Assembly: GCA_003054495.1 (NCBI GenBank)
Contig: CP028514.1
Span: forward strand, 918,501-982,500
Length of the DNA: 64,000 nt
Direction: 5' to 3'
Source: Carboxydocella thermautotrophica
GTDB lineage: Bacteria > Bacillota > GCA-003054495 > Carboxydocellales > Carboxydocellaceae
In this document: one piece after another, positions 1-64,000 of the stretch
How positions within the stretch are numbered: position 1 is the stretch's first letter
Layout: each line of letters opens with the position of its first letter
Notes under the pieces: model-generated
Database searches by the model: none
What the model was told of the DNA's origin: nothing
The model's input: the letters and a program-made list of their open reading frames with translations, nothing else
Position numbers and translations under genes: made by a program

Positions 1-262
1 GCTGCTGATGGACCATCAACCCCGGCAACTGGAGGAAAGTTTAATGGCAGGTATAGACCTGCAGGTCTCCGGACATACCCATCGCGGTCAGCTCTGGCCT
101 AATAATTATTTAACCAGTCGTATCTATGAGGTGGACTGGGGCTATTATCGCAAAGGTTCGTTGCAGGTGGTAGTGTCTTCTGGCTATGGTACCTGGGGGC
201 CACCTTTCCGCATAGGCAATCAGCCGGAAATTGTGGTTTTGCAGCTATCCTTTCAGAAATAA
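1..262 (+). CDS. Metallophosphoesterase, C-terminal part (5' end outside window)
   Basis: The frame is open from the first bases and ends at a TAA at 260-262. The visible part contains the motif SGHTHRGQ, the metal-binding GHTH block of calcineurin-like phosphoesterases, followed by a short C-terminal beta region that includes SSGYGTWGPP. This arrangement is typical of membrane-associated YkuE/YaeI-type phosphodiesterases. An LLMDHQP segment just before it also fits that family. Only about 86 residues are visible, so the catalytic N-terminus, any signal anchor and the start lie outside the window. The substrate cannot be told. Confidence 0.85.
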   Translation, partial: LLMDHQPRQLEESLMAGIDLQVSGHTHRGQLWPNNYLTSRIYEVDWGYYRKGSLQVVVSSGYGTWGPPFRIGNQPEIVVLQLSFQK

Positions 263-297
263 AAAAGGCTTGCTCCGTTAGGCGAGCAAGCCTTTTT
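261..297. terminator. Bidirectional intrinsic terminator between convergent genes
   Basis: A 13-bp perfect stem (AAAAGGCTTGCTC / GAGCAAGCCTTTT) with a short loop is flanked by A and T tracts on both sides. It serves the phosphoesterase gene on the plus strand and the dehydrogenase gene on the minus strand. The minus-strand stop codon lies in the loop. Confidence 0.9.
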
Positions 298-1480
298 TGA
301 TGACCAGGGGCAGTCCTCCCAGTTTATAGAGGTAGCGGATAGCTACTGCTTCTTTCAGAATATGACCGATCAGGCCAGTGGCCCGGTATTTTTTGACCTT
401 ACCCACAGCATAACGGCGTCCCAGGGACGCTACCACTCCCCGATGAATAAATCGGAAGGGAGTAAGGGGTTGCCCTGTCAGCAAGTTAACCAGGTTTTCC
501 CCTACATGCTCAGCTTGCTGTAAAGCGACCTGAGCAGTAGGGGGGAGAGGTTTTCCTTCCGGACCGAATGGCAAAGAACAGTCACCGATGACGAAAATGT
601 TTTCCCAGCCCTGGGCCCGGTTAAATGCATCCACAGGGGTACGGCCTCGCTGAACAGGGAAGCCGCTCGCTTCGACGACACGATTGCCCCGGACGCCGCC
701 GGTCCAGATGATGGTACCGGTGTGGATTTGCCGGCCTGATTTAAGACAAACCAGCTCGGATTCCACGTGATGAATGGGGTCCTGGGTTATAAGTTCGATG
801 CCTTTGGCGGCCATAATTTGAGCTGCCTGTTCACAGAGGAAGGCATCATTGCCCGGCAAAACACAGGGAGCAGCTTCGATATTAATGATTTTGGTTTTTT
901 CGACCGGGATATCATAGCGACGGGCCAGTTCCGGCAACCAGTCGGCCAGCTCAGTAGCCAGTTCTACCCCGGTAAACCCGGCGCCACCGATGACGAAGGT
1001 CAGCAGGTGTTTTTGTTCTGGCTCAGCTTTGTAGCGGGCCAGGGCGTTGGCAATGTGAGTATGGATCAAGCGGGCCCCATTTAAACTGTGCAAGGTCAGG
1101 GCATGGTCAGCCAGGCCGGGAATGCCGAAATACTCTGGCTCACTGCCCAGAGCGATAATCAGATAATCATAGCTGAGGACAGTGCCATCACTCAGGTGTA
1201 CTTGCTGGCGTTCCCGATCTATGCTGGAGACAATCCCCTTGTGAAACCGGACCCGGTTTAAATCCAGCACTTCTGCGATTTCTACCCGCACATCTTCAAA
1301 ATCATTGCGTCCGGCGGCGGGTTCATGGATTTGCGCCAGAAACTGATGGTAAGAGTGTTTATTGACCAGGATTATTTCCGCCTGTTCGGGGGGCAGTTTT
1401 TTGGAGAGCTTTTTGGCGCAAATCATGCCTGCATAGCCTGCGCCCAAAATCAGAATACGGGGTTTTGTTTGCATAGTCAT
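278..1480 (-). CDS. NDH-2-like NAD(P)/FAD-dependent oxidoreductase
   Basis: Predicted flavoprotein of 400 residues that would pass electrons from NAD(P)H to quinones at the inner membrane face. Two Rossmann fingerprints are visible: LGAGYAGM near residues 12-19 for FAD, and IGGAGFTGVELATEL near residues 164-178 for NAD(P)H. A late GDCSLPFG segment binds the FAD ribityl/phosphate region. These are hallmarks of the pyridine nucleotide-disulfide family, type II NADH dehydrogenase branch. I chose ATG at 1480 because AAAGGAG lies 7 nt upstream; a longer frame starting at 1537 has no ribosome binding site. The gene is monocistronic. A ferredoxin/thioredoxin-type or sulfide:quinone reductase is less likely because the usual catalytic cysteines are not seen. 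Confidence 0.85.
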   Translation of the reverse strand: MTMQTKPRILILGAGYAGMICAKKLSKKLPPEQAEIILVNKHSYHQFLAQIHEPAAGRNDFEDVRVEIAEVLDLNRVRFHKGIVSSIDRERQQVHLSDGTVLSYDYLIIALGSEPEYFGIPGLADHALTLHSLNGARLIHTHIANALARYKAEPEQKHLLTFVIGGAGFTGVELATELADWLPELARRYDIPVEKTKIINIEAAPCVLPGNDAFLCEQAAQIMAAKGIELITQDPIHHVESELVCLKSGRQIHTGTIIWTGGVRGNRVVEASGFPVQRGRTPVDAFNRAQGWENIFVIGDCSLPFGPEGKPLPPTAQVALQQAEHVGENLVNLLTGQPLTPFRFIHRGVVASLGRRYAVGKVKKYRATGLIGHILKEAVAIRYLYKLGGLPLVIKKGLLA

Positions 1481-1573
1481 TGCCAGACTCCTTTCCGATA
1501 TGTGAAAGTGTGTACTTGCATTAGTTGTTGCTAACAATTATAACCCCACTATTCCTATTTGGCAAGTATATTT

Positions 1574-2680
1574 TTAACAAAAACGGGGCCAGTCCTTGAA
1601 GACCGGCTGATAGCCTTTACTTAACAACATCCTTTTTATTTCTTCTACAGGTCTTTCATCAGCAACACTGAACTGTCCAGCGCTGGCATCGGCTTCAACG
1701 GCATAACCCCCAACAGTGGTTTTGGAACCGGCGGACATAGAAGTGATACCTAGAGGCACCAGGTGATCCCGCAATTCTGCTCGCTCTCGGGTGGAGAGGG
1801 TTAGGCCAGCCTGGGGCAGAAAAAGACGAAAAGCCAGGATTATTTGGACTAATTCCCGGTCACTGACCGGATAGGGGGGCTGACTGCCTGGCAGTGGTCT
1901 TAACCTGGGAACTGAAAGAGCGATTTCCACTTCCGGGTATTTTTTTTGCAAGTAATAGGCATGCAGTCCAGCCAGAAAGGCTTCCATCCGCCATGGTCCC
2001 AGGCCCAGCAGAGCACCCAGGTTGACCCGGCGCATGCCCGCCCGGCAAGCTCGTTCCGGTGCGTCCAGCCGGAAATGGTAATCCTTTTTGGGCCCGGCCA
2101 GATGATAGCGGGCATAAAGCTCAGGATCATATACTTCCTGATAGATGGTCAAACTGTCTGCCCCGGCTGTTACCATCTGCCGGTATTCCGCCTCGGTCAG
2201 AGGGTAAACTTCCAGTCCCAGAGAGGAGAAATAGGGTTTTAGTATGTTAATACATTCAGCCAGATACTCCAGACTGGCATGACGGCGCGATTCGCCGGTT
2301 AGCAGCAGGAGATGGCGAAATCCGGCGGCAGCCAGAGTTTGCCCCTCTTGCCAGACCTCTTCCCTGGTCAGAGTACGTCGGGGCAGGGATTGACCGGCAT
2401 GAAAATGGCAATAAGTGCATTTGTTAACACAGTAATTGCTGAGATAGAGGGGTGTATATAAAAGGATATTACGACCAAAATGTTTCATGGTCAGGGCATG
2501 GGCCCGCTGGGCCATTTCTTCCAGTAGTCCGCCGGCAGCGGGGGAGAGCAGGAGCAAAAACTCCAGGGGATGGAGGGAGTTTTTGCCCAGCAAGGCCCTG
2601 ATTTGTTCCGGACGGGCAGTTGTCAGCCGTTCTTCCAGATTGGCGGCGGTATAGGTTTGAGCATAATCGAAAAAACTCAT
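1574..2680 (-). CDS. thiH: 2-iminoacetate synthase ThiH (radical SAM)
   Basis: Cleaves tyrosine by radical SAM chemistry to give 2-iminoacetate (dehydroglycine) for the thiazole ring of thiamine in anaerobes. The 368-residue protein has the radical SAM cluster motif CxxxCxxC (C84, C88, C91 in CVNKCTYCHFHAG) and downstream a LTGESRR segment that fits the SAM-binding region. Length is normal for ThiH. It is the last gene of the minus-strand order thiE-thiF-thiS-thiG-thiH, 11 nt after thiG. Use of ThiH rather than glycine oxidase ThiO fits an anaerobe. No clear terminator follows it. Confidence 0.95.
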   Translation of the reverse strand: MSFFDYAQTYTAANLEERLTTARPEQIRALLGKNSLHPLEFLLLLSPAAGGLLEEMAQRAHALTMKHFGRNILLYTPLYLSNYCVNKCTYCHFHAGQSLPRRTLTREEVWQEGQTLAAAGFRHLLLLTGESRRHASLEYLAECINILKPYFSSLGLEVYPLTEAEYRQMVTAGADSLTIYQEVYDPELYARYHLAGPKKDYHFRLDAPERACRAGMRRVNLGALLGLGPWRMEAFLAGLHAYYLQKKYPEVEIALSVPRLRPLPGSQPPYPVSDRELVQIILAFRLFLPQAGLTLSTRERAELRDHLVPLGITSMSAGSKTTVGGYAVEADASAGQFSVADERPVEEIKRMLLSKGYQPVFKDWPRFC

Positions 2681-2691
2681 TTTTATTCACC

Positions 2692-3456
2692 TCAATCCAG
2701 GAAACCGGTCAGGGGGGAGCTGGCCCGGGCCAGGCTGGATTCCGGACCCAGTCCGGCCAGATAAGCTGTTCGTCCCGCTTCTACCGCCTGCCGGAAGGCA
2801 GCAGCCATTGCCACCGGGTCCCGGGCAGTGGCTATGGCAGTATTGAGCAGGACGGCAGCGGCGCCCATTTCCAGGGCTTCAGCAGCATGGGAGGGACGGC
2901 CGATCCCGGCATCCACAATCACTGGAACCTGGCACTCCTCGATCATAATGCCAATCAGCTCTCTGGTTTTCAGGCCCCGGTTAGTACCAATAGGGGCACC
3001 CAGGGGCATGACAGCGGCAGCTCCGGCTGCTTCCATGGCTTTGGCCATCATCAGGTCAGGAGACATATAGGGCAGAACGGTAAAGCCTTCTTTGGCCAGA
3101 ATTTCCGTCGCTTTTAAAGTTTCGTAATTATCAGGCAACAAATATTTCTGGTCGGGGATTACTTCAATTTTAATCCAGTCACCGCAACCAGCTGCACGGG
3201 CCAGACGGGCCAGGCGCACCGCTTCCTCGGCATTACGGGCTCCGGAAGTATTGGGCATAAGGATAATGTCTTTGGGAAGATAATCCAGGATATTATCTTC
3301 CGGGTGGGTAAAGTCCACCCGCCGCAGAGCTACGGTAACAACCTGAGCCCCGGCAGCGGCAATTACTTCCGGCATGAGGGTATGGGGCAATTTGCCACTG
3401 CCGATAAAGAGCCGGCTATTGAGAGTATAGCGACCGATTTGCAACTGATCAGCCAT
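2692..3456 (-). CDS. thiG: Thiazole synthase ThiG
   Basis: Forms the thiazole phosphate from deoxyxylulose 5-phosphate, iminoacetate and ThiS thiocarboxylate. The 254-residue length is normal. The TIM-barrel family signatures are present: LFIGSGK near the N-terminus, the VTVALRR strand, [13 protein letters not shown], and phosphate-binding loops [18 protein letters not shown] and [10 protein letters not shown]. It sits 4 nt downstream of thiS in the thiamine operon, and its supply of deoxyxylulose phosphate would come from dxs at the other end of this window. Cytoplasmic. Confidence 0.97.
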
Positions 3457-3460
3457 AGTC

Positions 3461-3664
3461 TTAACCTCCTCCTAAAAATTTCACGATTTCCACCTGATCG
3501 CCCGGATTTAATGCCACTTCTGCGAAGCGGTTGCGGTCGATAATTTCCCGATTTACTTCCACAACCACCAGCTGGGGATTGAGGTTTTTGCTGGCCAGTA
3601 AGGCGGCGATAGTAGTGCCCGCTTCAATCGAAGTCGGTTGGCCGTTCAGGAGAATTTCCACCAT
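3461..3664 (-). CDS. thiS: Sulfur carrier protein ThiS
   Basis: Small ubiquitin-like sulfur carrier of 67 residues, ending in the diagnostic Gly-Gly (FLGGG), whose C-terminus is adenylated by ThiF and then thiocarboxylated. The ATG at 3664 has AAAGGAGGT placed 6 nt upstream; an upstream in-frame ATG at 3691 lies inside the end of thiF and has no ribosome binding site. It lies between thiF and thiG, which are its functional partners. Confidence 0.95.
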
Positions 3665-3669
3665 AAAAC

Positions 3670-4413
3670 CTACCTCCTTTGACAGATGCATTCAGGCTTA
3701 ACGGCAAAGGGCAGGGTGCGGGCCGTCATGTCGAGGCCATCAAAAATGAACAAACGTCCGGTCAAGAGCTGGCCGGCACCCAGCAAAAACTTTATCGCTT
3801 CCTGGGCCTGGATGGTTCCCAGGGTACCGGCGACGGCACCCAGAATTCCCACCGTTTTGCTGGTGGGAGTAATTTCCGGCGGGGGAGCCGCCTGGAAGAA
3901 GCAACGCAGACAAGGAGTCTGGCCGCCTGGCACCCAGGTCAGAGTTTGCCCTTCCCAGGCCAGGACACCGGCGTGGGAAAAGGGGATTCCCGCCTGAACA
4001 CAGAGGTCATTGATCAGGAATTTGGTATCGAAGTTATCACTGGCATCAATAACAAAATCATATTGGTACTCCCGGACCAGGGTCAACAGATTATCAGCGG
4101 TAATGCGCTCCTGGTGCAGGTTAACCTGTAAATCGGGATAAAAGTCCTGCAGAGTGCGGGCGGCCGAGGTGGTCTTGGGCCAACCCAGGCGGTGACTGCC
4201 ATGTAAAATCTGACGATTGAGGTTGGAGTCTTCAACCCGATCATTATCGGCCAGCCCCAGGGTGCCGACACCGGCAGCAGCCAGGTAATAGGTAACGGCC
4301 GAGCCCAGGCCCCCGCAACCGATAACCAGCACCCGACCCTGTTTTAATTTGGCCTGCCCTTCCGGGCCGATTTCCGGCATCACCAGCTGGCGTTCAAAAC
4401 GTGAGCTATTCAT
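3670..4413 (-). CDS. thiF: ThiS adenylyltransferase ThiF (E1-like)
   Basis: Adenylates the C-terminal glycine of ThiS. The 247-residue protein has the E1-family nucleotide-binding loop VIGCGGLGSAV (about residues 31-41), the acidic strand LADNDRVEDSNLNRQ, and the FVIDASDNFDTKFL segment. Zinc ligands are visible as a CLRC pair in the C-terminal third plus a CIC pair close to the end. MoeB/HesA are close relatives, but the position directly before thiS assigns it to thiamine synthesis. It overlaps the end of thiE by 4 nt, which suggests translational coupling. Confidence 0.93.
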   Translation of the reverse strand: MNSSRFERQLVMPEIGPEGQAKLKQGRVLVIGCGGLGSAVTYYLAAAGVGTLGLADNDRVEDSNLNRQILHGSHRLGWPKTTSAARTLQDFYPDLQVNLHQERITADNLLTLVREYQYDFVIDASDNFDTKFLINDLCVQAGIPFSHAGVLAWEGQTLTWVPGGQTPCLRCFFQAAPPPEITPTSKTVGILGAVAGTLGTIQAQEAIKFLLGAGQLLTGRLFIFDGLDMTARTLPFAVKPECICQRR

Positions 4414-5048
4414 GCCTTTCTACCTCCGGCCACGAAATTTTTCAGCTCCCGGGCGGCAGCTGTTACATCAGGGGCGGCTACCACAGCGGATATGACAGCT
4501 ACATTGCGGGCACCGGCAGCCAGTACTTGCTGGATATTACCGGCATTAATACCCCCGATGGCAACAAAGGGGACAGATAATTCCCGGGCTACACGCTGTA
4601 CCAGGCTCAGGCCTACAGGTTTTTCCGCATCGGGTTTGGAACTGGTGGGGAAAACGGGTCCAACCCCGATATAGTCTACCGGCAGTTTACTGGCAGCCAG
4701 GGCCTGTTCCCAGGAATGGGTGGAAAGGCCGATGATCTTATCTGGTCCCATGATTTGCCGGGCCATGGTAACCGGCAGGTCATCCTGGCCTAAATGCACA
4801 CCATCGGCATCAACGGCCAGAGCAATATCCACCCTGTCGTTGACGATAAAGGTGGCTCCATAGCGGTGGGCCAGTTCCTTGAGGGCCAGACCAGCAGCTA
4901 CCAGCTCGCGGCCGGACAGATTCTTTTCCCGCAGCTGTATCACGGTGGCTCCACCGACCAGGGCAGCTTCCATCACTGCCAGCAATTCCCTGCCCTGAGC
5001 CAGATGCTGGCCGCTGATTACATACAGGGATAAATCCAGTTTTTTCAT
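4410..5048 (-). CDS. thiE: Thiamine phosphate synthase ThiE
   Basis: Joins hydroxymethylpyrimidine pyrophosphate and thiazole phosphate to thiamine phosphate. The TIM-barrel signatures are QLREKNLSGRELV, FIVNDRVDIALAVDADGVHLGQDDLP, IIGLSTHS, DYIGVGPVFPTSSK and VAIGGINAGNI, which cover the pyrophosphate and substrate loops. I chose ATG at 5048 (212 residues): GGAGGAGG ends 6 nt before it, whereas for the alternative ATG two codons upstream the same sequence would have no spacing at all. First gene of the riboswitch-controlled thi operon. Confidence 0.95.
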   Translation of the reverse strand: MKKLDLSLYVISGQHLAQGRELLAVMEAALVGGATVIQLREKNLSGRELVAAGLALKELAHRYGATFIVNDRVDIALAVDADGVHLGQDDLPVTMARQIMGPDKIIGLSTHSWEQALAASKLPVDYIGVGPVFPTSSKPDAEKPVGLSLVQRVARELSVPFVAIGGINAGNIQQVLAAGARNVAVISAVVAAPDVTAAARELKNFVAGGRKA

Positions 5049-5074
5049 GCACATCCTCCTCCCCTAAGAAATAA

Positions 5075-5099
5075 GCACCTGACCGGGTCGGTCAGGTGC
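5075..5099 (-). terminator. Riboswitch expression-platform terminator
   Basis: On the minus strand an 11-bp stem GCACCTGACCG / CGGTCAGGTGC with a 3-nt loop is followed by TTATTT. It lies between the TPP aptamer and thiE. This is what is expected of a transcription-attenuation platform that stops the thi operon when TPP is bound. The U-tract is short, so its strength is uncertain. Confidence 0.75.
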
Positions 5100-5129
5100 A
5101 GTGTAAGCAAAAAGCGCTGATCTTTTCAC

Positions 5130-5229
5130 CTACCTTCCCTCCGCCGGTATTATCCGTCTCAGGTTCAAAGGGTTAGAACGGTTCATCGCCCGTCCTTCTC
5201 AGCCCGGCTCAACGAGCACCCCCAGGTAG
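5130..5229 (-). promoter_or_regulatory. TPP riboswitch (THI box) aptamer
   Basis: Reading the minus strand, the sequence is closed by a P1 stem CTACCT/AGGTAG and contains the conserved THI-box elements in order: GGGGGTGCTC, GCTGAGA, CCTTTGAACCTGA, GGATAATACCGGCGGAGGGAAGG. These are the TPP-contacting consensus segments. It lies in the 5' leader of thiE and should switch off the whole thiE-F-S-G-H operon when thiamine pyrophosphate is abundant. Confidence 0.97.
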
Positions 5230-5249
5230 TATCACTATTGCTTTTTTTC

Positions 5250-5279
5250 ATTATATACCAGAATCCATTAAGCAGGCAA
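5250..5279 (-). promoter_or_regulatory. Probable sigma-A promoter of the thiamine operon
   Basis: On the minus strand TTGCCT, an 18-bp spacer and a perfect TATAAT lie about 20 bp upstream of the TPP aptamer. The -35 box overlaps the end of pduL. Confidence 0.5.
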
Positions 5280-5933
5280 TAGTCTTTTTGCGATCACTAG
5301 AACCTGTTGTCCCTGTCTAATCCCGGCAGCATTGGCCTCATCGGTATCGAGATGAAAGTCGGGCAGATAATCCCTGGAAACCCTGACCAGGACGTTATTG
5401 AATACCACTTCTTTTTCCCCTTCTGCTAATATCTGCAGGCGATCCCCGTCTTCCAGGCCATGCTGCCGGGCGGTAGCCGGGTCCAGATGCAGGTGGGGTG
5501 CGGCCTTGATAACCCCAAAAGGCAGGTCGACAGAACCCCGGGGTCCCACCAGAACGATGCCGGGAGTACCATCCAGATCCCCGGAATCCCGAATGGGTGG
5601 ATCCAGTCCCAGCTGATAAGCATCGGTGCCGGAGAGTTCCACCTGGTTATAAGGGCGGCAGGGACCTAAAATCCGCACTTCCTCCAGGACACCCTTAGGG
5701 CCGACCAGAGTGAGGGTTTCCTGGGCGGCATACTGGCCCGGTTGACTGAGGGGTTTGGCCGGAGTGAGCTGATAGCCGGGGCCAAACAGTTCCTCCAGGT
5801 CGCGCTGGGTTAAATGGATATGGCGGGCAGAGATACCGACCGGTACCGGCCAGGGCTCGGGATAGGGCTCCAGATAAGGAGAGATGAAAACAGGGGCGGC
5901 TATTTCAGCTGGCAAAATTTCTTCTCTCACCAA
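5268..5933 (-). CDS. pduL: Phosphate propanoyltransferase PduL-type phosphotransacylase
   Basis: Transfers acyl groups between CoA and phosphate; outside microcompartments such proteins act as the phosphotransacetylase of acetogenic or fermentative Clostridia. Two PduL domains are visible, with the zinc-ligand motifs ISARHIHL near the N-terminus and APHLHL in the middle, and the DLPFGVIKAAPHLHLD signature. No other microcompartment gene is nearby and no encapsulation peptide is obvious. A frame opens at an ATG at 5951, but a strong GGAGGAGG lies inside its first codons. The likely start is therefore TTG at 5933, 8 nt behind it (GTG at 5930 is an alternative). No acetate kinase gene is adjacent. 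Confidence 0.88.
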   Translation of the reverse strand: MVREEILPAEIAAPVFISPYLEPYPEPWPVPVGISARHIHLTQRDLEELFGPGYQLTPAKPLSQPGQYAAQETLTLVGPKGVLEEVRILGPCRPYNQVELSGTDAYQLGLDPPIRDSGDLDGTPGIVLVGPRGSVDLPFGVIKAAPHLHLDPATARQHGLEDGDRLQILAEGEKEVVFNNVLVRVSRDYLPDFHLDTDEANAAGIRQGQQVLVIAKRLLPA

Positions 5934-5997
5934 GGGATACACCTCCTCCATTGTTAGGTTTAACCGCGCAAGTATCTTGCATACATCTAAAAAAGAC

Positions 5998-6025
5998 TTG
6001 TCAGCAGGTATGTACTTGTTATAAC
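5998..6025 (+). promoter_or_regulatory. Probable sigma-A promoter for the ACT/UPF0210 operon
   Basis: TTGTCA, a 16-bp spacer and TATAAC lie about 45 bp upstream of the ACT-domain gene, in the divergent gap with pduL. Confidence 0.55.
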
Positions 6026-6071
6026 ATAGTAACTATAAGCTAAAGTCTGTGCAGAAACAGGGGTGGTAAAA

Positions 6072-6353
6072 ATGAAAAAATCCAATCGCGCTATTGTAAC
6101 GGTATTAGGACAGGACCGGGTAGGTATCATTGCCGGGGTAACGGGAGTTCTGGCTGGCTATAATGTCAATATTCTGGACATTCGGCAAACCATTATGCAG
6201 GAATTCTTTACCATGATGATGCTGGTAGACCTGGAAGAGGCCACTATAGATTTTTCTGCCCTGGCGGCGGCCCTGGATGCCAAAGGCCAGGAACTGGGAG
6301 TGCAGGTTCGCATTCAGCAGGAAGATATTTTCCGCTATATGCACCGGATTTAA
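6072..6353 (+). CDS. ACT-domain protein (UPF0237 family)
   Basis: A single ACT domain of 93 residues. ACT domains bind amino acids or similar small ligands; the N-terminal [18 protein letters not shown] and the [15 protein letters not shown] strand are typical of the stand-alone UPF0237 group. I chose ATG at 6072 with AGGGGTGG upstream, over a GTG at 6063 embedded in that sequence. It is followed after 17 nt by the UPF0210 gene, a pairing that recurs in many Firmicutes and Archaea. Its ligand is not known. Confidence 0.88.
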
Positions 6354-6370
6354 GAAGGGGGACGGCGAAC

Positions 6371-7729
6371 ATGCTAACCAACAGAGAAATTCTGGAGACC
6401 ATCCGGATGGTGCAGGAAGAAAACCTGGATATTCGGACCATTACTATGGGCATCAGTTTGCGGGATTGTGCTCATGAAGACATAAAGGAAGTACGGCGGC
6501 GTATTTATGACAAAATCACGACCAGGGCGGCCCGGCTGGTGGCGGTGGGGGAAGAGCTGGAAAGGGAATATGGTATTCCCATTGTTAACAAACGTATTTC
6601 CGTTACGCCCATCGCTCTGGTGGGAGAAGCCTGCCGGGCCGATGATTATACGGAACTGGCCCTGGCGCTGGATGAAGCAGCCAGAGAGGTTGGGGTCAAT
6701 TTTATCGGTGGCTTTTCCGCCCTGGTTCATAAAGGTTTTACCAAAGGGGATATTAACTTGATCAAGTCCATTCCCCGGGCACTGGCCCAGACGGAACTGG
6801 TTTGCTCTTCCGTCAATGTCGGGACTACCCGGGCAGGGATCAACATGGATGCTGTTGCCTGGATGGGGCAAATCATCAAAGAAACCGCTCAGCTAACCGC
6901 TGACCGGGATGGTCTTGGCTGTGCCAAGCTGGTGGTTTTTTGCAATGCTACTGAGGACAATCCTTTTATGGCCGGCGCCTTCCACGGGATAGGGGAACCG
7001 GAAACGGTTATCAATATGGGAGTCAGTGGTCCAGGGGTGGTCCGCAATGTGGTCAGCAAAATGCCTGATGCTGATTTCGGCACCCTGGCCGAGACCATCA
7101 AGAAAACTGCTTTCAAAATTACCCGCATGGGTGAGTTGATCGGCCGGGAAGCATCCCGCCGGCTGGGAGTGCCTTTTGGCATTGTGGATCTGTCTCTGGC
7201 CCCTACACCGGCCATCGGGGACAGTGTGGCTGATATCCTGGAAGCCATGGGGCTGGAAAGGACAGGTACCCATGGGACCACGGCGGCCCTGGCATTGCTC
7301 AATGATGCCGTCAAAAAAGGCGGTGCCATGGCTTCTTCCTATGTTGGTGGACTGAGCGGAGCATTCATCCCGGTCAGTGAGGATGCCGGCATGATCAGGG
7401 CGGCAGAAGCCGGGACCCTGACCATCGACAAACTGGAGGCCATGACCTGTGTCTGTTCTGTCGGACTGGACATGATAGCTATTCCAGGAGATACACCGGC
7501 GGAAACCATCAGTGCCATTATTGCTGATGAAGCGGCTATCGGCATGATTAACCAGAAGACTACTGCTGTACGGGTTATACCTGTGCCAGGTAAACAGGTA
7601 GGGGAAGTGGTGGAGTTTGGCGGTCTCCTGGGCAGGGCTCCCATCATGCCGGTACACCGGGAGAGCAGCGCTGCCTTTGTGGCCCGCGGTGGCCGGATTC
7701 CTGCACCGATCAATAGCTTGAAAAATTAA
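6371..7729 (+). CDS. UPF0210 / DUF711 family protein (PFL-like)
   Basis: A 452-residue protein with full-length similarity to the UPF0210 (DUF711) family, recognisable by [20 protein letters not shown] at the start and the glycine-rich blocks [27 protein letters not shown] and [16 protein letters not shown]. The family has a fold related to glycyl-radical enzymes, but the function is unknown. It forms a two-gene operon with the ACT protein just upstream, which may regulate it in response to a ligand. A hairpin terminator follows directly. Confidence 0.9.
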
Positions 7730-7734
7730 TTGCA

Positions 7735-7763
7735 AATCCTCCCTCTGGCAGGGAGGATTTTTT
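7735..7763 (+). terminator. Intrinsic terminator after the UPF0210 gene
   Basis: Ten-bp stem AATCCTCCCT / AGGGAGGATT with a 5-nt loop followed by a T-run. Confidence 0.9.
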
Positions 7764-7820
7764 GATATATTGTCATTAATTTTAAGGCCAGGATAAAATG
7801 GTAACCGGGGGTGATGTTTT

Positions 7821-8366
7821 GTGGAAAGAATAATCAACGGAATTAGGTTACGGCTAATTCAGGGGGATATAACCCAGCAGCATGTGGATGCTATCGTCAA
7901 TGCCGCCAATAACGCCCTGGCCGGGGGTGGCGGAGTAGATGGTGCTATTCATCGGGCCGGAGGGCCACAAATTATGGCTGAATGCCAGGCCATTCGTACC
8001 CAAAGGGGACCTCTGCCCACCGGGGAGGCGGTGATTACCACCGGGGGCAAGCTGCCAGCCAGGTATGTGATCCACACCGTTGGACCCATCTGGCAGGGAG
8101 GAAAGGCCGGCGAAGCCCAATTGCTGGCAAAGGCGTATCAGAGCAGTTTGCGTTTGGCCGAAGAAAGGGGGGTCAGCACTATCGCTTTTCCTTCCATCAG
8201 CACCGGGGCCTATGGCTATCCTGTGGCGGAGGCGGCACGAGTCGCGCTGGGCACGGTAATCACTTTTCTGGAAAAAGCCACTACCCTTAAGGAAGTGCGG
8301 TTTGTCTTATTCAAATCACGGGATTTAGCGACTTACCAGGAGGCTTTGCAGGAACTGCTTCCATGA
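7821..8366 (+). CDS. Macrodomain protein (O-acetyl-ADP-ribose deacetylase type)
   Basis: A 181-residue stand-alone macrodomain, predicted to hydrolyse O-acetyl-ADP-ribose or remove ADP-ribose from proteins. Visible motifs are GDITQQHVDAIVNAANN, the glycine loop GGGGVDGAIHRAGG, GEAVITTGGKLPARYVIHTVGP, and IAFPSISTGAYGYP, the classic MacroD/YmdB signature with the Asn/Asp residues in place. The start is GTG at 7821 with GGGGGTGAT upstream. It stands between two terminated units and may begin a co-directional run with the small membrane protein and nitroreductase genes. Confidence 0.93.
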   Translation: MERIINGIRLRLIQGDITQQHVDAIVNAANNALAGGGGVDGAIHRAGGPQIMAECQAIRTQRGPLPTGEAVITTGGKLPARYVIHTVGPIWQGGKAGEAQLLAKAYQSSLRLAEERGVSTIAFPSISTGAYGYPVAEAARVALGTVITFLEKATTLKEVRFVLFKSRDLATYQEALQELLP

Positions 8367-8416
8367 ATTTTTCCCGGTACACGGGGGTAAACTGAGGGCA
8401 GAAACGGGGGATGGGC

Positions 8417-8716
8417 ATGACGGAGCGTGAAACCTGGGCCCGGTTGGAGAGAAAAATCGAGGAACTGGGCCTGGCGATGGAAAAGATGAAACTGGCCGAG
8501 TATGTAGAACTACTGCGCAAGCCAACCCGCTTGCTTTATCTCAATTTCCTGGCCGGTATTGCCCGGGGGTTTGGTATGGCCATTGGCTTTGCCCTGCTAG
8601 GAGCGCTGCTGATTTATATCCTGCGGCGCCTGGCCATCTTAAACCTGCCCCTGATCGGCTCCTTTATTGCTGAACTGGTGAAAATTGTCCAGACCCAGTT
8701 ACAAATTCGCCCATAG
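8417..8716 (+). CDS. Small membrane protein (DUF5665-like)
   Basis: About 99 residues. It has an amphipathic charged N-terminal helix (WARLERKIEELGLAMEKMKL) and two hydrophobic segments: GFGMAIGFALLGALLIYIL around residues 52-70, and a shorter one ending near VKIVQT. This matches the layout of the DUF5665 family of Firmicutes, whose function is unknown. I prefer ATG at 8417 because a GGGGG run is spaced 6 nt from it; the ATG at 8411 abuts that run. It lies 11 nt upstream of the nitroreductase gene. Confidence 0.7.
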   Translation: MTERETWARLERKIEELGLAMEKMKLAEYVELLRKPTRLLYLNFLAGIARGFGMAIGFALLGALLIYILRRLAILNLPLIGSFIAELVKIVQTQLQIRP

Positions 8717-8727
8717 GAGGAAGCGGT

Positions 8728-9252
8728 ATGACCAAGGATGTCTTTGCTGCTATAGCAGAACGGCGGAGTGTACGCCGTTTCAGCGGGGAAGCAGTGGCTG
8801 ATGCCACCATTACCCGCATTCTGGAGGCAGCTCTGCAGGCCCCCAGTGCCGGCAATCTGCAGCCCTGGAAATTTTACGTGGTCAAAAAGGAGGAGAGCAA
8901 AAAGGCCCTGGGAGAGGCAGCCTGGCAACAGGAGTTTATCGCTTCTGCCCCGGTAGTGATAGTGGTCTCAGCACTGCCGGAACTGGTCGCTGCCCATTAT
9001 GGGCCCCGGGGACGGGACCTTTATGTCATTCAGGACACAGCAGCCGCCATCATGAACCTGTTGCTGGCTGCCCATGCCGTCGGCCTGGGCAGTTGCTGGG
9101 TAGGGGCCTTTCTGGAGAAGGAAGTCAGGCGTATAATCGGGGCAGGGGAGGATGAGCTTCCGGTGGCCATTATTCCTCTGGGATATGCTGCGGAGGAATC
9201 TGCCAAACCGGCCCGGCGCTCCCTCAATGATTGTGTGGTCATCCTGGACTGA
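8728..9252 (+). CDS. Nitroreductase-family flavoprotein
   Basis: FMN-dependent NAD(P)H oxidoreductase of 174 residues. The N-terminal block AIAERRSVRRFSGEAV and APSAGNLQPWKFYVV bind FMN phosphate, and the C-terminal GLGSCWVGAF and AIIPLGYAAEE segments complete the typical NfsA/FRP-type fold. It probably reduces quinones or nitro compounds, but the natural substrate cannot be inferred. Good AGGAGG ribosome binding site 8 nt before the ATG. Followed after 9 nt by the DksA-like gene. Confidence 0.9.
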   Translation: MTKDVFAAIAERRSVRRFSGEAVADATITRILEAALQAPSAGNLQPWKFYVVKKEESKKALGEAAWQQEFIASAPVVIVVSALPELVAAHYGPRGRDLYVIQDTAAAIMNLLLAAHAVGLGSCWVGAFLEKEVRRIIGAGEDELPVAIIPLGYAAEESAKPARRSLNDCVVILD

Positions 9253-9261
9253 GGAGGCAGT

Positions 9262-9936
9262 ATGATGGACCAGCAGTTTATGCAACAGCAAGCAGAAAGA
9301 ATCAAGCAAGCGATGGCAGAATGGCAGGAAAGCCTGCGGGATTTACGGGAGGATGGCCTGGGACGTTCCTTCCAGGAAACTACTTCCGAACTCTCCCTCT
9401 ACGATAATCATCCTGCTGATGTGGCCAGTGAGCTGTATGAACGGGAAAAGGAACTGGGAATCCAGGACAATTTCGAAGTCCTGCTGTCCAAAGGAGAAAG
9501 AGCCTTACAGGCAATTGCAGCAGGCAACTACGGCATCTGCGAATTCTGTGGAGCAACCATTCCGCGCGAGCGGCTGGAAGCCATGCCCTGGGCTACTGCC
9601 TGTTTACGCTGCCAGCGCCATCAGGAACAGCTGGGCACCAAACGCCATCCCCGCCCCATTGAAGAGGATGTAGTGGTACCGCCCCTGGCCATGCAGAGCC
9701 ATGATACCAATTTCCGGGAACTGGGCGATGCCGAAGATGAGCAGATGTTTGACGGGGAAGATGCCATGCAGGCTCTCTATCGCTGGAATGAACACAGTGA
9801 TGCTGCCGGGGCAGGCTCCTATACCGGCGGTCTGGATTTTGACGAAAATGCTGGCTATACCGAAGATGTAGACCATATTCCCTATGACCGGGAAGATGGG
9901 GTGATCTGGGGTCAAACTCCCGGAGATGAAGAATAA
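9262..9936 (+). CDS. TraR/DksA-type zinc-finger protein (YteA-like)
   Basis: The 224-residue protein carries a coiled-coil N-terminal half (EWQESLRDLREDGLG) and a C4 zinc finger CEFCG...CLRC around residues 95-118. A low-complexity acidic tail (EEDVVVP, DAEDEQMFDGEDAM) contains GYTEDVDHIPYDRED. This combination is the YteA/YocK group found in spore-formers, probably an RNA-polymerase-associated regulator or a sporulation-related protein; the exact role is not established. Closely spaced behind the nitroreductase gene. Confidence 0.85.
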   Translation: MMDQQFMQQQAERIKQAMAEWQESLRDLREDGLGRSFQETTSELSLYDNHPADVASELYEREKELGIQDNFEVLLSKGERALQAIAAGNYGICEFCGATIPRERLEAMPWATACLRCQRHQEQLGTKRHPRPIEEDVVVPPLAMQSHDTNFRELGDAEDEQMFDGEDAMQALYRWNEHSDAAGAGSYTGGLDFDENAGYTEDVDHIPYDREDGVIWGQTPGDEE

Positions 9937-9957
9937 ATTGCTCTTGACGCCAGTGGA

Positions 9958-10002
9958 TTTTCCCCCTTAAGATATTGACTAAGAATAATTTTAGGGGGAA
10001 AA
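9958..10002 (+). promoter_or_regulatory. Inverted repeat that would sequester the RBS of the diguanylate cyclase gene
   Basis: TTTTCCCCCTTAA and TTTTAGGGGGAAAA form a stem of about 11-12 bp around a loop of some 18 nt. The GGGGG in the 3' arm is the only plausible ribosome binding site for the GTG at 10006. A weak promoter-like TTGACG at 9944-9949 lies just upstream. If transcription starts inside the loop, the repeat is a DNA operator rather than an RNA hairpin. Confidence 0.6.
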
Positions 10003-10005
10003 TTT

Positions 10006-10896
10006 GTGCAGGAAGTATTGCTGAATGTGATAAAAAGCTCAATCAATGAAATTTTAGCCGGTATGTATGATGCAGTGCGCATAGTTTGTTGTGCCAGCCA
10101 TGACCAGTATATATTGACTGCTGATGGGGAACTGAAAAAGCAGGAAATCAGCTGTCATGAATTCTGGCAACGCCCTCACCCCTGCCAGAATTGCGTCGGC
10201 CAGCGGTCCAAACATTCCTGTGGGCAGGAGGAAAAGGTGGAAATCTATGAAGATAAAATCTTCCTGGTCGTTGCTATGCCCCTGGCCGGAGGCGAGTATG
10301 TGCTGGAAATCATCAAGGACATTTCCCATCTGATCGGTGCCAGAAATGAGATCATCCAGCGCTGTGAACAGCTGCGGGAACAGCTGGAGGTGCTGGCTCG
10401 CCAGGCTTATGTGGATAGCCTGACGGGCCTGTGGAACCGCCGCTACCTGGAGGAAAAATTTCCTGAGACCCTGAAAAAGGCCGGTCTAATGGGGAAACAG
10501 GTTGCCGTTTTGATGGTGGATATTGATCATTTTAAACAAATTAATGATACATATGGTCATAACTTCGGCGACCGGGTCTTAGAACGGGTGGGACAGATTT
10601 TACAACAGGGGATTCGCGGCCGGGATGCGGCAGTGCGTTATGGTGGGGAAGAATTTGTCGTTATTCTTTACGATGTGCCGGCGGAAGTAGCAGTGCGCAT
10701 TGCCGAAAGGATGCGTAACCAGATTGCAGCCGAGGAGTTTCAGTTCTGTGACCGCCAGGTCCGGGTTACTGTCAGTATCGGTCTGGCTTTCAGTCGGGCA
10801 GACAAATCAGCTGAGGACTTGCTGGCCAGTGCTGATCGCCGCCTCTATCTGGCCAAACAACAAGGGCGCAACCGGGTGATCTGGACAGAAGCATAA
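10006..10896 (+). CDS. Diguanylate cyclase with cysteine-rich N-terminal sensor domain
   Basis: Makes cyclic di-GMP from two GTP. The C-terminal GGDEF domain (about residues 130-296) has the active-site variant GGEEF at 213-217, the metal-binding DIDHFKQINDTYGH segment and an intact product-inhibition I-site RGRD at 204-207. The first 110 residues form a PAS-sized domain with six cysteines: C28, C29, C50 (in SCHEFW), C60, C63 and C72. The CxxC pair suggests a bound metal, heme or a redox switch; this is inference. No membrane segment or signal peptide is seen, so it should be cytosolic. GTG start, with its ribosome binding site in an inverted repeat. It could feed the HD-GYP protein encoded 14 kb downstream. 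Confidence 0.92.
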   Translation: MQEVLLNVIKSSINEILAGMYDAVRIVCCASHDQYILTADGELKKQEISCHEFWQRPHPCQNCVGQRSKHSCGQEEKVEIYEDKIFLVVAMPLAGGEYVLEIIKDISHLIGARNEIIQRCEQLREQLEVLARQAYVDSLTGLWNRRYLEEKFPETLKKAGLMGKQVAVLMVDIDHFKQINDTYGHNFGDRVLERVGQILQQGIRGRDAAVRYGGEEFVVILYDVPAEVAVRIAERMRNQIAAEEFQFCDRQVRVTVSIGLAFSRADKSAEDLLASADRRLYLAKQQGRNRVIWTEA

Positions 10897-10905
10897 AACA
10901 AGCCA

Positions 10906-10940
10906 GCCCTCCGCTTGCAGAATTTGCGGAGGGCCCATTT
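10906..10940. terminator. Bidirectional terminator
   Basis: GCCCTCCGC / GCGGAGGGC stem with an 11-nt loop and T-rich flanks between convergent genes. Confidence 0.85.
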
Positions 10941-11245
10941 TATGCTTCCGAGCGCTGAATTTTATGCCAGTGATAGAGGTAAACCGGAGTGGCAACACCG
11001 AATATAGCCAGGGAGCTGATTAATTCTCTAATTCGATAGTAGCGCTGCCGTTCCTGTTCGAGTTGCAGTTCCTCCTTGCTGGCCTGGGTACTGATAGGAT
11101 CTTTGTAAACTACCGGAGGAGGTTCGGGGTAAACGATATTGACCACTGCATCCACAACCCGGATGGCACCGATCACCATCATCATCAGGGTAGCAAAAGC
11201 GACCAGATATAGATAAATGCGGCGAATGTCCCAGTTGCTCGCCAT
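10940..11245 (-). CDS. Small two-helix membrane protein (DUF5671-like)
   Basis: About 101 residues. The first hydrophobic helix (YLYLVAFATLMMMVIGAIRVV) and a second one near the C-terminus (LISSLAIFGVATPVYLYHW) flank a charged, Glu/Arg-rich linker of about 40 residues. The YLYLV-FATLMM start resembles DUF5671 proteins; the function is unknown. ATG at 11245 has GGGAG 10 nt upstream; a GTG three codons earlier lies too close to it. Monocistronic. Confidence 0.7.
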   Translation of the reverse strand: MASNWDIRRIYLYLVAFATLMMMVIGAIRVVDAVVNIVYPEPPPVVYKDPISTQASKEELQLEQERQRYYRIRELISSLAIFGVATPVYLYHWHKIQRSEA

Positions 11246-11343
11246 TGAATTCACACTCCCTTCCTCTCTATTATACTATCAAGTAGCGGAGTTGTAAAAG
11301 CTATGATAAAATGAGGAGAGCGAAATTTTTTGGAGGGAAGAGA

Positions 11344-11802
11344 ATGTTCTGGAGGCTTTTAGCGGGCTGGCTGGCCTTGGACCAGCTGACCAAATATCTG
11401 GTTTTAAATTATCTGCCGGAAGGCAATTCCATCCCAATCTGGCCGGGGGTGTTTCACCTTACCCATGTTTCTAATCCGGGGGCGGCCTTCGGTTTGATGC
11501 CCTTTAAGACGGGCCTGTTTTTGCTGGTGGCTCTGGTGGTAGTGGCTGTTGTCTTATTTTACCTGCCCCGGATTGGACGGGAACAGCTCTGGCTGCGGAC
11601 TGCGCTGGCCTTGCAGGCAGCTGGTGCTATTGGCAATGCCATTGACCGCCTTAGATTTGGTTATGTAGTGGATTTTCTGGACTTTCAGGTTTGGCCTGTG
11701 TTCAATGTGGCGGATATCGGCATTACAGTAGGAGTGGGGATGCTGATCTGGCATTTGTGGCAACAGGAGAAAAAGGAGGAAGTATCAGAGCATGAAGGTT
11801 AA
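11344..11802 (+). CDS. lspA: Lipoprotein signal peptidase II LspA
   Basis: Cleaves signal peptides from diacylglyceryl-modified prolipoproteins in the cytoplasmic membrane. The protein has 152 residues and four predicted membrane helices. Family motifs are DQLTKYL, NPGAAFG, and the two catalytic aspartates in GNAIDRLRFGYVVDF and FNVADIGI. ATG at 11344 has GGAGGG 6 nt upstream; a longer in-frame start at 11311 lacks one. It overlaps rluD by 11 nt, the common lspA-rluD arrangement of Firmicutes. Confidence 0.97.
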   Translation: MFWRLLAGWLALDQLTKYLVLNYLPEGNSIPIWPGVFHLTHVSNPGAAFGLMPFKTGLFLLVALVVVAVVLFYLPRIGREQLWLRTALALQAAGAIGNAIDRLRFGYVVDFLDFQVWPVFNVADIGITVGVGMLIWHLWQQEKKEEVSEHEG

Positions 11803-12793
11803 TGAATTCTGGCCTGAAGATGAAGAGGATCTGGAATCTGAGGCTGAAACAGCTGAGGTGGAAGAACGAAGCTGGCAGGTAGAGCGAGAGTGGGCGGGCA
11901 CCAGGCTGGATTTAGCATTGGCCAGAAAATATGATGATTTGAGTCGCAGTCGCGTACAAACTCTCATTGATGAAGGTCAGGTTCAGGTTAATGGTCAAAA
12001 AACAAAAGCCAACTATAAATTAAAAGCTGGAGATGAAGTCAATCTGCAGGTTCCTGCTCCTCGGCCCCTGACGGTAGAGCCGGAGCCCATTCCCCTGGAG
12101 GTGGTCTATGAGGACCAGGATGTAATTGTTATCAATAAACCCAGGGGCCTGGTGGTACATCCGGCGGTAGGTCACTGGACGGGGACACTGGTCAATGCCT
12201 TGCTCTGGCATTGCAAGGACCTGTCAGGTATCAATGGCCAGCTGCGGCCGGGGATTGTCCACCGTCTGGACCGGGATACTTCCGGCCTTCTGATGGTGGC
12301 CAAAAATGACTGGGCCCACCAGCAGTTGGCCCTTCAGATCAAGGAACGTTCAGTCAACCGCCGCTATCTGGCTTTAGTTCATGGTAATATCACAGAGCCA
12401 GCGGGAATAGTGGATGCACCTATCGGCCGGGATCCTAAAGACCGGCAACGCATGGCAGTTAACGTCAAAAACGGGAAACCTGCACTTACCCGGTACTGGG
12501 TGAAAGAGCGCTTTGGTGACTATACCCTGTTGGAATGTAAACTGGAAACAGGTCGCACCCACCAAATTCGGGTACACATGGCCTATCTGGGCTTTCCGGT
12601 AGTAGGGGACCCCAAGTATGGCCCCCAAAAAGCCCATTTTGGCCTGGCAGGGCAAATGCTCCATGCTTACCTGCTGGGGTTTAAACATCCGCGAACAGGG
12701 GAATATCTGGAATTTACTGCTCCACTTCCGGCAGAGATGGAGGACGTACTGGCACAATTGCGAAGAAGGTATGCAGCAGCTTCAGAAAACTAG
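11792..12793 (+). CDS. rluD: Pseudouridine synthase RluD family
   Basis: The 333-residue protein modifies uridines in 23S rRNA. It has an N-terminal S4 RNA-binding domain (LDLALARKYDDLSRSRVQTLIDEGQVQVNGQ is split here by domain, about residues 38-68) and the catalytic domain with HRLDRDTSGLLM (catalytic Asp) and GRTHQIRVHM. An acidic N-terminal extension of about 30 residues precedes the S4 domain. The last six codons and the stop (AAASEN-stop) are identical to the left end of the second TnpB element in this window. The original ending therefore appears to have been replaced by the insertion; the rebuilt empty site reads RRRYQA-stop. Confidence 0.95.
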   Translation: MKVNEFWPEDEEDLESEAETAEVEERSWQVEREWAGTRLDLALARKYDDLSRSRVQTLIDEGQVQVNGQKTKANYKLKAGDEVNLQVPAPRPLTVEPEPIPLEVVYEDQDVIVINKPRGLVVHPAVGHWTGTLVNALLWHCKDLSGINGQLRPGIVHRLDRDTSGLLMVAKNDWAHQQLALQIKERSVNRRYLALVHGNITEPAGIVDAPIGRDPKDRQRMAVNVKNGKPALTRYWVKERFGDYTLLECKLETGRTHQIRVHMAYLGFPVVGDPKYGPQKAHFGLAGQMLHAYLLGFKHPRTGEYLEFTAPLPAEMEDVLAQLRRRYAAASEN

Positions 12794-12865
12794 ACTATAA
12801 TTATGGGACTATTATCCATTGGAGAAGCAGCAAAGTCCGGCAGGGTTTCGGGGAGCTGATCAGGA

Positions 12866-14554
12866 ATGCCAAAGAAACACGAGAAGAACAAATTTAGCAT
12901 AACTGTGTGCGGGGAGTTTTTTCCGGAGATTTACCCGGCTCACCGGTCTTCGAAGTGGAGCCGGGGCGAAGAAGACCCGCTGACTACGGAGATGCGTCTC
13001 TTCTGTGCCTGTATGCGGTGGGCCTTTAACCGGCTCCTGGAAGGTGCTTCCCGCCATGAAATCAAGAAATCAGGACAAGAACTTTTCGGGCTGAACTCCC
13101 GCTATGCGGATGATGCCAGACTTAAAGCACAGGCCCTGCTGGACTCCCAAACAGAACTGCTGAAGTTAGAAAATGAAGAAACAGAAAAGAAACTGGGCCG
13201 GGCCAGGAAGAAACTCAGCCTGGCTATGAGGAAACTGGCGAAGGCAGAGGAAAAGGGGGCTGCTTCAGAAGTTATTGAAAAGCTCCGCCTGGCAGTCAAG
13301 GGGCGGAACAAGCGGGTGGTTTCACTGGCAAAAAGGCTGGCTGAACTGAAGGATTACCAGGAGAAGGGTACAATACCAGAGGTAGTCTTTGGGGGCAGAA
13401 GGCTATGGGAAAAGGTCTGCCAGGGCCGGGCCGCCCGTGAAAAATGGCGGCACGCCCGCAGGAACCGCCTCTACTCCCGGGGAGACGAGAGCAAGGGAGG
13501 CAACCCCAACATTAAGATATTTTATGGCGGACAGGACTTCCGCCTGGCGGTTTCCCTCTCCCACCTTTCTGAACAGACAGGCATAGATAAACTTGGTCGC
13601 CCCAGGATGAGCCAGGCCCCCAGGGTTGAGGGTAAGTTGTGGCTGCCGGAAAAACACCGGGAACTGGTGCAGATATGGCTGGCCATGAAGTTACCCTATG
13701 CGGTAGAACTGATCCGCACCCTGGAAGGACGCTATTTGGTACATTTGACATTTGAACTGGTCAGGGTGCAGGAACCGGACTTTGCTAAAGGTTGTCTGGC
13801 TATAGACACAAACCCTGATGGGGTAGCCCTGTGTAACGTTAGCGCTTCCGGCCAACCGGAGCCGTGGCCGGAGGGCTTCAGTGTTCCTTATCCCGGCAAC
13901 CTGGGCAAGTATGAAGGAGAGTTTCAGGTTATCCCTTACCCGAACGGCTTTCTTTATATCAGAATACCAGACTTAACCCATGCTTCCAGCTTCCGGCGTA
14001 GCTACCTGATAGGCGTTTTAGCCAAAGTAGTGGTAGATATAGCTTTCTTTTCAGGCAAACCCATTGTTTTAGAAAACCTGAACTTTGGCAAAGACAGACT
14101 GGACACTAATAAAAAGTTTAACCGCATGGCCTCCAATTTTCCATTTGCGAAAATGGTAGGGGCAATGTATCGGAGAGCGACAAAAGAAGGGGTGCCTTTC
14201 AAGTTAGTATCACCCCGGCATACTTCAACCATAGGTTACTGGAAGTATATGAAACGTTACGCCGTTCCGGTGCATTGCGCGGCGGCACTGGTTACAGGAC
14301 GCCGGGCAATGGGGTTCAGGGAACGGGTGACTGAAGAACTCAGGCAACTGGTATCGCAAATCAAGCAAAACCTGACCCGGAAGGTTAATCCTGATAGACC
14401 TGGGGAAGGAAAAGGGATGACCCGTGGGGTCAGGGCCTGCTTGAGGCGGCTGGAGGAGAGGCTTTCTGTGCATAACGGGCTTGCCCAGAGTGAGCAGGAG
14501 GCGTATAACTCCGTCTGGCCTGACCTGAAGTTATTGGCCCTGTCCGTACGGTGA
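12866..14554 (+). CDS. tnpB: TnpB-like RuvC nuclease of an IS200/IS605-type element
   Basis: A 562-residue protein of the large TnpB-related group: N-terminal RNA-binding-like region, a strongly charged coiled coil at about residues 90-155, and a split RuvC domain. RuvC-I Asp is D314 (LAIDTNPDG) and RuvC-II Glu is E403 (IVLENLNFGK). At the third catalytic position the usual D-x-N-A-A is replaced by H470 in VHCAAALV. The CxxC zinc ribbon normally just before it is absent, with SPRHTSTIGYWKY in its place. It is unclear whether this protein cleaves DNA. Start ATG at 12866; GGGGAG lies 10 nt upstream. No TnpA transposase gene accompanies it. The second copy at 40134 is broken. Confidence 0.88.
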   Translation: MPKKHEKNKFSITVCGEFFPEIYPAHRSSKWSRGEEDPLTTEMRLFCACMRWAFNRLLEGASRHEIKKSGQELFGLNSRYADDARLKAQALLDSQTELLKLENEETEKKLGRARKKLSLAMRKLAKAEEKGAASEVIEKLRLAVKGRNKRVVSLAKRLAELKDYQEKGTIPEVVFGGRRLWEKVCQGRAAREKWRHARRNRLYSRGDESKGGNPNIKIFYGGQDFRLAVSLSHLSEQTGIDKLGRPRMSQAPRVEGKLWLPEKHRELVQIWLAMKLPYAVELIRTLEGRYLVHLTFELVRVQEPDFAKGCLAIDTNPDGVALCNVSASGQPEPWPEGFSVPYPGNLGKYEGEFQVIPYPNGFLYIRIPDLTHASSFRRSYLIGVLAKVVVDIAFFSGKPIVLENLNFGKDRLDTNKKFNRMASNFPFAKMVGAMYRRATKEGVPFKLVSPRHTSTIGYWKYMKRYAVPVHCAAALVTGRRAMGFRERVTEELRQLVSQIKQNLTRKVNPDRPGEGKGMTRGVRACLRRLEERLSVHNGLAQSEQEAYNSVWPDLKLLALSVR

Positions 14555-14798
14555 CCCCGTTTAGCCGGTGTCGGAGAAACCGGTAGGCGTCCTAACAGGA
14601 CGCGGGAGGCGGAGTTATACTCCCACCGGGAGGTCAGCATAAACCGGTGCAGTACTCCCGTCCGGGTGGAACTCCCGGGCCGAGGTCCCCTGTCGCCCTG
14701 CCCCGCGGGGGCAAATCAAGTATTCGGAAAGGAGGCGAAAGCCTGGTCTGGGGGCCGACTTGACTGAAAATAAAAATAGTCAAGTTTTTTGAACCAGG
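14555..14798 (+). ncRNA. Putative omega/reRNA scaffold at the right end of the TnpB element
   Basis: About 240 nt downstream of tnpB are conserved in copy 2, are GC-rich and have paired segments, including an imperfect terminal hairpin (CCTGGT...CTTGACT / AGTCAAG...ACCAGG). In known TnpB elements the guide RNA comes from the tnpB 3' end and the right end, with the flanking DNA as guide. Here the guide would begin CAAGCTTAACATGG at 14799. Inferred by analogy; no RNA evidence. Confidence 0.55.
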
Positions 14799-14808
14799 CA
14801 AGCTTAAC

Positions 14809-15129
14809 ATGGAGGATAAAGTATGGCGACTTCAAGCAGACATACTAAAAGCCCTGGCCCATCCGTTGCGTTTGCAGATACTGGAGAAATTGCGCCAGGG
14901 GGAAGTGTGTGTCTGTCAGCTTATTGCGGATTTACAGGCGGACCAGGCCAATATCTCCCAGCATCTGGCGATCCTGCGGCGGCAGGGCCTGGTGAGCAGC
15001 CGACGGGAAGGGAGCTGGGTACATTATAAAATAGTTCATCCTGAGGTTTTTGCGATTTTAGATCAGGTAAAAGGAATTTTGAGTCGGGAAGCGCAACAGA
15101 AAGCAGAAATAGTCAAAGCCGTCGATTGA
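14809..15129 (+). CDS. ArsR-family transcriptional regulator
   Basis: A 106-residue winged-helix repressor. The N-terminal LKALAHPLRLQILEKL helix pair, the GEVCVCQL segment carrying two cysteines at the position of the metal-binding ELCVCD box in ArsR/SmtB sensors, the recognition helix ANISQHLAILRRQGLV and the wing SRREGSWVHYKI are all visible. It probably senses a thiophilic metal or metalloid, but no transporter gene is adjacent to support this. The TnpB element ends 10 nt upstream of the ATG. It has removed the upstream context (rluD end with AAGAAGGT), so the gene now lacks a clear ribosome binding site. Confidence 0.88.
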   Translation: MEDKVWRLQADILKALAHPLRLQILEKLRQGEVCVCQLIADLQADQANISQHLAILRRQGLVSSRREGSWVHYKIVHPEVFAILDQVKGILSREAQQKAEIVKAVD

Positions 15130-15146
15130 AGGTCGACGGCTTTTTA
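15117..15146 (+). terminator. Intrinsic terminator of the arsR-like gene
   Basis: AGCCGTCGA / TCGACGGCT stem followed by TTTTT, overlapping the stop codon. The group II intron begins two bases after the T-run. Confidence 0.9.
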
Positions 15147-15674
15147 CGTGCGCTCGGCATAGGTACTGTCTATAGGGTGAAAGTCCCGAACGGTGTAGAC
15201 AGCAGTAGCCGTAGCTTAAGACAAGGGTGTCCACCGTGAGGTGGAATCTGAAGGAAGTCGGCGGCAAACCTCCGGCCCGACGAACAGAAACCACATAAGA
15301 GGCTAGCGGCAGTTGGATGAGCTTGCGAAACAAAGCGAAGTCCTTGCTACCGAAGGCTGCCGAGAGTGAATATGGCGGGTAGATGGAGGGAAAGACAGCG
15401 CTCTTACCCGGGGAGGTCTGCTGGTAATGTCGGGGAACCCGATAACCCAGGTTGCAAGACATGTCAGAACCGGCAGAAGTTAGCAGAGGCCATAGTAGGC
15501 AGTACTGACGTCAGACTGGGATGAGAGTACCGATGCTAAGTATGGGGACGGAATGACCGTAGTGATGAAGCTCCTTGTGGGGCTTCCACTTGGATTTCTC
15601 CCTTAACATCGAAGTCGTAGGTTCCCACAAAGGGTCTACCCTTATCTTCTGTGTAGCATGGCTACTGCTCCCTA

Positions 15675-15805
15675 GCTGGATTATACGGTCTATGACGGTT
15701 GGGATTCCCAGTAACCTTATTCCGCCACCAGGTTTCGGAATTTCGACCCGGCGTACCGGTTGCGGTTTATAGGTTCTCGTGAGAAGTTCTTCACTTCTTT
15801 CAGCC
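15675..15805 (-). pseudogene. Inverted fragment of a group II intron reverse transcriptase
   Basis: Reading the minus strand, one frame gives [19 protein letters not shown], then [20 protein letters not shown]. This is the highly conserved RT0/RT1 region of intron maturases. It is on the opposite strand to the intron RNA and to the other two RT pieces, so an inversion or a second insertion has occurred. Homology stops abruptly after the IIQ position. Confidence 0.82.
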
Positions 15806-15884
15806 CTTCACCCTTTAATGGGAGGGGAGCAAAGTGGGCGTGTTATTCAGTTTTGAACAGCGGTCAACCGCGAGGGGGGAACCA

Positions 15885-15976
15885 ATGAACAAAACAATGC
15901 CTTACGAAATCTACAAACAAGTAGTACTGGAGGCATACCGCAGAGTAAAAGCGAATAGTGGCGCAGCTGGCATAGT
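15885..15976 (+). pseudogene. N-terminal fragment of a group II intron reverse transcriptase
   Basis: From ATG at 15885 (GAGGGGGGAA upstream) the frame reads MNKTMPYEIYKQVVLEAY, then RRVKANSGAAGI, a typical maturase start. Similarity stops where VDG would be expected, at the junction with the IS21 remnant near 15977. Confidence 0.82.
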
Positions 15977-16800
15977 AATAATTATGAGCCTTCTTTTTCT
16001 AAAGGAATATAGCCCCATTCATCGCAAATGAGCAGATCTAAATTCTCGAGTTGTTTAAGAAATTTCTTCAGTTCCCCGGATCTTTTGGTTTCCAGCAGCT
16101 GATTAACCAGAGCTGCAGTTCTGTAAAATTTAACTTTCTTAGCTCTACTACATGCCTCTACACCTATGGCTGTTGCCAAGTGTGTTTTGCCAGTCCCGAC
16201 CGGCCCATATAATATCAAGTTTTCCTTCTTGTTTATGAAGGCGGTCGTCTTAATTGTTTCAATATCGATACTGTTAGGGATTTGTATATCATCAAAAGAG
16301 TAGTTCTCAAAAGTTTTGATCACATCAAAACAGGCATTTTTATAAATTCCGCCTGTCCAAAATCTACCTGGGCTTCTCCGAGCGGTTGTTCTAGTGGTTA
16401 ATACCCTTCTTTCTGCCCGAAAAGTTCCAATTTCTTTTGAGCAACGTAGAACCTAACAATGCGGCTCGAGATTTCAAACTCTTCACCGAATTTTTCTTTA
16501 AGCCTATCATATACCCGTTGGGCAGTATGTCTCTGTTTGGGCTTTGCCTTTAAATTTTCTTGTAACTATTCATCAATAAGATATTTATATGGTTCAAGCT
16601 TGCTTTCCCTTTGCCGTCTTTGTTTTACCTCATTAAAATCCTCTTTACCGACGTATTTCTCTTAACTGTAGCAAAATCATGCCCAGTATCTCTGGCGATA
16701 CTTCTTAGAGATTTTCTTTTCCTAATTGCCTGAATCTGATATCATAGATTTGATCCATTGCTAGTATCCTTTCTTTACCCCCTTTAGCCTAGTCAACTAA
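15977..16800 (-). pseudogene. Degenerate IS21-family remnant (istA start plus istB core)
   Basis: Minus strand. 15982-16323 encodes the core of an IstB ATPase with Walker A LYGPVGTGKTHLATAIG and Walker B LDLLICDEWGYIPL, truncated at its end. Upstream, behind an ATG at about 16760, is the start of an IstA transposase: MDQIYDIRFRQ and, after a frameshift, SLRSIARDTGHDFATVK, a helix-turn-helix. The rest of istA is missing or out of frame. No intact end repeats were recognised. The element is dead and interrupts the intron maturase. Confidence 0.8.
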
Positions 16801-16904
16801 AGGGTACAGTTTTTGAGGGCTGCCGGTAATGTTTTTTTCAGTTTTGTGCTTGATTTTTAAATTTCCATTTGCTTGATTTTTATTTTACCGAAAACAACTA
16901 TGCG

Positions 16905-17165
16905 CTGTCAGAAACGCCAAGTATATTCTAGGAAATCGAGGATGGCTAAGACAAAGATTGCGGATGTATGTTTGGAAACAGTGGAAGTGTGTCCGAACCA
17001 GATGCTGTGAACTGCGGGCCTTGAACTTGCCTGAGAGGCTTGTCCATATGATGGCCAACGCCCGTAAAGGCTACTGGCGTATGTCTCAACTATTGAACAA
17101 GCCCTGAGCAATGCCTATTGACAAAGTCAGGGCTTAAAGAGTTTAACTGAACGTTATCCTCGCAT
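16905..17165 (+). pseudogene. C-terminal maturase-domain fragment of a group II intron
   Basis: In the plus strand one can read LGNRGWLRQRLRMYVWKQWK, ELRALNLPERLVHMMANARK, GYWRMSQLL and, after a frameshift, SNAYxTKSGLKSLTERYPRIRQAW. This is the X/maturase domain and C-terminus of an intron-encoded protein, with several stops and frameshifts. It is followed directly by the domain V-like RNA. Confidence 0.82.
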
Positions 17166-17252
17166 TCGTCAAGCTTGGTGAACCGCTGTATACCGAACGG
17201 TACGTATGGTGGTGTGAGAGGAAGAGGGGTTAAGCATTCCCTTCTATTGGAT

Positions 17253-17620
17253 TTACCCCTTGGGAGAATAAAAAGCGTAAAATCCCGGGGGGTTGGGGGC
17301 AGCACCTCCAATATAACCGTAGTTTGCTAGCTTGGAAGGTGATTGCGGATATCGAATTTTAATCCGCCGATATTACGGCTCCTACTGTGGGCAAACCTTC
17401 ATTTATGGACATTTTGAGATAATCACCAACTTATTCAGCCTGGCATCCGTCAGCTTATTCATGCGATTTCAATCATACTGTTAGGCTTATGAATTGTATG
17501 TTTTAAAATGAAATAAAGAGAATTTTGTCGATGTTTACAGAATTAAAAAAATAAAGAGTAAAAAGCGTTAAATTTGTTCCTTGAAAAAATTTTATAATAA
17601 TTATATTCTGTAGTAGATGA
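17253..17620. other. AT-rich intergenic stretch without recognisable gene
   Basis: Behind the intron's 3' end the composition changes to AT-rich. I see no supported coding frame or structured element here, only scattered stops in all frames. Confidence 0.5.
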
Positions 17621-17624
17621 GTGT

Positions 17625-17702
17625 GGGATAACTACAGGGCTACCTAATTATTCTTACTGGATCCCGTAAGGAAGAGTAGGAATTATTAGGGGCCTTTTTA
17701 TG
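17625..17702 (+). repeat. Leader hairpin repeat, copy A (degenerate)
   Basis: ACTACAGGGCTACC, a stem arm TAATTATTCTTACT, loop GGATCCCGTAAGGA, and the opposite arm GAGTAGGAATTATTAGGGGCC followed by TTTTT. Same element as copies B (18130-18213) and C (18828-18912) but with more mismatches. No intact gene follows within 500 bp. Confidence 0.75.
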
Positions 17703-18120
17703 TTGAAAATTTAGTAAAGATAAGTTTAAAGAGTTAGAAGAGACAGATTTGCTAACGGTCACCTTTTTATTGATTGTGCCAATTTTCACTATAGCTATCT
17801 TGAGAAAGGTATTAGATTTTTGTCCGCCTTTGATGGAGAAAAAACACCCATACCCATATTAGAACCTTTAAAACTTCATATAGTAAAGGTGGCCATTATA
17901 TTATAGCAAAGAAGAAGGTATTTGCTAGGTGCGGTCTTAAAGCATCTGGTAACGTTTACTAAACTTATTCTCTTATAGGTAGCTCGATGCTGGTTGAGTT
18001 TTTTTGGCTAGGACTTTACTAAATATATTAAACAATGTAAAATATTAAAAAATCACGAGAAACAAGGGATTTTATTGTTATTTGTAGTATATTTGTAGTA
18101 TAGACAAATTAAATTTATAT
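17703..18120. other. AT-rich stretch with decayed coding traces
   Basis: Short open pieces such as LFIDCANFHYSYLEKGIRFL occur in the plus strand around 17765-17830, broken by stops. They may be the remains of the gene that once followed leader copy A. I do not recognise a family. A direct repeat TTTGTAGTATA occurs twice in a row just before copy B. Confidence 0.4.
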
Positions 18121-18129
18121 TTTTAGCCC

Positions 18130-18213
18130 ATGGGTTTAGCAAAGCTACATGGCTACCTAATTATTCTTACTGAATCCCGAAAGGAGAAGTAAGAGTTATT
18201 AGGTAGCTTTTTG
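18130..18213 (+). repeat. Leader hairpin repeat, copy B, upstream of a DUF2294-like gene
   Basis: GCCCATGGGTTTAGCAAAGC, then GCTACCTAATTATTCTTACT pairing with AGTAAGAGTTATTAGGTAGC across the loop GAATCCCGAAAGGAGA, then TTTTTG. It looks like a leader RNA with a terminator-type hairpin. The following 40 bp, containing AAGGTAAAAAAA, CAAAAAAAGGGGG and then the ATG, are also shared with copy C. The ligand or regulator is unknown. Confidence 0.78.
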
Positions 18214-18255
18214 TTTTGATAAGGTAAAAAAAACAAAAAAAGGGGGATTTACAAA

Positions 18256-18603
18256 ATGGATAACAACACAAATGTTCTTGAATTTTCTCTGGCCAAGAAG
18301 GTGAAAAAAATCTTGAATAAGGGACCTGAAGAAACATTTATTTTTTTTGATCATGGGGTGATAATAATAAAGCTTAAAGGACTGCTAAATGGTACCCAAA
18401 AAGAGCTAATAAAAAAAAAAACTGATTTTAATTTTATTACAAAAAAATTTTTAGAAATTATTATTAATGATTGTGTTTTAAAAGAGTTTATAGAAGAAGT
18501 TGAAGAGTTATATAAAGTTAAAGTTGAAGAACTTACTAAGAAAATTGACATGGAAAATGATATATGTAAAATAGTTTTATTTTACGAAGAAGCTATTGAT
18601 TAA
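18256..18603 (+). CDS. DUF2294 / MpsC-like small protein
   Basis: A 115-residue cytosolic protein. The segment NKGPEETFIFFDHGVIIIKL then KGLLNGTQKELIKK resembles the start of DUF2294 proteins (GKGP..V.V...D..IVRLKG.LTP.EK.L). The C-terminal part, with FIEEVEELYKVKVEELTKKI and a final hydrophobic strand IVLFYEE, also fits. The family is of unknown biochemical function; one member, MpsC of Staphylococcus, is linked to inorganic-carbon uptake. The gene is AT-rich (Lys, Ile, Asn codons), unlike the host genes, and lies directly behind leader copy B with a GGGGG ribosome binding site. The assignment is by remembered pattern and moderately sure. Confidence 0.6.
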   Translation: MDNNTNVLEFSLAKKVKKILNKGPEETFIFFDHGVIIIKLKGLLNGTQKELIKKKTDFNFITKKFLEIIINDCVLKEFIEEVEELYKVKVEELTKKIDMENDICKIVLFYEEAID

Positions 18604-18827
18604 GAAGTAGTATTAGTATCTGAATTCGTGATTTTATAAATACATTGTGAAAAGATATTTAATGAACATTTTACATTTATTGGGCCGTAAGTAAGATAAG
18701 GCAAAATTACTCGAGTTACAAAATAATTTAAATAGTGCAGAATATTATTTCTTTTAGAAACAGAAAGGATTTCAACGACGTTTGTAGAATAATCTTTATA
18801 TAATAAATAGCAGTTTTAATATTTTGC
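18604..18827. other. AT-rich spacer
   Basis: No gene seen. Contains TATATAATAAATAG near 18797-18810, a possible -10 region for leader copy C, without a convincing -35. Confidence 0.35.
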
Positions 18828-18912
18828 CCATGGGTTTGTAAAAGCTACAGGCTACCTAATTATTCTTACTGGAATCCCGAAAGGAGAAGTAAGAATAATT
18901 TAGGTAGTTTTT
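18828..18912 (+). repeat. Leader hairpin repeat, copy C
   Basis: GCCCATGGGTTTGTAAAAGC, then GCTACCTAATTATTCTTACT and AGTAAGAATAATTTAGGTAG form a nearly perfect 19-20 bp stem around GGAATCCCGAAAGGAGA, followed by TTTTTG. The best-conserved copy. The downstream block (AAGGTAAAAAAA ... AAAAAAAGGGGG) matches copy B. Confidence 0.78.
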
Positions 18913-18939
18913 GCTTTTGTAAGGTAAAAAAATCAAAAA

Positions 18940-19012
18940 AAGGGGGAAGTCATAAAAGATGTAAAATGTTGAAAAGAATTTATGAATAAGGGAGATGTCT
19001 TAGGAATTATAA
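18940..19012 (+). pseudogene. Remnant of the start of a second DUF2294-like gene
   Basis: The stretch GTTGAAAAGAATTTATGAAT followed by AAGGGAGATG aligns with the codons for KKVKKILNKGP in the gene behind copy B but contains a stop codon. Similarity ends after about 20 codons. This indicates a duplicated leader-plus-gene cassette of which only the first part survives. Confidence 0.55.
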
Positions 19013-19030
19013 AATTTGGGAGGGGTATAA

Positions 19031-19351
19031 ATGTTTGTTTCAAAACAAACTTTAACACATGACTGTATGGCAATTCAACAGCTACTGGATTCTATGCGTG
19101 AAAATGAGAAATTTGTCGACTTACAAAATAGTCTAATTAAAGTAAAAACAAATGAATTAAAAAAATTGGCATTTGAAGTCGTAGAGGTTATTAATAAACT
19201 TAATTCCGACTATAAAGTATGTAAAACTGAATATGAGAATTTAAAGGTTAATTTTGATTCGTACAAAAATAGAATATGCTTATTGTTAAATGATTGTTTT
19301 GATATAAATAATAATGACTCATTAGCAGTAGTGTTGCATAAAATTTTTTAA
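19031..19351 (+). CDS. Small predicted coiled-coil protein, unknown function
   Basis: A 106-residue protein that I do not recognise. It is Lys/Asn/Leu-rich and mostly helical: LTHDCMAIQQLLDSMREN is followed by a long helix (VKTNELKKLAFEVVEVINKL) and a charged segment up to LLLNDCFDINNNDSLAVV. There is no signal peptide or membrane helix. A strong GGGAGGGG stands 5 nt before the ATG, which supports translation. It lies between leader copy C and the IS4-type element, in the same orientation as the chemoreceptor gene behind the IS. Confidence 0.6.
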   Translation: MFVSKQTLTHDCMAIQQLLDSMRENEKFVDLQNSLIKVKTNELKKLAFEVVEVINKLNSDYKVCKTEYENLKVNFDSYKNRICLLLNDCFDINNNDSLAVVLHKIF

Positions 19352-19431
19352 AATTTGTCAAGCTGGGAATTAATTCGATTTAACACAAAATAGGACGAAT
19401 TATGCGTTTTTTAGCTGAGAAATATAAAAAT

Positions 19432-19487
19432 CTCCTTTATAATAGAGATTAAGGGTAGTCCTTGCCCAAATCTCTAATATAAAGGAG
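19432..19487 (+). promoter_or_regulatory. Hairpin covering the transposase RBS
   Basis: CTCCTTTATAATAGAGATT and AATCTCTAATATAAAGGAG form a 19-bp stem with one mismatch. The AAAGGAG in the 3' arm is the ribosome binding site of the transposase (ATG at 19496). In read-through transcripts from outside this hairpin would block translation, a known safeguard of several insertion sequences. Confidence 0.75.
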
Positions 19488-19495
19488 AAGCTATA

Positions 19496-20740
19496 ATGCA
19501 AGGCAAGGATATCACAAAATCCACATTTTTTCAATTGTTTCAGCCAATTTTTCACGAAAAAATTTTTCAGCTTATTAATAACGCAGGTGTTGACAAATAC
19601 GTTAAAAAACTGACAGCACTTAAGCTATTCTATCTTCTGGCCTATGCCCAGTTAGAACAATTAAAAGGTCTACGGGATATTAGCAATAGCTTAAATAACG
19701 ATCTTCAAAGTATATGCATTGCTCTTGACTCTATAAGCCATTCTCAGATATCACGTAGGCTGAACGCATTGCCAGTAAGCATTTTTAAAGCAATCTTTCA
19801 AGATCTTACGCGGCAAATTGGAGAGAAAGTTGGTTTCCAGAAAATCCGTAATTCATTGGGACGTATTTATCTAATTGATGCCTCGGTTATTAGCTTGTGT
19901 CTAAGCCGTTATCGCTGGGCAGAATTCCGTAAAGAGAAAGGCGGTATAAAACTTCATCTCAGGCTTAATTTGTTTGGGCAAGGGGTCCTGCCGGATTGCG
20001 CAACAATTACCACAGCAAAACATAGTGATAAGACAGAAATGGACAATCTGATAGTTGAAGAGAAGGATGCAATTAATATTTTTGACCGCGGCTATGTTGA
20101 TTACAAGAAATTCGATCACTACTGTGAAAAAGGAATAGGTTTTGTAACTCGTCTCAAGTCAAATGCTGTGGTGTATGTGCAAAAAGAATTGCCACTTTCG
20201 CCGGAAAGCGAAATTAGCAGGGATTACATAGCTATCCTGGGCTGGGGTTCATCAAGAATGAAGCACCCTGTACGTCTGATTGAAACAACGGATACAGAAG
20301 GGAATCAAATTACAATTGTAACGAATGTCTTTGAAAAGACTGCCGAAGAAATCGGGCAGTTATATCGCTACCGCTGGCAGATTGAAATTTTCTTCAAGTG
20401 GCTCAAGCAACACCTGCACGTCAAACATTTATATGGTCTTGGTCAGCAGGCAGTAGAAAATCAGTTATATATCGCATTGGCAACATACTGTTTATTGAAG
20501 ATGATCCAAATAAGGACAGGGTGTGAAGGCTCACTGCTGACTGTAAAAAGGCTTGTTTGCGCCTGTCTTTATGAGCCCTACGAGGTATTTAGGAAAAAAC
20601 TATGTAAACAGAAAAAGCGAACGTCCAAAGGACGACGAAGACTAAATTACGAAGCAATATATGAGTTAACAGTAAGGCAAGTAATGGACGGAGAAACAAA
20701 TTTTCTGAATGAAGTGAGTTATGACCCAATTATATTGTAA
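19496..20740 (+). CDS. IS4-family DDE transposase
   Basis: A 414-residue transposase. N-terminal DUF4372-like region (STFFQLFQPIF), then the DDE catalytic domain with D in YLIDASVISL (about residue 126), D in INIFDRGYVDY (about residue 196) and the YREK-type signature YRYRWQIEIFFKWLKQHL carrying the catalytic Glu (about residue 302). It appears full length and without frameshift, so it may be active. AT-richer than core genes. The ribosome binding site AAAGGAG is inside a hairpin. Confidence 0.92.
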   Translation: MQGKDITKSTFFQLFQPIFHEKIFQLINNAGVDKYVKKLTALKLFYLLAYAQLEQLKGLRDISNSLNNDLQSICIALDSISHSQISRRLNALPVSIFKAIFQDLTRQIGEKVGFQKIRNSLGRIYLIDASVISLCLSRYRWAEFRKEKGGIKLHLRLNLFGQGVLPDCATITTAKHSDKTEMDNLIVEEKDAINIFDRGYVDYKKFDHYCEKGIGFVTRLKSNAVVYVQKELPLSPESEISRDYIAILGWGSSRMKHPVRLIETTDTEGNQITIVTNVFEKTAEEIGQLYRYRWQIEIFFKWLKQHLHVKHLYGLGQQAVENQLYIALATYCLLKMIQIRTGCEGSLLTVKRLVCACLYEPYEVFRKKLCKQKKRTSKGRRRLNYEAIYELTVRQVMDGETNFLNEVSYDPIIL

Positions 20741-20878
20741 AGCAAAATGGCTGACAAAATGTGGAATAGGACTACCCTCTATTACCACTAGCCCTTTTGG
20801 CCAAAGAACTGGAGTCCTTAATTACATATAATTACATAAATGTCATATATACCATAATGCGTAATGACCAAAACATAG
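20741..20878. other. IS right end and gap before the chemoreceptor frame
   Basis: Contains the right terminal repeat of the IS (near 20768-20783) and an AT-rich stretch. There is no ribosome binding site in front of the chemoreceptor frame, whose upstream in-frame codon at 20876 is a stop. Confidence 0.5.
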
Positions 20879-23692
20879 TTGACTACCATTCATAAAATTA
20901 ATGCAACGCTACTGGACTCATTAGTTAATTTTTTAGAAAAAATCGCTGAGCAAGGAAATGCATTATTAGATGAATCTAATAAGCTGAAAAACAATCTAGA
21001 CCTTGATATCAACAATAACCGATATTTAGATGATTTGAAAACAATTATATTGAATATAAATAATGTGATTAACAATATTTTCATTGAAACAAAAAATATT
21101 AATAATAACACCACTCAGCTGGCCTCAGGAGCAGAAGAAATCACCAGCACCATCAACGAGATGAGTGCCTCGATAAAGAATGTATCAGGGGATACTGAAA
21201 GCCTGGCAGAAGCCATCAAGGAGATAGTGGAACTTAACAGCAGCATGGCAGAAGGGATAAAAGGTGTAGCTCAGAATGTAACAGAGCTGGCCTCAGGAGC
21301 AGAAGAAATCACCAGCACCATCAACGAGATGAGTGCCTCGATAAAGAATGTATCAGGGGATACTGAAAGCCTGGCAGAAGCCATCAAGGAGATAGTGGAA
21401 CTTAACAGCAGCATGGCAGAAGGGATAAAAGGTGTAGCTCAGAATGCAACAGAGTTGGCCTCAGGAGCAGAAGAAATCACCAGCACCATCAACGAAATGA
21501 GTGCCTCGATAAAGAATGTATCAGGGGATACTGAAAGCCTGGCAGAAGCCATCAAGGAGATAGTGGAACTTAACAGCAGCATGGCAGAAGGGATAAAAGG
21601 TGTAGCTCAGAATGCAACAGAGCTGGCCTCAGGAGCAGAAGAAATCACCAGCGCCATCAACGAGATGAGTGCCTCAGTTGAAGGAGTTGCCAGTGATATT
21701 CAGACTTTGACTGATTCCATAAATGAGATTGACTCATTAAATAATAATTTAGCAAGAATTGCAAGCAATATTGCCAGCGAAACAGATACTCTTTATTCCA
21801 GCACAGATAATATCAGGATTAACATCGAAAAAATGGAGCAATCATTTGAAGAAAATATTTATTTGGCAAATGAGTTGGACAAAAATTTAACTGATTCAAA
21901 AAGTAACATTGAGTCAGTAATTAAAGATGTGATTGAGGTATCGAACAGTGTCATAGATCTTACAGGGGACTTAAAACAAGAAAACGGAAACATTAGCACT
22001 TCTATTATTCAGATGAACAATGCTATAAATAATATTTCTGCTTCAATGAGTACTATTGCTGCAGCTACTGAAGAAGTGTCTGCGGCTCTTGAAGAAGTTA
22101 ATGCTACAAATTACGATATAGAAAACAATGCTCAGAAAACTTATCAATTTGCAGAACAAACTCTTGAGTTATGCAGAAAGGGAGTAGATGCGGTAAACAG
22201 CAACTTGGAAGGATATGAACAGGTAAAAAATGTTGTTATGAATGCAGCGCAAGTTATGAGTGTATTAAGTAAAAGAAGTGATGAAATTGGTACAATTGTT
22301 GATATGATTACTGACATCGCAGAACAAACCAACTTACTGGCCCTAAATGCTGCAATTGAAGCTGCAAGAGCCGGTGAATATGGAAGAGGGTTTGCGGTTG
22401 TAGCAGATGAAGTGAGAAATCTTGCGGAAAGGTCTGCTAAAGCCGCTAAAGAGATTGTCTTACTAATTAAAAACATTCAAACTGAATCAAGTAATGCTGT
22501 TAAAGCAATAAATGAGGGAGTCAAAACCGTTGATGAAGGTATAAATCAAGCGGCGATGACAAGAGATGTGATTATTTCGGTAGAAAAGAATATGGAACAA
22601 ACGGCAGATTTTATGGGACAAATTGTAAATGCAGTGTCAGAAACATCAAAAGCTATTAGCCAGGTCAGTGATGCAGTTATAAATATTCAACAACAGAGTG
22701 AACAAGTCGTTAAGGGATTGAATGAACAGTCTCAGGGTGCAGCTCAAATAATGAACGCTATAGATAGTGTAGCAAACAAAACTGAGAAGTTGTATGAGAT
22801 GGCACGCGAATCCGGGGAAAAAAGTAATGAAATGGAAAAACAAATAGTAGACACTTTAAACAAATCCCTTGGACATGTTGAGGATATAAAAACCGCTATT
22901 GAAGACCAGGCTAAAGGTGCAACTCAAATTACTGCTTCAGTCAAACAAATTAATGATCGTGCAGCGGTTCTCGCAGAAATGGCAAAACAAATGGCAAATG
23001 ATAGTAAAATTATTGTGGAACGGGTAGCACATGTAAGACAGATGGGAGAACAGATATCTGTAGCCAGCCGTGAACAGGCAAAAGCAGCGGAACAGATTAC
23101 TGTTGCAATTGAAGACATAGCAAATCAGACCGTACAAGTGGCTGGTGCAATGCAGAAGATGGGAGAAGAAAGTGATAAAGTAGTAGAACGGGTAGCCCAT
23201 GTAAAACAGATGGGAGAACAGATATCTGTAGCCAGCCGTGAACAGGCAAAAGCAGCGGAACAGATTACTGTTGCAATTGAAGACATAGCAAATCAGACCG
23301 TACAAGTGGCTGGTGCAATGCAGAAGATGGGAGAAGAAAGTGATAAAGTAGTAGAACGGGTAGCCCATGTAAAACAGATGGGAGAACAGATATCTGTAGC
23401 CAGCCGTGAACAGGCAAAAGCAGCGGAACAGATTACTGTTGCAATTGAAGATATAGCAAATCAGACCGTGCAAGTGGCTGGTGCAATGCAGAAAATGGGT
23501 GAAGAACAGGGTAAGGTGGTAGAAAGCTTGAAAGAGATTGACAAGGTCTTAAAAGATTTGACTATGGATGTCAATAAAGATACTGTTAACCCAGTTTATC
23601 AAATGGATAAAAAAATAGAAGAATTGCTAAAGGTGGTTAATGAAGTAAAAGAAAAGTCTATGAAATTAATGCTAAACTACAATAGAATATAA
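20879..23692 (+). CDS. Large soluble methyl-accepting chemotaxis-type receptor with tandem repeats; start unclear
   Basis: The frame has 937 codons and is almost entirely predicted coiled coil. It has no transmembrane segment, HAMP or recognisable sensor domain. The signalling tip is canonical: [20 protein letters not shown] then [18 protein letters not shown] (about residues 482-517). Three near-identical 56-residue units lie on the N-terminal arm (about 80-266) and three unrelated 56-residue units on the C-terminal arm (about 713-882). Fifty-six residues are exactly eight heptads. The frame opens directly behind an in-frame TAG with TTG and no ribosome binding site. The first in-frame Met is near residue 95. 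The true 5' end may therefore have been lost when the IS4 element inserted about 90 bp upstream. No CheR-docking pentapeptide at the C-terminus. Confidence 0.85.
21121..21675 (+). repeat. 168-bp in-frame tandem repeat, N-terminal arm of the receptor
   Basis: Unit beginning GGCCTCAGGAGCAGAAG recurs at 21121, 21289, 21457 and 21625 (exact 168-bp spacing). The first three units are full and nearly identical and the fourth is identical for about 50 bp before diverging. Encodes [18 protein letters not shown] and onward, 56 residues. Confidence 0.95.
23013..23520 (+). repeat. 168-bp in-frame tandem repeat, C-terminal arm of the receptor
   Basis: CGGGTAGC recurs at 23021, 23189 and 23357, again exactly 168 bp apart. 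Units encode [20 protein letters not shown] and onward, 56 residues. The sequence is unrelated to the N-terminal repeat but has the same length. Confidence 0.95.
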
Positions 23693-23698
23693 GGAATG

Positions 23699-23737
23699 AA
23701 GGACTAGCAATGCTTTTTTAGCATTGCTAGTCCTTTT
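23699..23737 (+). terminator. Intrinsic terminator after the receptor gene
   Basis: AAGGACTAGCAATGC / GCATTGCTAGTCCTT, a 15-bp perfect stem with a T-rich loop and a short T-run. It separates the receptor from cheR, so some read-through or a separate cheR promoter is implied. Confidence 0.85.
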
Positions 23738-23755
23738 CGAGATGGGGGGCGACGA

Positions 23756-24562
23756 ATGAAAAGTTTGCTAAGAGATACAATTTATCAACTAACTGGTAAT
23801 GTATTAAGTAATAGCAAAATAGATCGTATCGAAAATCAATTAGTAAAAATATACAATCTAAAGACAACTGAATTAAATGAATTTATTACTTCGAATTTAA
23901 AAACCTCAGAGTTTAGAAAAATATTAATCGATTTAGCTACAATAAATGAAACTTATTTTTTTAGAGAAGAGCATTTGTTGGATACCATGATATATTTGTT
24001 GAAAAAGTCTCCTTTTTATAAAGATATTTTTATTTGGAGTGCTGCGGCGTCTACTGGTGAGGAAGCATATAGTATAGCAATAAAAATTTTAGAGTCTGGG
24101 TTAATATTGCCGAATACCAACTGGCAAATAGTTGGTACAGATATAAACCCGTTAAATATCGAAAAAGCTCGTCAAGGCTGTTACAATAAAAATAGTTTTA
24201 CTTTCAGACAAGTAAAAAATGAAAAATTAATAAAAAAATATTTTAGTAGGCACCCGGATAACCATGATATTCTTATAGTTAAAGATAGTATAAAGAACCA
24301 TGTAATTTTTCATGTAGCTAATTTAATAAATTTAAGTGATCTAGAAACAAAAATTGGCAATATTAAATTTAATATAGTCTTTTTGAAAAATGTATTATTT
24401 TATTTTGATTCCGATAATAAAAAAATTGTTTTGGATAATATATATAATTTTATGGAAAGAAATAGTTATCTTATTTTAGGTTCCTCTGAGTCAATATACA
24501 ACATAAAACATAATTTTATCAGATATGAAATTAATAACTCTATTGTTTATAAAAAAATATAG
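23756..24562 (+). CDS. cheR: CheR-type protein-glutamate methyltransferase
   Basis: Methylates receptor glutamates using SAM. 268 residues: N-terminal helical domain, then INETYFFREEHLL (conserved N-E-T-x-F-F-R) near residues 63-75, the SAM loop WSAAASTGEEAYSIAI (usually WSAGCSTGEE) near 95-110, GTDINPLNIEKAR, and FLKNVLFYFD. In the last motif the usual CRNVLIYF has Lys in place of Arg. No TPR or fused domain. AT-rich like its neighbours. The ribosome binding site GGGGGGCGACGA precedes the ATG. Its substrate is most likely the receptor encoded just upstream. Confidence 0.92.
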   Translation: MKSLLRDTIYQLTGNVLSNSKIDRIENQLVKIYNLKTTELNEFITSNLKTSEFRKILIDLATINETYFFREEHLLDTMIYLLKKSPFYKDIFIWSAAASTGEEAYSIAIKILESGLILPNTNWQIVGTDINPLNIEKARQGCYNKNSFTFRQVKNEKLIKKYFSRHPDNHDILIVKDSIKNHVIFHVANLINLSDLETKIGNIKFNIVFLKNVLFYFDSDNKKIVLDNIYNFMERNSYLILGSSESIYNIKHNFIRYEINNSIVYKKI

Positions 24563-24595
24563 GAGGCTATAAGAAGATTTTAAGGTGGTAACGCT

Positions 24596-25744
24596 ATGAG
24601 ATATGAGTTATTTGAGAAAATTTATGATATTGATTCGAACATGAATATTAAGGAAATTTTATTAGCTACTATCAAGTCGATAGTACAGGCAATCGGGGAA
24701 AGAGATCGGTATACGAGAAAACATTCAGAGAATGTAGCAGCATATGCTAAGATAATTGCTAATGAGCTAAGACTTTCTCAGGATGAAATCGAAAAGATTT
24801 ATTTGGCGGGATTATTTCATGATATAGGTAAGATAGGGATTCCAGATTATATACTGAATAAGCCGGGGAAATTAAACGATGAAGAATTAATGTTTATCAA
24901 GGAGCATCCTCGAATAGCCTGTCGTATTTTGGAAAGCTTTGATATTTTTAAGGATATTTTACCTGCAATTGAGCAACATCATGAACAGTGGAACGGTAGT
25001 GGATATCCCTTTGGCTTGATTGGGGAATCGATAGATCTAGGGGCAAGAATTATTGCGGTTGCAGATGCCTTTGATGCCATGATTACTGATCGGGTATATA
25101 GAAAGGGAATGAAGCAGGATGAAGCAATAGATAACTTAATCAAAGGTGCCGGTCAACAATGGGATCCTGAAATTGTGGACGTATTTGTCCGCTGGTGGGA
25201 AAAAATGTATAATCCTCAAGGTAAACATGACTGGAAACTAAAATACGTAAGAACTATATACAAGGATTTTTTAAATGATGCAACAGAAGGCAAGGTTATT
25301 CTTTTAGATGAAAGCGATATTGAAAAGTACAAAGAAGATTATAAAGTTTACGGTGAAATGCCAGTTTTATACTATCGGGACCTGATTGAGGCCAGAAAGC
25401 TTTTTAATGAATTTCTGGATCAATTAGATATTAACAAAGAAAAACAGCGTATTTACATTCTTGTTTTTTCAGAACTGGTAAACAATATTTTAAAACATGC
25501 TGAACGCGGTATGGTAGAATGGGGGATTGACAATTTTGATGATTTGGTTTTGACTGTTAATGATTATGGTCCCGGGTTTTTGCTGGAAAAGCTGCCACAA
25601 AGTTTGTTAATCAGTGGTTTTTGTACCACAAATACACTAAAATCAGTTGGATTAGGGTTGCCGTTTGTGTTAAAATATTGTAAAAAGTTAACAATTGCCA
25701 ATTGCTCAGGTGGTACCTTTATTTCTGTAAAGCTGACTAAATAA
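24596..25744 (+). CDS. HD-GYP phosphodiesterase fused to a GHKL ATPase domain
   Basis: 382 residues with two domains. Residues 20-200 form an HD-GYP domain with H43, HD at 75-76 (LFHDIGKIGIP), HHEQWNGSGYP at 128-138 and RIIAVADAFDAM at 151-162; all metal ligands of active c-di-GMP phosphodiesterases appear present. After a linker, residues 265-380 form a histidine-kinase-like ATPase (GHKL) domain with the N-box ELVNNILKHA (293-302), G1 NDYGPGF (322-328) and G2 SVGLGLPF (350-357). This resembles anti-sigma/RsbW-type kinases rather than full sensor kinases, since no phospho-accepting His domain is seen. The pairing is unusual. It suggests that c-di-GMP hydrolysis is linked to a partner-switch kinase. 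Starts 34 nt after cheR. Confidence 0.9.
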   Translation: MRYELFEKIYDIDSNMNIKEILLATIKSIVQAIGERDRYTRKHSENVAAYAKIIANELRLSQDEIEKIYLAGLFHDIGKIGIPDYILNKPGKLNDEELMFIKEHPRIACRILESFDIFKDILPAIEQHHEQWNGSGYPFGLIGESIDLGARIIAVADAFDAMITDRVYRKGMKQDEAIDNLIKGAGQQWDPEIVDVFVRWWEKMYNPQGKHDWKLKYVRTIYKDFLNDATEGKVILLDESDIEKYKEDYKVYGEMPVLYYRDLIEARKLFNEFLDQLDINKEKQRIYILVFSELVNNILKHAERGMVEWGIDNFDDLVLTVNDYGPGFLLEKLPQSLLISGFCTTNTLKSVGLGLPFVLKYCKKLTIANCSGGTFISVKLTK

Positions 25745-25747
25745 ACA

Positions 25748-25775
25748 GACTGTCGGCAAGATGTCGGCAGTCATT
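25748..25775 (+). terminator. Probable terminator after the HD-GYP gene
   Basis: GACTGTCGGCA / TGTCGGCAGTC stem (two G-U pairs) followed by ATTTTGCTTTT. Confidence 0.7.
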
Positions 25776-25799
25776 TTGCTTTTCTGTGTTTGAATTTTC

Positions 25800-26122
25800 A
25801 ACAATTTCACAAAAGAAGCTGTCGAAAAGGGAGAGAATGCCGAGGCCTTAAACGAACTAGTCAGGTCAGGAAAGCAATGCAGAAGGCAAAACGGTAGATG
25901 GATGCTAAAAAAAGAGCTGAAGGACACATTATTGATTCAGCAACCATTCTCCCGCGGGAAGGCTTTGAAGCGTTGCTGGTTTTCGCAGCATTAATCGCAT
26001 TTTTGCGCAAGGCCGGTCAAAGTGACAAGGGGAAATATCTCCTGGCAGCTCAGGGAGTATTGCTGGCAGCGGCAGTAGTAGCTCTGGTCTGGTCCTGGAA
26101 AAACAAACAAGCACAAAACTAA
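25800..26122 (+). pseudogene. Decayed paralogue of the downstream FTR1-type iron permease
   Basis: The stretch aligns piecewise with the gene at 26749. It has GAGAATGCCGAGGCCTTAAA near the first periplasmic repeat, GGCAAAACGGTAGAT, then in one open frame (25898-26122) DSATILPREGFEALLVFAAL and LIAFLRKAGQSDKGKYL, jumping to the C-terminal QGVLLAAAVVALVWSWKNKQ. Most of the periplasmic domain and the inner membrane helices are deleted, so it cannot be functional. A weak hairpin at about 26143-26172 resembles the terminator of the intact gene. Confidence 0.88.
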
Positions 26123-26189
26123 AGCTATTGCCGATAACTTCTAACTCCCTGCTCTGATAGCAGCGAGTTTTATGTTGGTCTGGCATGTT

Positions 26190-26645
26190 TATTGAGCCGA
26201 TGGCTTGAAAGAAACCCTGTCACCTAACCAGCGGGAAGAAAACCCGTAAGCAAGGGCGTTACTAGCCAACAGTAGGATCTATTGGTGCGCCGAAGGGGGA
26301 CTCTAAAACATAGCGCAAGCGAACCGGGGTTGGCTCGTCATGTGAGTAACCTTGAATAAAGTGGGAAAGAGAAAACTGCGGCTGGAAGGCCAAAAGGAAC
26401 GGCTATCGAGGTGACGAAACTGTTGGAGAGTGAGTCCGCTCAGTTGGAGTAGCTTTCGGACAGAATCTGCAGGAGGAGCTGTGTCACCTTCATCACGAAA
26501 TCAAAACCGGCACATATGAACCCAACCTGTATTGCGAGTAGAAATTCCGAAAGCGGACGGGACAAACGTCCGCTTTGGATACCTACTGTAAGAGACAGGG
26601 TAGTCCAGTAAGCCATACTCCAATATGACGTTTACCTACTTTATT
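26190..26645 (+). mobile_element. Remnant of a group II intron with reverse transcriptase traces
   Basis: A GC-richer, gene-free stretch. The first 250 nt look like structured intron RNA (GTTACTAGCCAACAG, GAACCGGGGTTGGCTCG). Further on, the plus strand reads LQEELCHLHHEIKTGTYEP and, after a frameshift, KRPLWIPTVRDRVVQ-stop-AIL. These are RT0/RT1 motifs of intron maturases (usually RPLGIPTVRDRVVQQAIL). It contains a perfect hairpin AAAGCGGACG/CGTCCGCTTT at 26550-26576. Not functional; ends not determined. Confidence 0.7.
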
Positions 26646-26684
26646 TTGTTATAGTACAAATGGACTAAAAAAGGACTATAGCCA

Positions 26685-26713
26685 TTGACAATGACTTTCA
26701 TTAGCAGTATAAT
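26685..26713 (+). promoter_or_regulatory. Strong sigma-A promoter of the iron permease gene
   Basis: Perfect TTGACA, 17-bp spacer, perfect TATAAT, about 36 bp upstream of the start codon. Confidence 0.93.
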
Positions 26714-26718
26714 GCAAT

Positions 26719-26733
26719 TGAAAATCATTATCA
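26719..26733 (+). promoter_or_regulatory. Fur box
   Basis: TGAAAATCATTATCA matches the 7-1-7 Fur consensus TGATAATnATTATCA at all but one defined position. It lies just behind the -10 box, where bound Fur-Fe(II) blocks transcription. A second, weaker half-match (TGACAATGACTTTCA) overlaps the -35 region. Confidence 0.9.
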
Positions 26734-26748
26734 TAAGGAGGAACAACA

Positions 26749-28554
26749 ATGAAAGTCAAACAATGGCTAGCGGCATTAGGGGTGTCCACCATTTTGCTTA
26801 CAACCAGCTCCGTCTGGGCTGCAACAAAAATGCCAGCAGAAGCTACTGCCAAAATCCCGGCTTTATTGCGTGTCCTGGAGGAAACGGAAGAGGCGGTAAA
26901 AAAGGGTGAAAATACCGAGGCTTTAAAGGAAATCAAGGAATTTTATGAGCTATACGAAGGAATTGAAACCCAGGTCAAGGCAGTAGCTGCTAAAGAACAT
27001 GAGAAAATTGAGGAACATGTGGATGAGGTTAAAAAACTGCTGGCTGCCAAGCAGGTGAAAAGTGAAGAGGTAGAGCAACATCTTGAAGCGATTGCCGGTG
27101 AATTAAAAGAACTGTCCGGCCAGGAAGATGCTGCTGAAGGTAAGACAGTAGATGTGGCTGCCAAACAAAAAGAGTTAAAGGAAATCTTCGAAAAAGCGGA
27201 AGCAGCCGCAAAGGCAGGAGATTGGAATAAAGTAAAAGAGGAAATCGGGGAATTTTATCTGGGCTATGAAACCATTGAGAAACAGGTAGAGGTATCTAAC
27301 CGGGAAGCCCATGAAGCTATTGAAGCAGGAGTAGATGAGATTAAATCCCTGTTGGCCCAGAATCCGGTTTCCGCAGAGAAGGTAAAAGAGGCCCTGGAAA
27401 AAATCGAATCCGGACTGGTTGCCATCGCACCGGCTGAGCAGAAAGCTGAAGGCAAAGTTAAAGTGCTGGCTGAGTTGCAGGAAAAACTGGAAGCAGCTTT
27501 GAAAGCTGTGGAAGAACAAAACTGGGAGAAAGCCAAAGCTGAACTGGCAGAATTCTATGAGAAATATGAAGTAATTGAGGCAGAAGTCAAAGCCAGTCAG
27601 AAAGGCTTGCACGAACAAATTGAAAATACCCTGGATGAAGCCAAGAAACTTTTAGCAACTTCTGCTCCTGAACAGGGAAAAATCAAGGAAAAGATAGAAG
27701 CCCTTGAGGCCCTGGTCAAGCAACTGAAAGAAGAAAAAGCCCCAGGGGAAGAAGCTCAGGTCCAAAAAGGCAATATGAGTGGCATAATCGATTCCGCCAC
27801 TATTCTACTGCGGGAAGGTTTCGAGGCCTTGCTGGTGTTTGCAGCTTTACTGGCTTTTTTGCGCAAGGCTGGACAAAATGACAAAGTGAAATATCTTTAT
27901 GCTGGCGCTATCCTCGGTGTTGTGGCCTCTTTCCTGGTGGCGTGGGTCTTTGGTGCAGCCTTTACTGCCAATGTGGCTAACCGGGAAATCGCTGAAGGGG
28001 TAATTTCTCTTATCGCAGCTGGCATGTTGTTCTATGTAAGTTACTGGTTAATCAGCAAAGCCAATGCTGAACAGTGGCAAAAATATATTTCCGGTCAGAC
28101 GCAGGCGTCCCTGGCGCAAAATAATGTCCTGTCCCTGGCTTTTGTAGCCTTTCTGGCGGTATTCCGGGAAGGATTTGAAACAGTTCTGTTTTACGCTGCC
28201 CTGATCCCTCAGATTGGCTGGGCCAGTGCTGGTACCGGTATGGTTATTGCCACTGCCGCTCTGGCGGCTGTTGCCGTTGCCATTTTCGTCTTCGGGATGA
28301 AGGTTCCCATTAAACCTTTCTTCACCATTACCGGGGTCTTGCTCTATTATCTGGCCTTTAAATTTACCGGAGTGGGGATTCACGAATTGCAGGAAGGAAA
28401 GGTTGTTGGTGAAACGATCATTCCCTGGATTCCCAAAGTGCAAGGGATTGGCCTGTATCCTTCCATGGAATCCCTGGCAGCCCAGGGCCTATTGCTGGCA
28501 GCTGCTGTAATAGCATTAATCTGGGTATTAAAGAACAAACCTGCCCAGAATTAG
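26749..28554 (+). CDS. FTR1-family iron permease with repeated extracytoplasmic helical domain
   Basis: Predicted high-affinity iron importer, 601 residues. A signal peptide (WLAALGVSTILLTTSSVWA, residues 5-23) is followed by three diverged 85-110 residue helical repeats. Each starts with the pattern EFYELYEGIE / EFYLGYETIE / EFYEKYEVIE, rich in Glu and probably metal binding. From about residue 343 the membrane part has seven helices with two REGFE motifs (REGFEALLVFA and REGFETVLF), the iron-handling motif of FTR1/EfeU permeases. Preceded by a strong promoter, a Fur box and an AAGGAGG site, so it is induced by iron limitation. Ferrous uptake with a partner EfeO-like function built into the same chain is inferred. 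Confidence 0.92.
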   Translation: MKVKQWLAALGVSTILLTTSSVWAATKMPAEATAKIPALLRVLEETEEAVKKGENTEALKEIKEFYELYEGIETQVKAVAAKEHEKIEEHVDEVKKLLAAKQVKSEEVEQHLEAIAGELKELSGQEDAAEGKTVDVAAKQKELKEIFEKAEAAAKAGDWNKVKEEIGEFYLGYETIEKQVEVSNREAHEAIEAGVDEIKSLLAQNPVSAEKVKEALEKIESGLVAIAPAEQKAEGKVKVLAELQEKLEAALKAVEEQNWEKAKAELAEFYEKYEVIEAEVKASQKGLHEQIENTLDEAKKLLATSAPEQGKIKEKIEALEALVKQLKEEKAPGEEAQVQKGNMSGIIDSATILLREGFEALLVFAALLAFLRKAGQNDKVKYLYAGAILGVVASFLVAWVFGAAFTANVANREIAEGVISLIAAGMLFYVSYWLISKANAEQWQKYISGQTQASLAQNNVLSLAFVAFLAVFREGFETVLFYAALIPQIGWASAGTGMVIATAALAAVAVAIFVFGMKVPIKPFFTITGVLLYYLAFKFTGVGIHELQEGKVVGETIIPWIPKVQGIGLYPSMESLAAQGLLLAAAVIALIWVLKNKPAQN

Positions 28555-28562
28555 GTTAATTC

Positions 28563-28597
28563 AAACTGCTCCCTGCTCAATAAAAGCAGGGAGTTTG
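28563..28597 (+). terminator. Intrinsic terminator after the iron permease gene
   Basis: AAACT-CTCCCTGCT / AGCAGGGAGTTT stem with a 7-nt loop and a T-rich tail. Confidence 0.88.
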
Positions 28598-28674
28598 CTT
28601 TTTGTCTTGCAGATTATGGTGGAATAGTATATACTTTTTTCCATGAACAGTTATTCATTAAGGGGGCAATGTAG

Positions 28675-29601
28675 ATGCAACTGACAGTTCCTACACCTTT
28701 TCCGGTGGGGCCGGTTAACTTATATGCCTTACAGGGGGAAAAGGGTTTTTATTTAATTGATGCCGGGGTGGCGACCCCTGAAGCCCGGCAGCTGATTAAG
28801 GACTGGCTGCCTGCTCCTTTGCAGGGTATACTGGTTACCCATGGCCATCCCGACCATCTGGGGCTGGCAGCGGAAATAGCCCGTGAGCATAATTGTCCGG
28901 TCTACTTAAATGAAGATGAGTTTCAACGATTAAAGGAGCCCGGAAGCCAGGCTCTGGCCAGGGCGGAGCTGCTGATCCAGGGCGGCGTGCCAGGGGAGAT
29001 GCTGGCGGAATTGACGGAAGTTTACCAGAAGTCGCGGCAATCCTATGTAGTGCCTTTGCAGGATGTAGAAGTAAGGGCATTAAAAGCCGGAGATGTTTTT
29101 GAAACGGTACAGGGCCCGCTGGAAACCCTGTTTACTCCCGGACACTCAGCGGGACATTGTTGTTTTTATCTGCGTCAGCATGGAATTCTCTATTCCGGGG
29201 ACCACATTTTAAGCGATATTTCCCCCAATCCTATTCTGGACAAGGGTAAGGATGGCCAGCGGCGGCGGTCAATGCTGGAGTACTTGCAGAGCGTGGAAAT
29301 GGTAGCAGCATTGCCGGTAAAGCTGGTCTATCCGGGACATGGCCAGCCCTTTACTGATCTGGCCGCGGTTCTGGAGCGGTTCCGTGACTATCATCAACAG
29401 CGGGAGCAAACGGTAATGGCAGCCCTGGATATCACGCCCCAAACTCCCTACCAAATAGCTTGCCAGGTGTATCCCGACATGAAGGCCCTGGATGTTTTCC
29501 TGGGCATCTCCAAGGTCTGGGGGCATCTGGACCTGCTAGAACAGGAAGGAAAAGTGACAGTAACCGCTAAAGATAATGTTCACTATTACAACCTCCGTTA
29601 G
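28675..29601 (+). CDS. Metallo-beta-lactamase-fold hydrolase
   Basis: 308 residues. The N-terminal VGPVNLYALQGEKGFYLIDAG strand and ILVTHGHPDHLGLA (H-x-H-x-D-H metal site, about residues 56-62) are followed by FTPGHSAGHCCFYL and LYSGDHILSDISPNP, which supply further metal ligands. A C-terminal winged-helix-like part (YQIACQVYPDMK...KVWGHLDLLEQEGKV) matches the beta-lactamase-associated wHTH of LACTB2-type hydrolases. Substrate unknown; glyoxalase II or thioesterase activities are common in this group. Monocistronic, GGGGG ribosome binding site. Confidence 0.9.
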   Translation: MQLTVPTPFPVGPVNLYALQGEKGFYLIDAGVATPEARQLIKDWLPAPLQGILVTHGHPDHLGLAAEIAREHNCPVYLNEDEFQRLKEPGSQALARAELLIQGGVPGEMLAELTEVYQKSRQSYVVPLQDVEVRALKAGDVFETVQGPLETLFTPGHSAGHCCFYLRQHGILYSGDHILSDISPNPILDKGKDGQRRRSMLEYLQSVEMVAALPVKLVYPGHGQPFTDLAAVLERFRDYHQQREQTVMAALDITPQTPYQIACQVYPDMKALDVFLGISKVWGHLDLLEQEGKVTVTAKDNVHYYNLR

Positions 29602-29692
29602 GGGGCTGTTTTTGGCATTTCATGGACGATTTTCGACCTTTCGGCGAAATGAATATATTTTCAGAAAATAATACTTTACAATCAAAGGAGGG

Positions 29693-29708
29693 GAATGAGC
29701 GTTCATTC
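29693..29708 (+). promoter_or_regulatory. FadR/TetR-type operator upstream of the acyl-CoA ligase gene
   Basis: GAATGAGCGTTCATTC: perfect 6-bp arms GAATGA/TCATTC separated by 4 bp. This fits the fatty-acid repressor FadR operator of Bacillus (TGAATGA...TCATTCA). It lies 19 bp before the start codon of the ligase gene. The TetR regulator encoded just behind the ligase is the likely binder. Confidence 0.75.
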
Positions 29709-29726
29709 ATAGGGAGGTAAGAGACA

Positions 29727-31235
29727 ATGAACTTGCGGGAGAATTTATTTAATAGTGTACAGCAAAGGGGAGAGGCGGAGGCCTATACTTATCTTGGTAA
29801 AACCTGCTCCTACACGGAACTGGGACAGCAGGTAGCCAGGCTGGCGGGTAAATTGCGAGAACTCGGGGTTAAGGAAGATTGTTCTGTAGCTTTGATTTTG
29901 CCCAATTCGGCGGAATTTCTCATCACCTATTATGCTGTGGTTAGCCTGGGTGCCCGTGTGATTCCCATTAATCCCCTTTATACCAGAGATGAGATCGGCT
30001 ATATTCTGATGGACAGTCAGTCTATCGGGGTTGTGACTTTACCACAGATTGCTGCAGCTTTGCTGGAGTATAGAGCTTACTTGCCGCATTTGAGCTGGAT
30101 AATTGCCTGTGGAGAAAAGGTAGAGGGGGCCATTAGCTGGGCTGAGGCTTTAGAGGCAGTGCCTTTAACCAGCTGGCAGGAGCTACATGAAGATGATGTA
30201 GCGGTAATCCTCTACACCTCTGGCACCACCGGGAAGCCGAAGGGAGCTATGCTCACTCATAAAAATCTTTGTTCCAATGCAGAGTCATTACGGCATTATG
30301 TCCGGGCTACTGCAGATGATCGTTTTGTAGTTGTTTTGCCTATGTTCCATGTGTTTTGCATGACTGTCTGCATGAATATGGCCGTACTGGTAGGAAGTCC
30401 GATGTATATCCTGCCCAAATTCTCACCAGCTGAAGTGGTAAATGTGATCAGGGACTGGCAGGCAACAGTCTTTGCCGGGGTGCCGACGATGTACAATTTT
30501 ATTATGCAAATTCCTAACGCTCGTCCGGAAGATTTTCGCAGTTTGCGGCTGGCCATTTCCGGGGGAGCTTCTTTGCCGGTAGAGCTGTTGCGCAATTTCG
30601 AAGCCAAATTCCGGACTATTATTCTGGAAGGTTATGGGCTCTCTGAAGCAAGTCCGGTAGTGTCCTTCAACCCCATTGATGGGGCCCGCAAACCTGGGTC
30701 CATTGGTTTGACCATTCCAGGGGTGGAGGTAAAAATTGTGGATGACAATGACCGCGAACTACCGGCAGGAGAAGTAGGAGAACTGGTTGTAAAGGGACCG
30801 AATGTCATGGCCGGTTATTTCAATAATCCAGCAGCTACGGCGGAAGCCCTGCGGAACGGCTGGCTGCATACCGGCGATTTAGCCCGGCGGGATGAAGAGG
30901 GTTATCTCTATATTGTAGACCGCAAAAAGGACATGGTCATCGTTGGTGGCTACAATGTTTATCCCCGGGAAGTGGAAGAGGTCTTATATCAGATACCCCA
31001 GGTGCTAGAAGCGGCGGTAATCGGTGTGCCAGATCCGGATTATGGTGAAGCGGTAGTGGCCTTTGTCGCTACTAAAGCTGGTCAAACTTTAACTGAGGAA
31101 GAGGTTTTAGAGCATTGTCGCCAGCATTTGGCTAAATATAAAGTGCCGGCCAAAATAATTATTACGCCGGAGCTTCCCAAAAACAGCACTGGCAAAATTT
31201 TGCGGCGGGTGTTGAAAGAGCAGCTCGGGGCTTGA
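29727..31235 (+). CDS. Acyl-CoA synthetase (AMP-forming, long-chain fatty acid-CoA ligase type)
   Basis: Activates fatty acids with ATP and CoA. 502 residues with the ANL-superfamily motifs: P-loop YTSGTTGKPKGAMLTHKNL, A5 EGYGLSEASPVV, A7 LHTGDLARRDEEGYLY, A8 DRKKDMVIVGGYNVYPREVE and the catalytic Lys in LPKNSTGKILRR. Length is typical. A FadR-like palindrome in front of it and a TetR regulator behind it (65 nt gap) point to induction by fatty acyl-CoA. GGGAGG ribosome binding site. Confidence 0.93.
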   Translation: MNLRENLFNSVQQRGEAEAYTYLGKTCSYTELGQQVARLAGKLRELGVKEDCSVALILPNSAEFLITYYAVVSLGARVIPINPLYTRDEIGYILMDSQSIGVVTLPQIAAALLEYRAYLPHLSWIIACGEKVEGAISWAEALEAVPLTSWQELHEDDVAVILYTSGTTGKPKGAMLTHKNLCSNAESLRHYVRATADDRFVVVLPMFHVFCMTVCMNMAVLVGSPMYILPKFSPAEVVNVIRDWQATVFAGVPTMYNFIMQIPNARPEDFRSLRLAISGGASLPVELLRNFEAKFRTIILEGYGLSEASPVVSFNPIDGARKPGSIGLTIPGVEVKIVDDNDRELPAGEVGELVVKGPNVMAGYFNNPAATAEALRNGWLHTGDLARRDEEGYLYIVDRKKDMVIVGGYNVYPREVEEVLYQIPQVLEAAVIGVPDPDYGEAVVAFVATKAGQTLTEEEVLEHCRQHLAKYKVPAKIIITPELPKNSTGKILRRVLKEQLGA

Positions 31236-31299
31236 CAAATGGCCTTTCCTTGGCTAACATGATAGAGAACCAGAAAAATGATTGGGTGGGGGCAGAGAG

Positions 31300-31887
31300 A
31301 TGGCAAAGAAAAAGGGAGAGAAGTATGAGGCCATCCTCGATGCTGCGGTAAAAGTGATTGCTGCCAATGGCTATGCCAACTCCCAGGTCAGCAAGATTGC
31401 CCGGGAAGCCGGGGTAGCCGATGGAACCATTTATCTCTATTTCGACAGCAAAGAGGAAATTCTCATTGATTTGTTCAATGAGTTTATGGGCCAGTTTATT
31501 GAAGAAGTGCGCCAGGAAATCGCAGCAATGCCGGATGTGGTTAGCAAACTGCGTAAACTGGTGGAGGCTCATCTGACCAAGCTGGAAGCCAGTCCGGATC
31601 TGGCCACAGTCACCCAGGTGGAATTGCGCCAGTCCGACCCGCGCTTGCGCCTGGCTCTAGGGGAAACCCTGCGCGGTTATTTCCGTTTGATCGAAGAGCT
31701 GATTGAAGAAGGGAAGGCCCAGGGGGTTTTTGCCCCTGATCTGAATAAATATCTGGCCCGGCAAATGATCTTTGGCACCCTGGATGATATTGTTACTCGC
31801 TGGGTCTGGAGCCGTCGCCATTACAGTCTGGCGGCCCAGGTACCACAGGTTTTCCAAATGCTGCTACACGGTCTTTGTGGCCGTTAG
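31300..31887 (+). CDS. TetR/AcrR-family regulator (FadR-like)
   Basis: 195 residues. N-terminal helix-turn-helix ILDAAVKVIAANGYANSQVS, then KIAREAGVADGTIYLYFDSKEEIL, with the TetR_C_4-like ligand domain (QVELRQSDPRLRLALGETLR) of the Bacillus FadR type. Such proteins release DNA on binding long-chain acyl-CoA. ATG at 31300 is chosen since the conserved part begins there; six upstream codons are possible from 31282 but unsupported. It probably controls the preceding acyl-CoA ligase gene through the palindrome at 29693. Confidence 0.88.
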   Translation: MAKKKGEKYEAILDAAVKVIAANGYANSQVSKIAREAGVADGTIYLYFDSKEEILIDLFNEFMGQFIEEVRQEIAAMPDVVSKLRKLVEAHLTKLEASPDLATVTQVELRQSDPRLRLALGETLRGYFRLIEELIEEGKAQGVFAPDLNKYLARQMIFGTLDDIVTRWVWSRRHYSLAAQVPQVFQMLLHGLCGR

Positions 31888-31916
31888 CATATACCTACCC
31901 CCTATCTTTTCGGTTT

Positions 31917-31939
31917 GGCCCCTTTCGGGCCGTTTTTTC
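31917..31939 (+). terminator. Intrinsic terminator after the TetR regulator gene
   Basis: GGCCC / GGGCC stem with a 6-nt loop followed by GTTTTTTC. Confidence 0.8.
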
Positions 31940-32008
31940 TTTCAGGCAGGAATACGGGCCAGGATGATGAATTATACTAAGCAGAAGATAAAGAAAGGAG
32001 TTGGCCGG

Positions 32009-33358
32009 ATGAAACAGGAAGAACTCCTGCGTATAGGGGAACAGGCTCTGGCGTATTTGAAAAAAGCGGGAACGGTGGAAGGGGAAATTTATCTCTCCTC
32101 TTCCCGGGAATTGTCAGTAGATGTGGCGAATAGCCAGGTGGAAACCCTGAAAATGGCGGAGGAACAGGGTTTGGGAATTAGAGTGTTTCGGGAAGGCAAA
32201 CTGGGGTTTGCCTATACCAGTGACTTTTCGCCTGCTGCTGTGCAAAGGGCAGTGGAGCAGGCGCTGGCTAATGCCGTACATACTGCGGCTGACCCGGCCT
32301 ATGGCCTGCCGGAAAACGCTAAGGACTATCCTGAGCTTCAATTACTAGACCCCCTGCTGGCGCAGACGCCGGTTGAAACCAAAATCGAGCTGGCTAAAAG
32401 GGTGGAGGCGCAAGCCCATGCCGCTGATCCGCGGGTAAAAATCACTGAGTCCTGCGGGTATTCCGAAAGCCAGTACACCATCGCCATTGTCAATACCAGA
32501 GGTCTGAAGGCCAGTTATGAGGGAGGCTACTGTGGGGCTTATGCCTTTGTAGTGGCTGAAGATAAGGGGGAAGCCCAGACTGGATATCACTTTAATTATG
32601 CTCTGGATTTTAACAGCCTGAACCCGGAAGAAATCGGGCGGGAAGCGGGTTTGCAGGCAGCCCGCATGCTGGGAGCAGAACCTCTTACCACTGCGACCAT
32701 GCCAGTGGTATTTGCTCCCCGCATTGCTACCGCTTTCCTGGGCGTGCTGGCTCCGGCTTTGTCCGCAGAGGCCGTTCAAAAAGGCAAGTCCCTCTTTGCC
32801 GGCAAAATCGGCAGCAATGTAGCGGCACCGCTGGTTACTCTTATTGATGACGGACGACGGCCAGGAGCGATTATGTCCGCTCCCTTTGACGGGGAAGGAG
32901 TGCCTTCCCAGGAGACCATCCTGATTCAGGCCGGGCGATTGGACAGCTTTTTATACAACACTTATGCAGCCCGCAAGGAAGGCAAACAGTCTACTGGAAA
33001 TGGTCAGCGGCCCAGTGGGTTTAAAGGCACTCCTGAAATCGGTACTACCAATTTCTTTCTCGCACCTGGACCCGTCAGTCCTGAGCAGCTGCTGGCAGAG
33101 ATTGAATATGGTTTCTATGTCACGGAAGTAATGGGCATGCATACAGCCAACCCCATTTCCGGGGATTTTTCCGTTGGAGCAGCCGGTTTCCTGATTGAGA
33201 AAGGCCAGTTAACCAAACCGGTACGGGGAGTGGCACTGGCCGGCAATCTGGCTGAGCTACTGCAAAAAATCGATGCCATTGCTGATGACCTGACCTTTTT
33301 TGGCGGCAAAGGCTCACCAACTGTGCGCATTCAAGCCATGCCCGTCAGTGGCAAGTAG
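32009..33358 (+). CDS. TldD/PmbA (TldE) family protein
   Basis: 449 residues. The family cleaves peptides as a TldD-TldE heterodimer in which TldD carries HExxxH. No such motif is present here, so this is the PmbA/TldE type subunit. Recognisable blocks: LSVDVANSQVETLKMAEEQG, LGIRVFREGKLGFAYTSDF, PFDGEGVPSQETILIQAGRL, FLYNTYAARKEGKQSTGNG and VMGMHTANPISGDFSVGAAG. ATG at 32009 has AAAGGAG 8 nt upstream; the longer frame upstream is unrelated low-quality sequence. No tldD gene is adjacent, so the partner must be elsewhere. Confidence 0.9.
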   Translation: MKQEELLRIGEQALAYLKKAGTVEGEIYLSSSRELSVDVANSQVETLKMAEEQGLGIRVFREGKLGFAYTSDFSPAAVQRAVEQALANAVHTAADPAYGLPENAKDYPELQLLDPLLAQTPVETKIELAKRVEAQAHAADPRVKITESCGYSESQYTIAIVNTRGLKASYEGGYCGAYAFVVAEDKGEAQTGYHFNYALDFNSLNPEEIGREAGLQAARMLGAEPLTTATMPVVFAPRIATAFLGVLAPALSAEAVQKGKSLFAGKIGSNVAAPLVTLIDDGRRPGAIMSAPFDGEGVPSQETILIQAGRLDSFLYNTYAARKEGKQSTGNGQRPSGFKGTPEIGTTNFFLAPGPVSPEQLLAEIEYGFYVTEVMGMHTANPISGDFSVGAAGFLIEKGQLTKPVRGVALAGNLAELLQKIDAIADDLTFFGGKGSPTVRIQAMPVSGK

Positions 33359-33365
33359 CAGTCTG

Positions 33366-33390
33366 GCATGTCGGATTTTTTCCGGCATGC
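33366..33390 (+). terminator. Probable terminator after the pmbA-like gene
   Basis: GCATGTCGGA / TCCGGCATGC stem with a T6 loop; the tail is only moderately T-rich. Confidence 0.65.
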
Positions 33391-33458
33391 TTCTTTATTC
33401 CCTTGACTACTTGTGGTAAAATATTGTACTGATGGGTTTAAGACAGGTGGTGAAAAGG

Positions 33459-33908
33459 ATGAAAAAAGTTCTGGTTTTAAATGGACCAAATCTAAATTTG
33501 CTGGGGATCAGAGAACCAGGGGTTTACGGGGAAACTACCCTGGTGGAGATCAACCGTATGATGGAAAAACTGGGGCGCCAGTTTGGCCTGGAGCTGGAGT
33601 TTTTTCAGTCCAATCACGAGGGCAGTTTGATTGACCGCATTCACCAGGCCTATGGCCGCTGTCAGGCTATTATTATCAATCCCGGGGCCCTGACTCATTA
33701 CAGTTTTGCCCTGCGGGATGCCCTGAAAGCGGTGAATCTGCCGGTAGTGGAGGTGCACCTGACCAATATCCATGCCCGGGAACATTTCCGGCAGCTTTCG
33801 GTTATTGCCGATGTAGCAGCTGGAACCATATGCGGGTTCGGGCCGGAAAGCTACATGCTGGCAGTGCAGGCAGTTGCGGCTTTACTGGCCAAGGAGGAAA
33901 ATCAATGA
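33459..33908 (+). CDS. aroQ: Type II 3-dehydroquinate dehydratase
   Basis: Third step of the shikimate pathway. 149 residues from ATG 33459: VLVLNGPNLNLLGIREPGVY at the start, the flexible-loop Tyr and the motif QSNHEGSLIDRIH, INPGALTHYS and VEVHLTNIHAREHFR, all characteristic of the type II dodecameric enzyme. Upstream codons to 33432 are excluded because the conserved MKKVLVLNG begins at 33459. It overlaps the following peptidase gene by 4 nt (ATGA). Confidence 0.96.
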   Translation: MKKVLVLNGPNLNLLGIREPGVYGETTLVEINRMMEKLGRQFGLELEFFQSNHEGSLIDRIHQAYGRCQAIIINPGALTHYSFALRDALKAVNLPVVEVHLTNIHAREHFRQLSVIADVAAGTICGFGPESYMLAVQAVAALLAKEENQ

Positions 33909-34978
33909 ATTCAAGAGTACATAAGTTGAGACAATATTTGCAACAGGAAAAACTGGAGGGCTATCTGGTCAACCGGCCGGAGAACCGCCGCTACCTCAGC
34001 GGTTTTACCGGCAGTAATGGCTGGTTGTTGATTACGGAAAAGGATACCCTGCTGTTGACGGATTTTCGCTATCTAGAACAGGCTGCAGCCCAGGCGGATG
34101 GCTGGCAGGTAATCGACCTGGGCAATCAGCCCATGGAAAAACTGGTGCAGACCATCAGGGAGACCGGTATCAGTAATGTAGGTTTTGAAGCGGATTTTCT
34201 GCCCTATAAACAGGGACAAACCCTGCAGGAAAAACTTAAGCCCCTGGAACTGGTGGCCCGGGAAGGGCTGGTGGAACGGCTGCGCTGGCTCAAAGATGAA
34301 CAGGAGCTGGCTCTGATCGAAAAAGCAGTACATATTGCCGACCAGGCCTTTGAGCGCTTGCTACCTGTAATTAAACCCGGGATTTCGGAACTGGAACTGG
34401 CTCTGGAATTGGAATTTATTCTGCGGCGGCTGGGCAGTGAAGGACTGGCTTTTCCTTCTATCGTGGCCTCCGGGCCCCGTTCTTCCTTGCCTCATGCTAC
34501 TCCCAGCCAACGGCAGCTGCAGGCCGGGGATTTCCTCAAACTGGATTTTGGGGCAGTCTGGCAGGGTTATCATTCGGATATGACCCGAACAGTGGTGCTG
34601 GGGAAAGCCACGGCAGAACAGAAAAAAGTTTATGAAACCGTGCTGGCGGCGCAGCTACAGGCTCTGGCTGTCATCCGGCCGGGATTAACAGGACGGGAAG
34701 TGGACAAAGTGGCCCGGGATCTGATCAGCGCTGCCGGTTATGGCCGGAATTTTGGCCATGGTCTGGGCCACAGTCTGGGTCTGGTGATCCATGAAGAACC
34801 ACGCCTTTCTCCCCAGGGAGATGTGACCCTTGCTCCCGGGATGGTATTGACTGTTGAACCGGGAATTTACCTGCCCGGCTGGGGTGGGGTAAGGATTGAG
34901 GATGTGGTTGTTGTTACTCCTGAGGGTTGCCGGGTGTTGACCAAAGCTCCGAAGACCCTTTTGGAAATAGAACTCTAG
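33905..34978 (+). CDS. Xaa-Pro aminopeptidase family (PepQ/YqhT-like)
   Basis: Metallopeptidase of the M24B family, 357 residues. N-terminal creatinase-like domain (YLVNRPENRRYLSGFTGSNG), C-terminal pita-bread domain with the dinuclear metal ligands visible in KLDFGAVWQGYHSDMTRTVV (two Asp), NFGHGLGHSLGLVIHE (His), TVEPGIYLPGWGGVRIEDVV (Glu, Glu). ATG at 33905 has AAGGAGG 7 nt upstream and overlaps the aroQ stop. Next gene is efp 27 nt downstream; the order aroQ-peptidase-efp is common in Firmicutes. Confidence 0.94.
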   Translation: MNSRVHKLRQYLQQEKLEGYLVNRPENRRYLSGFTGSNGWLLITEKDTLLLTDFRYLEQAAAQADGWQVIDLGNQPMEKLVQTIRETGISNVGFEADFLPYKQGQTLQEKLKPLELVAREGLVERLRWLKDEQELALIEKAVHIADQAFERLLPVIKPGISELELALELEFILRRLGSEGLAFPSIVASGPRSSLPHATPSQRQLQAGDFLKLDFGAVWQGYHSDMTRTVVLGKATAEQKKVYETVLAAQLQALAVIRPGLTGREVDKVARDLISAAGYGRNFGHGLGHSLGLVIHEEPRLSPQGDVTLAPGMVLTVEPGIYLPGWGGVRIEDVVVVTPEGCRVLTKAPKTLLEIEL

Positions 34979-35005
34979 AGATAAAACAGGAGGTTGAGTT
35001 AACAG

Positions 35006-35563
35006 ATGATTTCTTCCAACGATTTTCGTAATGGCATGACCATTGAGGTCGAAGGAGATGTTTATCAGATCGTGGAATTTCAGCACGTCAAACCGGGTAA
35101 GGGTGCTGCTTTTGTGCGCACCAAGCTGAAAAATGTGCGTACCGGTGCTGTCATTGAGAGAACTTTCAATGCCGGAGAGAAAGTGCCCAAAGCCCATGTG
35201 GAACGGAAAGAAATGCAGTATCTCTATAATGATGGCGAAAACTACAACTTTATGGATATGGAAACCTATGACCAGGTCATGTTGTCCAAAGAGCAACTGG
35301 GAGATGCCATCAAGTGGCTTAAAGACAATATGAATATCCATGTGTTGATGTTCCAGGGACAGACCATCGGGGTAGAAGTGCCCAATTTTGTAGAACTGAA
35401 AGTAGTGGATACTCCGCCGGGAATCAAGGGTGATACTGCTTCCGGCGGTTCCAAACCGGCCACTCTGGAAACCGGAGCGGTGGTACAGGTGCCCTTCTTT
35501 GTGGAAACCGGTGATGTCCTGCAAATCGATACCCGGACCGGCACCTATATCAAACGGGTATAA
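35006..35563 (+). CDS. efp: Elongation factor P
   Basis: Relieves ribosome stalling at polyproline. 185 residues with the three OB-type domains: KOW-like N-domain ([32 protein letters not shown], about residues 5-36, with the modified-loop position in PGKGAA), the central domain ([14 protein letters not shown]) and the C-domain signature [19 protein letters not shown]. The loop residue is Lys, as in Firmicutes. AGGAGG 13 nt before ATG. Confidence 0.97.
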
Positions 35564-35621
35564 TTGTTGACCTGGCGGGAAAACCTAAGGGGCAGGATTG
35601 AAAGAGAAAGGGGATGAAAAT

Positions 35622-36089
35622 ATGAAAACCCTGAAACAACGGGTAAGCTATCTCAAAGGACTGGCAGATGGGCTGAATATCAATAGTGAAACCAGGGAAG
35701 GGCGTTTGCTGGTAGAAGTCATCGATGTGCTCAAGCATATGGCCGAGAAGATCGATGAACTGGATGAAGCCTATGAAGAACTGGCTGATTATGTAGAGTC
35801 CATTGATGAGGATCTGGAAGAGCTGGAAGAGGAGCTGGATACTGTCTGCGACTGTGGCCATGACCATGATGAGTTTGAAGATCTGGATGAAGATGAATTT
35901 GTCGATGTGGAATGCCCCAACTGCCATGAAATAGTGGCCTTTGAACGGGATATCATTGATGATGAGGATTTGATTGAAGTAACCTGCCCCAATTGTGACA
36001 CAGTAGTGTTTGTTAATGACCAGGATGTAGACTGGTCAGAAGTGGAAAAAGCTGGCCAACAAGCCAGAGCTGAAGAAGAAGACATTTAA
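35622..36089 (+). CDS. CD1247 N-terminal domain protein with zinc-ribbon-like cysteines
   Basis: 155 residues. The start TLKQRVSYLKGLADGLNI matches the CD1247 N-terminal domain found in Clostridia behind efp. It continues as an acidic coiled coil (MAEKIDELDEAYEELADYVE) and then has CDCGHDHD plus two CPNC motifs (VECPNCHEIVAF and VTCPNCDTVVFV), which probably bind zinc. The protein is highly acidic. Function unknown. ATG at 35622 is preferred; an upstream in-frame start at 35598 would add eight residues. A terminator follows. Confidence 0.85.
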   Translation: MKTLKQRVSYLKGLADGLNINSETREGRLLVEVIDVLKHMAEKIDELDEAYEELADYVESIDEDLEELEEELDTVCDCGHDHDEFEDLDEDEFVDVECPNCHEIVAFERDIIDDEDLIEVTCPNCDTVVFVNDQDVDWSEVEKAGQQARAEEEDI

Positions 36090-36108
36090 ATTTAATATGC
36101 TGCAACGG

Positions 36109-36142
36109 AAAACCTGGAGGCGATTTGCCTTCAGGTTTTTTT
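36109..36142 (+). terminator. Intrinsic terminator
   Basis: AAAACCTGGAGGC / GCCTTCAGGTTTT stem with one mismatch, followed by a T-run. Confidence 0.88.
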
Positions 36143-36203
36143 CATGCTGGCATAAAGTAGACAAGTTCGCATATACATGGGTACAGAAAGGGGGGTGAGG
36201 GGG

Positions 36204-37115
36204 TTGGAAAAGATAGCAGCCTGGCTGGCTCCTAACCTGGCTGCAGCGGTGCTGACAGTACCGCCTGAGCGCTGGCCCCTGGTGGAGGAAATCCGGTTGC
36301 GGGCTGGGCGACCGCTGCAGCTGCGGCTGGGAGATGAGGAGATGTGGCCGCGACTGGAAGGAGAGCCGGTACTGGTTACCGCTGAGGATATTGCCCGGAC
36401 CCTGAATATAATGACGGCTGCTTCCATTTATGCCTATGAGGCGGAATTGAGCAAGGGATATCTTACCCTACCCGGTGGACACCGGGTGGGTATTGCCGGC
36501 AAGGTGCTAAGGGACGGCAACAAAATCCGGGGTTTTCAGCATTTCGGTTCCCTCAATATCCGCCTGGCCCGGCAGTATCCAGGGGTAGGAGAAAAGCTAT
36601 TGCCCCAGCTGCTGGATAAAGTAACAGGCAGACTTCATAGCACCCTGATTATCTCGCCACCGCGCTGTGGGAAAACCACTTTGCTCAGAGATTTAGTCAG
36701 ACTGGCTAGTAGCGGCTGGCCGGCAGCCGGACTGGCCCCTCTGACTGTGGGCCTGGTGGACGAGCGGTCGGAAATTGCCGGCTGTTATCAAGGGATACCT
36801 CAGCTGGAAGTTGGCCCCCGCACCGATGTGCTGGATGGCTGTCCTAAAGCGGAAGGGCTGTCTATGTTAATTCGCACCATGGGGCCGGAACTGGTAGTCT
36901 GTGATGAAATCGGAACTGCTGCTGATCAGCAGGCGTTGCTGGAAGCAGCCAATAGCGGGGCAATTTTGCTGGCCAGTATCCATGGGGCCGGGATCAACGA
37001 TCTGGCCCGCCGGCCGTTTGGACGGGAATTGCTGGCCCTGCGCCTTTTCCAGAGAATCGTAGTGTTAAGCCGCCGGGAAGGGCCGGGGACAGTGGAAAAA
37101 GTTTACCTGCGCTGA
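36204..37115 (+). CDS. spoIIIAA: Stage III sporulation protein AA (ATPase)
   Basis: Secretion-ATPase-like component of the SpoIIIA-SpoIIQ channel between mother cell and forespore. Walker A SPPRCGKTTLLRDL, DERSEIAGCYQG, Walker B LVVCDEIGTAAD and the N-terminal EEIRLRAGRPL are typical. About 303 residues from TTG at 36204, 5 nt behind an AGGGGGGTGA stretch. A GTG at 36195 and an ATG at 36177 are possible but less well placed. First gene of spoIIIAA-AH. Confidence 0.95.
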   Translation: MEKIAAWLAPNLAAAVLTVPPERWPLVEEIRLRAGRPLQLRLGDEEMWPRLEGEPVLVTAEDIARTLNIMTAASIYAYEAELSKGYLTLPGGHRVGIAGKVLRDGNKIRGFQHFGSLNIRLARQYPGVGEKLLPQLLDKVTGRLHSTLIISPPRCGKTTLLRDLVRLASSGWPAAGLAPLTVGLVDERSEIAGCYQGIPQLEVGPRTDVLDGCPKAEGLSMLIRTMGPELVVCDEIGTAADQQALLEAANSGAILLASIHGAGINDLARRPFGRELLALRLFQRIVVLSRREGPGTVEKVYLR

Positions 37116-37127
37116 GGAGGTGAAATT

Positions 37128-37649
37128 ATGTGGCTGAAACTGGCCGGGATGCTGCTGGTAGTGGGGTCATCCTCAGCAGCCGGATTGACTATAGCTGGAC
37201 AGCTGCGAAAAAGACCCCAGCTGCTGGCGGCCTTGCAGAACGGTTTACAGGTCCTGGAAACCCAGATCGTTTTCGGGGCGGTGCCATTAGCGGATGCTTT
37301 TTTGCATTGCGGAGCAGTGAATCAGGGGGCAGTAGGAGAGCTGTTTTTGCTGGCTGCCGCCAAAATGCAGGGAAACAAAGGTAAAACCGGTGGCGAAGTC
37401 TGGCAAGAGGCTGTAGAAGACTGGTGGCGGAACCAGCCTTTAACCCCTGTTGACCGGGAGGTGCTGGCCAGTCTGGGAGGCAGTCTGGGCAATTCTGACC
37501 GCCTGGACCAGGCCAAACATCTGGCCCTGGTTCGCCAGCAATTAGCCCAGCAGGAGGAAGTAGCCAGGGCAGCAGCCCGGCGCTATTGCCGGCCGGTCAG
37601 TTATCTGGGCTTACTGGGGGGCCTGGCTCTTACCATATTATTGCTCTGA
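37128..37649 (+). CDS. spoIIIAB: Stage III sporulation protein AB
   Basis: GspF-like membrane component of the sporulation channel, 173 residues, with an N-terminal hydrophobic helix (LKLAGMLLVVGSSSAAGL) and a C-terminal one (YLGLLGGLALTILLL). RPQLLAALQNGLQVLETQI and DREVLASLGGSLGNSDRLDQ are family blocks. 12 nt after spoIIIAA, with GAGGTGA before the ATG. Confidence 0.93.
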   Translation: MWLKLAGMLLVVGSSSAAGLTIAGQLRKRPQLLAALQNGLQVLETQIVFGAVPLADAFLHCGAVNQGAVGELFLLAAAKMQGNKGKTGGEVWQEAVEDWWRNQPLTPVDREVLASLGGSLGNSDRLDQAKHLALVRQQLAQQEEVARAAARRYCRPVSYLGLLGGLALTILLL

Positions 37650-37663
37650 CGGGAGGTATAAAC

Positions 37664-37870
37664 ATGAAAATCGTCAATTTACAGCTCTTGTTTCAAATTG
37701 CTGGCCTGGGCGTGTTACTGATGGTGATTATGGCTGTATTGAAAGAGGCTAAAAATGAGGAGATCGGCAAAATGGCGGTACTGGCCGGGATAGTAATGGT
37801 GCTGGTGGTAGTAGTCAAGCTGCTGGGGGACCTCTTCCAGGAAGTCAAAAGCGTCTTTATGCTCTACTGA
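37664..37870 (+). CDS. spoIIIAC: Stage III sporulation protein AC
   Basis: 68-residue protein with two membrane helices (LLFQIAGLGVLLMVIMAVL and MAVLAGIVMVLVVVVKLL) around KEAKNEEIGK. ATG at 37664 has GGGAGGT upstream; codons before it are not part of the conserved protein. Pairs with SpoIIIAD. Confidence 0.95.
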   Translation: MKIVNLQLLFQIAGLGVLLMVIMAVLKEAKNEEIGKMAVLAGIVMVLVVVVKLLGDLFQEVKSVFMLY

Positions 37871-37883
37871 CGGGGTGAGGGCG

Positions 37884-38270
37884 ATGGAAATCATACAGGT
37901 AGTAGGAGTGGCCCTGCTGGCCAGTTTGCTGATTCTGGTGTTAAAACAGATTCGGCCGGAACTGGCCCTGTTTGTCACTCTGGTTGTAGCAGCGGGCTTG
38001 TTTGGCCTGGTTCTTACCAAGGTGGGAGCAATTTTTGATATTCTGCAACAGCTGGCCAGTAAAGCCAATGTCAACCAGGCTTACCTGGGGATGGTGCTGA
38101 AAATAATCGGCATCGCTTATATAGCTGAATTCGGGGCCCAGGTTTGCCGGGATGCGGGAGAAGGAGCCATTGCTGGCAAGGTAGAGCTGGTAGCCAAAAT
38201 CCTGATTCTGATCCTGGCGGTGCCGGTCATTCTGGCCATCATCCAGTCGGTCCTGGGGCTGATGCCATGA
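37884..38270 (+). CDS. spoIIIAD: Stage III sporulation protein AD
   Basis: 128 residues, four hydrophobic helices, with LVLKQIRPELALFVTLVAAAG-like beginning and YIAEFGAQVCRDAGEGAIAG, the family signature. ATG at 37884 (GGGGTGAGGGCG upstream) rather than the GTG at 37875. Confidence 0.94.
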   Translation: MEIIQVVGVALLASLLILVLKQIRPELALFVTLVVAAGLFGLVLTKVGAIFDILQQLASKANVNQAYLGMVLKIIGIAYIAEFGAQVCRDAGEGAIAGKVELVAKILILILAVPVILAIIQSVLGLMP

Positions 38271-38280
38271 GGTGAAGAAT

Positions 38281-39432
38281 ATGAAAAGAAAACTGTTAAT
38301 AATTCTGTTATTAGTCAGCCTGGTTCTGGCGGCTGGAATCCAGCCGGTACTGGCCGCCAGCCCGGAAAATCAGGTGGATCTCAGTGGCTTGCAGGAATAC
38401 CTGGCTCGCATAGACCGGGAGCTGGCCCCCTATATGCCCCAGATCAATTTTCGGAATCTGCTGGAGAGTTTGAAACGGGGCGAGTGGTCTCTCGGTGTGG
38501 GACAAGTATTGAGTGGATTGCTTAGTTTTTTCTCCCGCCAGCTTCTGGCCAACCTGAAACTGCTGGGTCAATTGCTGGTGCTAGGGGTCCTGCTGGGGTT
38601 AACGCGGACGGTAGCTGATTCCCTGGAAAACAAGGGAGTGGCGGAAACAGCGGCGGCTATCATCTATTTAGTAGTGTTCACGATTGTTTTGAAAACCTTT
38701 GCCGTTACGGCTGGAGTTGCAATTGATGGAGTTAAGGAAATGACCCGGTTTATTCAGATTCTGGCACCTGTACTGTTAACCCTGGTGGTATTAACCGGCT
38801 CCTTTCTCGGTTCCTCCTTTTTCAGTACTATGCTGGTGGGAGCGGCAACCCTTACCGCTACTTTGATGGAATTTGTGGTAATACCTCTCATTGGTCTGGC
38901 TGCTTTACTGGGACTGGTTAATGAGGTAACCGGCAAAGTTCAAGTCAGCAAACTGGCCGGGTTACTGCGTACCGGTGCAGTTTTTGCTATCGGCCTTTTG
39001 ATGACGGTGGTACTGGGCATTATATCCGTCCAGGGGGTAGGCAGTGGTGTAGCTGACGGGGTAGCTTTGCGAACGGCCAAATTTGCCACCGATGCTCTGG
39101 TCCCGGTGGTAGGTGGCATGCTCAGTGATGCTGTGGAAACGGTGGTGAGCGGGGCGGTTCTGATGAAAAGTGCAGTGGGTTTAACCGGCCTGGTTATTAT
39201 TGCTCTCCTGGCCGTACTGCCCGCCTTAAAAATCCTGGCAGTTACTTTTACCCTGAAACTGGCGGCAGCTCTCCTGCAACCTTTGAGTGCCGGTAAACTG
39301 GCGGATGCCTTAGAGCAGGTAGACACAAGCCTGACCCTGATGTTCGGGGCGGTTGCTATTACCGGTTTAATGTTCTTCTTGATGATTTCCGGCTTGATCG
39401 CTGCCAGCAATCTGGCTACTGCCTTGCGCTAA
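38281..39432 (+). CDS. spoIIIAE: Stage III sporulation protein AE
   Basis: 383-residue polytopic membrane protein with a signal-type N-terminus (LLIILLLVSLVLAAGIQPVLA). Six or more membrane helices follow, with VFTIVLKTFAVTAGVAIDGV, LLTLVVLTGSF and TAKFATDALVPVVGGMLSDA, typical of SpoIIIAE. ATG at 38281 with GAGGTGA upstream. Confidence 0.95.
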   Translation: MKRKLLIILLLVSLVLAAGIQPVLAASPENQVDLSGLQEYLARIDRELAPYMPQINFRNLLESLKRGEWSLGVGQVLSGLLSFFSRQLLANLKLLGQLLVLGVLLGLTRTVADSLENKGVAETAAAIIYLVVFTIVLKTFAVTAGVAIDGVKEMTRFIQILAPVLLTLVVLTGSFLGSSFFSTMLVGAATLTATLMEFVVIPLIGLAALLGLVNEVTGKVQVSKLAGLLRTGAVFAIGLLMTVVLGIISVQGVGSGVADGVALRTAKFATDALVPVVGGMLSDAVETVVSGAVLMKSAVGLTGLVIIALLAVLPALKILAVTFTLKLAAALLQPLSAGKLADALEQVDTSLTLMFGAVAITGLMFFLMISGLIAASNLATALR

Positions 39433-39443
39433 GGAGGGGAAAT

Positions 39444-40007
39444 ATGGAGCTCTTGCGACAGATTGTAGGACAACTTCTGGTTTTGTCCTTGCTGGCCTTG
39501 CTGCTGGAGCTGCTCTTGCCCCGCAGTGGCCTGAAAGGGACTGTACGTCTGGTAATCGGCCTCTTCTTGCTGGTTACAGTGCTAGAACCAATTCTGGGAC
39601 TAGTCAAGGAAGACTGGAGCAGCCGCTTACAGGCTTTTAGCGGAGGCGGCCTGCCACAAATTGAGACAGCCCTGCGGGAAGGGGAGCGATTACGTCAGGA
39701 AGCTCTGGCTGAAAGTGAAAACAGGCTGAAGGAACAACTGTCTCAGCAGGTTAGTGCAGTAGCCGAAAGCATAACCGGTGCCAGGGTGGATAAAATCGAT
39801 GTCCGGTTGGATACCAGCGGGGGAAAAGTTCAATTACAGGAGCTGACTGTCCAGCTGGAAGCACAGGGGCTGGCCGAGCATCAGAGTGTGGATGTAATGG
39901 CCCGGGGTGAGAGCGGGGCAGGGGTGGATACCCGACGCCTGGCGAAAACTCTGGCCCGGCTGTATGGACTTGACCCCGGGCTAATAAAAATAACGGTGGG
40001 GAGGTAA
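39444..40007 (+). CDS. spoIIIAF: Stage III sporulation protein AF
   Basis: 187 residues, two N-terminal helices (LLVLSLLALLLELLLP and LVIGLFLLVTVLEPIL) and a soluble C-domain with a coiled-coil linker. Its TAA stop at 40005-40007 is immediately followed by the left end of the TnpB element. The GGGGAGGT overlapping its last codons was originally the ribosome binding site of spoIIIAG. Confidence 0.93.
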   Translation: MELLRQIVGQLLVLSLLALLLELLLPRSGLKGTVRLVIGLFLLVTVLEPILGLVKEDWSSRLQAFSGGGLPQIETALREGERLRQEALAESENRLKEQLSQQVSAVAESITGARVDKIDVRLDTSGGKVQLQELTVQLEAQGLAEHQSVDVMARGESGAGVDTRRLAKTLARLYGLDPGLIKITVGR

Positions 40008-40133
40008 GCAGCAGCTTCAGAAAACTAGACTATAATTGATTGTATTTAACTGTTTTGCTACAATAAAAAAATGGAACTATTATCCATTGGAGAAGCAGCA
40101 AAGTCCGGCAGGGTTTCGGGGAGCTGATCAGGA

Positions 40134-41751
40134 ATGCCAGAGAAACACGAGAAGAACAAATTTAGCATGACTGTGTGCGGGGAGTTTTTTCCGGAGATTT
40201 ACCCGACTTACCGGTCTTCGAAGTGGAGCAGGGGCGAAGAAGACCCGCTGACTACGGAGATGCGTCTCTTCTGTGCCTGTATGCGGTGGGCCTTTAACCG
40301 GCTCCTGGAAGGTGCTTCCCGCCGTGAAATCAAGAAGTCAGGACAAGAACTTTTCGGGCTGAACTCCCGCTATACGGATGATGCCAGACTTAAAGCACAG
40401 GCCCTGCTGGACTCCCAAACAGAACTGCTGAAGTTAGAAAATGAAGAAACAGAAAAGAAACTGGGCCGGGCCAGGAAGAAACTCAGCCTGGCTATGAGGA
40501 AACTGGCGAAGGCAGAGGAAAAGGGGGCTGCTTCAGAAGTTATTGAAAAGCTCCGCCTGGCAGTCAAGGGGCGGAACAAGCGGGTGGTTTCACTGGCAAA
40601 AAGGCTGGCTGAACTGAAGGATTACCAGGAGAAGGGTACAATACCAGAGGTAGTCTTTGGGGGCAGAAGGCTATGGGAAAAGGTCTGCCAGGGCCGGGCC
40701 GCCCGTGAAAAATGGCGGCACGCCCGCAGGAATCGCCTCTACTCCCGGGGAGACGAGAGCAAGGGAGGCAACCCCAACATTAAGATATTTTATGACGGAC
40801 AGGACTTCCGCCTGGCGGTTTCCCTCTCCCACCTTTCTGAACAGACAGGCATAGATAAACTTGGTCGCCCCAGGATGAGCCAGGCCCCCAGGGTTGAGGG
40901 TAAGTTGTGGCTGCCGGAAAAACACCGGGAACTGGTGCAGATATGGCTGACCATGAAGTTACCCTATGCGGTAGAACTGATCCGTACCCTGGAAGGACGC
41001 TATTTGGTACATTTGACATTTGAAGTGGTCAGGGTGCAGGAACCGGACTTTGCTAAAGGTTGTCTGGCTATAGACACAAACCCTGATGGGGTAGCCCTGT
41101 GTAACGTTAGCGCTTCCGGCCAGCCGGAGCCGTGGCCGGAGGGCTTCAGCGTTCCTTATCCCGGCAACCTGGGCAAGTACGAAGGAGAGTTTCAGGTTAT
41201 CCCTTACCCGAACGGCTTTCTTTATATCAGAATACCAGACTTAGCCCATACTTCCAGCTTCCGGCGTAGCTACCTGATAGGCGTTTTAGCCAAAGTAGTG
41301 GTAGATATAGCATTCTTTTCAGGCAAACCCATTGTTTTAGAAAACCTGAACTTTGGCAAAGACAGACTGGACACTAATAACAAGTTAGTATCACCCCGGC
41401 ATACTTCAACCATAGGTTACTGGAAGTATATGAAACTGGAAGTATATGAAACGTTACGCCGTTCCGGTGCATTGCGCGGCGGCACTGGTTATAGGTCGTC
41501 GGGCAATGGGGTTCAGGGAACGGGTGACTGAAGAACTCAGGCAACTGGTATCGCAAATCAAGCAAAACCTGACCCGGAAGGTTAATCCTGATAGACCTGG
41601 GGAAGGAAAAGGGATGACCCGTGGGGTCAGGGCCTGCTTGAGGCGGCTGGGGGAGAGGCTTTCTGTGCATAACGGGCTTGCTCCGTGTCAGCAGGAGGCG
41701 TATAACTCCGTCTGGCCTGACCTGAAGTTATTGGCCCTGTCCGTACGGTGA
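40134..41751 (+). pseudogene. Broken tnpB-like gene, copy 2
   Basis: Same protein as copy 1 up to about residue 417. Near 41383 codons for 29 residues (the FNRMASNFPFAKMVGAMY region) are missing in frame. At 41421-41452 the 16-mer TGGAAGTATATGAAAC occurs twice in tandem, which shifts the frame. The C-terminal part with VHCAAALV continues in another frame to 41751. The product would lack the last RuvC segment, so it is almost certainly inactive. Confidence 0.93.
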
Positions 41752-41995
41752 CCCCGTTTAGCCGGTGTCGGAGAAACCGGTAGGCGTCCTAACAGGACGC
41801 GGGAGGCGGAGTTATACTCCCACCGGGAGGTCAGCATAAACCGGTGCAGTACTCCCGTCCGGGTGGAACTCCCGGGCCGAGGTCCCCTGTCGCCCTGCCC
41901 CGCGGGGGCAAATCAAGTATTCGGAAAGGAGGCGAAATCCTGGTCTGGGGGCCAACTTGGCTGGAGATAAAAACAGTCAAGTTTTTTGAACCAGG
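41752..41995 (+). ncRNA. Putative omega/reRNA scaffold, copy 2
   Basis: Counterpart of 14555-14798 with only a few changes. If transcribed and processed as in other TnpB elements, its guide would start with TAGGAATATGTTCAATG, the beginning of spoIIIAG. Inference only. Confidence 0.5.
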
Positions 41996-42002
41996 TAGGA
42001 AT

Positions 42003-42569
42003 ATGTTCAATGAAACACCGGTAAGCGAAAAAGCTCTGGCTTACTTAAAAAAATATGGCCTCTGGGGTTTAATTGGTTTAGGTTTGCTGGTTTATGGTTT
42101 ATTACCTGGGGGCGGACAAAACCAGGAAGTGCCGGTTTCCGCACCGGCTACGTCCCAGCGGGATAGTGACATCGCCAGTGCGGAACGGGAACTGGAAACC
42201 AAGGCAACAGATATTCTGCGCCAGGTAGCTGGAGCTGGAGAAATCAAGGTGCGGGTAGTGTTAAAGGCCACGGAAAACCGTAACTTTGCGGTGAACTCCA
42301 ATATCACCCGGCGCACAACCCAGGAAAAGGATGAGCGGGGTGGCAACCGGACCATAACGGAAGTAACGGAACAGAACCAGCTGGTTCTAACCCGTAATGG
42401 CTCACAGGAGGTACCGGTGATGGTGCAGGCGGTGCGTCCGCCCATTGAGGGGGTAGTGGTGGCTGCTACCGGGGCCCGCGATCCGGTTATTAAGGCCCAG
42501 CTGGCTAACACTGTGGCAACTCTGTTCCATATTCCTGTGCATCGGGTAACGGTGATTGCTGCGCAGTAA
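42003..42569 (+). CDS. spoIIIAG: Stage III sporulation protein AG
   Basis: 188-residue ring-forming protein of the sporulation channel: one N-terminal membrane helix (YGLWGLIGLGLLVYGLLP) and a PrgK/EscJ-like domain (VRVVLKATENRNFAVNSN, VVVAATGARDPVIKAQLANT, ATLFHIPVHRVTV). The start is ATG at 42003. Because of the TnpB insertion its original GGGGAGGT now lies 2 kb upstream; the new upstream context CCAGGTAGGAAT offers only a weak site. Expression may therefore be reduced. Confidence 0.94.
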   Translation: MFNETPVSEKALAYLKKYGLWGLIGLGLLVYGLLPGGGQNQEVPVSAPATSQRDSDIASAERELETKATDILRQVAGAGEIKVRVVLKATENRNFAVNSNITRRTTQEKDERGGNRTITEVTEQNQLVLTRNGSQEVPVMVQAVRPPIEGVVVAATGARDPVIKAQLANTVATLFHIPVHRVTVIAAQ

Positions 42570-42593
42570 AAAATCATGGAGGAGGTTTTACAG

Positions 42594-43166
42594 ATGGAGA
42601 GAAAGTTTAAAGACTGGGGAATGGTGGCGATTGTTGGCGGTTTGATTTTACTGGCAGGACTTTCGGTTAATGATGATTTTATCGATTTTGTTAATAGCCT
42701 CAGGCAGGCTAAAAGTACTGCTCATCAGTTAAGCGAGAAGCCGGCACCACTGCCTACCGGAAAAGAGGAACAGCCTAAATTGCCGGCTACTCCGGTACTG
42801 CAGCCGGAGACCCGGGAAAGCAATGGTTTTTTTGAGGACTACCGTCTGGAACGGGATCGGATCAGGAGTCAGCAAATTGAGACACTGAAGGAGATTGTAG
42901 CGGGGGATGGGGCAGCCGAAATCAAGCGCAAGGCACAGGAACAGTTACTTAACCTGACCGCCAGTGCCGCCAAAGAGGTGGAAGTGGAGAATTTGCTCAA
43001 AGCCAAAAATTTTCAAGATGTAGTAGTTTTTCTACAGGAAAAAGGGGCTACGGTGGTAGTGAAGGAACAGGCTCTGGATGGGGATGGACTGGCCCGTTTG
43101 ACGGATCTGGTAGCCAAAGTCAGTGGCAGAAATCCTGCGGATATAATTATAATTCCTAAAAAGTAG
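42594..43166 (+). CDS. spoIIIAH: Stage III sporulation protein AH
   Basis: 190-residue partner of SpoIIQ. One membrane helix (MVAIVGGLILLAGLSV), an extracytoplasmic linker, and the YscJ-like domain ending FQDVVVFLQEKGATVVVK and NPADIIIIP. ATG at 42594 has GGAGGAGGT 7 nt before it; codons from 42576 include that site and are excluded. Last gene of the operon. Confidence 0.95.
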   Translation: MERKFKDWGMVAIVGGLILLAGLSVNDDFIDFVNSLRQAKSTAHQLSEKPAPLPTGKEEQPKLPATPVLQPETRESNGFFEDYRLERDRIRSQQIETLKEIVAGDGAAEIKRKAQEQLLNLTASAAKEVEVENLLKAKNFQDVVVFLQEKGATVVVKEQALDGDGLARLTDLVAKVSGRNPADIIIIPKK

Positions 43167-43193
43167 ATATATTGTATACTTGTTGTGGATTAG

Positions 43194-43222
43194 TTCCCAA
43201 CTGAACTTTTGCACAGTATAAT
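43194..43222 (+). promoter_or_regulatory. Possible sigma-A promoter for the carboxylase genes
   Basis: TTCCCA, 17-bp spacer, perfect TATAAT about 77 bp upstream of the carboxyltransferase start. Confidence 0.45.
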
Positions 43223-43244
43223 AACAGACAGAAAGGTGAAAATT

Positions 43245-43267
43245 GCCCAGGCACTTTAGGCCTGGGT
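43245..43267 (+). promoter_or_regulatory. Hairpin in the leader of the carboxylase operon
   Basis: GCCCAGGC / GCCTGGGT with a 7-nt loop, followed by CTTTGCTT. It lies downstream of the possible promoter and upstream of the gene. It may be a weak attenuator or the terminator of the spoIIIA operon. Confidence 0.45.
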
Positions 43268-43298
43268 CTTTGCTTATGAAGAAGTAAGGGGGAAAGTC

Positions 43299-45242
43299 AT
43301 GGTGAAAAAGCGTGTGCGCATTACTGATACTACTTTAAGGGATGGACACCAGAGCCTGTGGGCTACCAGGATGCGAACGGAGGAAATGGTGCCCATTCTG
43401 GACAAATTGGATAAAGTAGGATATAATGCTTTAGAGGTCTGGGGGGGAGCAACCTTTGATGTTTGTCTCCGTTACCTGAATGAAGACCCCTGGGAACGCC
43501 TGCGCACCATCAAACGGCATGTTCACCGCACCCCCTTGCAGATGTTGTTAAGGGGCCAATCCCTGGTGGGATATCAGCATTATCCTGATGATATCGTTGA
43601 AGAGTTCGTAAAAAAAGCGGTGGAGAACGGAATCGATATCATCCGCATTTTCGATGCCTTAAATGATGTGCGCAACCTGGCCAAACCCATTGAAGCGGCG
43701 AAAAAAGCAGGAGCTCATGTTCAGGCCGCTGTGGTTTATACCATCAGCCCGGTGCATACCCTGGAACATTATCTGGAAACGGCCCGGCAGCTGATTGGCC
43801 TGGGCACTGATTCCATCTGCATCAAGGATATGGCTGGTCTGCTGGCGCCCTACCGGGCATATGAGCTGGTAAAAGCTCTGAAAGAGGAACTGAAGGTGAC
43901 AGTAGAGTTGCACAGCCATTACATCGGGGGTATGGCGGTAGGGGCATATCTTAAGGCTGCTGATGCCGGTGTCGATATCGTAGATACAGCTGCTGTGCCC
44001 CTGGCTTTTGGCGCTTCTCAGCCCCCGGTAGAAACAGTGGTCCGGGCTTTTGAAGGGACGGAGTTTGACACCGGACTGGACATCCACCTGCTGTTCGAGA
44101 TTGCCCATTATTTTGAAGAATTGCGGCGTAAAAACGGGTACGAGCGGGGCGTGACCAGGATTACTGATATGAAGGTCTTTGAACATCAGGTACCGGGAGG
44201 CATGATTTCCAACCTGGTTTCCCAGCTGGAAGAACAACGGGCCCTGCACCGGATCCAGGAGGTTTTGGCCGAAATACCACGGGTGCGGGAGGATCTGGGC
44301 TATCCGCCGCTGGTAACTCCCACCAGTCAGATTGTAGGTACCCAGGCGGTATTAAATGTGCTGGCCGGGGAACGCTATAAGCTGGTACCCGGTGAAGTCA
44401 AAGCCTATGTCCGCGGCTATTATGGCAGACCGCCGGCTCCTATCAAAGAGGAAATAGCACGCCGGATTCTGGGGAATGAGGAACCAATTGCTTGCCGTCC
44501 GGCTGACCTGCTAGAGCCCAGACTGGCCAGGTGTGCGGAAGAAATCAAAGATCTGGCGACCAGTCCTGAAGACGTGCTGTCTTATGCTCTCTTTCCCCAG
44601 GTCGCTCGCAAGTTTTTTGAGTTCAGACGGCAAAAACAGGCGGAAGCGGCAGCAGAAGCCGTTGGCCGGCCGCCCAAAAAAGAAAATCAGCCCCCTGTAC
44701 AGCAAGAGGTTACAGGCGGGACAGCAGCTGAGGAGGAGAATATGCTGAACCTGAAGGAAATCAAGGAATTGATTAAGGTTATACAGGATACCGATATTAC
44801 CGAAGTCCACCTGGAAAGCGATGGAGTTAAAGTAGCCATTCGCAAGGGAGGAGCAGCTCCGGTAATGATGGCTCCTACCCCGGTGATTACCCAGGTGGTA
44901 ACAGAGGCAGCTCCGGCCCCGGCTCCGGCTGTAGCGGCGGAACAGCCTGCAGCAGCCCCGGCTCCGGCAGTGTCACCTGCTCCTGAGGTCTGCAAGGCCA
45001 ATACAGTAGAAATCGTATCCCCAATGGTAGGTACTTTCTACCGGTCTCCGGCTCCGGATGCACCCCCCTTTGTGGAAGTGGGCAGCATGGTAACTGAAGG
45101 TCAGACAGTTTGTATTATCGAAGCCATGAAGCTGATGAATGAGATTGAGGCCGAAGTCAGCGGCAAGGTAGTGGCGGTACTGGTAGAGAACGGACAACCG
45201 GTGGAATATGGTCAGCCGTTGTTCCTGATTGAAAAAATGTAA
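43299..45242 (+). CDS. Pyruvate/oxaloacetate carboxyltransferase fused to biotin carboxyl carrier protein
   Basis: 647 residues. Residues 1-470 are the OadA/PycB carboxyltransferase: [18 protein letters not shown], the metal ligands in [15 protein letters not shown] and the catalytic Lys in [10 protein letters not shown]. Residues 482-520 begin like a complete AccB protein ([19 protein letters not shown]). A long Ala/Pro linker and the biotinyl domain with [11 protein letters not shown] (biotinylated Lys near residue 613) follow. Together with the next gene, a biotin carboxylase, this would form a two-subunit pyruvate carboxylase or a decarboxylase alpha subunit; no membrane beta subunit is present here, which favours carboxylase. 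An internal GAGGAGGAGAATATG at 44730-44744 could start a separate carrier protein. Confidence 0.92.
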
Positions 45243-45262
45243 TGGGCCCTGGAGGTGGACAG

Positions 45263-46615
45263 ATGTTTAAAAAAATCCTGATCGCCAACCGGGGAGAAAT
45301 TGCGTTGCGCATTATCCGGGCCTGCCGGGAACTGGGGATTGCTACTGTAGCAGTCTATTCCGAGGCAGACCGGGACAGTTTGCATGCCAGAATTGCTGAT
45401 GAAGCCTATTGTATCGGCCCTGCTCCTTCGGCCAAGAGTTATCTCAATATTACCAACATCATTGCAGCGGCGGAGGTTTCAGGGGCAGAGGCCATCCATC
45501 CCGGTTTTGGTTTTCTTTCGGAAAACGCAGATTTCGCTGAAATCTGTCAGAGCTGCGGCATTACCTTTATTGGTCCCCCGGTGGATGCCATCCGGAAAAT
45601 GGGGGACAAGGCGGTAGCCCGGGAAACTATGATTAAGGCAGGGGTACCAGTGGTGCCCGGGACAGAAGGGGTTGTCCTTTCTGAGGAAGAAGCACTGCGA
45701 GTGGCCGGGGAAATCGGCTATCCAGTGATGATCAAGGCTGCAGCCGGTGGCGGCGGCCGGGGTATGCGGGTGGCTCAGAGTGAGCGGGAATTGCTGAAAC
45801 AGCTGCAGACCGCCCAGGCTGAGGCCAAGGCTGCCTTTGGCAATGAAGCGGTTTACATCGAAAAATATGTGGAAGAACCCCGTCATATCGAATTTCAGAT
45901 TCTGGGCGACAAGTACGGTAACATAGTTCACCTGGGAGAAAGGGATTGCTCTATCCAGCGCCGTAACCAGAAATTGCTGGAGGAAGCACCTTCCCCGGCC
46001 TTGACCCCGGAATTGCGGCAACGCATGGGAGAAGCGGCCATCCGGGCAGCCCGGGCTGTGGGTTACTACAATGCAGGTACCATTGAGTTTTTGCTGGATA
46101 AACACGGCGATTTTTATTTTATGGAAATGAATACCCGGATTCAGGTAGAGCATCCGGTAACCGAACTGATTACCGGAATCGATCTGATCAAAGAACAAAT
46201 TCGGATTGCTGCCGGAGAGGAGCTGGGTTATACTCAAGAGGATATCCGCATCCATGGCCATGCCATTGAATGCCGGATCAATGCCGAGGACCCAGCCCGC
46301 AATTTTCTGCCCAGTCCAGGACAGATCACCTTCTACCATCCCCCGGCGGGGCCCTGGGTTCGGCTGGATAGTGCTGTTTATCAGGGCTATGTCATACCCC
46401 CCTATTATGACTCCATGGTGGGCAAGCTGATCGTCTGGGGGCGGGACCGGCAGGAAGCCATCGCCCGCATGCAACGGGCTTTACAGGAGTTTGTTATTGA
46501 AGGCATTCATACCACCATTCCCTTCCATTTGCGCATTCTGGAAAATGCCTTCTTCCAGAGGGGAGAAGTTTATACTAACTTTATCCAGCGCCGCCTGTTG
46601 AATGATGAAAGCTGA
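45263..46615 (+). CDS. accC: Biotin carboxylase
   Basis: 450 residues, ATP-grasp enzyme that carboxylates biotin. [20 protein letters not shown] at the start, the glycine loop [14 protein letters not shown], the [12 protein letters not shown] bicarbonate/ATP region, [14 protein letters not shown] and the C-terminal domain beginning near [15 protein letters not shown] at 45263 has GGAGGT 7 nt upstream and lies 20 nt behind the carboxyltransferase stop. It could serve both a pyruvate carboxylase and acetyl-CoA carboxylase. Confidence 0.95.
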
Positions 46616-46655
46616 TTTTGTATAATAAAGCTAATAAGTACAGGAGGTGGCGCCC

Positions 46656-47060
46656 ATGGATACCAGTACTATAGTGGAGCATCAGGGAGACCTGGGGGCA
46701 GTTCGGATTGTTCCGGAAGTGATCAGCATCATCGCCGGCCTGGCAGCCAGTGATGTACCCGGGGTCGCCGGAATGAGCGGCAGTCTGATGGGGGGAATTG
46801 CCGAGATCTTCAAGAAAAACCCCAGTAAAGGCGTCAAGGCGGAAGTAGGGGAGCGCGAAGTGGCCATTGATATTTTCCTGGTGGTAGAGTACGGGGTGCG
46901 TATTCCCGATGTAGCCGGCCAGGTACAGGCTGCTGTCAAGAATGCAGTGGAAAGCATGACCGGAATGACGGTAGTGGAAGTAAACGTCCATGTTCAAGGT
47001 GTTGTTTTCCCGCAGGCTGAAACCCGGAATGAAGAACCCCAGCCTCCTAGAGTGCGCTAG
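46656..47060 (+). CDS. Asp23/Gls24 family envelope stress protein
   Basis: 134 residues. GAVRIVPEVISIIAGLAASDVPG and the C-terminal VEYGVRIPDVAGQVQAAVKN, VEVNVHVQGV match the Asp23/YqhY family, which associates with the membrane through AmaP-type anchors and is linked to lipid synthesis in Firmicutes. Typical place behind accC. AGGAGGT before ATG 46656. The amaP, DUF2273 and nusB genes that usually follow directly come 1.9 kb later, behind the DUF47-pit pair. Confidence 0.93.
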   Translation: MDTSTIVEHQGDLGAVRIVPEVISIIAGLAASDVPGVAGMSGSLMGGIAEIFKKNPSKGVKAEVGEREVAIDIFLVVEYGVRIPDVAGQVQAAVKNAVESMTGMTVVEVNVHVQGVVFPQAETRNEEPQPPRVR

Positions 47061-47064
47061 CTTT

Positions 47065-47093
47065 AACCCGTGGCCGTTTGGTCACGGGTTTTT
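47065..47093 (+). terminator. Terminator after asp23-like gene
   Basis: AACCCGTGGCC / GGTCACGGGTT stem with one mismatch, then TTTT. Confidence 0.85.
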
Positions 47094-47116
47094 AATTAAA
47101 ATAATTTAAAAAATAA

Positions 47117-47152
47117 GGCACTTTAAATTGCGCTGTTCGCAATCAAAGTGCC
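47117..47152 (-). terminator. Terminator after the pit gene
   Basis: On the minus strand GGCACTTT...AAAGTGCC with an inner ATTGCG/CGCAAT stem, followed by TTATTTTTT. Confidence 0.88.
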
Positions 47153-47159
47153 ATAAATC

Positions 47160-48152
47160 CTATACTCCTTTGATTAACCAGTAAGTCAGATAAGCTACCA
47201 AACCGGAGGCAGGAATGGTTAAAAACCAGGCGGTAATGATATTGATGGCTACCTGCCAGTTCACAGCAGAAAAGCGTTTGGCCGAACCTACCCCCAGAAT
47301 GGAGGAGGAGACCACATGGGTGGTACTGACCGGAACCCCCAGTAAGGAGGCACCGTAAATAACTGTAGAGGAAGTGACATCAGCGGCAAAGCCATGAATG
47401 GGTTCCATCTTGAAGATTTTGCTGCCCATGGTTTTGATAATGCGCCAGCCACCGGCAGCTGTGCCCAGCCCCATGGCCAGGGCGCAGGCTGCTTTAACCC
47501 AGGTTGGTACGGTGAATTCGGGAATGACCTGGGCACTATAGAGGGCGAGGGCGATAATACCCATCGTTTTTTGCGCATCATTGGAACCATGGGAAAATGC
47601 TGCGGACATAGCGGACAAAATCTGCAAACGCCGAAAGACATTATTGACTTTGCCAGGAGCGAACCAGCCGAATATCCAGTAAAAAACGGTCATCAAGGTA
47701 AAGCCGATTAAATAACCGATAATGGGGGATAATACCAGTGGTAACAGAACTTTTTCTGTAAAGCCTTTAATAATAACTGCTTGCCAGCCGCCCGAGGCGA
47801 TGGCAGCACCTACCAGGCCGCCGATGAGGGCATGGGAGGAACTGCTGGGAAAACCGTAATACCAGGTGAGCAGGTTCCAGAAAATAGCCCCAAGCATGGC
47901 AGCGGTTAGAGTATGCATGTTGACCAGGGAAGTCTCAACGATCCCTTTACCGATGGTTTTGGCTACCGCTGTACCAGCCATAGCCCCGGCGAAATTGAGA
48001 ACGGCAGCAAGCATTACAGCAGTTTGAGGCTTTAAGGCCCGGGTTGAGACAGAAGTAGCGATAGCATTGGCAGTATCATGAAAACCATTGATAAAATCAA
48101 AAGCGAGTGCTAGTACAATCACGATTATCAGCAGTGCTGTTATACTAAGCAT
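47160..48152 (-). CDS. pitA: Inorganic phosphate transporter, Pit family
   Basis: 330 residues with about ten membrane helices. The duplicated family motif is present: DFINGFHDTANAIATSVSTRAL in the N-terminal half and FSHGSNDAQKTMGIIALAL in the second half. It moves phosphate (as metal-phosphate complex) with H+ or Na+. Its start overlaps the end of the DUF47 gene by 8 nt. PhoP-like boxes upstream of the pair suggest phosphate-dependent control. Confidence 0.95.
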   Translation of the reverse strand: MLSITALLIIVIVLALAFDFINGFHDTANAIATSVSTRALKPQTAVMLAAVLNFAGAMAGTAVAKTIGKGIVETSLVNMHTLTAAMLGAIFWNLLTWYYGFPSSSSHALIGGLVGAAIASGGWQAVIIKGFTEKVLLPLVLSPIIGYLIGFTLMTVFYWIFGWFAPGKVNNVFRRLQILSAMSAAFSHGSNDAQKTMGIIALALYSAQVIPEFTVPTWVKAACALAMGLGTAAGGWRIIKTMGSKIFKMEPIHGFAADVTSSTVIYGASLLGVPVSTTHVVSSSILGVGSAKRFSAVNWQVAINIITAWFLTIPASGLVAYLTYWLIKGV

Positions 48153-48771
48153 ACTTCAGCACTACTCCTTTAAGCACATCGCCTACATCTTCACAGAGGT
48201 CCAGCAGATGTTCCATGTGCTCATAAATTTCTTTCCAGCGGATAAAATCCATAGGATCTTTAGCGGTATCGAAAAGACTCTGGATACCGGCACGGAAAAT
48301 TGCATCTCCACGGCTTTCCAGGCTGTTGATTTCCCGGCAGAGCTTGACGATTTCCTCTTGATTGGCGGATACTTTATTGAGCAGGCAGACAGCTTTTTCT
48401 ACCCGGGCGCAGACATCAGCTAATACCTCTGCCAGTTCTTTCACGCACTGAGTGGGCTCAGTGGCCCGGTAAAGGATCATACGGTCGGCAGTGCCATAGA
48501 TGTAATCCAGGATATCATCCAGGAACTGGGCCAGTCGGAAAACATCTTCTCGATCAAAAGGGGTGATTAACGCGGAGTTTAATTCATCCAGCAATTGACG
48601 GGTAATTTCGTCTCCTTCGCTTTCAATTCTTTTCAGGGTAGCCATATTGGTTTCCAGTTTGCTCATGTCATTGACTGTTTCCTTCAGGATCCGGGCGGCC
48701 TGGGAAATAGCCTGGCCGTTTTTGGAGAACAGTTCAAAATAAATGGGTTTACTGGGCTTTAAATTAAGCAT
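48145..48771 (-). CDS. DUF47 (PhoU-like) phosphate transport regulator
   Basis: 208 residues, all-helical PhoU-like fold: YFELFSKNGQAISQAARIL, RIESEGDEITRQLLDELNSA, FDREDVFRLAQFLDDILDYI, with conserved acidic metal-binding pairs. Genes of this family nearly always precede pit and probably restrain the transporter. AGGAGGT lies upstream of the start. Its promoter carries PhoP-type boxes. Confidence 0.93.
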   Translation of the reverse strand: MLNLKPSKPIYFELFSKNGQAISQAARILKETVNDMSKLETNMATLKRIESEGDEITRQLLDELNSALITPFDREDVFRLAQFLDDILDYIYGTADRMILYRATEPTQCVKELAEVLADVCARVEKAVCLLNKVSANQEEIVKLCREINSLESRGDAIFRAGIQSLFDTAKDPMDFIRWKEIYEHMEHLLDLCEDVGDVLKGVVLKYA

Positions 48772-48820
48772 GAACTGAATACCTCCTGCTACTATGTATT
48801 AACTTTAAATCGCCACTCTG

Positions 48821-48849
48821 ATTTTATCCTTATCGTGCTCTTTCGACAA
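48821..48849 (-). promoter_or_regulatory. Promoter of the DUF47-pit operon
   Basis: Minus strand TTGTCG, 17-bp spacer, TAAAAT about 50 bp upstream of the DUF47 gene. Confidence 0.7.
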
Positions 48850-48854
48850 GACAA

Positions 48855-48882
48855 TTTACAGAAGATTAACATTAAATTAACA
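48855..48882. promoter_or_regulatory. Three PhoP-type boxes at 11-bp spacing
   Basis: TTTACA at 48855, TTAACA at 48866 and TTAACA at 48877: three TT(A/T)ACA hexamers exactly 11 bp apart, the layout bound by PhoP dimers in Bacillus. They end 5 bp from the -35 box of the DUF47-pit promoter, a position typical for activation. They could also act on the divergent amaP gene. Confidence 0.8.
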
Positions 48883-48972
48883 AAGGTAAAAATCCCTGGT
48901 TCCCGGCAGGAAATAAGGTAATAAAAGCGAATAAATTACAATTGTACATATAGATAGAAAGGAGATAAAAAC

Positions 48973-49518
48973 ATGCGCGCTCTTGACCGTTTTCTCCTGG
49001 CAGTGTATTCTTTTATCGTTGGTTTAGGAATGGTAATACTGGCTCTTTACAGCCTGGGCTGGAATTTGCCTGCTTTTTTACTGGAAGAAAGCATGGGTTC
49101 TAGCAATTTTCGCTATGCTATGTTTGTTCTGGCTGTTATTCTGTTTTTATTGAGTGTACGCTTTCTCATTTCCGTTTTTGAACGCCGGGTTATCCCCCAT
49201 ATTTTGATTAAAGACAATCCACTGGGTCAAGTACATATCAGTGTGGAAGCCATTACCGGACTGGTTTCCAGGACTGCCTTCCAGTTGCCCGGAGTGCGGG
49301 AATGCCGGGCTCAGCTGGCCATGACTCCGGCCGGGTTGCAGATTCTGATTCGCCTAACCGTCAGCGGTGAGTTAAATCTGCCTGAACTGCTGACCTCCCT
49401 GCAGGAGGAGATCAAGCAGCGGCTGGCGCAAGTGGTGGGGCTGGAAGTCAATCAGATTCGGATACTGGTCACCTCCCTGCAGCCTGAAACCACTACCAGC
49501 AGCGGAAAGGTCAGGTGA
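48973..49518 (+). CDS. amaP: Alkaline shock response membrane anchor protein AmaP
   Basis: 181 residues, two N-terminal membrane helices (FLLAVYSFIVGLGMVILALY and YAMFVLAVILFLLSVRFLIS) and a cytosolic Asp23-like domain (GQVHISVEAITGLVSRTAF). AmaP anchors Asp23 at the membrane. AAAGGAG before the ATG. It starts a unit with DUF2273 and nusB. Confidence 0.92.
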   Translation: MRALDRFLLAVYSFIVGLGMVILALYSLGWNLPAFLLEESMGSSNFRYAMFVLAVILFLLSVRFLISVFERRVIPHILIKDNPLGQVHISVEAITGLVSRTAFQLPGVRECRAQLAMTPAGLQILIRLTVSGELNLPELLTSLQEEIKQRLAQVVGLEVNQIRILVTSLQPETTTSSGKVR

Positions 49519-49523
49519 GAGGA

Positions 49524-49751
49524 ATGTGGAGAGAAATCATGGAAACATTAATAGTAGAACATCCGGGTAAAACAGCCGGTGCACTTATAGGATTGGTTTT
49601 TGGCTGGCTTACTATCCATTATGGGCTGTTTAAAGCTGTTTTTCTGTTGGCCTGTGTTGCTGGCGGTTTTTATTTGGGTAGCCGCTGGGAACGCGGTGAA
49701 GGCAGATTCTGGACCGAGCGCTTGATAAGGAGGCAAAACAGTGATACGTAG
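49524..49751 (+). CDS. DUF2273 small membrane protein
   Basis: About 75 residues with two membrane helices (KTAGALIGLVFGWLTIHYGL and FKAVFLLACVAGGFYLGSRW), the DUF2273 pattern that always accompanies amaP/asp23. The start is uncertain among GTG 49515, ATG 49524 and ATG 49539. Overlaps the nusB start by 11 nt. Confidence 0.88.
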   Translation: MWREIMETLIVEHPGKTAGALIGLVFGWLTIHYGLFKAVFLLACVAGGFYLGSRWERGEGRFWTERLIRRQNSDT

Positions 49752-50169
49752 ACAGGGCCGAGAAGCAGCATTACAAACCCTTTATCAGCTGGATTTAAGT
49801 GAAAGCGATTGGCAGGATACTCTGGTACACCTGACAGAAGAGTTTGCCTTGCCCCAGGAAGCAGTCACTTTTGCCCGCGAACTGGTCACAGGAGTGTTAT
49901 CCTGCAGGTCCCAGCTGGATGAGGAAATCGAACAACGAAGTGAAGGTTGGCCTGTACGGCGCATGGGTGTCGTGGACCGCAACATTTTGCGGCTGGGGGC
50001 TTTTGAACTCCTGCACCGGGAGGACATACCCCCGGCAGTGGCTGTCAATGAAGCGGTGGAACTGGCCAAACGATATGGGGATAAAGATTCCAGCCGCTTT
50101 ATTAACGGTATTCTGGGCCGGATGCTCAAGGAGCTGAAAAAGGATGAGAGATCTCTTTCTCGGCATTGA
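49741..50169 (+). CDS. nusB: Transcription antitermination factor NusB
   Basis: 142 residues. RRQGREAALQTLYQLDLSE at the start, GWPVRRMGVVDRNILRLGAFELL and VAVNEAVELAKRYGDKDSSR, then FINGILGRM, all NusB signatures for boxA RNA and S10 binding. GTG start with AAGGAGG 7 nt upstream. Overlaps the next gene by 26 nt. Confidence 0.97.
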   Translation: MIRRQGREAALQTLYQLDLSESDWQDTLVHLTEEFALPQEAVTFARELVTGVLSCRSQLDEEIEQRSEGWPVRRMGVVDRNILRLGAFELLHREDIPPAVAVNEAVELAKRYGDKDSSRFINGILGRMLKELKKDERSLSRH

Positions 50170-51154
50170 TACCAGCAATTATTGTACTTCACTGGCACTG
50201 GTAGATGCAGAGGGGAAGCTGCTGGCGGAAAGGAGAAAGCTCTTGCCCGTAAAGCAAGGTGAACGGGGCCTGAGACAAAGTGAGGCCCTGTTTTTGCATT
50301 TAGGGCAGCTGCAGGAACTGGCCGGAGAAGTGCTGGGCCAGGCGGACCCCGCCCGGGTGGCAGCCATTGGGGTAAGCGTTAGGCCCCGGCCCCGGGAGGA
50401 CAGCTATATGCCGGTTTTTAAGGCAGGAGAAACCCTGGCCCGGGCTCTGGCTGCTTTTTGTGGAGCGGCGGTAGTGGAGGTTTCCCATCAGGAAGGCCAT
50501 CTAGCCGCAGGGCTGGCATCTGCCGGTGGGCCCGAAGCTTCTGCTTTTTTGGCTATTCACCTGTCAGGAGGCACTACTGACCTGCTGGAAGTGCGCCGGG
50601 TTGAGGAGCAAGGAAGTTTTTATCGGATTAAGCAGCTGGGGGGTAGCAAAGACCTCCATGCCGGGCAGCTGGTGGACCGGATAGGTGTGGCCCTTGGGCT
50701 TACCTTTCCCGCGGGCCCGGCCTTAGAGCAGCTGGCTCGCACCTGGTCTGGCCCTATTAAACCTTTATCCATCCCCTGCCAGCAGGGCTGGTTGCATTTA
50801 AGCGGGGCTGAGACCCAGGCCTACAAGGCCATCGCAGCTGGGGAACCGGCGGCAGCGGTAGCCAGAGCGGTGGAAAGCTGTCTGGCTAAAGGCCTGGAAA
50901 AGCTGATTCTGTATGGGCGGGAGCAGACTGGTCTTAAGGATGTGCTGCTGGTGGGCGGTGTAGCGGCCAACCAGTTTTTAAGGCAGAAATTAAGAAAGCG
51001 GCTGGAACATCCTGCCCTGGGTATAAGGCTATTTTTTGCAGAGGCGAGATACAGCGGGGACAATGCCCTGGGTCCGGCTCTACTGGCCCGTTATAATTTG
51101 TTAAAAAAATTACCGCTGACGGCAGGAATTAGTCCAATTGGCGAGAATAAATAA
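50144..51154 (+). CDS. TsaD/Kae1-like ATPase paralogue
   Basis: 336 residues of the ASKHA-fold Kae1/TsaD family: LFLGIDTSNYCTSLALVD, VVEVSHQEGHLAAGL (the two His that bind metal), LAIHLSGGTTDLLEV and VLLVGGVAANQFLRQKL. It differs from canonical TsaD, which has HH.E.H and a different C-terminus, and belongs to the shorter paralogue group beside nusB in Clostridia. tRNA t6A synthesis or another carbamoyl-type transfer is possible but not shown. Overlaps nusB. Confidence 0.85.
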   Translation: MRDLFLGIDTSNYCTSLALVDAEGKLLAERRKLLPVKQGERGLRQSEALFLHLGQLQELAGEVLGQADPARVAAIGVSVRPRPREDSYMPVFKAGETLARALAAFCGAAVVEVSHQEGHLAAGLASAGGPEASAFLAIHLSGGTTDLLEVRRVEEQGSFYRIKQLGGSKDLHAGQLVDRIGVALGLTFPAGPALEQLARTWSGPIKPLSIPCQQGWLHLSGAETQAYKAIAAGEPAAAVARAVESCLAKGLEKLILYGREQTGLKDVLLVGGVAANQFLRQKLRKRLEHPALGIRLFFAEARYSGDNALGPALLARYNLLKKLPLTAGISPIGENK

Positions 51155-51197
51155 AAAATTGAAGACAATTATATTTTATGAGGGAGGGGAAGAAGGA

Positions 51198-52040
51198 GTG
51201 TACCGGATTTTACGCAAACAGGCGCTGTCGGAAAATATCAAGCTGATGGAAATTGAAGCGCCACTGGTTGCTCGCAATGCCAAGGCGGGACAGTTCATTA
51301 TCCTGCGGGTAGACGAAAAAGGGGAACGGATTCCCTTGACCATTGCCGACTTTAATAAAGAAAAAGGCACTATTACCATTATTTTTGCCGAGGTTGGCTA
51401 TACTACCCAGAAATTGGGCTGTCTCAATGAGGGAGATGCTGTTCTGGATTTTGTTGGACCTTTAGGCCATGAGTCGGAAATCGACAATTTTGGTCATGTG
51501 GTCTGTATCGGCGGTGGCGTGGGTATCGCCCCCATGTTTCCCATTACCCGGGAATTGTACAAGGCTGGCAACCGGGTGACTTCCATTATCGGAGCCCGTT
51601 GCAAGGATCTTTTGTTCTGGGAAGAGGAGATGCGGGCAGTTTCTCAGACCCTGCATGTTACCACTGATGACGGTTCTTATGGCCGCCATGGATTTGTAAC
51701 CCAGGTCTTGCAGGAAATGATCGACCAGGGCGAAAAAATCGATCTGGTATATGCTATCGGTCCCTTGCCCATGATGCGGGCAGTGGCAGAAGTAACCAGA
51801 CCCTATGGTATCAAGACTATTGTCAGCTTGAACTCCATCATGGTGGATGGCACAGGCATGTGCGGTGCCTGCCGGGTCACCGTGGGCGGAGAAACTAAAT
51901 TCACCTGTGTGGATGGTCCGGAATTTGACGGCCATCTGGTGGATTTTGCTGAACAAATGCGGCGGGCCCAGATTTTCAAGGATGAAGAAGCACGGGCCAG
52001 GGCAGCTGGCAGTTGCGGGGGTGGTTGCGGATGTCACTAG
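51198..52040 (+). CDS. nfnA: NADH-dependent ferredoxin:NADP+ oxidoreductase small subunit (NfnA/SudB)
   Basis: 280 residues. FAD-binding part (AGQFIILRVDEKGERIPLTI), NAD(H)-binding part (VVCIGGGVGIAPMFPITREL) and a [2Fe-2S] site with GTGMCGACRVTV and a further FTCVDGPEFDGH, then a cysteine-rich tail ending GGGCGCH. With the next gene it forms the electron-bifurcating transhydrogenase of anaerobes. GTG at 51198 with GGGAGGGG 8 nt upstream; codons upstream (to 51138) overlap the previous gene. Confidence 0.93.
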   Translation: MYRILRKQALSENIKLMEIEAPLVARNAKAGQFIILRVDEKGERIPLTIADFNKEKGTITIIFAEVGYTTQKLGCLNEGDAVLDFVGPLGHESEIDNFGHVVCIGGGVGIAPMFPITRELYKAGNRVTSIIGARCKDLLFWEEEMRAVSQTLHVTTDDGSYGRHGFVTQVLQEMIDQGEKIDLVYAIGPLPMMRAVAEVTRPYGIKTIVSLNSIMVDGTGMCGACRVTVGGETKFTCVDGPEFDGHLVDFAEQMRRAQIFKDEEARARAAGSCGGGCGCH

Positions 52041-53443
52041 AAAAAGGCAAAAAGGAGCTGGTCCTGAAGAAAACTCCGATCCCGGAACAGGACCCGGCAG
52101 TACGGGCCAGAAACTTCGATGAAGTAGCACTGGGTTATACGGAAGAACTGGCGGTTCAGGAAGCTAATCGCTGTCTCAGCTGTAAAAATGAACCCTGTGT
52201 CAAGGGCTGTCCTGTACAAGTGCCTATTCCTCAGTTTATCGCTAAAATCAAGGAAAAGGATTTTGCCGGGGCCATTCGGACCATTAAGACGAAAAACCTG
52301 TTGCCTGCTGTTTGTGGCCGGGTATGTCCTCAGGAAAACCAGTGTGAAAAGAACTGTGTAATGGCCAAGAAAGGCGAGCCGGTAGGGATTGGCCGGCTGG
52401 AGCGTTTTGCCGCTGACTGGGAAATGGCCCATGGGGTGGAAGTACCAGAGGTTGCTCCTCCCACTGGTAAGAAAGTGGCTATTATCGGTTCCGGGCCGGC
52501 GGGCCTGACAGCAGCAGCTGACCTGGCCAAGCTGGGCCATAAGGTAACTATATTTGAAGCTCTGCATGTCCCCGGTGGGGTGTTGATGTATGGTATCCCT
52601 GAGTTCCGTTTGCCCAAGCGGATTGTGCAGCAGGAAATTGATAATCTGCGCAAAATGGGGGTAGAAATCATCGTTAATGCCGTGGTCGGCAAGAGCATCA
52701 CTGTGGATGAGCTGATGGAGCAGGAAGGCTTTGATGCGGTGTTCATCGGCACCGGTGCAGGTTTGCCCTACTTCCTGGGTATTCCCGGGGAAAACCTGAA
52801 CGGCGTCTATTCAGCCAATGAATTCCTGACCAGAACCAACCTGATGAAGGGCTATCTCTTCCCCGAGTATGCCACTCCTATTAAGGTTGGTAAGCGGGCG
52901 GCCATTCTGGGTGCCGGGAACGTAGCCATGGATGCTGCCAGAACTGCCAAGCGGCTGGGGGCAGAGGAAGTATATATTGTCTATCGCCGTTCCCGGGAAG
53001 AAATGCCGGCTCGTTTGGAAGAAATCCATCATGCGGAAGAAGAAGGCATCAAGTTCCAGCTGTTGACCAATCCCATTCGCCTGCTGGGCAATGAGCAGGG
53101 CTGGGTGACAGCCATGGAATGCCTGCGTTATGAGCTGGGTGAACCCGATGCGTCCGGGCGCCGCAGCCCTGTGCCTATCGAAGGCTCCAATTTCATCATG
53201 GAAGTGGATACAGTAGTAGTGGCGATCGGTCAGGGTCCCAATCCTTTGGTACCGCGCACTACCAAAGGTTTGGAAACCAACCGGAAAGGCAATATTATGG
53301 CCAGTGAAGAAACAGGAGCTACTTCTAAGCCAGGAGTCTATGCCGGTGGTGATGTGGTGACCGGTGCAGCTACTGTTATTAAGGCTATGGGTGCAGGCCG
53401 GGTAGCGGCTACTGCCATTCACGAATATCTTATGAACAAGTAA
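52031..53443 (+). CDS. nfnB: NADP-dependent ferredoxin oxidoreductase large subunit (NfnB; GltA-like)
   Basis: 470 residues. N-terminal cysteine clusters CLSCKNEPCVKGCPVQ and CGRVCPQENQCEKNC bind two [4Fe-4S] clusters. They are followed by FAD and NADP Rossmann motifs (AIIGSGPAGLTAAADLAKLG and AAILGAGNVAMDAARTA). The fold matches glutamate synthase small subunit, but pairing with nfnA supports NfnB. Overlaps nfnA by 10 nt. Confidence 0.93.
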   Translation: MSLEKGKKELVLKKTPIPEQDPAVRARNFDEVALGYTEELAVQEANRCLSCKNEPCVKGCPVQVPIPQFIAKIKEKDFAGAIRTIKTKNLLPAVCGRVCPQENQCEKNCVMAKKGEPVGIGRLERFAADWEMAHGVEVPEVAPPTGKKVAIIGSGPAGLTAAADLAKLGHKVTIFEALHVPGGVLMYGIPEFRLPKRIVQQEIDNLRKMGVEIIVNAVVGKSITVDELMEQEGFDAVFIGTGAGLPYFLGIPGENLNGVYSANEFLTRTNLMKGYLFPEYATPIKVGKRAAILGAGNVAMDAARTAKRLGAEEVYIVYRRSREEMPARLEEIHHAEEEGIKFQLLTNPIRLLGNEQGWVTAMECLRYELGEPDASGRRSPVPIEGSNFIMEVDTVVVAIGQGPNPLVPRTTKGLETNRKGNIMASEETGATSKPGVYAGGDVVTGAATVIKAMGAGRVAATAIHEYLMNK

Positions 53444-53487
53444 GGCAGCCAGCGGCTGCCTTCTATTTTATCTGCGGAGGGCAAAAG

Positions 53488-54705
53488 ATGACGGGAAAAA
53501 CTTTCTGGACAGTGACAGAACTGAACAGCCTGATCAAACAGAGCCTGGAGACCAATTATCTGCTTAAAAGAGTCTGGATTAAAGGGGAGATAGCGGAATT
53601 TACCCGCCATCGCCTTTCCGGTCACTGCTATTTTACCCTGAAAGACCAGGAAAGCCAGCTTAAATGCGTTATGTTCCGGCAACAGGCAGCCAATCTACGT
53701 TTTCAACCCCGGGCCGGTATGGAGGTGCTGGTCCTGGGCAGTATCAATGTTTTTCTGCCGAATGGGATCTATCAGCTCTACGCCGAAGATATCCAGCCCT
53801 ATGGCATTGGCAGCAGCCAGTTGCAGCTGGAACAGCTGAAGCGTAAACTGGAGGCAGAGGGGCTGTTCAGCACTGCCCGCAAAAGGCCTTTGCCGCCTTT
53901 ACCTCGTCGGATAGCCCTGGTTACTTCCCGGCAGGGAGCAGCAGTACGGGATATGGTAAAAATACTGCGCCAGCGTTTTCCCATTATTGAGATCGTGATT
54001 GTGGATGTGCAGGTACAGGGTGAAGAGGCGCCTGCCTCCATCAAAGCTGGATTAGAACTGGCAGCAGCTCACACGGGGGCAGACCTGGTGATTGTAGGTC
54101 GAGGCGGAGGAGCCACTGAAGATCTGGCTGCCTTCAATTCGGAAATAGTAGTACGGGCCATTGCTGCCTGTCCCCTGCCGGTGATTGCTGCTATCGGGCA
54201 TGAAAGTGATGTTACCCTGGCTGATCTGGTGGCTGATGTCCGCGCTTCCACCCCTTCCAATGCGGCGGAACTGGCGGTTCCAGTCTTACAGGAACTGCTG
54301 GGCCGTACGGCAGAAATGGCCCAGCGCTTAAGGGCTGCTATCAGCAATCGTTTTCGCTGGGAACGACAGCGGCTGGAACAACTGGCTTCCCGGCCTATAT
54401 TGCAGCAACCTCAGCTCTATTTTGAGCGGAAATGGCAGGAGGTTGAAAGGATAGCAGGAAAATTGCAGACTGCTGCCGAAAATGTATATCTGCAAAAACA
54501 GCATCGCCTGGAGAAGACAGTAGCAGCTCTAAATGCCTTAAGTCCTTTAAAGGTGCTGGAGCGAGGTTACGCCTTCTGCCGAAGGGAACAGGAAGTAGTG
54601 ACTTCAGTAGAACAGGTTCAGACTGGACAAGGACTGACCCTGCATATGAAGGATGGGGAAGTAGATTGTCAAGTTCAGGCGGTTAGGAGGAAAATGAATG
54701 GATAA
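53488..54705 (+). CDS. xseA: Exodeoxyribonuclease VII large subunit
   Basis: 405 residues: N-terminal OB fold (WIKGEIAEFTRHRLSGHCYF), catalytic part with DLVIVGRGGGATEDLAAFN and IGHESDVTLADLVADVRAST, and a C-terminal coiled coil. Overlaps xseB by 8 nt. Confidence 0.96.
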   Translation: MTGKTFWTVTELNSLIKQSLETNYLLKRVWIKGEIAEFTRHRLSGHCYFTLKDQESQLKCVMFRQQAANLRFQPRAGMEVLVLGSINVFLPNGIYQLYAEDIQPYGIGSSQLQLEQLKRKLEAEGLFSTARKRPLPPLPRRIALVTSRQGAAVRDMVKILRQRFPIIEIVIVDVQVQGEEAPASIKAGLELAAAHTGADLVIVGRGGGATEDLAAFNSEIVVRAIAACPLPVIAAIGHESDVTLADLVADVRASTPSNAAELAVPVLQELLGRTAEMAQRLRAAISNRFRWERQRLEQLASRPILQQPQLYFERKWQEVERIAGKLQTAAENVYLQKQHRLEKTVAALNALSPLKVLERGYAFCRREQEVVTSVEQVQTGQGLTLHMKDGEVDCQVQAVRRKMNG

Positions 54706-54925
54706 GCAACTGAGCTATGAAGAGGCAATGCAAAAGCTCGAACGCATTGTCAGCCAGCTGGAACGAGGGCAGTTGCCCCTGGAAGATGCCTTGCGTGCCT
54801 TTGAAGAAGGGGTAAAACTGGTCCGTCTTTGCCAGGAAAAGCTGCAGGCTGCTGAAGGGAAACTGTTATTGTTACAGGCTCAGTCTAATGCTAAAATTGA
54901 GTTACAGGAAGCGACACTGGAATAG
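54698..54925 (+). CDS. xseB: Exodeoxyribonuclease VII small subunit
   Basis: 75 residues, SYEEAMQKLERIVSQLERGQ, LPLEDALRAFEEGVKLVRLC, the two-helix small subunit; overlaps xseA and directly precedes ispA, the standard order. Confidence 0.96.
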   Translation: MDKQLSYEEAMQKLERIVSQLERGQLPLEDALRAFEEGVKLVRLCQEKLQAAEGKLLLLQAQSNAKIELQEATLE

Positions 54926-54934
54926 AGGGTGGAG

Positions 54935-55834
54935 ATGGATTTGCAAAAGTGGCAGGAGCAATTACTGGCAAAAAACAGACTGGTAGAGGACTGGCTCGAA
55001 GAGGTGTTACCCGGACCAGAACTGGAGCCAGGGCGCCTACATGAGGCTATGCTCTATAGTCTTTTTGCCGGGGGCAAACGTTTACGCCCAGCCCTGGTTT
55101 TGGGGGCTGTGGAAGCAGTAGGGGGAGAAGTTCAGGCTGCTCTGCCGGCAGCAGCAGCACTGGAAATGATCCACACCTATTCCCTGATTCATGATGATTT
55201 GCCGGCTATGGATAATGATGATTACCGCCGGGGTAAACCTACCAATCATAAAGTCTTTGGTGAAGCAACAGCCATTCTGGCAGGAGATGCCCTGTTGACC
55301 CTGGCCTTTGAATTGCTGGCCGCGCATTTACCGGGGGCTGGTGTAAGTCCGGAAATCGCATTACGGGTAATCAGGGAAATTGCCGAGGCTGCAGGTACTC
55401 AGGGCATGATTGGTGGGCAAATGGCGGATATGGAGGCCCAGGGGCAACAAGTTAATGGGGAACAGCTGGAAAAAATCCATCGCCGCAAAACGGGGGCCCT
55501 TTTCCGGGCAGCTGTCAGGGTGGGAGGCCTGATAGGTGGTGCTACCCCTGAACAACTAGCAGCTTTATCCCACTATGCTGAACAACTGGGCCTGGCTTTT
55601 CAAATCACCGATGATATCCTGGACATTACCGGAGACCCGGCCAAAATGGGCAAGGATAAAAATTCAGACCTGAAAAACTGCAAGGCCACCTATCCTTCAC
55701 TATATGGACTGGAACAGGCCCGGATCATGGCGGAAAAGGCTGTAACCGCTGCCATTACGGCTTTAGGGATTTTCGGCGCAAAGGCTGAATTTTTGAAGGA
55801 AACAGCTTTATTTTTATTAAAACGAGAGCAATAG
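54935..55834 (+). CDS. ispA: Farnesyl/geranyl diphosphate synthase
   Basis: 299 residues. First aspartate-rich motif in SLIHDDLPAMDNDDYRRGKP, second in LAFQITDDILDITGD, plus FAGGKRLRPALVLGA. Supplies prenyl chains for quinones and undecaprenol. ATG at 54935; the GTG at 54929 is an alternative. Confidence 0.96.
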   Translation: MDLQKWQEQLLAKNRLVEDWLEEVLPGPELEPGRLHEAMLYSLFAGGKRLRPALVLGAVEAVGGEVQAALPAAAALEMIHTYSLIHDDLPAMDNDDYRRGKPTNHKVFGEATAILAGDALLTLAFELLAAHLPGAGVSPEIALRVIREIAEAAGTQGMIGGQMADMEAQGQQVNGEQLEKIHRRKTGALFRAAVRVGGLIGGATPEQLAALSHYAEQLGLAFQITDDILDITGDPAKMGKDKNSDLKNCKATYPSLYGLEQARIMAEKAVTAAITALGIFGAKAEFLKETALFLLKREQ

Positions 55835-55908
55835 CTACTGGTCTGGCATTAATTAGCTGTTGCATGCTTAGATGGATTATGATAGACTGTAGCAGCTGAC
55901 AGGGCGAA

Positions 55909-55937
55909 TTGCTAAGAACAGCAAAATAGCATATAAT
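55909..55937 (+). promoter_or_regulatory. Promoter of the OLE RNA
   Basis: TTGCTA, 17-bp spacer, perfect TATAAT directly before the conserved RNA. Confidence 0.75.
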
Positions 55938-55944
55938 ATTTATT

Positions 55945-56620
55945 GAGCAATGATTCATCAGCCTGGCCGCTACGGTGGCAGGTGGTGCAGTATCCTAGTC
56001 GGCCGCAGCGTTTTTGAAGGCGGGCCTAAAAATCCGTCAAAGGGCACATCGATGAAGTTCCTGGTGTCGGCTTTCGACGCCCCGTCGGGGGTTGGTGCTG
56101 GGAGTTAAGGAAGATGGGGCGATCCACAAGGGCATGTGGGCGTTGACCCCGCTTCCGCGGAGGCCCAAGTGCGTGGTGACCTATGGCGAGTAGGAAGCTA
56201 TGGCTTGGGGTTGAACCTGCAATTCATTATCCTGTTACGGCAGGATGGTGGGTGCAGTGTAGCCTGCCTTGAGCGGGTGTAGAGGATGGCGAGCTATCAG
56301 GCCTTTTAACCGATGGCGCCGAGGTTAAGGGACCTGTCGCCTGAAACTGCATCTGCAAAAGAGGCTAGAAGACGCCGGCGGTCGCCGAAGAAATTTCCTA
56401 GGCTGCCCACCAGAGATGGAGTTTGCTGGGGATTAAAGTGTGGACTAAGTGGTAATCCAGTCTTGCCGGCGGTGACGCGGCAAAACGATGGGAAAGGGGA
56501 AACCGCCTCATGCGGCGACGCAGAGGAGCATCGTCTGGGAAAACCTACTGGACCTGAAGCCACAACGTTTACTCAGCAGACTACCACCTGCCAGTAGTAG
56601 CTGTTACATATATTTTTTTT
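55945..56620 (+). ncRNA. ole: OLE RNA (ornate, large, extremophilic)
   Basis: An 800-bp gap without supported gene between ispA and oapA. It holds a conserved-looking, GC-rich, heavily paired sequence of about 650 nt, ending near a T9 run at 56612. The 5' part GCCTGGCCGCTACGGTGG and the 3' part CTACCACCTGCCAGTAG pair over a distance. Size, position between ispA and dxs, and the adjacent oapA gene identify OLE RNA. It forms a membrane-bound ribonucleoprotein linked to stress responses in extremophilic Firmicutes. Short frames inside (for example 56313-56597) are not genes. Ends are estimated from the promoter and T-run. Confidence 0.92.
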
Positions 56621-56633
56621 TATCATTTAAGAG

Positions 56634-57266
56634 GTGACCGGATTGGGTAATAATAATCATAAATTGAGGGCACAGGTGCGGCGCCAGGTTTTAGTTGTAG
56701 GTTTATTGACTTTCTTTACAGCTATGGCTATCAGCAGTGGGACGGAAGCGGTTGTAAACCGATTTCCCTCGGCACTGGCGGCTTTGCCCTTTCTGTTAAT
56801 TATCATCGCTGTAGGCATTATTTTTGATATGATCGGAGTGGCAGCCACGGCTGCTGCAGTAGCTCCGTTTCATGCCAAAGCAGCGCGAAAAATTCCAGGC
56901 GCAAAACAGGCGATTTCTCTCCTCAATCATGCTGATAAAGTGGCCTCTTTTTGTAATGATGTGATTGGTGATATTTGCGGTACAGTCAGTGGTGGACTGG
57001 GAGCAACTATCGTTTTTTTATTAGTCAGCAGTCATCCGGACTGGAATAAAGCCTGGTTGGGCACCATCATGACCGGTTTAATTGCTGCTGTTACCGTCGG
57101 AGGCAAGGCTGGTGGGAAAAAGCTGGCCATTGACCATGCAGAAGAAATCATCTTCCTGGTCGGCCGGTGCCTGGCCTGGATTGAAAGGCAAACAGGCTGG
57201 ACGCTGTGGCCGGACAAGAAAAATAGCAAGGGCGGGAGAAAGAGGAATGACCACTTCAATTCTTAG
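56634..57266 (+). CDS. oapA: OLE-associated protein A (OapA)
   Basis: 210-residue integral membrane protein with four predicted helices ([67 protein letters not shown]) and a basic C-terminus ([13 protein letters not shown]). [20 protein letters not shown] is typical of this family. It binds OLE RNA and tethers it to the membrane. The gene follows the RNA by about 15 nt; start at 56634 with GAGGTGA before it, possibly a TTG at 56643. Overlaps dxs by 20 nt. Confidence 0.92.
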
Positions 57267-59157
57267 TCAGATCAATGGACCGGAAGATTTGCAGGGATTA
57301 ACCTTGAACCAGCTAAAACAGCTGGCGGAAGAAATTCGCCGGGAACTGATTGAAGTTACCTCCAGAACGGGAGGACATCTGGCGCCCAATCTGGGGGTTG
57401 TGGAGCTGACCATCGCCTTGCACCGTGTGTTCAATTCCCCTGCAGATAAAATTATCTGGGATGTGGGCCACCAGGCTTATGTTCATAAACTGCTAACGGG
57501 CCGGCGGGATCGGTTTGCTACTTTGCGTCAGCTGGGGGGAATTTCCGGCTTTCCCAAGCGGGAGGAAAGCCCCCATGACATTTTCGCTACCGGGCACAGT
57601 TCCACTTCTATTTCCGCTGCTCTGGGCATTGCCCTGGCCCGGGATATGAAAAAAGAGGATTTTAAAGTGGTGGCTGTAATCGGTGATGGGGCTCTTACCG
57701 GAGGTATGGCTTTTGAGGCGTTAAACCATGCCGGACACACCAAAACCGATTTGATTGTGATCTTGAATGATAATGAAATGTCCATTGCTGAAAATGTAGG
57801 GGCCCTTTCTTCCTACCTGACCCGCATGCGCACTGACCCCAAGTATTATAAGGGAAAAGAGGAAATTGAATACATATTAAAGCGTATCCCCAATATCGGT
57901 CCCAAGATGTTGCAACTGGCTAACCGTCTCAAGGATAGTGTCAAACACCTGGTAGTGCCTGGTATGCTCTTCGAGGAGCTGGGCTTTACCTATCTTGGTC
58001 CCATCCCCGGTCATGATCTAGCGGCACTGAAAAAGGTGCTGCATGATGCCAAAGCTTTGACAGGGCCGGTGCTGGTGCATGTGATTACCAAAAAAGGCAA
58101 AGGCTATTTGCCGGCAGAGGAGAATCCTGACAAGTTTCATGGCACCGGTCCTTTTGATATAGCTACCGGACAGAGTGCTGGCGGCACGGGGCCCATCTCT
58201 TACACCGAAGCCTTTGGCCGGGAGCTGGTGGCACTGGGACAGCAGGATGCCCGGATTGTGGCTATTACGGCAGCGATGCCTACCGGGACTGGACTGTACC
58301 ATTTTGCCAGGGAAATTCCCCATCGTTTTTTTGATGTAGGGATTGCAGAACAACATGCCGTTACCCTGGCGGCCGGAATGGCTACCCAGGGATTAAAGCC
58401 GGTGGTGGCTATTTATAGTACTTTTTTGCAAAGAGCCTATGACCAGGTGCTACATGATGTCTGTTTACAAAAGCTGCCGGTGGTGCTGGCCATGGACAGG
58501 GCTGGCCTGGTGGGGGAAGATGGTCCCACCCATCACGGTGTTTTTGATATTGCCTATCTGCGTTCCATCCCCAATCTGGTTTTGATGGAACCTAAAGATG
58601 AAAATGAATTACGCCATATGCTTTATACTGCTATCCAGCATGATGGCCCTATTGCCCTGCGCTATCCCCGGGGGAACGGCATCGGAGTGCCGCTGGAACA
58701 GCAGCTACGCCAGCTGCCCCTGGGTAAGGCGGAAGTGCTGCGGGAAGGCAGTCAGGGCTGGATTCTGGCTCTGGGCTCTCTGGTTTATGATGCGCTGGCA
58801 GCGGCAGAAGAGCTGGCAGGAGAGGGGCTGGATATCGGGGTTGTTAATATGCGGTTTGTAAAACCCCTGGATGAGGATCTGCTGCATCGATTGGTAGCTA
58901 CCAATACGCCCTGGTTAACGGTGGAAAACCATGTCCTGGCCGGCGGTTTTGGTTCAGCCATTCTGGAGTTCCTCCATCAAAATGGTTATCAACGACAGGA
59001 AGTGACCATGCTGGGTTTGCCCGACCAATTCATTGAACACGGCCGGGTGGAAGAGCTGAAAGCTATCTATTGCCTGAATCAGGACGGCATCAAGGCCAGT
59101 TGTCTGGAAATGCTGGCAAAGCGCCAGCAAAAAACCATTCTGGTTGCAGGGAAATAG
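57247..59157 (+). CDS. dxs: 1-deoxy-D-xylulose-5-phosphate synthase
   Basis: 636 residues. Thiamine diphosphate enzyme starting the MEP isoprenoid route; also supplies DXP to Thi[19 protein letters not shown], the TPP motif [18 protein letters not shown] and transketolase part [16 protein letters not shown] are visible. ATG at 57247 with GGGAGAAAGAGG upstream; the longer frame from 57082 overlaps oapA too far. Confidence 0.97.
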
Positions 59158-59171
59158 AGGTGAACAGAATA

Positions 59172-59981
59172 ATGAGCAAAAAGCGATTGGATGCCCTTCT
59201 GGTTGAGAAGGGCTTTTTTTCCAGCAGGGAAAGGGCTAAGGCGGCCATTATGGCCGGTCTCGTTTTTGTGCAAGGCAGAAAAGTGGATAAAGCCGGGGAA
59301 ATGGTGGCTGAGGAAGTGGAAATCAAAATTAAAGGGGAGGACTTTCCCTGGGTCAGCCGGGGGGGACTGAAACTGGAAAAGGCCCTGCGGGTCTTTGCCT
59401 TTTCTGTAAAAGACCGGGTGGTGCTGGATATCGGGGCCAGTACCGGTGGATTTACCGATGTCTGCCTGCACTATGGAGCTCGCCAGGTGATTGCCGTCGA
59501 TGTCGGCTATGGGCAGCTGGCCTGGAAACTGCGTCAGAACCCGCGGGTGCTGAATCTGGAGCGCACCAATATCCGCTACTTGACCAAAGAGGAACTACCC
59601 CTGGTGCCGGAAAGGGTGGTGATTGATACCAGTTTTATCTCCCTGGGGCTGGTATTGCCCAGGGCCTGGGAGCTCAGCAGCGCTGATGCCCAGGTAATCG
59701 CCCTGGTCAAGCCCCAGTTTGAGGCAGGCCGGGAGAAAGTGGGTAAAAAAGGGGTAGTACGGGACCCCGGTGTACATAAGGAAGTGCTGGAGAAGGTAAC
59801 GGCCATGGCCCGGGAGCAGGGGTTTAGTATCCTGGGGCTGGACTATTCGCCTATTAAGGGTCCGGAAGGAAATATTGAATATCTCCTCTGGCTGGGCAAA
59901 ATAGAAACTGGATGGAGTGAAGCAGAAGTAAGTCACCGGATAGAACAGGTGATACAGGAGGCATTTGCCGGAGCTCAATAA
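59172..59981 (+). CDS. tlyA: TlyA-family rRNA methyltransferase
   Basis: 269 residues: N-terminal S4 domain (RLDALLVEKGFFSSRERAKA), FtsJ-like methyltransferase with VVLDIGASTGGFTDVCLHYG (SAM loop) and LVKPQFEAGREKVGKKGVVR. Predicted 2'-O-methyltransferase for rRNA; hemolysin activity is a historic label. GAGGTGA 8 nt before ATG. Confidence 0.95.
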   Translation: MSKKRLDALLVEKGFFSSRERAKAAIMAGLVFVQGRKVDKAGEMVAEEVEIKIKGEDFPWVSRGGLKLEKALRVFAFSVKDRVVLDIGASTGGFTDVCLHYGARQVIAVDVGYGQLAWKLRQNPRVLNLERTNIRYLTKEELPLVPERVVIDTSFISLGLVLPRAWELSSADAQVIALVKPQFEAGREKVGKKGVVRDPGVHKEVLEKVTAMAREQGFSILGLDYSPIKGPEGNIEYLLWLGKIETGWSEAEVSHRIEQVIQEAFAGAQ

Positions 59982-60082
59982 TTTTTTTTAACAAATAGCA
60001 GGAAAACAAAAAGAAATATAGTATATAATATTTATCAGAGCAACAGGAAATAGTATGACACATTTCCTTATTAGCGAAGGCG

Positions 60083-60757
60083 GTGAGGACTATAGAACTG
60101 ACCAAACGCCAGGCTGAGATCATCCGGATTGTTAAGGAAGAAGGGCCAATTACAGGGGAGCAGATAGCCGAACGGCTGAATTTGACCAGGGCCACCTTAA
60201 GGCCTGATCTGGCCATATTGACTATGGCGGGTCTTTTGGAAGCCAGACCCCGGGTAGGCTATTTCTATTCCGGACGTTCAGTGCCAAATCCTTTTACTGA
60301 AAAGCTGATGTCCATCAAGGTAGGGGATGTTCATTCCCTGCCCAAGGTAGTGGTGGATACCGCCACGGCTTATGATGCGGTAGTCACCATGTTTACGGAA
60401 GACGTGGGCACCCTGTTTGTGGTTACCAGTGAGGGACGGCTGGAAGGAGTTGTTTCCCGCAAGGATTTGCTCAAGGTAGCTATCGGTGGCAGTGATTTGC
60501 ATAAACTGCCGATTGGGATTGTTATGACCAGGATGCCCAATATCATTACCACTACACCGGAGGAAAGTGTTTTCAAGGCTGCCCAGAAGCTGATCGCTCA
60601 TGAGGTGGATGCATTGCCAGTAGTCAAACCCATGAATGAAGAAGATGGGACTGAAAGCTGGCAAGTAGTAGGTAGACTAACCAAAACCAATATCACCAGG
60701 CTATTTGTAGAGCTGGTGCAAGGAGGAGGGGATTTCCATATCCCGGGAAAACTCTAA
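60083..60757 (+). CDS. ccpN: CcpN-like regulator (HTH plus two CBS domains)
   Basis: 224 residues. Winged helix [40 protein letters not shown], then two CBS domains (about residues 75-210) that bind adenine nucleotides. In Bacillus CcpN represses gluconeogenic genes; its partner YqfL is a PPDK regulatory protein homologue, encoded next here. GTG start at 60083. Its end carries the ribosome binding site of the next gene. Confidence 0.92.
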
Positions 60758-61571
60758 GCCGGTAGTTTATGTACTTTCAGACTCCATCGGGGAAACCGCT
60801 GAGTTTGTAGTGAAGGCAGCCCTGAGCCAGTTTAACTCAGAAGGGGAAAGTCTGATCATCAAGCGGGTTCCCTATGTGCATGATGCTGAATATTTGCGGG
60901 AGGTCATCGATCAGGCCCGGGCTGATGGAGCGGCTTTGGCCTATACCCTGGTATTGCCGGAATTACGCCGGATTTTACAGGAGGAAGCCAGAGATCTGCC
61001 CCAGGTGGATATTATGGGGCCGATGATGGATGCCCTCAGTCTGGTGATGGCAACAGAGCCTAAGCTCAAACCCGGTCTGGTTCACCGCATAGATGAAGAA
61101 TACTTCCGCAAGGTGGAGGCTATCGAATTCGCTGTCAAGTATGATGATGGCAAGGATCCCAGGGGTATTACTCACGCCGATATTGTTATAATCGGGGTTA
61201 GTCGTACTTCCAAAACTCCGCTCTGTATGTATCTGGCTCATAAGCGCATCAAGGCGGCCAATGTGCCACTGGTACCGGAAGTGCCTCCCCCGGAAGAGCT
61301 GTTCAAATTGCCACCGCGCAAGGTGATCGGTTTGACCATCAAGCCGGAACAGCTCAATATCATCCGGCAGGAGCGCCTTAAAACCCTGGGCCTGACATCC
61401 AGTGCCGAATATGCTTCCATGGAGCGGATTTTACTGGAACTGGACTATGCTGAGAGTATTATGAAAAAAATCGGCTGTCCGATTATTGATGTGACCAATA
61501 AGGCGGTGGAGGAAACAGCCAGCCGCGTTTTGGAAATTTTCTACAAGGGGGAGAGAAACAAGTATGTCTAA
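60732..61571 (+). CDS. ppsR: PPDK regulatory protein (DUF299 kinase/phosphorylase), apparent AUU start
   Basis: 279 residues. ADP-dependent kinase and Pi-dependent phosphorylase that inactivates and reactivates [23 protein letters not shown] at the start, [20 protein letters not shown] (P-loop-like) and [17 protein letters not shown]. The conserved N-terminus is in frame only from 60711 onward and contains no ATG, GTG or TTG before GTG 60810, which would remove [20 protein letters not shown] at 60732, 5 nt behind AAGGAGG, is the best start. Overlaps the ccpN end and runs into ppdK (8-nt overlap). Confidence 0.9.
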
Positions 61572-64000
61572 GAAGTGGGTATACCTTTTCCAGGAAGGAA
61601 AAGCGGACATGCGGGACTTGTTGGGAGGGAAAGGAGCCAACCTGGCGGAAATGACCAATATTGGTCTACCGGTACCTCCTGGTTTGACCATTACCACTGA
61701 GGCCTGTAATGAGTACTATGCCAATGGTCAGCAGTTCCCCGCCGGCCTGGTTGACCAGATCAAGGAAGCTCTGGCCCAGGTGGAAAAGCAAATCGGTAAG
61801 AAGTTTGGGGATGAAAACAACCCCTTGCTGGTATCCGTGCGCTCCGGTGCCAAGTTTTCCATGCCCGGGATGATGGATACTATCCTTAACCTGGGTCTGA
61901 ATGACCAGACGGTGGAAGGGCTGGCCCGGGCCACCAGTAACGAACGGTTTGCCCTGGACTGCTATCGCCGGTTCATTCAAATGTTCAGTGATGTGGTGCT
62001 GGAAGTACCTCATTACCAGTTTGAAACCGTTCTGGAAAAACACAAAGAGCGGCTGGGCGTCCACTATGACCACGAACTGGATGTCGCTACCTTGCGGGAA
62101 GTGGTAAAGGAGTACAAGGCCATTACCCGGCGGGAAGCCGGGGTGGATTTCCCCCAGGATCCCATGGAACAGTTGCTGCTGGCTGTTAAGGCAGTATTCC
62201 GCTCCTGGAATAACCAGCGGGCCATTGTTTACCGCAAGATAAATGGCATTCCTGACCATCTGGGTACAGCAGTGAATGTTCAGACCATGGTCTTTGGTAA
62301 TATGGGCAATGACTGCGGTACCGGGGTTGCTTTTACCCGTAACCCCAGCACCGGGGAACCTGTTCTCTATGGTGAGTATCTGATTAATGCCCAGGGTGAG
62401 GATGTGGTAGCCGGAATCAGAACACCTCAACCCATTTCTACCTTGCAGGCAGAAATGCCGGAAGTTTATCAGCAATTTGTGGCAGTATGCAAAATCCTGG
62501 AAAACCATTATAAAGATATGCAGGATATCGAGTTCACCATTGAACGGGGCAAACTCTATATTCTGCAAACCCGGACTGGTAAGCGGACTGCAGCAGCAGC
62601 TCTGAAAATTGCTGTTGATATGGTCAATGAAGGGCTGATTGACAGGAAAACTGCTATCCAGCGGATTGAACCCGCATCCCTGAACCAGTTGCTGCATCGC
62701 CGTATTGACCCCAATGCCAAACTGGATGTTGTGGCCAAAGGCTTGCCGGCATCTCCGGGCGCTGCATCCGGCCAGGTGGTATTTGATGCTGATGAAGCTG
62801 AGAAGCTGGGACTGAATGGGGAAAAGGTTATCCTGGTCAGAATGGAAACCACTCCTGATGACATCCATGGTATAATCCAGGCTCAAGGGATTTTGACTTC
62901 CCGCGGTGGTATGACCAGTCATGCGGCTGTGGTGGCCCGCGGCATGGGCAAACCCTGTGTTTGTGGCTGTGAGGCCATTAAGATCGATTATGAAAATGAG
63001 CAATTCCAGGTTGGAGAGCGGGTATTCCGCAAGGGAGATATCATTTCCATTGATGGTGCTACCGGTCAGGTTATCGCTGGTCAGGTACCCATGATCGATC
63101 CGGAAATTTCCGCGGAATTTGAGCTGCTGCTGAGCTGGGCTGATGAAATCCGGACCATGAAAGTGCGGGCCAATGCGGATACTCCGGAAGATGCTGCCAA
63201 GGCCCGCCAGTTTGGGGCAGAAGGGATTGGCCTTTGCCGCACTGAGCATATGTTTATGGCCCAGGATCGGTTGCCAATCGTGCAGGAAATGATTCTGGCC
63301 GAGAACAAAGAAGAACGGGAAGCTGCCCTGGCCAAACTGCTGCCCATGCAGAGGGAAGACTTCTATGGCATCCTGAAAGCTATGGCTGGCTATCCAGTCT
63401 ATATCCGTCTGCTGGATCCGCCTTTGCATGAGTTCCTCCCCAATCAGGAAGAACTGGTAGTGGAAATAACTACGCTGAAATTGACCGGTGGAGACCCGGC
63501 GGTGATTAAGGCTAAAGAACAGTTGCTCAAGAAAGTCCGGGCCTTGCATGAGTTTAACCCCATGCTGGGTCATCGCGGTTGCCGCCTGGCCATCACCTGG
63601 CCGGAAATCTATGCTATGCAAGTACGGGCTATCTATCAGGCAACCGCCCAGCTGATCAAAGAGGGGGTTGACGCTCGACCGGAAGTGATGATTCCGCTGG
63701 TAATTGAAGCGGAAGAATTGCGCAAACTGCGGGAGCTGAGCGTTCAGGTTGCCAAAGAGGTGATGGCTGAGTATGGCGTAGAGGTGCCGATCAGTGTCGG
63801 TACCATGATCGAGCTGCCGCGGGCCTGTGTCACCGCTGATGAAATCGCTCCCCATGCCGATTACTTCTCCTTCGGTACCAATGACCTGACCCAGACTACC
63901 CTGGGCTTTAGCCGTGATGATGCTGAAGGCAAGTTCATGCAAGACTACCTGGATCAAAAGATCTTTGCTGAAAATCCCTTCATAGTTCTGGACACCAGGG
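61564..64000 (+). CDS. ppdK: Pyruvate, phosphate dikinase (3' end outside window)
   Basis: Interconverts pyruvate, ATP and Pi with PEP, AMP and PPi. 812 residues visible of about 880. N-terminal ATP-grasp part ([40 protein letters not shown]), central phosphohistidine domain with [19 protein letters not shown] (catalytic His preceded by the regulatory Thr), and the PEP/pyruvate barrel with GLCRTEHMF and [22 protein letters not shown] at 61564 overlaps the regulatory protein gene by 8 nt. The last C-terminal residues lie beyond the window. Confidence 0.97.

Follow-up and report, generated by a model that had tools for sequence, protein, structure and literature searches.

A repeated terminator-type leader element in Carboxydocella thermautotrophica, with two of its four copies ahead of chemotaxis genes

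Background

Leader RNAs targeted by the ANTAR proteins EutV, NasR and AmiR carry one or more small hairpins just ahead of an intrinsic terminator and overlapping its base (PMC3369931), and the same paper also notes an ANTAR target close to an MCP gene. The element described here, found in four copies (A-D) in Carboxydocella thermautotrophica 41T, is likewise arranged. Two ANTAR proteins are encoded in this genome, at C1:2289123 and C1:2314647, and AGCAAAGCU in copy B resembles the ANTAR 13-mer AGCAANGRRGCUY. The copies were compared with the ANTAR target, which consists of two tandem hairpins, each with a 3-bp stem and a hexaloop A-N-N-G-N-N, the second overlapping the terminator. No hairpin with this hexaloop (A in position 1, G in position 4) occurs in any of the four copies, and this assignment was rejected. 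Leaders of the BglG/LicT (RAT) type have a short RNA structure that excludes the terminator base, as is proposed here; the element differs from them in that it has no Rfam match and no BglG-type or PTS gene was recognised near any copy.

The c-di-GMP-I (GEMM) riboswitches and other riboswitches in Rfam have a terminator-type platform in common with the element. GEMM riboswitches often precede chemotaxis genes. By eye, GCAAAGCTAC in copy B recalls a GEMM stretch, and a resemblance to preQ1-I was seen in the same way; both were set aside as being without Rfam support. The Rfam scan gave no credible match to the element at the gathering threshold or, with permissive filters, at E 10, which agrees with the first-pass annotation of this DNA, where the element could be matched to no known class. 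That annotation had named two findings as contrary to its view, an assignment to a known Rfam class and a random placement of copies with respect to genes, and neither was seen.

Results

The window analysed is a stretch of 64,000 nucleotides of the 41T genome. This strain has a chromosome plus a 53,067-bp plasmid (PMC6085454), and its assembly totals 2,743,125 bp, of which 2,690,058 bp are in the main contig. Three copies lie on the plus strand of the window: A at 17612..17700, B at 18125..18213 and C at 18825..18913. Copy D (C1:38133-38225) was revealed by a whole-genome search, 900 kb from the others, between fixX and the cheW-cheA operon. The sequence common to A, B and C, including GGCTACCTAATTATTCTTACTG and ATCCCGWAAGGA, together with their folds and the T5 that closes each of them, bore out the three related copies first noticed. 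B and C further have in common the 5' block GCCCATGGGTTT and the A-rich sequence that leads to the RBS, as had also been stated, and this is reflected in the BLAST homology blocks (A 17601-17709 with B 18115-18222; B 18114-18247 with C 18816-18947). The repeated block runs from ~10 nt 5' of the P1 helix described below to just beyond the T-run in the A/B pair, or to the RBS in the B/C pair. Copies A-C sit in an AT-rich stretch at ~16-26 kb of the window, having a GC content of 26-40% vs ~52%.

A covariance model, R1, was built on the four copies and scores them at 87-108 bits (A 94.2, B 108.3 and C 87.4 bits). Such a search had been proposed as a check at first reading, and it returned only the four copies within the species. 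On the host genome these were accompanied by weak self-complementary reverse-strand matches at the same places, and the same four copies were recovered in G101, a draft genome of a sister strain. Nothing convincing was found in a further 396 genomes sampled from the phylum, in the remaining two members of the class, or in 10 + 83 genomes belonging to two other classes (~490), a search in which strongly diverged homologues could be missed, as its stricter filters lose weak matches and the model holds four sequences. A 29-bit match in one genome (G424) is chance-like, the element's own reverse strands scoring 24-32 bits. A GTDB-wide pattern scan gave two MAG matches, which are unrelated and not matched by R1, and BLAST matches in another genome (G085) appear inside coding sequence. 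Searches of IMG/VR, plasmids and phages gave no match to the element, and a literature search found no paper pairing riboswitch candidates with Carboxydocella. The element is a real, repeated and unclassified terminator leader, seen so far in one species.

A stable hairpin followed by a run of T5-T6 is present in all four copies, which is the form of an intrinsic terminator. The folding energies of A, B and C are -30.7, -37.9 and -35.2 kcal/mol, with z values of -3.4, -6.1 and -5.1. In B, the best-preserved copy, the hairpin spans 18151..18212 (+) with ~20 pairs plus an apical 3, followed by T5, and its base shares GGCU with P1. A simple terminator scanner did not list the hairpins of the copies, probably owing to the internal loop. 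A, B and C have the same 5' arm, GGCTACCTAATTATTCTTACT, and the differences among these copies are confined to the 3' arm, where they amount to wobbles, an indel or lost pairs; the earlier statement that compensating differences keep the stem is therefore not confirmed in that form. The sole double change in the stem comes with D (G-C to A-U, columns 29/88).

Ahead of the terminator a short helix, P1, encloses a hairpin, P2, of the form GGUUU-N4-AAGCU or GAACC. In B they occupy 18125..18154 (+), where AGCC 18125-18128 pairs with GGCU 18151-18154 and, within P2, GGUUU 18133-18137 pairs with AAGCU 18142-18146. In C, P1 enclosing P2 lies at 18826..18852 (+), with GCC 18826-18828 against GGC 18850-18852; P1 is AGUC/GACU in D and consists of three in-register pairs in A. 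Both helices are in register in all four copies, one pair of P1 being lost in each of A and C and two pairs of P2 in A. At pair 3/29, B and C have C-G, whereas D has U-A and A has U-G; pair 10/23 is G-U, G-C or A-U across the copies. The RNAalifold energy of this 34-nt 5' part was -6.3 vs -0.6 +/- 1.0 in column shuffles, none of 500 being as good, in a control on four sequences for which both the alignment and the structure had been picked by eye. The proportion of P1/P2 cells that are paired is 88.9%, vs at most 54% when the structure is slid by 1-3 columns. Covariation in P1/P2 was no higher than in shuffles (187/500; four sequences), and among the four copies folded singly the 5' part was significant for D only.

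The 3' strand of P1 is formed by the first 3-4 bases of the terminator 5' arm in B, C and D, so P1 and the full terminator are predicted to be mutually exclusive. The cost of the P1-closed state is +3.8 (B), +0.6 (C), +1.4 (D) and +8.3 kcal/mol (decayed A). P1 closure is thus cheap in B, C and D (0.6-3.8 kcal/mol), which makes a choice between P1 and the terminator base a plausible on/off switch. It is established for intrinsic termination that detaching the stem from the U-run weakens termination. From the predicted folds, P1 would spare most of the terminator stem but part it from the U-run, and should weaken termination in this way. Two other pairings were considered and rejected: AAAGCUAC with GUAGCUUU, which would hide the U-run, is possible in B and fails in A and D, and a pairing of AAAAGC with GCUUUU, 3' of the T-run, is seen in B and C but is not kept in D.

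Upstream of the element, 27-nt motifs resembling sigma-H (Spo0H) promoters were found. They were scored against RNAGGAWWW-N11/12-RNNGAAT, a consensus drawn from general knowledge and from that published for Listeria (PMC4754846). The putative promoter of C, AAAGGATTT-N11-GTAGAAT at 18764..18790 (+), agrees at 13/13 positions and ends 34 nt before P1 (0/3000 shuffles; chance at this offset <0.0003). That of B, AAGGGATTT-N11-GTAGTAT at 18064..18090 (+), agrees at 11/13 and stands at the same distance of 34 nt from P1 (P ~0.005 from shuffles), while that of D agrees at 12/13 and ends 31 nt before P1 (chance at offset 0.0003). Since B and C may stem from an old duplication, their promoter matches are not fully independent. 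B and D differ from the consensus in having GTAT in place of GAAT. The pattern AGGAWWW-N11-RNNGWAT occurs four times in the window against 0.23 expected, and copy A has no sigma-H-like motif at the corresponding offset. Sigma-H-like motifs are also present in intergenic positions at window 48908-48932 and 60000-60024, ahead of genes at 48973 and 60083.

The genes behind the copies were then compared. No intact gene was recognised behind A, nor anywhere in the A-B interval 17700-18064. A DUF2294/MpsC-like gene of 115 aa (18256..18603, +) begins 40 nt behind B; its Pfam match is weak though above the cut-off (28 vs 23 bits), and it is the sole MpsC gene of the genome. In G101 this frame is broken, a poly-A tract being two bases shorter. 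The difference at this tract (window ~18408-18420) between 41T and G101 may be slippage, decay or an assembly error. A search for related loci with the DUF2294 protein gave no relatives, and a literature search on DUF2294 gave nothing pertinent to the element. Behind C, ~21 nt remain of a sequence similar to the beginning of the gene of B, followed by an MCP gene with its first part at 19031..19325 (+); the frame of this gene is split in 41T by an IS element of 1589 bp (19326..20914, +) and resumes at 20925..23692 (+) with the MCPsignal domain. The IS carries a DUF4372/DDE transposase (19496-20740) and is flanked by a 10-bp target duplication, GACTCATTAG. It is absent in G101, where the site is empty and the MCP frame is open through to the contig end; the insertion in 41T is recent. 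The MCP-like ORF at window 20879-23692 contains near-identical internal repeats, ~56 aa at its N-terminal part and others near the C-terminus. Downstream lie cheR (23756..24562, +) and a gene for an HD (HD_5) + HATPase protein (24596..25744, +).

The claim that two copies are tied to DUF2294-like genes accordingly does not stand as made, and the copies do not cluster upstream of such genes: when this was tested, B alone preceded one, C preceding MCP and D preceding cheW. The DUF2294 link is weak because C is followed by MCP-cheR-HD and the frame behind B is broken in G101. Since C and D stand at unlinked loci and both precede chemotaxis genes, the shared theme is chemotaxis in place of DUF2294. 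The copy before cheW, the common promoter motif and P1/P2 are points added here to what was first noticed.

Copy D follows a fixX-like ferredoxin gene at a distance of 65 nt and stands ahead of a cheW-cheA-cheC operon, beyond which are cheD-, cheY-, HD- and cheX-like genes (cheD, cheY and cheX being named by sequence reading). A second sigma-H-like promoter, a perfect one, stands between the terminator of D and cheW (L012 5263-5289; C1:38262-38288). Upstream of cheW in two order-level relatives lacking the element, similar motifs are found, matching 12/13 with N12 (L036 ~1265-1292 and L037 ~1388-1415). With its own perfect sigma-H site, and similar sites in these relatives, cheW is probably independent of read-through. 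Because of this second promoter, D may be an extra attenuated cheW promoter, a short free RNA or the terminator of the fix operon. Sigma-H control of chemotaxis is possible, the cheW-operon promoter motif being present in the host and two relatives of its order.

Discussion

The reading that we tentatively place first is a lineage-specific leader, ~115-125 nt long, that attenuates transcription. RNA polymerase would start at the sigma-H-type promoter, and the nascent RNA would first fold the P2 hairpin within the short P1 helix, then the terminator. With P1 closed, the terminator would lose the pairs beside the U-run and read-through would follow; with the terminator formed to its base, transcription would stop. 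The predicted gap between the two states in B, C and D (~0.6-3.8 kcal/mol) is small, and a bound protein, a metabolite or a condition could tip the balance. Read-through at B and C would lead to expression of the DUF2294-like gene and of MCP-cheR-HD, and at D to extra transcription of the cheW-cheA operon, in addition to that from the operon's own promoter. We infer that P1 forms in the cell, acts in antitermination and is itself regulated. The earlier description as a terminator-type leader of an unknown class is best fitted by B and C, in each of which a promoter-like motif is followed by a structured 5' part, then a terminator and then a gene, but a riboswitch cannot be claimed because the element comprises four copies in one species.

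A bolder form of this proposal is doubtful: a new small riboswitch or protein-controlled antiterminator, with the ~30-nt P1/P2 as aptamer, which would tune the chemoreceptor and CheA/CheW under sigma-H-dependent transcription in Carboxydocella only so far. If the element is a real switch of either form, it would provide an RNA-level control point that the core chemotaxis operon has in common with a chemoreceptor cluster in a CO-oxidising thermophile. To our knowledge, few leader RNAs are known for the control of chemotaxis genes.

The attenuator is ranked ahead of two other readings. The second in rank, which we judge unlikely, is that an ordinary intrinsic terminator, which at D would end the fix operon and at A-C transcription from upstream, was copied with its flanks, P1/P2 and the promoter motif being meaningless. 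The place of D behind fixX is where a terminator is expected, one relative has an unrelated terminator directly behind fixX, and the covariation in P1/P2 is not significant. Yet D resembles A-C across the P1/P2 part as well, outside the hairpin, the promoter motif is repeated at a constant distance, no intact gene was recognised in the A-B interval, and B and C stand directly ahead of genes. Even if the element is only a copied terminator unit, the first reading is corrected from DUF2294 to chemotaxis.

Ranked third, and slightly less probable again, is a duplicated promoter-terminator unit that yields a short free-standing RNA of ~115 nt, the copies forming a sibling sRNA family with incidental read-through. 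B, C and D each combine a promoter-like motif 31-34 nt ahead with a strong terminator, and at D the following gene has its own promoter behind that terminator. The 5' arm is also more conserved than the 3' arm, as if its sequence mattered (variable columns in A, B and D: 3 vs 8, a small-number observation); this conserved stretch is, however, buried in the stem, and elsewhere the genome has no matches to the 5' arm beyond short chance ones. The genes of B and C, which lie within 40-120 nt of the terminators, would moreover be left promoterless, as by eye no other promoter was recognised in between.

It is very improbable that a transposase has spread the element as a palindromic mobile repeat (REP- or MITE-like), a reading for which the long palindrome, the several copies and the IS and group II intron remains in the AT-rich island might speak. 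In place of many randomly oriented copies with terminal repeats or target duplications there are four, all on the plus strand and pointing the same way with respect to the genes behind them, the conserved block outruns the palindrome on one side, and the terminus of the nearby IS (CAGTAGTGTTGCATAAA) is unrelated.

Other features of the window

Near-identical copies of a TnpB/OrfB-like protein (562 aa, identified by eye) are encoded at window 12866-14554 and 40134-41531, the second being truncated and the first having no significant Pfam match. The Rfam scan located a TPP riboswitch on the minus strand at window 5119-5233. An OLE RNA (RF01071, 488.6 bits) lies at window 55966-56603, flanked on one side by a polyprenyl-synthase-like gene and on the other by the gene at 56634.
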